A DNA stretch of 8,712 nucleotides from Phycisphaerales bacterium (GTDB taxonomy: Bacteria > Planctomycetota > Phycisphaerae > Tepidisphaerales > Tepidisphaeraceae): NCBI GenBank assembly GCA_028288905.1, contig JAQGHJ010000101.1:1-8712 (forward strand). Direction: 5' to 3'. Made by a program: the position numbers and the translations under genes. The notes below the pieces were generated by a model, which saw nothing but the letters and a program-made list of their open reading frames with translations, did no database searches and had not been told where the DNA came from. Positions 1 through 8,712 of this stretch are shown one piece after another. Within the stretch, counting starts at the first letter, position 1. Every line of letters begins with the position of its first letter.

Positions 1-9
1 TCGGGGCTC

Positions 10-26
10 CGGAGGCGTACCCTCCG
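10..26 (-). terminator. Short hairpin just downstream of the secreted-protein gene
   Basis: A 6-bp perfect stem (CGGAGG at 10-15 with CCTCCG at 21-26) and a 5-nt loop lie 9 bp beyond the stop codon of the minus-strand gene ending at 36. The position suits a transcription terminator, but no T-run follows the stem on the minus strand, so it may only be an RNA 3'-end stabiliser, or part of the repeat element whose heptamers lie next to it. The window edge hides what is further downstream. Confidence 0.3.
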
Positions 27-29
27 TCT

Positions 30-43
30 CAGCACTCAGCACT
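30..43. repeat. Tandem heptamer CAGCACT x2 overlapping a stop codon
   Basis: Two exact adjacent copies of CAGCACT occupy 30-36 and 37-43. The TGA stop of the minus-strand gene (36-38) and its final Cys codon lie inside them. The 7-bp period and the CAG start resemble the heptamers of the inverted repeats at 1983-2101 and 4393-4537, so this may be one arm of a related element cut by the window edge. With only two units, chance is not excluded. Confidence 0.4.
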
Positions 44-800
44 TCTTCACGTCCCACACCCGCCGGGTCGCCGCGATCAGGCCCATCGCCAGCATGACGC
101 CGAGGCCGGAATAGGCGGCCGGGGGGAGCGGGATCGGGGTCGGGCCGGCGGACGGGGCCGGGTCGACCGGGGCGGCGACGATCGTCGGGCGGAGCAGTCC
201 GGCGATGCTGGCGGTGCCGCCGGCGATCCAGTCCTGGCCGTACGGCCCGGACACCTCGTCGGCCACGGCGAACGTCGCCCGCCCGCCGGCGTCGTACGTG
301 GTCGCATCGGTCTTGACGATCAGCACCGGCGGCCCGCCGAGCCCGGGGGTGTCGCTGGCGAGCGTGATCCGGCTGCCGTCGGCCGACCGGGACGCCCGGA
401 CGAGAGCCTCGAAGTCGAGCCCGCCGGTCACCGCGGTCTTGGCCTTGGCGAACGACGATACGGTCAGCTCCGACCGCTCGGCCGCCTCGGAGAACCCGGC
501 CGCGTCCAGCACGTCCACGTCGTACACGAACGTGAGCGACCCGCCGACGTCGTACACCGCGCTGCGGAGCACGCCCTTGAGGGTGCCGGCCGTCGGGCGG
601 TCGGTGGCGGCGTAGTCGATCGCGAACGCGGACGACGTCTCGGCCAATGCCGAGCCGGCCGGCAGCATCAGGTCGACCGAGTCGACCGGGATCGACTGCC
701 CGGGGTCGACCGCCCCGGCGGACGCCAGCGCGGGGGCCAGGAGGAGGGAGCACAGGGCCGCGGCGGCGCGGCGGGCCGGGAGGGTAAGGGTGGAGCGCAT
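36..800 (-). CDS. Secreted protein with VPLPA-CTERM-like sorting tail, function unknown
   Basis: Predicted 254-residue exported protein. Residues 1-28 form a classical signal peptide: an Arg-containing start, a hydrophobic Ala/Leu core, and a likely cleavage site after ALASA. The middle (about 30-215) is Gly/Thr/Val-rich and looks like beta structure; I recognise no enzyme motif. The tail from about residue 223 reads IPLPPAA, then a hydrophobic stretch of about 16 residues, then RR. This is the tripartite layout of exosortase-sorted proteins and is closest to the VPLPA-CTERM variant rather than VPEP. The start at 800 is chosen because AAAGGA lies 9 nt upstream and the signal peptide begins there; the frame stays open further upstream only because the spacer is GC-rich. 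The tail ends in VWDVKKC instead of the usual Arg cluster, and its last codons fall in a heptamer repeat. Likely cell-surface or envelope-associated; the specific role is unknown. Confidence 0.8.
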   Translation of the reverse strand: MRSTLTLPARRAAAALCSLLLAPALASAGAVDPGQSIPVDSVDLMLPAGSALAETSSAFAIDYAATDRPTAGTLKGVLRSAVYDVGGSLTFVYDVDVLDAAGFSEAAERSELTVSSFAKAKTAVTGGLDFEALVRASRSADGSRITLASDTPGLGGPPVLIVKTDATTYDAGGRATFAVADEVSGPYGQDWIAGGTASIAGLLRPTIVAAPVDPAPSAGPTPIPLPPAAYSGLGVMLAMGLIAATRRVWDVKKC

Positions 801-809
801 CGGTTGGAG

Positions 810-815
810 TCCTTT
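810..815 (-). promoter_or_regulatory. Shine-Dalgarno site AAAGGA
   Basis: On the minus strand AAAGGA sits 9 nt before the ATG at 800. It decides this start over the upstream in-frame alternatives, which lie in low-complexity Pro/Arg-coding spacer. Confidence 0.55.
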
Positions 816-894
816 CGCCGGGGGTCGTCGGTCGCGGTCGCCGTCGGGTGGAGCGGATCCGCCGCCGTCGGGCGTGCGGCCGGGAAATCGGCCC

Positions 895-944
895 CGCCTA
901 CGCTGCTTTCGGCCGCGCGGGCCGGCCGGCAATAGCGGTAGGCG
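895..944. promoter_or_regulatory. Inverted repeat CGCCTAC/GTAGGCG upstream of the secreted-protein gene
   Basis: CGCCTAC at 895-901 is matched by its exact reverse complement GTAGGCG at 938-944, enclosing GC-rich sequence with an inner GGCC/GGCC pairing (911-914 with 920-923). It could be an operator or an RNA leader hairpin of the minus-strand gene starting at 800. At this GC content a 7-bp match over 50 bp is only weak evidence. Confidence 0.2.
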
Positions 945-1092
945 TTTATGGGACGGCGGGCGGGAAAGGGGAGCGGACCCAGGGTGGGTTGTCGGGCGTC
1001 GCGGGGGGCGACGGGGATGTGGTGAGCGTGGTAGCCGACCCTCGGAAATGGCGGGAGATTGTCGTGTCGATCTGGCTCCCCCCACACCCTCC

Positions 1093-1119
1093 GGGCGGGG
1101 GCGGGGACGGGGACGGGGG
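1093..1119 (+). repeat. Array of five G-runs, G-quadruplex candidate
   Basis: Five runs of 3 to 5 guanines are separated by only 1 or 2 bases (1093-1095, 1097-1101, 1103-1106, 1109-1112, 1115-1119), with a (CGGGGA)-like period of 6. This satisfies the usual G-quadruplex pattern on the plus strand. It lies mid-spacer, about 290 bp from one start codon and 365 bp from the other. It may also be a decayed copy of the GGGTGAGGGTG repeat seen at 5583 and 5837, since a GAGAGTGAACGTGAA-like tail follows. Confidence 0.45.
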
Positions 1120-1194
1120 CGAGAGTGAACGTGAAGCGGAACGGGGCCCACTGGCTACCCCGCGAGACCCAGGTGGATGTTCCGCCGATCGGAC

Positions 1195-1232
1195 CTGCCT
1201 CACGCCGGAGGCAGCGCGGGCGCGAGCCCGCG
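1195..1232. repeat. Two adjacent palindromes
   Basis: CTGCCTC at 1195-1201 pairs perfectly with GAGGCAG at 1208-1214 (6-nt loop). The next base begins CGCGGGC at 1215-1221, pairing with GCCCGCG at 1226-1232 around a GCGA loop. Two back-to-back 7-bp hairpins in 38 bp suggest a REP-like extragenic element. No gene overlaps them, and no T-run marks either as a terminator. Confidence 0.45.
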
Positions 1233-1296
1233 GCTGCCCCGGGTGCTGACGCTCGCTCGGCTCCTCCCCCCGCGAAGAGGCAAGCGGCCACGCCGA

Positions 1297-1344
1297 CCCG
1301 TTCGGCATGCACCCTCACCCCTGCCCTCGCCCAGACGGAGAGGG
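1297..1344 (-). repeat. Degenerate REP-like repeat, copy 1
   Basis: Read on the minus strand, this has an imperfect CTCTCC/GGGCGAGGG hairpin (1324-1332 against 1336-1344, one mismatch) followed by GGGTGAGGGTG and a TGCCG-ACGGG tail (1297-1320). The 24-bp tail matches 5837-5860 at 22 positions and resembles 5583-5600, so it belongs to the same dispersed family. Confidence 0.5.
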
Positions 1345-1447
1345 GGAGGCGCGGCCGACGCGCCGGCGACCTTCCGGGGAACAAGCGGTGCCGCGTCCCT
1401 GCTGCCTACAACCGCCCGCCTGCAGGCCCCGCAGGCCCCCACCGCCA

Positions 1448-1475
1448 TTGCCCGCCGCCCCGGGTCTCCTATACT
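1448..1475 (+). promoter_or_regulatory. Sigma70-type promoter of nusB
   Basis: A TATACT -10 hexamer at 1470-1475 (5 of 6 consensus) stands out in GC-rich surroundings. TTGCCC at 1448-1453 is a plausible -35 with a 16-bp spacer. Transcription would start near 1482, only a few bases before the ATG at 1485, so the nusB message should be leaderless or nearly so. This agrees with the absence of a Shine-Dalgarno sequence before that ATG. Confidence 0.5.
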
Positions 1476-1484
1476 CACCGGGCC

Positions 1485-1988
1485 ATGCTTCCACCGCTTC
1501 GTCGACAACGCGCCCGCGAGCTGGCCATGCAGGTCCTGTTCCTGTGGGACGCCAACGGCCAGAGCGACCCGGCCCTCGCCCGGGCGGCAATGATCGGGTC
1601 GGCGACCGCGGTCGAGCTGCCGCTGACGGCCGCCTCGCCGCCCGCCGCCCCCCCGCCGGAGCCGCCGGACGCGGAGGTGATCGAGCTCGCCGTCTCGATG
1701 GCTTTGGGCGCGTGGGAAAACCGGGCCGCGTCCGACACCTGGGTCGTCCGACTCGCCCCCCAGTGGCCGCCCCGCCGCCAGCCCGGCGTCGACCGGAACA
1801 TCCTCCGGCTGGCCGTCTGGGAGATGACCCACGCGGACACCCCGCCGAAGGTCGTGATCGACGAGGCGATCGAGATGGCCAAGCGGTTCAGCACCGAGAA
1901 CAGCCCGTCGTTCGTGAACGGCGTGCTCGACGCCGTCTACCGGGAAGTCCAATCGTTGACCGCCGGCGGGCTGCCGGCGGGTCAGTAG
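1485..1988 (+). CDS. nusB: Transcription antitermination factor NusB
   Basis: A 167-residue member of the NusB family, which with NusE (ribosomal protein S10) binds boxA RNA and supports antitermination of rRNA operons in the cytoplasm. The family signatures are clear: an Arg-rich [14 protein letters not shown] start (residues 6-19), [13 protein letters not shown] (102-114) and the C-terminal block [16 protein letters not shown] followed by [10 protein letters not shown] (125-152). Length is near the usual 130-170. Residues about 45-63 are a Pro/Ala-rich linker, which I read as a lineage-specific loop. The ATG at 1485 is chosen because the Arg-rich helix starts right after it and because a -10 element ends 10 bp upstream; the reading frame itself is open much further upstream through spacer. 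The TAG stop and the last Gln codon lie within the first heptamer of the inverted repeat that follows. First gene of a possible nusB-ftsY-ATP-grasp unit. Confidence 0.93.
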
Positions 1989-2101
1989 CCAGGGGTCAGT
2001 GGTCTGTAGTGAGTGGTCAGTAGTGGGGCCACGCGCTGCCGACCGGGCGATGACGTCGGTGCCGTTCCGCCACTACTGACGACTGACGACGGACCACTGA
2101 C
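1983..2101. repeat. Heptamer-built inverted repeat filling the nusB-ftsY gap
   Basis: The left arm (1995-2026) and right arm (2070-2101) are reverse complements over 32 bp with 4 mismatches, around a 43-nt loop. Each arm is a run of four 7-bp units of the form CAGTNGT (for example CAGTGGT, CAGTAGT). On the left the units continue outward to 1983, where CAGTAGC contains the nusB stop codon. The right arm ends 11 bp before the ftsY ATG. No transposase or target duplication is visible, so it could be a non-autonomous element or an amplified structural repeat. Transcribed, it would form a long hairpin between the two genes, able to act on termination, mRNA decay or ftsY initiation. Confidence 0.8.
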
Positions 2102-2112
2102 TTCCCCCCGCC

Positions 2113-3102
2113 ATGGCCTTCTTCGCCAAGACGCTCGACAAGCTCAAGGGTGCCCTGCGGAAGACCGCGGCGGTGCTGAACACGGACGTGCGGACGCTGT
2201 TCGTCCCCGGCCGGCAGATCGACGAGCCGTTCCTCGGCGAGATCGAGGAGCGGCTGCTCCAGTCGGACATGGGCGTGGCGAACGTCGACCGGATCGTCGG
2301 CACGATCCGCGACCGCTGGCGGCTCGGCCGGATCAAGAACGCCGACCAGGCCGGGCAGGTCATCCGCGACCAGGTGCTGGCGATGCTCACCGCCCCGTCC
2401 CCGCCGGCGGCGGACGGCGGGCCGCCCCCGCGGGACGGGAACGACCGCGAGCTGCACTTCGCCCCGGCCGGGCCGACGGTCATCCTCGTCGCCGGTATCA
2501 ACGGGGCGGGCAAGACGACGAGCATCGCCAAGCTCGCCTGGCTGTTGAAGAACGAGCTGGGCAAGAAGGTCATGGTGTGCGCCAGCGACACGTTCCGGGC
2601 CGGGGCGGTGCACCAACTCGGGATCTGGGCTGAGCGGATCGGGGTCGACATCGTCCGGCACAAGCAGGGGGCGGACCCGGCCGCCGTCGCGTACGACGCG
2701 TGCGAGGCGGCCAAGGCCCGCGGGTTCGACGTCCTGATCGTCGACACGGCCGGCCGGCTGCACACCCAGGACCACCTGATGCGGGAGCTGACCAAGATCC
2801 GCGACGTGGTCGCCAAGCGGATCCCGGGCGCGCCGCACGAGGTCCTGCTCGTGCTCGACGCGACGACCGGGCAGAACGCGGTGCTTCAGGCGAAGCACTT
2901 CGGCAAGGCGATCGACGTCACCGGCATCTTCCTGGCGAAGCTGGACGGGACGGCCAAGGGCGGCGTCGTGCTGTCGATCAAGCAACAGCTGGACATCCCG
3001 GTGAAGTTCATCGGCCTCGGCGAGACGCCGCAGGACGTCGAGTCGTTCGACCCGGAGCGGTTCGTCGAGGCACTGTTCGGGGCGTCACCCACATCGGCGT
3101 GA
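2113..3102 (+). CDS. ftsY: Signal recognition particle receptor GTPase FtsY
   Basis: A 329-residue SRP receptor that docks SRP-bound ribosomes at the inner membrane and hydrolyses GTP together with Ffh. The N domain (about 1-95) is helical and starts with an amphipathic MAFFAKTLDKLKGALRKT segment suited to membrane contact; the long acidic A domain of E. coli FtsY is absent, as in many bacteria. The G domain carries GINGAGKT (P-loop, 128-135), DTFRA (159-163), DTAGRLHT (211-218), AKLDGTAKGG (275-284) and GLGETPQDVESFDPERFVEALF-type closing residues (from 301). The last motif and DTFRAG favour FtsY over Ffh, and there is no M domain. Oddities: the canonical TKLD is AKLD, and a Pro/Gly-rich linker (about 94-118) joins N and G domains. 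No Shine-Dalgarno precedes the ATG; the inverted repeat ends 11 bp upstream. Confidence 0.95.
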   Translation: MAFFAKTLDKLKGALRKTAAVLNTDVRTLFVPGRQIDEPFLGEIEERLLQSDMGVANVDRIVGTIRDRWRLGRIKNADQAGQVIRDQVLAMLTAPSPPAADGGPPPRDGNDRELHFAPAGPTVILVAGINGAGKTTSIAKLAWLLKNELGKKVMVCASDTFRAGAVHQLGIWAERIGVDIVRHKQGADPAAVAYDACEAAKARGFDVLIVDTAGRLHTQDHLMRELTKIRDVVAKRIPGAPHEVLLVLDATTGQNAVLQAKHFGKAIDVTGIFLAKLDGTAKGGVVLSIKQQLDIPVKFIGLGETPQDVESFDPERFVEALFGASPTSA

Positions 3103-3135
3103 AGGTCAGCGGGTGTTTCTCGGCGGTGGAGTGGC

Positions 3136-3990
3136 ATGGACGCTACCGACTGTTGCATCCTCAACGCCGGTGGCGGTTCGTGGGCGTTCGCGCCACTCGC
3201 CGAGTTGTTGAGCTGTGCTCTGTGGATCGACGTTGCGGCGGTGCCGCGGCACTTCAACTATCTCCTGCTGGCCGACGACGCCGTCGCGGACGCGCGGCAA
3301 AGCTTCTTCATCCCGGTCGCGAGTATGGAATTGGCCGCGGACAAGCGCGCATTGGCACGCGTGTTCGCGGCGCGGTCCGTGCCGACGCCCGAGACGCATT
3401 TGGTTGAGTCGCTCGAAGATGCCCGGCGGCTCGCCGCAACCGATGGTGGGAAGTCATGGTGCCTCAAGTTCCCAACCGGATGCGGGGCAACCGGCCACCG
3501 CCTATTGACGAACGAGACGGCCGTGCTCGACACATGGCCTCGGCCGCTGGTCGTGCAAGAGTTCATCCGGATGGAGCGACCGGAAGTCTTTCGTCTTTAT
3601 GCGGCCGGCGGGCATCTTTTCGGTTGGGTCGCAAGACGCTTCCCGCCGGGGGTAAAGCCATCCCCGTGGGTCGCTCACGCGCGAGGTGCCCAATACGAGT
3701 TAGCAGGAAATCCACCCGCCGGCGCGATGGCCGCCGCTCGTGCCGCGCTGGACGTGACCGGCTTGCTCGCGACGTTCGGATGTGTGGATCTGCTCCGCCG
3801 CACGACCGGTGAGTGGGTGGTCCTCGAAGTCGGAACGGACGGCATGTTCAATCATGTGGACCGCGACTTGGGGTTGCCAGAGTTGGAACTAGATATTCAG
3901 CAGCGGATTGCGGAAGCGTTCTGGCAGAAGGTCTCAGACCGGCGACCGTGGGGTGACCGCTGGCACCCACGTCCGTCGGCCGTAGCGTGA
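3136..3990 (+). CDS. ATP-grasp-like protein of unknown substrate
   Basis: A 284-residue predicted cytoplasmic protein that I read as a divergent ATP-grasp ligase; such enzymes join a carboxylate to an amine or thiol through an acyl-phosphate. Supporting motifs in order: DKRALARVFAARSVPTPET (69-87, the usual lid before the ATP site), the CLKFPTGCGATGHRLL block (109-124, nucleotide-binding Lys and Gly loop), VVQEFI (139-144), EVFRLYAAGGHLFGWVARR (150-168), and CVDLL then WVVLEVG (216-233, with D218 and E231 as candidate Mg2+ ligands). The family's usual ExN ending is EVG here, with Asn instead at 239 in MFNHVDRD. The N-terminal part (CCILNAGGGSWAFAPLA) resembles the pre-ATP-grasp domain. It starts 33 bp after ftsY with GGAG 4 nt before the ATG, so cotranscription is likely. 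Codons ending in A or T are clearly more frequent than in neighbouring genes, which hints at weaker expression or a later arrival. Substrate unknown. Confidence 0.75.
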   Translation: MDATDCCILNAGGGSWAFAPLAELLSCALWIDVAAVPRHFNYLLLADDAVADARQSFFIPVASMELAADKRALARVFAARSVPTPETHLVESLEDARRLAATDGGKSWCLKFPTGCGATGHRLLTNETAVLDTWPRPLVVQEFIRMERPEVFRLYAAGGHLFGWVARRFPPGVKPSPWVAHARGAQYELAGNPPAGAMAAARAALDVTGLLATFGCVDLLRRTTGEWVVLEVGTDGMFNHVDRDLGLPELELDIQQRIAEAFWQKVSDRRPWGDRWHPRPSAVA

Positions 3991-4034
3991 CCTCGGTCCG
4001 TTCACGCCACACTCTGGATGTCCGACGACCTCCT

Positions 4035-5477
4035 TCAGATCTCCATCACCCGCACCATCGTCCCCTTCGGCAGCGCCGGCTCGTTCTCAGCCCGCACTAG
4101 CAGCCCGTTCGCCCGGGCGAGGGTGAACACGTCGGCCGACCCCTTCCACGCCAGCACCTCGACGGCCGGCAGCTCGTTCTGGGCGCTCGTGTGCCCGACC
4201 GGTTGGGTACGGATCACCGGCTGGTAGAACTCCCGCGGCCCGTTGGCCGGCAGCCCGGCGGCCAGTCGGCCGGTCAGCCACCGGTCCGACGGCGGCCCGC
4301 CCGCCAGCCGGGCCAGCACCCGGGCCGCCAGCCGGACCGTGCAGACGAACGCGCTGACCGGGTTGCCGGGCAGGCCGAAGACGAAGCAGTCCGTGGTCAG
4401 TCGTCCGTGGTCAGTAGTTGAAGTGCCGCCTCGCAGCTCGCCACCGCCCGCGCCGCCCTCGCTACTCGCACCGAAGGGTGTTCCACCGCTGCTGTCGTCC
4501 CCGCCGCCCTCACTACTGACCACGGACGACTGACCACTGGCTCGCCCGAACACGAACGGCTTGCCCGGCTTCAGCCGCACCTTCGTGATCTTCAGGTCGA
4601 CGCCGAGGTCGATCAGGGCGGCGGGGACGTAGTCGTAGTTGCCCATGCTCATCCCGCCGGTGACGAACAGGGCGTCGTGGGCGAGCCCGCCGGCGACGGC
4701 CGCCCGGATCGCGTCGGGGTCGTCGGTGACCACGCCGAGGTCGGTCACGTCGCACCCGAGCCGGTCGAGCAGGGCGACGAGCATGACGTTGTTCGAGTTG
4801 CGGATCTGCCAGTCGGCCGGCGTGGTGCCGACCGGGACAAGCTCGTCCCCGGTGCCGAGGACGGCGACGCGGGGGCGGGCGTACACGTCCAGCTCGGCCG
4901 CCCCGACGCTGGCGGCGACGGCGAGCGCCGGGGCCTCCAGCAGGGTGCCGGCCGGCAGCACGACCTGCCCGGCCGGGCAGTCGCTGCCGCGGCGGGCGAT
5001 CGCGTACCCGGGCGGGACGCCCTTCGTCACCCGTACCCGCCCGCGGGCCTCGACGAAGCCGCCCCCGGCCGCCCCGCCGTCGTGCACCTCCGACGTTTGC
5101 TCGACCGGAACGACGGCCTCGGTGCCGGGCGGGACGGGCGCGCCGGTCATGACGGCCATCGCCTCGCCCTGCCCGATCGGGCCGGGGGCGGGCATGCCGG
5201 CCGGCACCTCTCCGACGACCGGCAGCTCGGCCGGGGCGGCGGCCGTGACGGTGTCCGGCCGCACGTCCGCCGCCCGGACCGCGTACCCGTCCATCAGCGC
5301 CTTGTCGAACGGCGGGTAATCCCGGTCGGCCGACACCTCCTTGGCCAGCCGCAGCCCGCGGCATTTCGACAACGGCAAGCGGACGATCCGCGGGGAAACC
5401 GGCTCGGCGTCCAGGAGGTCGACGGCGTGGCGGACGCTCAGGAGCGGGGACACGTCGGGGTCGGTTGGGGCGGGCAC
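4035..5477 (-). CDS. moeA: Molybdopterin molybdenumtransferase MoeA
   Basis: MoeA inserts molybdate into adenylylated molybdopterin, the last step of molybdenum cofactor synthesis, in the cytoplasm. Family motifs run in order (480-residue numbering): YPPFDKALMDGYAVR (54-68), AVMTGAPVPPGTEAVVPVE (108-126), VAVLGTGDELVPVG (204-217), VTDDPDAIRAA (250-260), FVTGGMSMGNYDYVP (271-285), LKPGKPFVFG (302-311), FGLPGNPVSAF (367-377) and the C-terminal beta domain ending GTMVRVMEI. The expected acidic and Thr residues of these motifs are present, so it should be active. Between PGKPFVFGRA and CFVFGLPGNP, where E. coli has about 8 residues, there are about 50 extra Ser/Gly/Thr-rich residues (about 314-363) encoded by an inverted-repeat element. 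The start is uncertain: I take GTG at 5477; TTG at 5513 and GTG at 5453 are alternatives, and none has a clear Shine-Dalgarno. It is convergent with the ATP-grasp gene; no other cofactor genes are nearby. Confidence 0.92.
   Translation of the reverse strand: MPAPTDPDVSPLLSVRHAVDLLDAEPVSPRIVRLPLSKCRGLRLAKEVSADRDYPPFDKALMDGYAVRAADVRPDTVTAAAPAELPVVGEVPAGMPAPGPIGQGEAMAVMTGAPVPPGTEAVVPVEQTSEVHDGGAAGGGFVEARGRVRVTKGVPPGYAIARRGSDCPAGQVVLPAGTLLEAPALAVAASVGAAELDVYARPRVAVLGTGDELVPVGTTPADWQIRNSNNVMLVALLDRLGCDVTDLGVVTDDPDAIRAAVAGGLAHDALFVTGGMSMGNYDYVPAALIDLGVDLKITKVRLKPGKPFVFGRASGQSSVVSSEGGGDDSSGGTPFGASSEGGAGGGELRGGTSTTDHGRLTTDCFVFGLPGNPVSAFVCTVRLAARVLARLAGGPPSDRWLTGRLAAGLPANGPREFYQPVIRTQPVGHTSAQNELPAVEVLAWKGSADVFTLARANGLLVRAENEPALPKGTMVRVMEI
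4393..4537. repeat. Heptamer inverted repeat inserted in frame within moeA
   Basis: Arms 4393-4418 and 4512-4537 are perfect 26-bp reverse complements around a 93-nt loop. The arms consist of 7-bp units such as CAGTGGT, CAGTCGT and CAGTAGT, as in the element at 1983-2101. In the moeA frame both arms are free of stops and encode GQSSVVSS and TTDHGRLTTD; one of the other frames would meet TAG and TGA. The loop encodes a Gly/Ser-rich linker. The insertion falls between two conserved MoeA motifs, at a predicted surface turn. Confidence 0.88.
4452..4517. repeat. Direct repeat with 51-bp offset in the moeA insert
   Basis: The 15-mers at 4452-4466 and 4503-4517 (GCCGCCCTCGCTACT and GCCGCCCTCACTACT) match at 14 of 15 positions and lie 51 bp, or 17 codons, apart. 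In the protein this gives SSEGGG and SSEGGA. It suggests that the loop of the insert grew partly by duplication. Confidence 0.5.
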
Positions 5478-5558
5478 GCCGCCGATGATCGGCCCGCGGC
5501 CGGCGGGGGTCAACGCGGTGGGGTGGGCGGTGACGCTCCGATTGCGCGGCCCGGCTCC

Positions 5559-5600
5559 CCCTCTCCCTCCGGGAGAGGGCGGGGGTGAGGGTGAATGCCG
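5559..5600 (+). repeat. REP-like repeat, copy 2
   Basis: CCCTCTCCC (5559-5567) and GGGAGAGGG (5571-5579) form a perfect 9-bp stem with a TCC loop, followed by a G-rich tail with GGGTGAGGGTG and TGCCG (5583-5600). This hairpin-plus-tail form is typical of extragenic REP-type repeats. It sits upstream of moeA and lacks a T-run on either strand. Confidence 0.65.
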
Positions 5601-5671
5601 AGGCGGCCCCGGACTTGCCGAGCCACCGGGACCGATGGCGCGGGGGCCGTTCGACTTTCATCCCCACCCGC

Positions 5672-5709
5672 CGGGGCAAGGCCCCGCCGACCTCTCCCGG
5701 TGGGAGAGG
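5672..5709 (-). repeat. REP-like repeat, inverted partner
   Basis: CCTCTCCC (5691-5698) pairs with GGGAGAGG (5702-5709) around GGT; next to it CGGGGC (5672-5677) pairs with GCCCCG (5681-5686) around AAG. The CTCTCCC/GGGAGAG core matches the stem at 5559-5579, and the G-rich side points the opposite way (toward lower coordinates), so the two face each other like a BIME-type pair about 110 bp apart. Confidence 0.55.
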
Positions 5710-5792
5710 GGAAATACCGGCGTTCGGCGTCGCCGCCTGAACGGAAACCCGATAAGACTCGTGCCGGAGACCGCCCGGCTCCGAAGGGGTGA

Positions 5793-5798
5793 TAGACT
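5793..5798 (+). promoter_or_regulatory. Possible -10 element for mgtE
   Basis: TAGACT matches the TATAAT consensus at 4 of 6 positions and, like the nusB TATACT, is followed by C. No convincing -35 lies 16-18 bp upstream. It would give a leader of about 100 nt that includes the REP-like tail at 5837-5860. Confidence 0.2.
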
Positions 5799-5836
5799 CC
5801 CGCCCCCGCGGTCAGCCTGGCCGTCGCTGAGCGTCT

Positions 5837-5860
5837 GGGTGAGGGTGCGTGCCGGACGGG
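5837..5860 (+). repeat. REP-like repeat tail, copy 3
   Basis: This 24-bp stretch, beginning GGGTGAGGGTGCGTGCCGG, matches the reverse complement of 1297-1320 at 22 of 24 positions. The CTCTCCC palindrome that accompanies copy 2 is missing, so it is a partial copy. It lies 44 bp upstream of the mgtE start codon. Confidence 0.55.
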
Positions 5861-5904
5861 CGGGATCGCGGGTGGATTGCGGGGCGAGACGGGAGCGCAG
5901 GCGA

Positions 5905-7287
5905 GTGATCGGAGAGTTCCTACAAGCCGACCTGGAAGAGATCATCGCCCGCAAGGCGTGGGACGAGCTGCGGGACGCGCTGTCCGAGCTGGACCCGCCG
6001 GACGTGGCCGAGATCCTGACCGATTTGCCGGCGGCCGACACGGGGGTGATCTTCCGGGTGCTGACCCGGGAGCGGGCGGCGGCCGCGTTCAGCTACCTGC
6101 CGGTGGACGAGCAGGAGGAGCTGATCCGGAGCCTGTCGCTGGAGCAGACGACCGGGCTGGTGGCCGAGATGACGCCGGACGACCGGGCCCGGCTGCTCGA
6201 CGAGCTGCCGGCCGACGTCACCCGCCGGCTGCTGGCCGCCCTGAGCCCCGAGGAGCTGAAGGCGACCCGCGACCTGCTCGGGTACCCGCCTGGCACGGCC
6301 GGGCGGTACATGACCCCGGAGTACGTCGCCGTCCGCCCGGACATGACGGCCGCCGAGGCCCTGCGGCACGTCAAGCGGACCGGCCGGGGGAAGGAGACGC
6401 TGGCGATCGTGTACGTGGTCGACGCCGGCGGGCGGCTCGTCGAGGACGTGCGGCTCGGGGCGCTGGTGATGGCGGACGACTCGGTGTCGGTCGCCGACAT
6501 CGAGGACCGCCCGCTCGTGAGCATCCCGGCCGCCGCTAGCGGGGACGACGTGGTCGCCGCGTTCGAGCGGTACGACCGGGTCGCCCTCCCGGTCGTCGAC
6601 GCCGACGGCAAGATGCTCGGCATCATCACGGCCGACGACGTCCTGGAGTTCAGCCAGCGGAAGGCGACGGCCGAGATGCAGAAGCTCGGCGGTAGCGAGG
6701 CGCTGGACCGCCCGTACTTCGAGGTCGGGTTCTTCGAGATGCTCAAGAAGCGCGGCGGGTGGCTGGCCGCCCTGTTCCTCGGCGAGACGCTGACCGCCAC
6801 CGCGATGGGCCGGTACGAGTCGGAGATCGCCAAGGCGGCCGTCGTCGCCCTGTTCGTCCCGCTCATCATCAGCTCCGGCGGGAACAGCGGGTCGCAGGCG
6901 ACGTCGATCCTGATCCGGTCGCTGGCGCTGCAGGAGGTGAAGCTGGCCGACTGGTGGCGGGTGTTCCGCAAGGAGCTGTCGACCAGCCTCGTGCTCGGCA
7001 CGTTCCTCGGGGCGGTCGGGTTCTGCCGGGTCAGCCTGTGGTACGCGCTCGGGTGGAAGGACTACGACGGCCACCCGTTCCTGATCGCCGCGACCGTGTG
7101 GGCAAGCCTCGTCGGGGTCGTCACGTTCGGGTCGCTCGTCGGCAGCATGCTGCCGTTCCTGCTGCGGAAGGTCGGGCTCGACCCGGCCACCGCGAGCGCC
7201 CCGTTTGTCGCGACGCTCGTGGACGTGACCGGGCTGGTCATCTACTTCACCGTTGCGTCGATGATCTTGAAGGGGACGCTGTTGTGA
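5905..7287 (+). CDS. mgtE: Magnesium transporter MgtE
   Basis: A 460-residue MgtE-type Mg2+ channel of the inner membrane. The three-part architecture is complete: an acidic helical N domain (about 5-125, repeated DEL/LPAD helices), a CBS pair (about 135-252, starting YMTPEYVAVRP and ending GIITADDVLEF), a connecting helix, and a five-helix membrane domain (about 284-460). The membrane part contains SSGGNSGSQ (323-331) and APFVATLVDVTGLVIYF (432-448). The Asp in that last motif, residue 440 here, corresponds to the conserved pore Asp that binds Mg2+ in the Thermus structure. In that family Mg2+ bound between the N and CBS domains closes the channel; the acidic surface here suggests the same control. 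The start is GTG at 5905 with GGGAG about 9 nt upstream; length then equals the usual 450-460. Longer upstream translation would run into repeats. Confidence 0.93.
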   Translation: MIGEFLQADLEEIIARKAWDELRDALSELDPPDVAEILTDLPAADTGVIFRVLTRERAAAAFSYLPVDEQEELIRSLSLEQTTGLVAEMTPDDRARLLDELPADVTRRLLAALSPEELKATRDLLGYPPGTAGRYMTPEYVAVRPDMTAAEALRHVKRTGRGKETLAIVYVVDAGGRLVEDVRLGALVMADDSVSVADIEDRPLVSIPAAASGDDVVAAFERYDRVALPVVDADGKMLGIITADDVLEFSQRKATAEMQKLGGSEALDRPYFEVGFFEMLKKRGGWLAALFLGETLTATAMGRYESEIAKAAVVALFVPLIISSGGNSGSQATSILIRSLALQEVKLADWWRVFRKELSTSLVLGTFLGAVGFCRVSLWYALGWKDYDGHPFLIAATVWASLVGVVTFGSLVGSMLPFLLRKVGLDPATASAPFVATLVDVTGLVIYFTVASMILKGTLL

Positions 7288-7317
7288 GGCGGAGCGGGGC
7301 CGCGGCTGCGGCGTGTC

Positions 7318-7337
7318 GGGCCGGGCCGGGCCGGGCC
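7318..7337. repeat. Four tandem copies of GGGCC
   Basis: GGGCC is repeated four times without interruption, 30 bp after the mgtE stop, in a spacer that otherwise shows no gene. It is probably a slippage-prone simple repeat. A 5-bp GCCGC/GCGGC hairpin at 7299-7312 precedes it, but neither looks like a terminator for mgtE. Confidence 0.6.
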
Positions 7338-7417
7338 AAAACCCCCAGTGACATCTGGTACGGATTCAGTTTGCTCGTGACGCCGGGTCGGGCATCCGCC
7401 GCCTGGCAGGGGAATGG

Positions 7418-7448
7418 AAAACGCCCGCCGGACTCGCCGGCGGGCGTT
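7418..7448 (-). terminator. Intrinsic terminator of the PEP-CTERM gene
   Basis: A perfect 12-bp stem (7420-7431 with 7437-7448) and a 5-nt loop lie 34 bp downstream of the minus-strand stop codon at 7483. On the minus strand the stem runs directly into TTTT (complement of 7418-7421), as expected for Rho-independent termination. On the plus strand no T-run follows, so it serves the minus-strand gene rather than mgtE. Confidence 0.75.
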
Positions 7449-7482
7449 CGATGAAGATCGGACGACGACGAAGCCGCTCGCC

Positions 7483-8547
7483 TCAGTTTACCGGCTGCCG
7501 GCGCTGACGCCGCGCCGCCAAGCCGGCGAAGGCGGCCGCAATCACAACCCCGGCGGTAGACGGCTCCGGGACGGACTCGACCGTCAGGTTATCGAACACC
7601 GTGAACAGCAGGTCCGGGTGCCGGGTGGTCGAAGAATTGACGTCCGATTGGCCCAACGCAAGGTTCGCCCCGCCGAGGGTGAGCGTGCTGGCATCCAGCG
7701 TCGCGATGCGGGTGCCGTCAACGTCCCAGGTAACCGTGTTGCCGTCCTTGGTCAGGACGACCTTGTGCCAAGCGAACCCGAACGCTCCCGCTTGGGTGGT
7801 GCCCGCCTGCGTGTTGGCCGCGTCGCTCCCATACTCCGCTGTCGACAACGACTGCTGGACGCCGGGGGCCGCGACCGACGGGAACAACGTCATGTAATAA
7901 GCGTTGGCGTTGGAGGTAGAGCCGGCCGAGTAGACCCCCGAGGCCGCCGTAGAACTGGTGCCCGACGCCGGAAAGACGCGAAAGTCATCCGTGAGGCCAC
8001 CGTCGCCGGTGGCCGCGAACCCCACCCCGTCCATTTGTCCGCCGGTGACGAGCGCGGTACTGCCGACCACCAAAGGAGCGTTTCCCGACGTGCCGACTGC
8101 GAACAGGACGTTGTTCGTGCCGCCCTGAGAGTTAGCGTTGTCGGCCAGACCGCTAGCGTTTGGGGCCCCGTTGAAGTTCGACCAAGCGTCGAACGACACC
8201 CGGTACGAGGTCCCGAAGTTCTTGCCGGTGGGGGACACGGACAGGCCCGACGTCACGCCGGCGGGCCGGGACGTCACCGGGGCCACAGCGCCGCCGGGGA
8301 TGTTGGCTCGCAGCCGCAACCCGAGCGTGTCGGTGGACCCGGTTGGGGCTGGGATTCCGTAGGCAGAGTAGTCAAAGGCGAACTGGGCCGACTGCAGGCT
8401 CGCGTTGGCAGCCGGGGCGACATTCACCGTCCAATTGGCACTGGTGTTGGTATTGAAGTTGTCCGAAAACAACACGTCGCCCAACGCCGGGCTTACCGCC
8501 GGTGCCAGAACTGCTCCGCCGGCTAAGAGAAGGTGATTTAAACGCAT
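7483..8547 (-). CDS. Secreted PEP-CTERM protein with lectin-like fold
   Basis: Predicted 354-residue exported protein. Residues 1-23 are a signal peptide (MRLNHLLLAGG start, cleavage likely after ALG). The mature part begins DVLFSDNFNTNTSANWTVN and is rich in Asn, Ser, Thr, Gly and aromatic residues. With HKVVLTKDGNTVTWDVDGTRIATLD (about 265-290) it resembles the concanavalin/LamG-like jelly-roll proteins common among planctomycete surface proteins; I see no catalytic motif. The C-terminus is a textbook PEP-CTERM signal: VPEP from residue 326, a hydrophobic segment (about 331-345), then RRQRR. Exosortase would be expected to process it at the membrane and release or anchor it in the envelope. 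The ATG at 8547 is chosen for its AAGGA 6 nt upstream and the signal peptide right after it. It is a monocistronic unit with its own promoter and terminator. It has more AT-ending codons than the core genes. Confidence 0.85.
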   Translation of the reverse strand: MRLNHLLLAGGAVLAPAVSPALGDVLFSDNFNTNTSANWTVNVAPAANASLQSAQFAFDYSAYGIPAPTGSTDTLGLRLRANIPGGAVAPVTSRPAGVTSGLSVSPTGKNFGTSYRVSFDAWSNFNGAPNASGLADNANSQGGTNNVLFAVGTSGNAPLVVGSTALVTGGQMDGVGFAATGDGGLTDDFRVFPASGTSSTAASGVYSAGSTSNANAYYMTLFPSVAAPGVQQSLSTAEYGSDAANTQAGTTQAGAFGFAWHKVVLTKDGNTVTWDVDGTRIATLDASTLTLGGANLALGQSDVNSSTTRHPDLLFTVFDNLTVESVPEPSTAGVVIAAAFAGLAARRQRRQPVN

Positions 8548-8553
8548 CTTTTT

Positions 8554-8560
8554 TCCTTCC
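8554..8560 (-). promoter_or_regulatory. Strong Shine-Dalgarno site GGAAGGA
   Basis: On the minus strand GGAAGGA is followed by six purines and then the ATG at 8547. It is one of the best ribosome binding sites in the window and fixes this start over the in-frame ATGs further upstream. Confidence 0.6.
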
Positions 8561-8617
8561 CTCCAAAACCGGCCACAACGCACGTCCTGCCGCGCAGACA
8601 TCACCTCCGCAATCGAT

Positions 8618-8647
8618 GTAATACAACCACCCTTCGGCGTGCGTCAA
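8618..8647 (-). promoter_or_regulatory. Sigma70-type promoter of the PEP-CTERM gene
   Basis: On the minus strand TTGACG (8647-8642, 5 of 6 consensus) is separated by 18 bp from TATTAC (8623-8618, 4 of 6). The start of transcription would be near 8611, giving a leader of about 60 nt that holds the Shine-Dalgarno site. The surrounding DNA is AT-richer than the rest of the window. Confidence 0.5.
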
Positions 8648-8672
8648 GGAGAATCGGGCCAGAGTACCGCGG

Positions 8673-8712
8673 TTACGCCAGCGCCTTGATCGCCTTCTCG
8701 ATCCCCGCCGGG
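8673..8712 (-). CDS. C-terminal end of an unidentified gene (partial)
   Basis: The minus strand reads PAGIEKAIKALA and then TAA at 8675-8673. The Ala/Lys/Ile helix-like ending and its high-GC codon choice fit a real protein terminus, and a promoter for the next gene starts 26 bp downstream. Only 12 codons are visible, so no family can be assigned and the call rests on pattern alone. Confidence 0.35.
   Translation of the reverse strand, partial: PAGIEKAIKALA

Follow-up and report, generated by a model that had tools for sequence, protein, structure and literature searches.

Several described repeat systems resemble the insert reported here. The Rickettsia palindromic elements (RPEs; Ogata 2000, 2002, as described in PMC10969869) are about 150 bp long and encode a conserved peptide in each family. 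According to the available text of PMC10969869, they are palindromic repeats lying in frame in unrelated genes, and are predicted to be tolerated by the protein fold. In Xanthomonas (GGGAATC) and Nostoc (GGGGAYT), heptamer repeats are rich in G and fold into quadruplexes; built of 7-bp units, of which four are preferred, they form convergent pairs and are mostly intergenic (89-93% in Xanthomonas). The available part of PMC4692102, the source for these heptamers, yielded no description of their in-frame insertion into proteins. In the Beggiatoaceae, the 7-bp direct repeat TAACTGA is also mostly intergenic and can overlap stop codons; its arrays are direct, with only one indirect repeat, and those copies that do fall in open reading frames mostly lie near the protein ends (PMC4679880, available part). 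Intragenic GTAG and CGTC REPs are dispersed palindromes, some in frame within genes, with a hairpin for each unit and often with RAYTs; the accessible sections of PMC3733652 also describe REP ends that supply TAG stop codons and two Xanthomonas species whose recB genes carry different REPs at roughly one position. Long inverted repeats also occur inside translated genes of Nematomorpha mitochondria, where both arms encode conserved protein (PMC6649704, available part).

The window (the whole stretch of 8,712 nucleotides analysed) corresponds to contig C752 in G000, a draft genome of 4.6 Mb in 969 contigs that is 65% complete. The initial annotation had placed it in the Gemmata group. This placement is not retained, as the genome shares a genus with Humisphaera borealis and belongs to the family Tepidisphaeraceae, class Phycisphaerae. 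Within moeA (Table 1) an inverted repeat sits in frame between PGKPFVFG and FVFGLPGNP. Its arms are 31 nt each and 94% complementary, and both consist of four 7-bp units of the form GTCMGTN. The ungapped core of 26 nt is perfect, as had been recognised from the outset, and its score was reached by none of 200 base shuffles of the loop. From PGKP to GLPGNP the loop comprises 60 residues in the window MoeA and 12 in E. coli MoeA, the latter figure coming from an alignment in which one residue there is not printed. About 48 residues are therefore added, in line with the 50 or so first estimated, when the E. coli loop had been put at about 8. The insertion maps to residues 291-293 of E. coli MoeA by alignment.

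Table 1. Position, strand and basis of the features of the two repeat copies in the window
Feature	Position	Strand	Basis or remark
moeA, 492 aa, insert in frame	4035..5513	-	ORF; Pfam MoeA_N, MoCF_biosynth, MoeA_C; internal stops 0
Inverted repeat, 5' arm (gene sense), four heptamers; in-frame translation ASGQSSVVSS	4512..4542	-	Open in 2/3 frames
Spacer of the moeA inverted repeat, 93 nt	4419..4511	-	Arm and spacer comparison; unlike the other spacers compared
Inverted repeat, 3' arm, four heptamers; in-frame translation TTDHGRLTTD	4388..4418	-	Open in 1/3 frames, which is the frame used
Second copy, left arm, four heptamers, nusB-ftsY gap	1995..2022	+	Inverted pair with 2074-2101
Second copy, right arm, ends 11 nt before the ftsY start codon	2074..2101	-	ftsY by Pfam SRP54
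nusB stop codon TAG in GTCAGTAG of the repeat	1986..1988	+	Sequence; NusB by Pfam

The remainder of the gene appears sound. All three MoeA Pfam domains were found, the open reading frame crosses the insert without a stop, and the residues invariant in the family are preserved, which agrees with the earlier statement that the other parts of MoeA are intact. A model of the protein (AlphaFold2, alignment of 80 sequences) has a mean pLDDT of 87.5 and a pTM of 0.82, and its predicted fold matches gephyrin E, Cnx1E and E. coli MoeA. Block means of pLDDT fall to 42-50 for residues 331-370, a segment located between the confident strands 321-325 and 376-381. The insert is likely to be translated, and the model predicts a floppy, disordered surface loop for it. 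As in RPEs, the moeA insert is a palindrome in frame in a gene whose domains are intact; its arms add residues in a turn, whereas those of the Nematomorpha repeats encode conserved protein (PMC6649704, available part). The initial annotation had also proposed a hairpin in the mRNA, and a long one is indeed predicted for the inverted pair (-97.5 kcal/mol, z -5.4). Elsewhere in the window we observed a 50-nt inverted copy of a further repeat, 88% complementary (1302-1351 and 5552-5601, one copy lying between moeA and mgtE), and, at the contig edge (28-43), a second heptamer family, (CTCAGCA)2.3. The CTCAGCA unit was also inferred in the MoeA loops of two listed proteins (P0016 and P0122) and seen in mnmG DNA of genomes G002 and G004. 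Two predicted exported proteins, at 7483-8604 (-) and 36-1151 (-), have no Pfam match; the former ends in VPEPSTAG, which we take to resemble a PEP-CTERM sorting signal.

A second copy of the repeat occupies the gap between nusB and ftsY. It had been called extragenic, which holds, if only just: the nusB stop codon falls in GTCAGTAG, beside the arm. The ftsY locus was read in 21 genomes, G000 included, with nusB recognised by eye from its C-terminal sequence. In 12 of them nusB is directly upstream, the gap measures -4 to 46 nt and arms are absent; seven were not comparable. Since these 12 genomes have an empty site, the second copy is taken as an insertion. Genome G002 has arms of its own kind in a 72-nt nusB-ftsY gap. 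The ftsY match of H. borealis (L349, G001:C1:4196233-4197195) contains one internal TGA.

Counting genomic copies had been suggested as a check. In G000 the pattern GTCMGTRGTCMGTRGTC, with one mismatch allowed, gave 38 matches on 15 contigs and its backwards control gave one; copies were examined in 14 stretches of G000 and in the window. With at least 6/7 matches required per unit, 20 arms have exactly four units, two have three and none is longer; two-unit matches, some of which arise by chance, were left out of this count. Many of the GTCMGTN arms are paired in inverted, convergent orientation. Only one of 17 places, the moeA copy, lies in an ORF that is coding-like on both sides (scores 0.40 and 0.27), and at no other place do both sides score at least 0.1; the repeat is almost wholly intergenic in G000. 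Seventeen of the 26 family genomes contain this pattern; counts range from 1 to 276 per positive genome, and the control never exceeds 11. For H. borealis none of 20 places lies in an ORF coding-like on both sides, by a codon model that is weak for this genome (its own moeA scores 0.14), and the octamer GTGCCTYN is unusable as support there since the control beat the pattern, 82 to 44.

With its 7-bp unit, preference for four units, convergent pairs and mostly intergenic location, the family agrees with the heptamers of Xanthomonas and Nostoc. It differs from them in sequence, GTCMGTN having no run of three G and hence not the G-tracts of the quadruplex-forming units (PMC4692102, available part). 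Inverted pairing sets it apart from the direct arrays of the Beggiatoaceae, as does the position of the in-frame copy in a turn of MoeA (PMC4679880, available part). It shares with REPINs an inverted doublet around a spacer. Unlike REPs as presented in the accessible sections of PMC3733652, the single arms do not have a hairpin of their own: for the four arms in the window, 78, 115, 110 and 200 of 200 shuffles folded at least as well. Twelve spacers were measured: they are 24 to 160 nt long and have nothing in common beyond matches of 10-15 nt, so the internal cargo common to copies that would mark a MITE was not found. We also looked for a link to RAYTs. Domain PF01797 (Y1) gave 19 matches in the four genomes tested, each of which has such proteins. 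Six array patterns were scanned in about 1.5 kb on each side of 12 of these 19 loci by a procedure that recovers the window arms, and no array was found. A REPIN mobilised by a neighbouring RAYT was rejected on this basis, and the analysis brought to light no enzyme that would move the arrays.

The same turn of MoeA was then compared in relatives, as the initial annotation had proposed. Among the 26 family genomes, 14 have this type of MoeA, five have another type with a turn of 12 or 13 residues and seven gave no match. Loops in the 14 span 12 to 73 residues, seven of them exceeding 20 (25 to 73), and in every one a search that reads through stops found a single open frame with no stop across the loop. 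An inverted repeat beyond shuffles was detected in three of the seven long loops (G000 and G002, 0/200 shuffles reaching the score; G015, 1/200) and was absent in the other four (G001, 43; G008, 88; G011, 22; G019, 200 of 200). The repeats are not the same: the unit in G002 is TTGCAAA (137 genome matches, control 25) and that in G015 is GGGGNTT (47 matches, control 1), the latter resembling GGGGAYT of Nostoc as given in the available part of PMC4692102.

A wider protein set was assembled from the best 120 of 7,540 and the best 120 of 800 matches, giving 182 distinct proteins, 181 with the motif. Turn length and content vary in these listed proteins: 40 loops are no longer than 14 residues, 50 measure 15-20 and 91 exceed 20 (maximum 118). 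To these we applied a test that runs through every possible DNA unit and looks for the peptide of the tandem unit and, further along the loop, for that encoded by the reverse complement. At a cut of 11 residues of summed match, 22 of the 91 long loops pass with units of 7 bp, compared with none in 60 shuffled sets and none among 91 control segments taken from other parts of these proteins. No long loop passes with units of 5 or 6 bp, and six do with units of 8 bp (12 shuffled sets, none). A looser cut of nine residues yielded 25 loops for 7-bp units, against one control segment and a mean of 0.32 (maximum 2) in shuffles. For the window the test recovered, blind, TCAGTCG, a rotation of GTCAGTC; TTCAGGG, TTGCAAA, TGCTGAG and TTCGGAG were recovered in other loops. 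Ten repeat classes, defined by patterns written after inspecting the loops, could be assigned in 50 of the 91 long loops and in none of the 90 shorter ones. The remaining 41 long loops match none of the ten classes, and the evidence for a repeat thus does not extend to all long loops.

Outside the family the turn is usually short. The outgroup comprised 80 loci, none from family members, of which 71 had the motif and nine lacked it. Sixty-five of the 71 loops have 20 residues or fewer; the plain 12-residue turns of Limnoglobus and Fimbriiglobus belong to this set. The six longer loops are unlike the window insert, and the same insert was thus not encountered in distant phyla, the finding that had been named in advance as pointing to an old domain insertion. 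Three of these six carry inverted repeats beyond shuffles (Acidobacteriaceae MAGs L077, 0/200, and L137, 1/200; Planctomycetaceae MAG L076, 0/200) and three do not (L074, 200; L119, 188; L081, 154 of 200). On account of L077, L137 and L076, palindromes occupy the MoeA turn in two phyla, going by record titles, and rarely outside the family.

A quick maximum-likelihood tree of the loopless proteins (SH-aLRT at least 80 for 116 of 179 branches) requires 42 changes for the ten classes, or 38 with the weaker branches collapsed, and 40 changes between long and short loops, or 35 collapsed; the changes counted are gains or losses. The window sits in a clade of nine (SH-aLRT 99) whose turns hold a bare 12 residues (P0120), GTGCTGA arms (P0016, P0122), other sequence (P0045, P0142), octamer traces identified from peptide patterns alone (P0008, which is H. 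borealis, and P0107) or GTCMGTN arms (P0121 and the window). P0121, the closest of the listed matches at 72% identity, carries these arms in the corresponding position, around a shorter spacer, and the GTCMGTN insertion may therefore be older than the split between P0121 and the window, although the uncollapsed tree does not pair the two. The initial annotation understated the case: the window insert is one instance of a wider pattern in which different repeats lie at the same MoeA turn in relatives and, in one of them (G002), at sites in five further genes.

These arrays might have been made in place, slippage producing the tandem heptamers and template switching the inverted arm, with no mobile copy involved. 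Tandem units and inverted arms are the expected products of those two processes, and the spacers, which have no cargo in common and differ in length between the window and P0121, fit this explanation too. Four-copy arms of the same unit at many other places in G000 do not fit, however, and the 12 arm-less nusB-ftsY genomes have almost no DNA at that site in which slippage could start. We therefore regard manufacture in place as improbable in general, although units may have arisen in this way in single loops. It is less probable again that MoeA of this family acquired the loop long ago as a functional insertion domain, with the repeat incidental to it. Loops longer than 20 residues in half of the listed family proteins (91/181) would be consistent with such a domain, but the 40 loops of at most 14 residues would not, and the window's neighbours in the clade of nine carry either nothing or differing repeats. 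Moreover, the loop is predicted to be disordered and the alignment reveals no conserved residues or fold shared among the long loops. As loops differ between near neighbours, an old domain insertion was rejected.

The strong predicted hairpin could suggest that the mRNA loses the segment or that ribosomes skip it, leaving a protein without it, but the window has no Rfam match at gathering thresholds and all 14 family genomes keep a stop-free frame through loops of 12-73 residues, which a removed segment need not do; this explanation is hardly credible and was rejected. Nor do we give any real weight to an assembly artefact or a dying gene, fragmented as the draft genome is, given that P0121, encoded on a different contig, carries these arms at the corresponding position, that the MoeA domains and family-invariant residues are preserved and that other family members have in-frame repeats at this turn.

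Repeats also lie in other genes of relatives. In G002, six of 32 TTGCAAA places are in ORFs coding-like on both sides, the genes being those for MoeA, MnmG, a polysaccharide epimerase, PriA, a CofH-like radical SAM protein and an LPG_synthase_C/GNAT protein; the TTGCAAA family is thus in frame in six genes, and the window family in a coding-like ORF at one of its 17 places. For G015 the corresponding figure, 0 of 28, is uninformative, since the codon model failed on its own moeA (0.19 and 0.00). MnmG has two variable turns in the family, with heptamer or octamer arrays there in the DNA of G002 and G004. The mnmG genes of these genomes (G002, L246 and L298; G004, L300) hold two or three repeat families in the two turns, in frame, and the MnmG turns of G006 hold repeated GGCACGGGCTTCCAGCCCGTG-like palindromes. 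Further open frames matching the peptide of the G002 MnmG insert occur in G002 itself and in G023, a genome of the same genus. At three G002 loci (L251, L253 and L264) the inserts look nested, with DAGTRGRGDAG... and ...PASPRPRVPAS outside the TTGCAAA arms, as if one repeat lay within another.

Taken together, we think it probable that the window insert is a copy of a dispersed repeat lodged in a MoeA turn between predicted β-strands, likely translated as a disordered loop in a working enzyme, and that the repeats of different lineages persist in such tolerant turns. Arrival as an inserted copy is what we infer from the comparisons above, and translation of the insert is presumed from sequence. 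The earlier view of a short repeat tolerated as a linker agrees with this, the repeat being dispersed and otherwise intergenic, the insert in frame, the MoeA domains intact and the loop predicted disordered; moeA is otherwise intact and the insert looks like a tolerated linker. We propose that the short inverted repeats of each lineage would spread through its genome and that copies which break genes would be lost, leaving those in the small number of turns that an in-frame insertion does not harm. Among these, the MoeA turn would be reused often, and is likely a recurrent landing site; the MnmG turns would be others. It follows from arithmetic that, whichever frame is used, tandem copies of a unit whose length three does not divide encode one and the same periodic peptide. 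An inverted pair, for its part, presents an identical set of two arms whichever way round it lies. A stop-free unit of this kind would consequently have more ways into a gene than ordinary DNA, although how much this matters is a proposal on our part. A stronger version, which we hold to be possible but doubtful, is that the turn is a true insertion hot spot to which some process repeatedly delivers the lineage's repeat, in Planctomycetota and Acidobacteriota alike, and that the tandem 7- and 8-bp build, legible in all frames and unchanged by orientation, is what lets selfish coding repeats live in genes.

Insertions of this kind are already known; the novelty lies in repeats built of heptamers inside genes and in one turn being used again and again. 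These inserts differ from RPEs, as described in the available text of PMC10969869, in their tandem 7-bp arms, in having spacers that are unrelated to one another, and in that a single turn is used by different repeats. A literature search, with most subscription papers outside its scope, did not find a recurrently reused MoeA turn or such inserts in Tepidisphaeraceae. Rickettsia is the best-known source of protein-coding palindromes; the present ones occur in Planctomycetota genomes of several megabases and in core enzymes. For annotation, our reading carries a warning: many of the family's long MoeA linkers, along with some of those in MnmG and PriA, would be translated repeats, and a peptide common to unrelated proteins there would reflect a shared insertion and not homology. 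The MoeA turn is where new insertions might be caught in comparisons of close strains, and the different repeats found in it amount to a replicated experiment, performed by nature, that shows which surface turns can accept foreign peptide.
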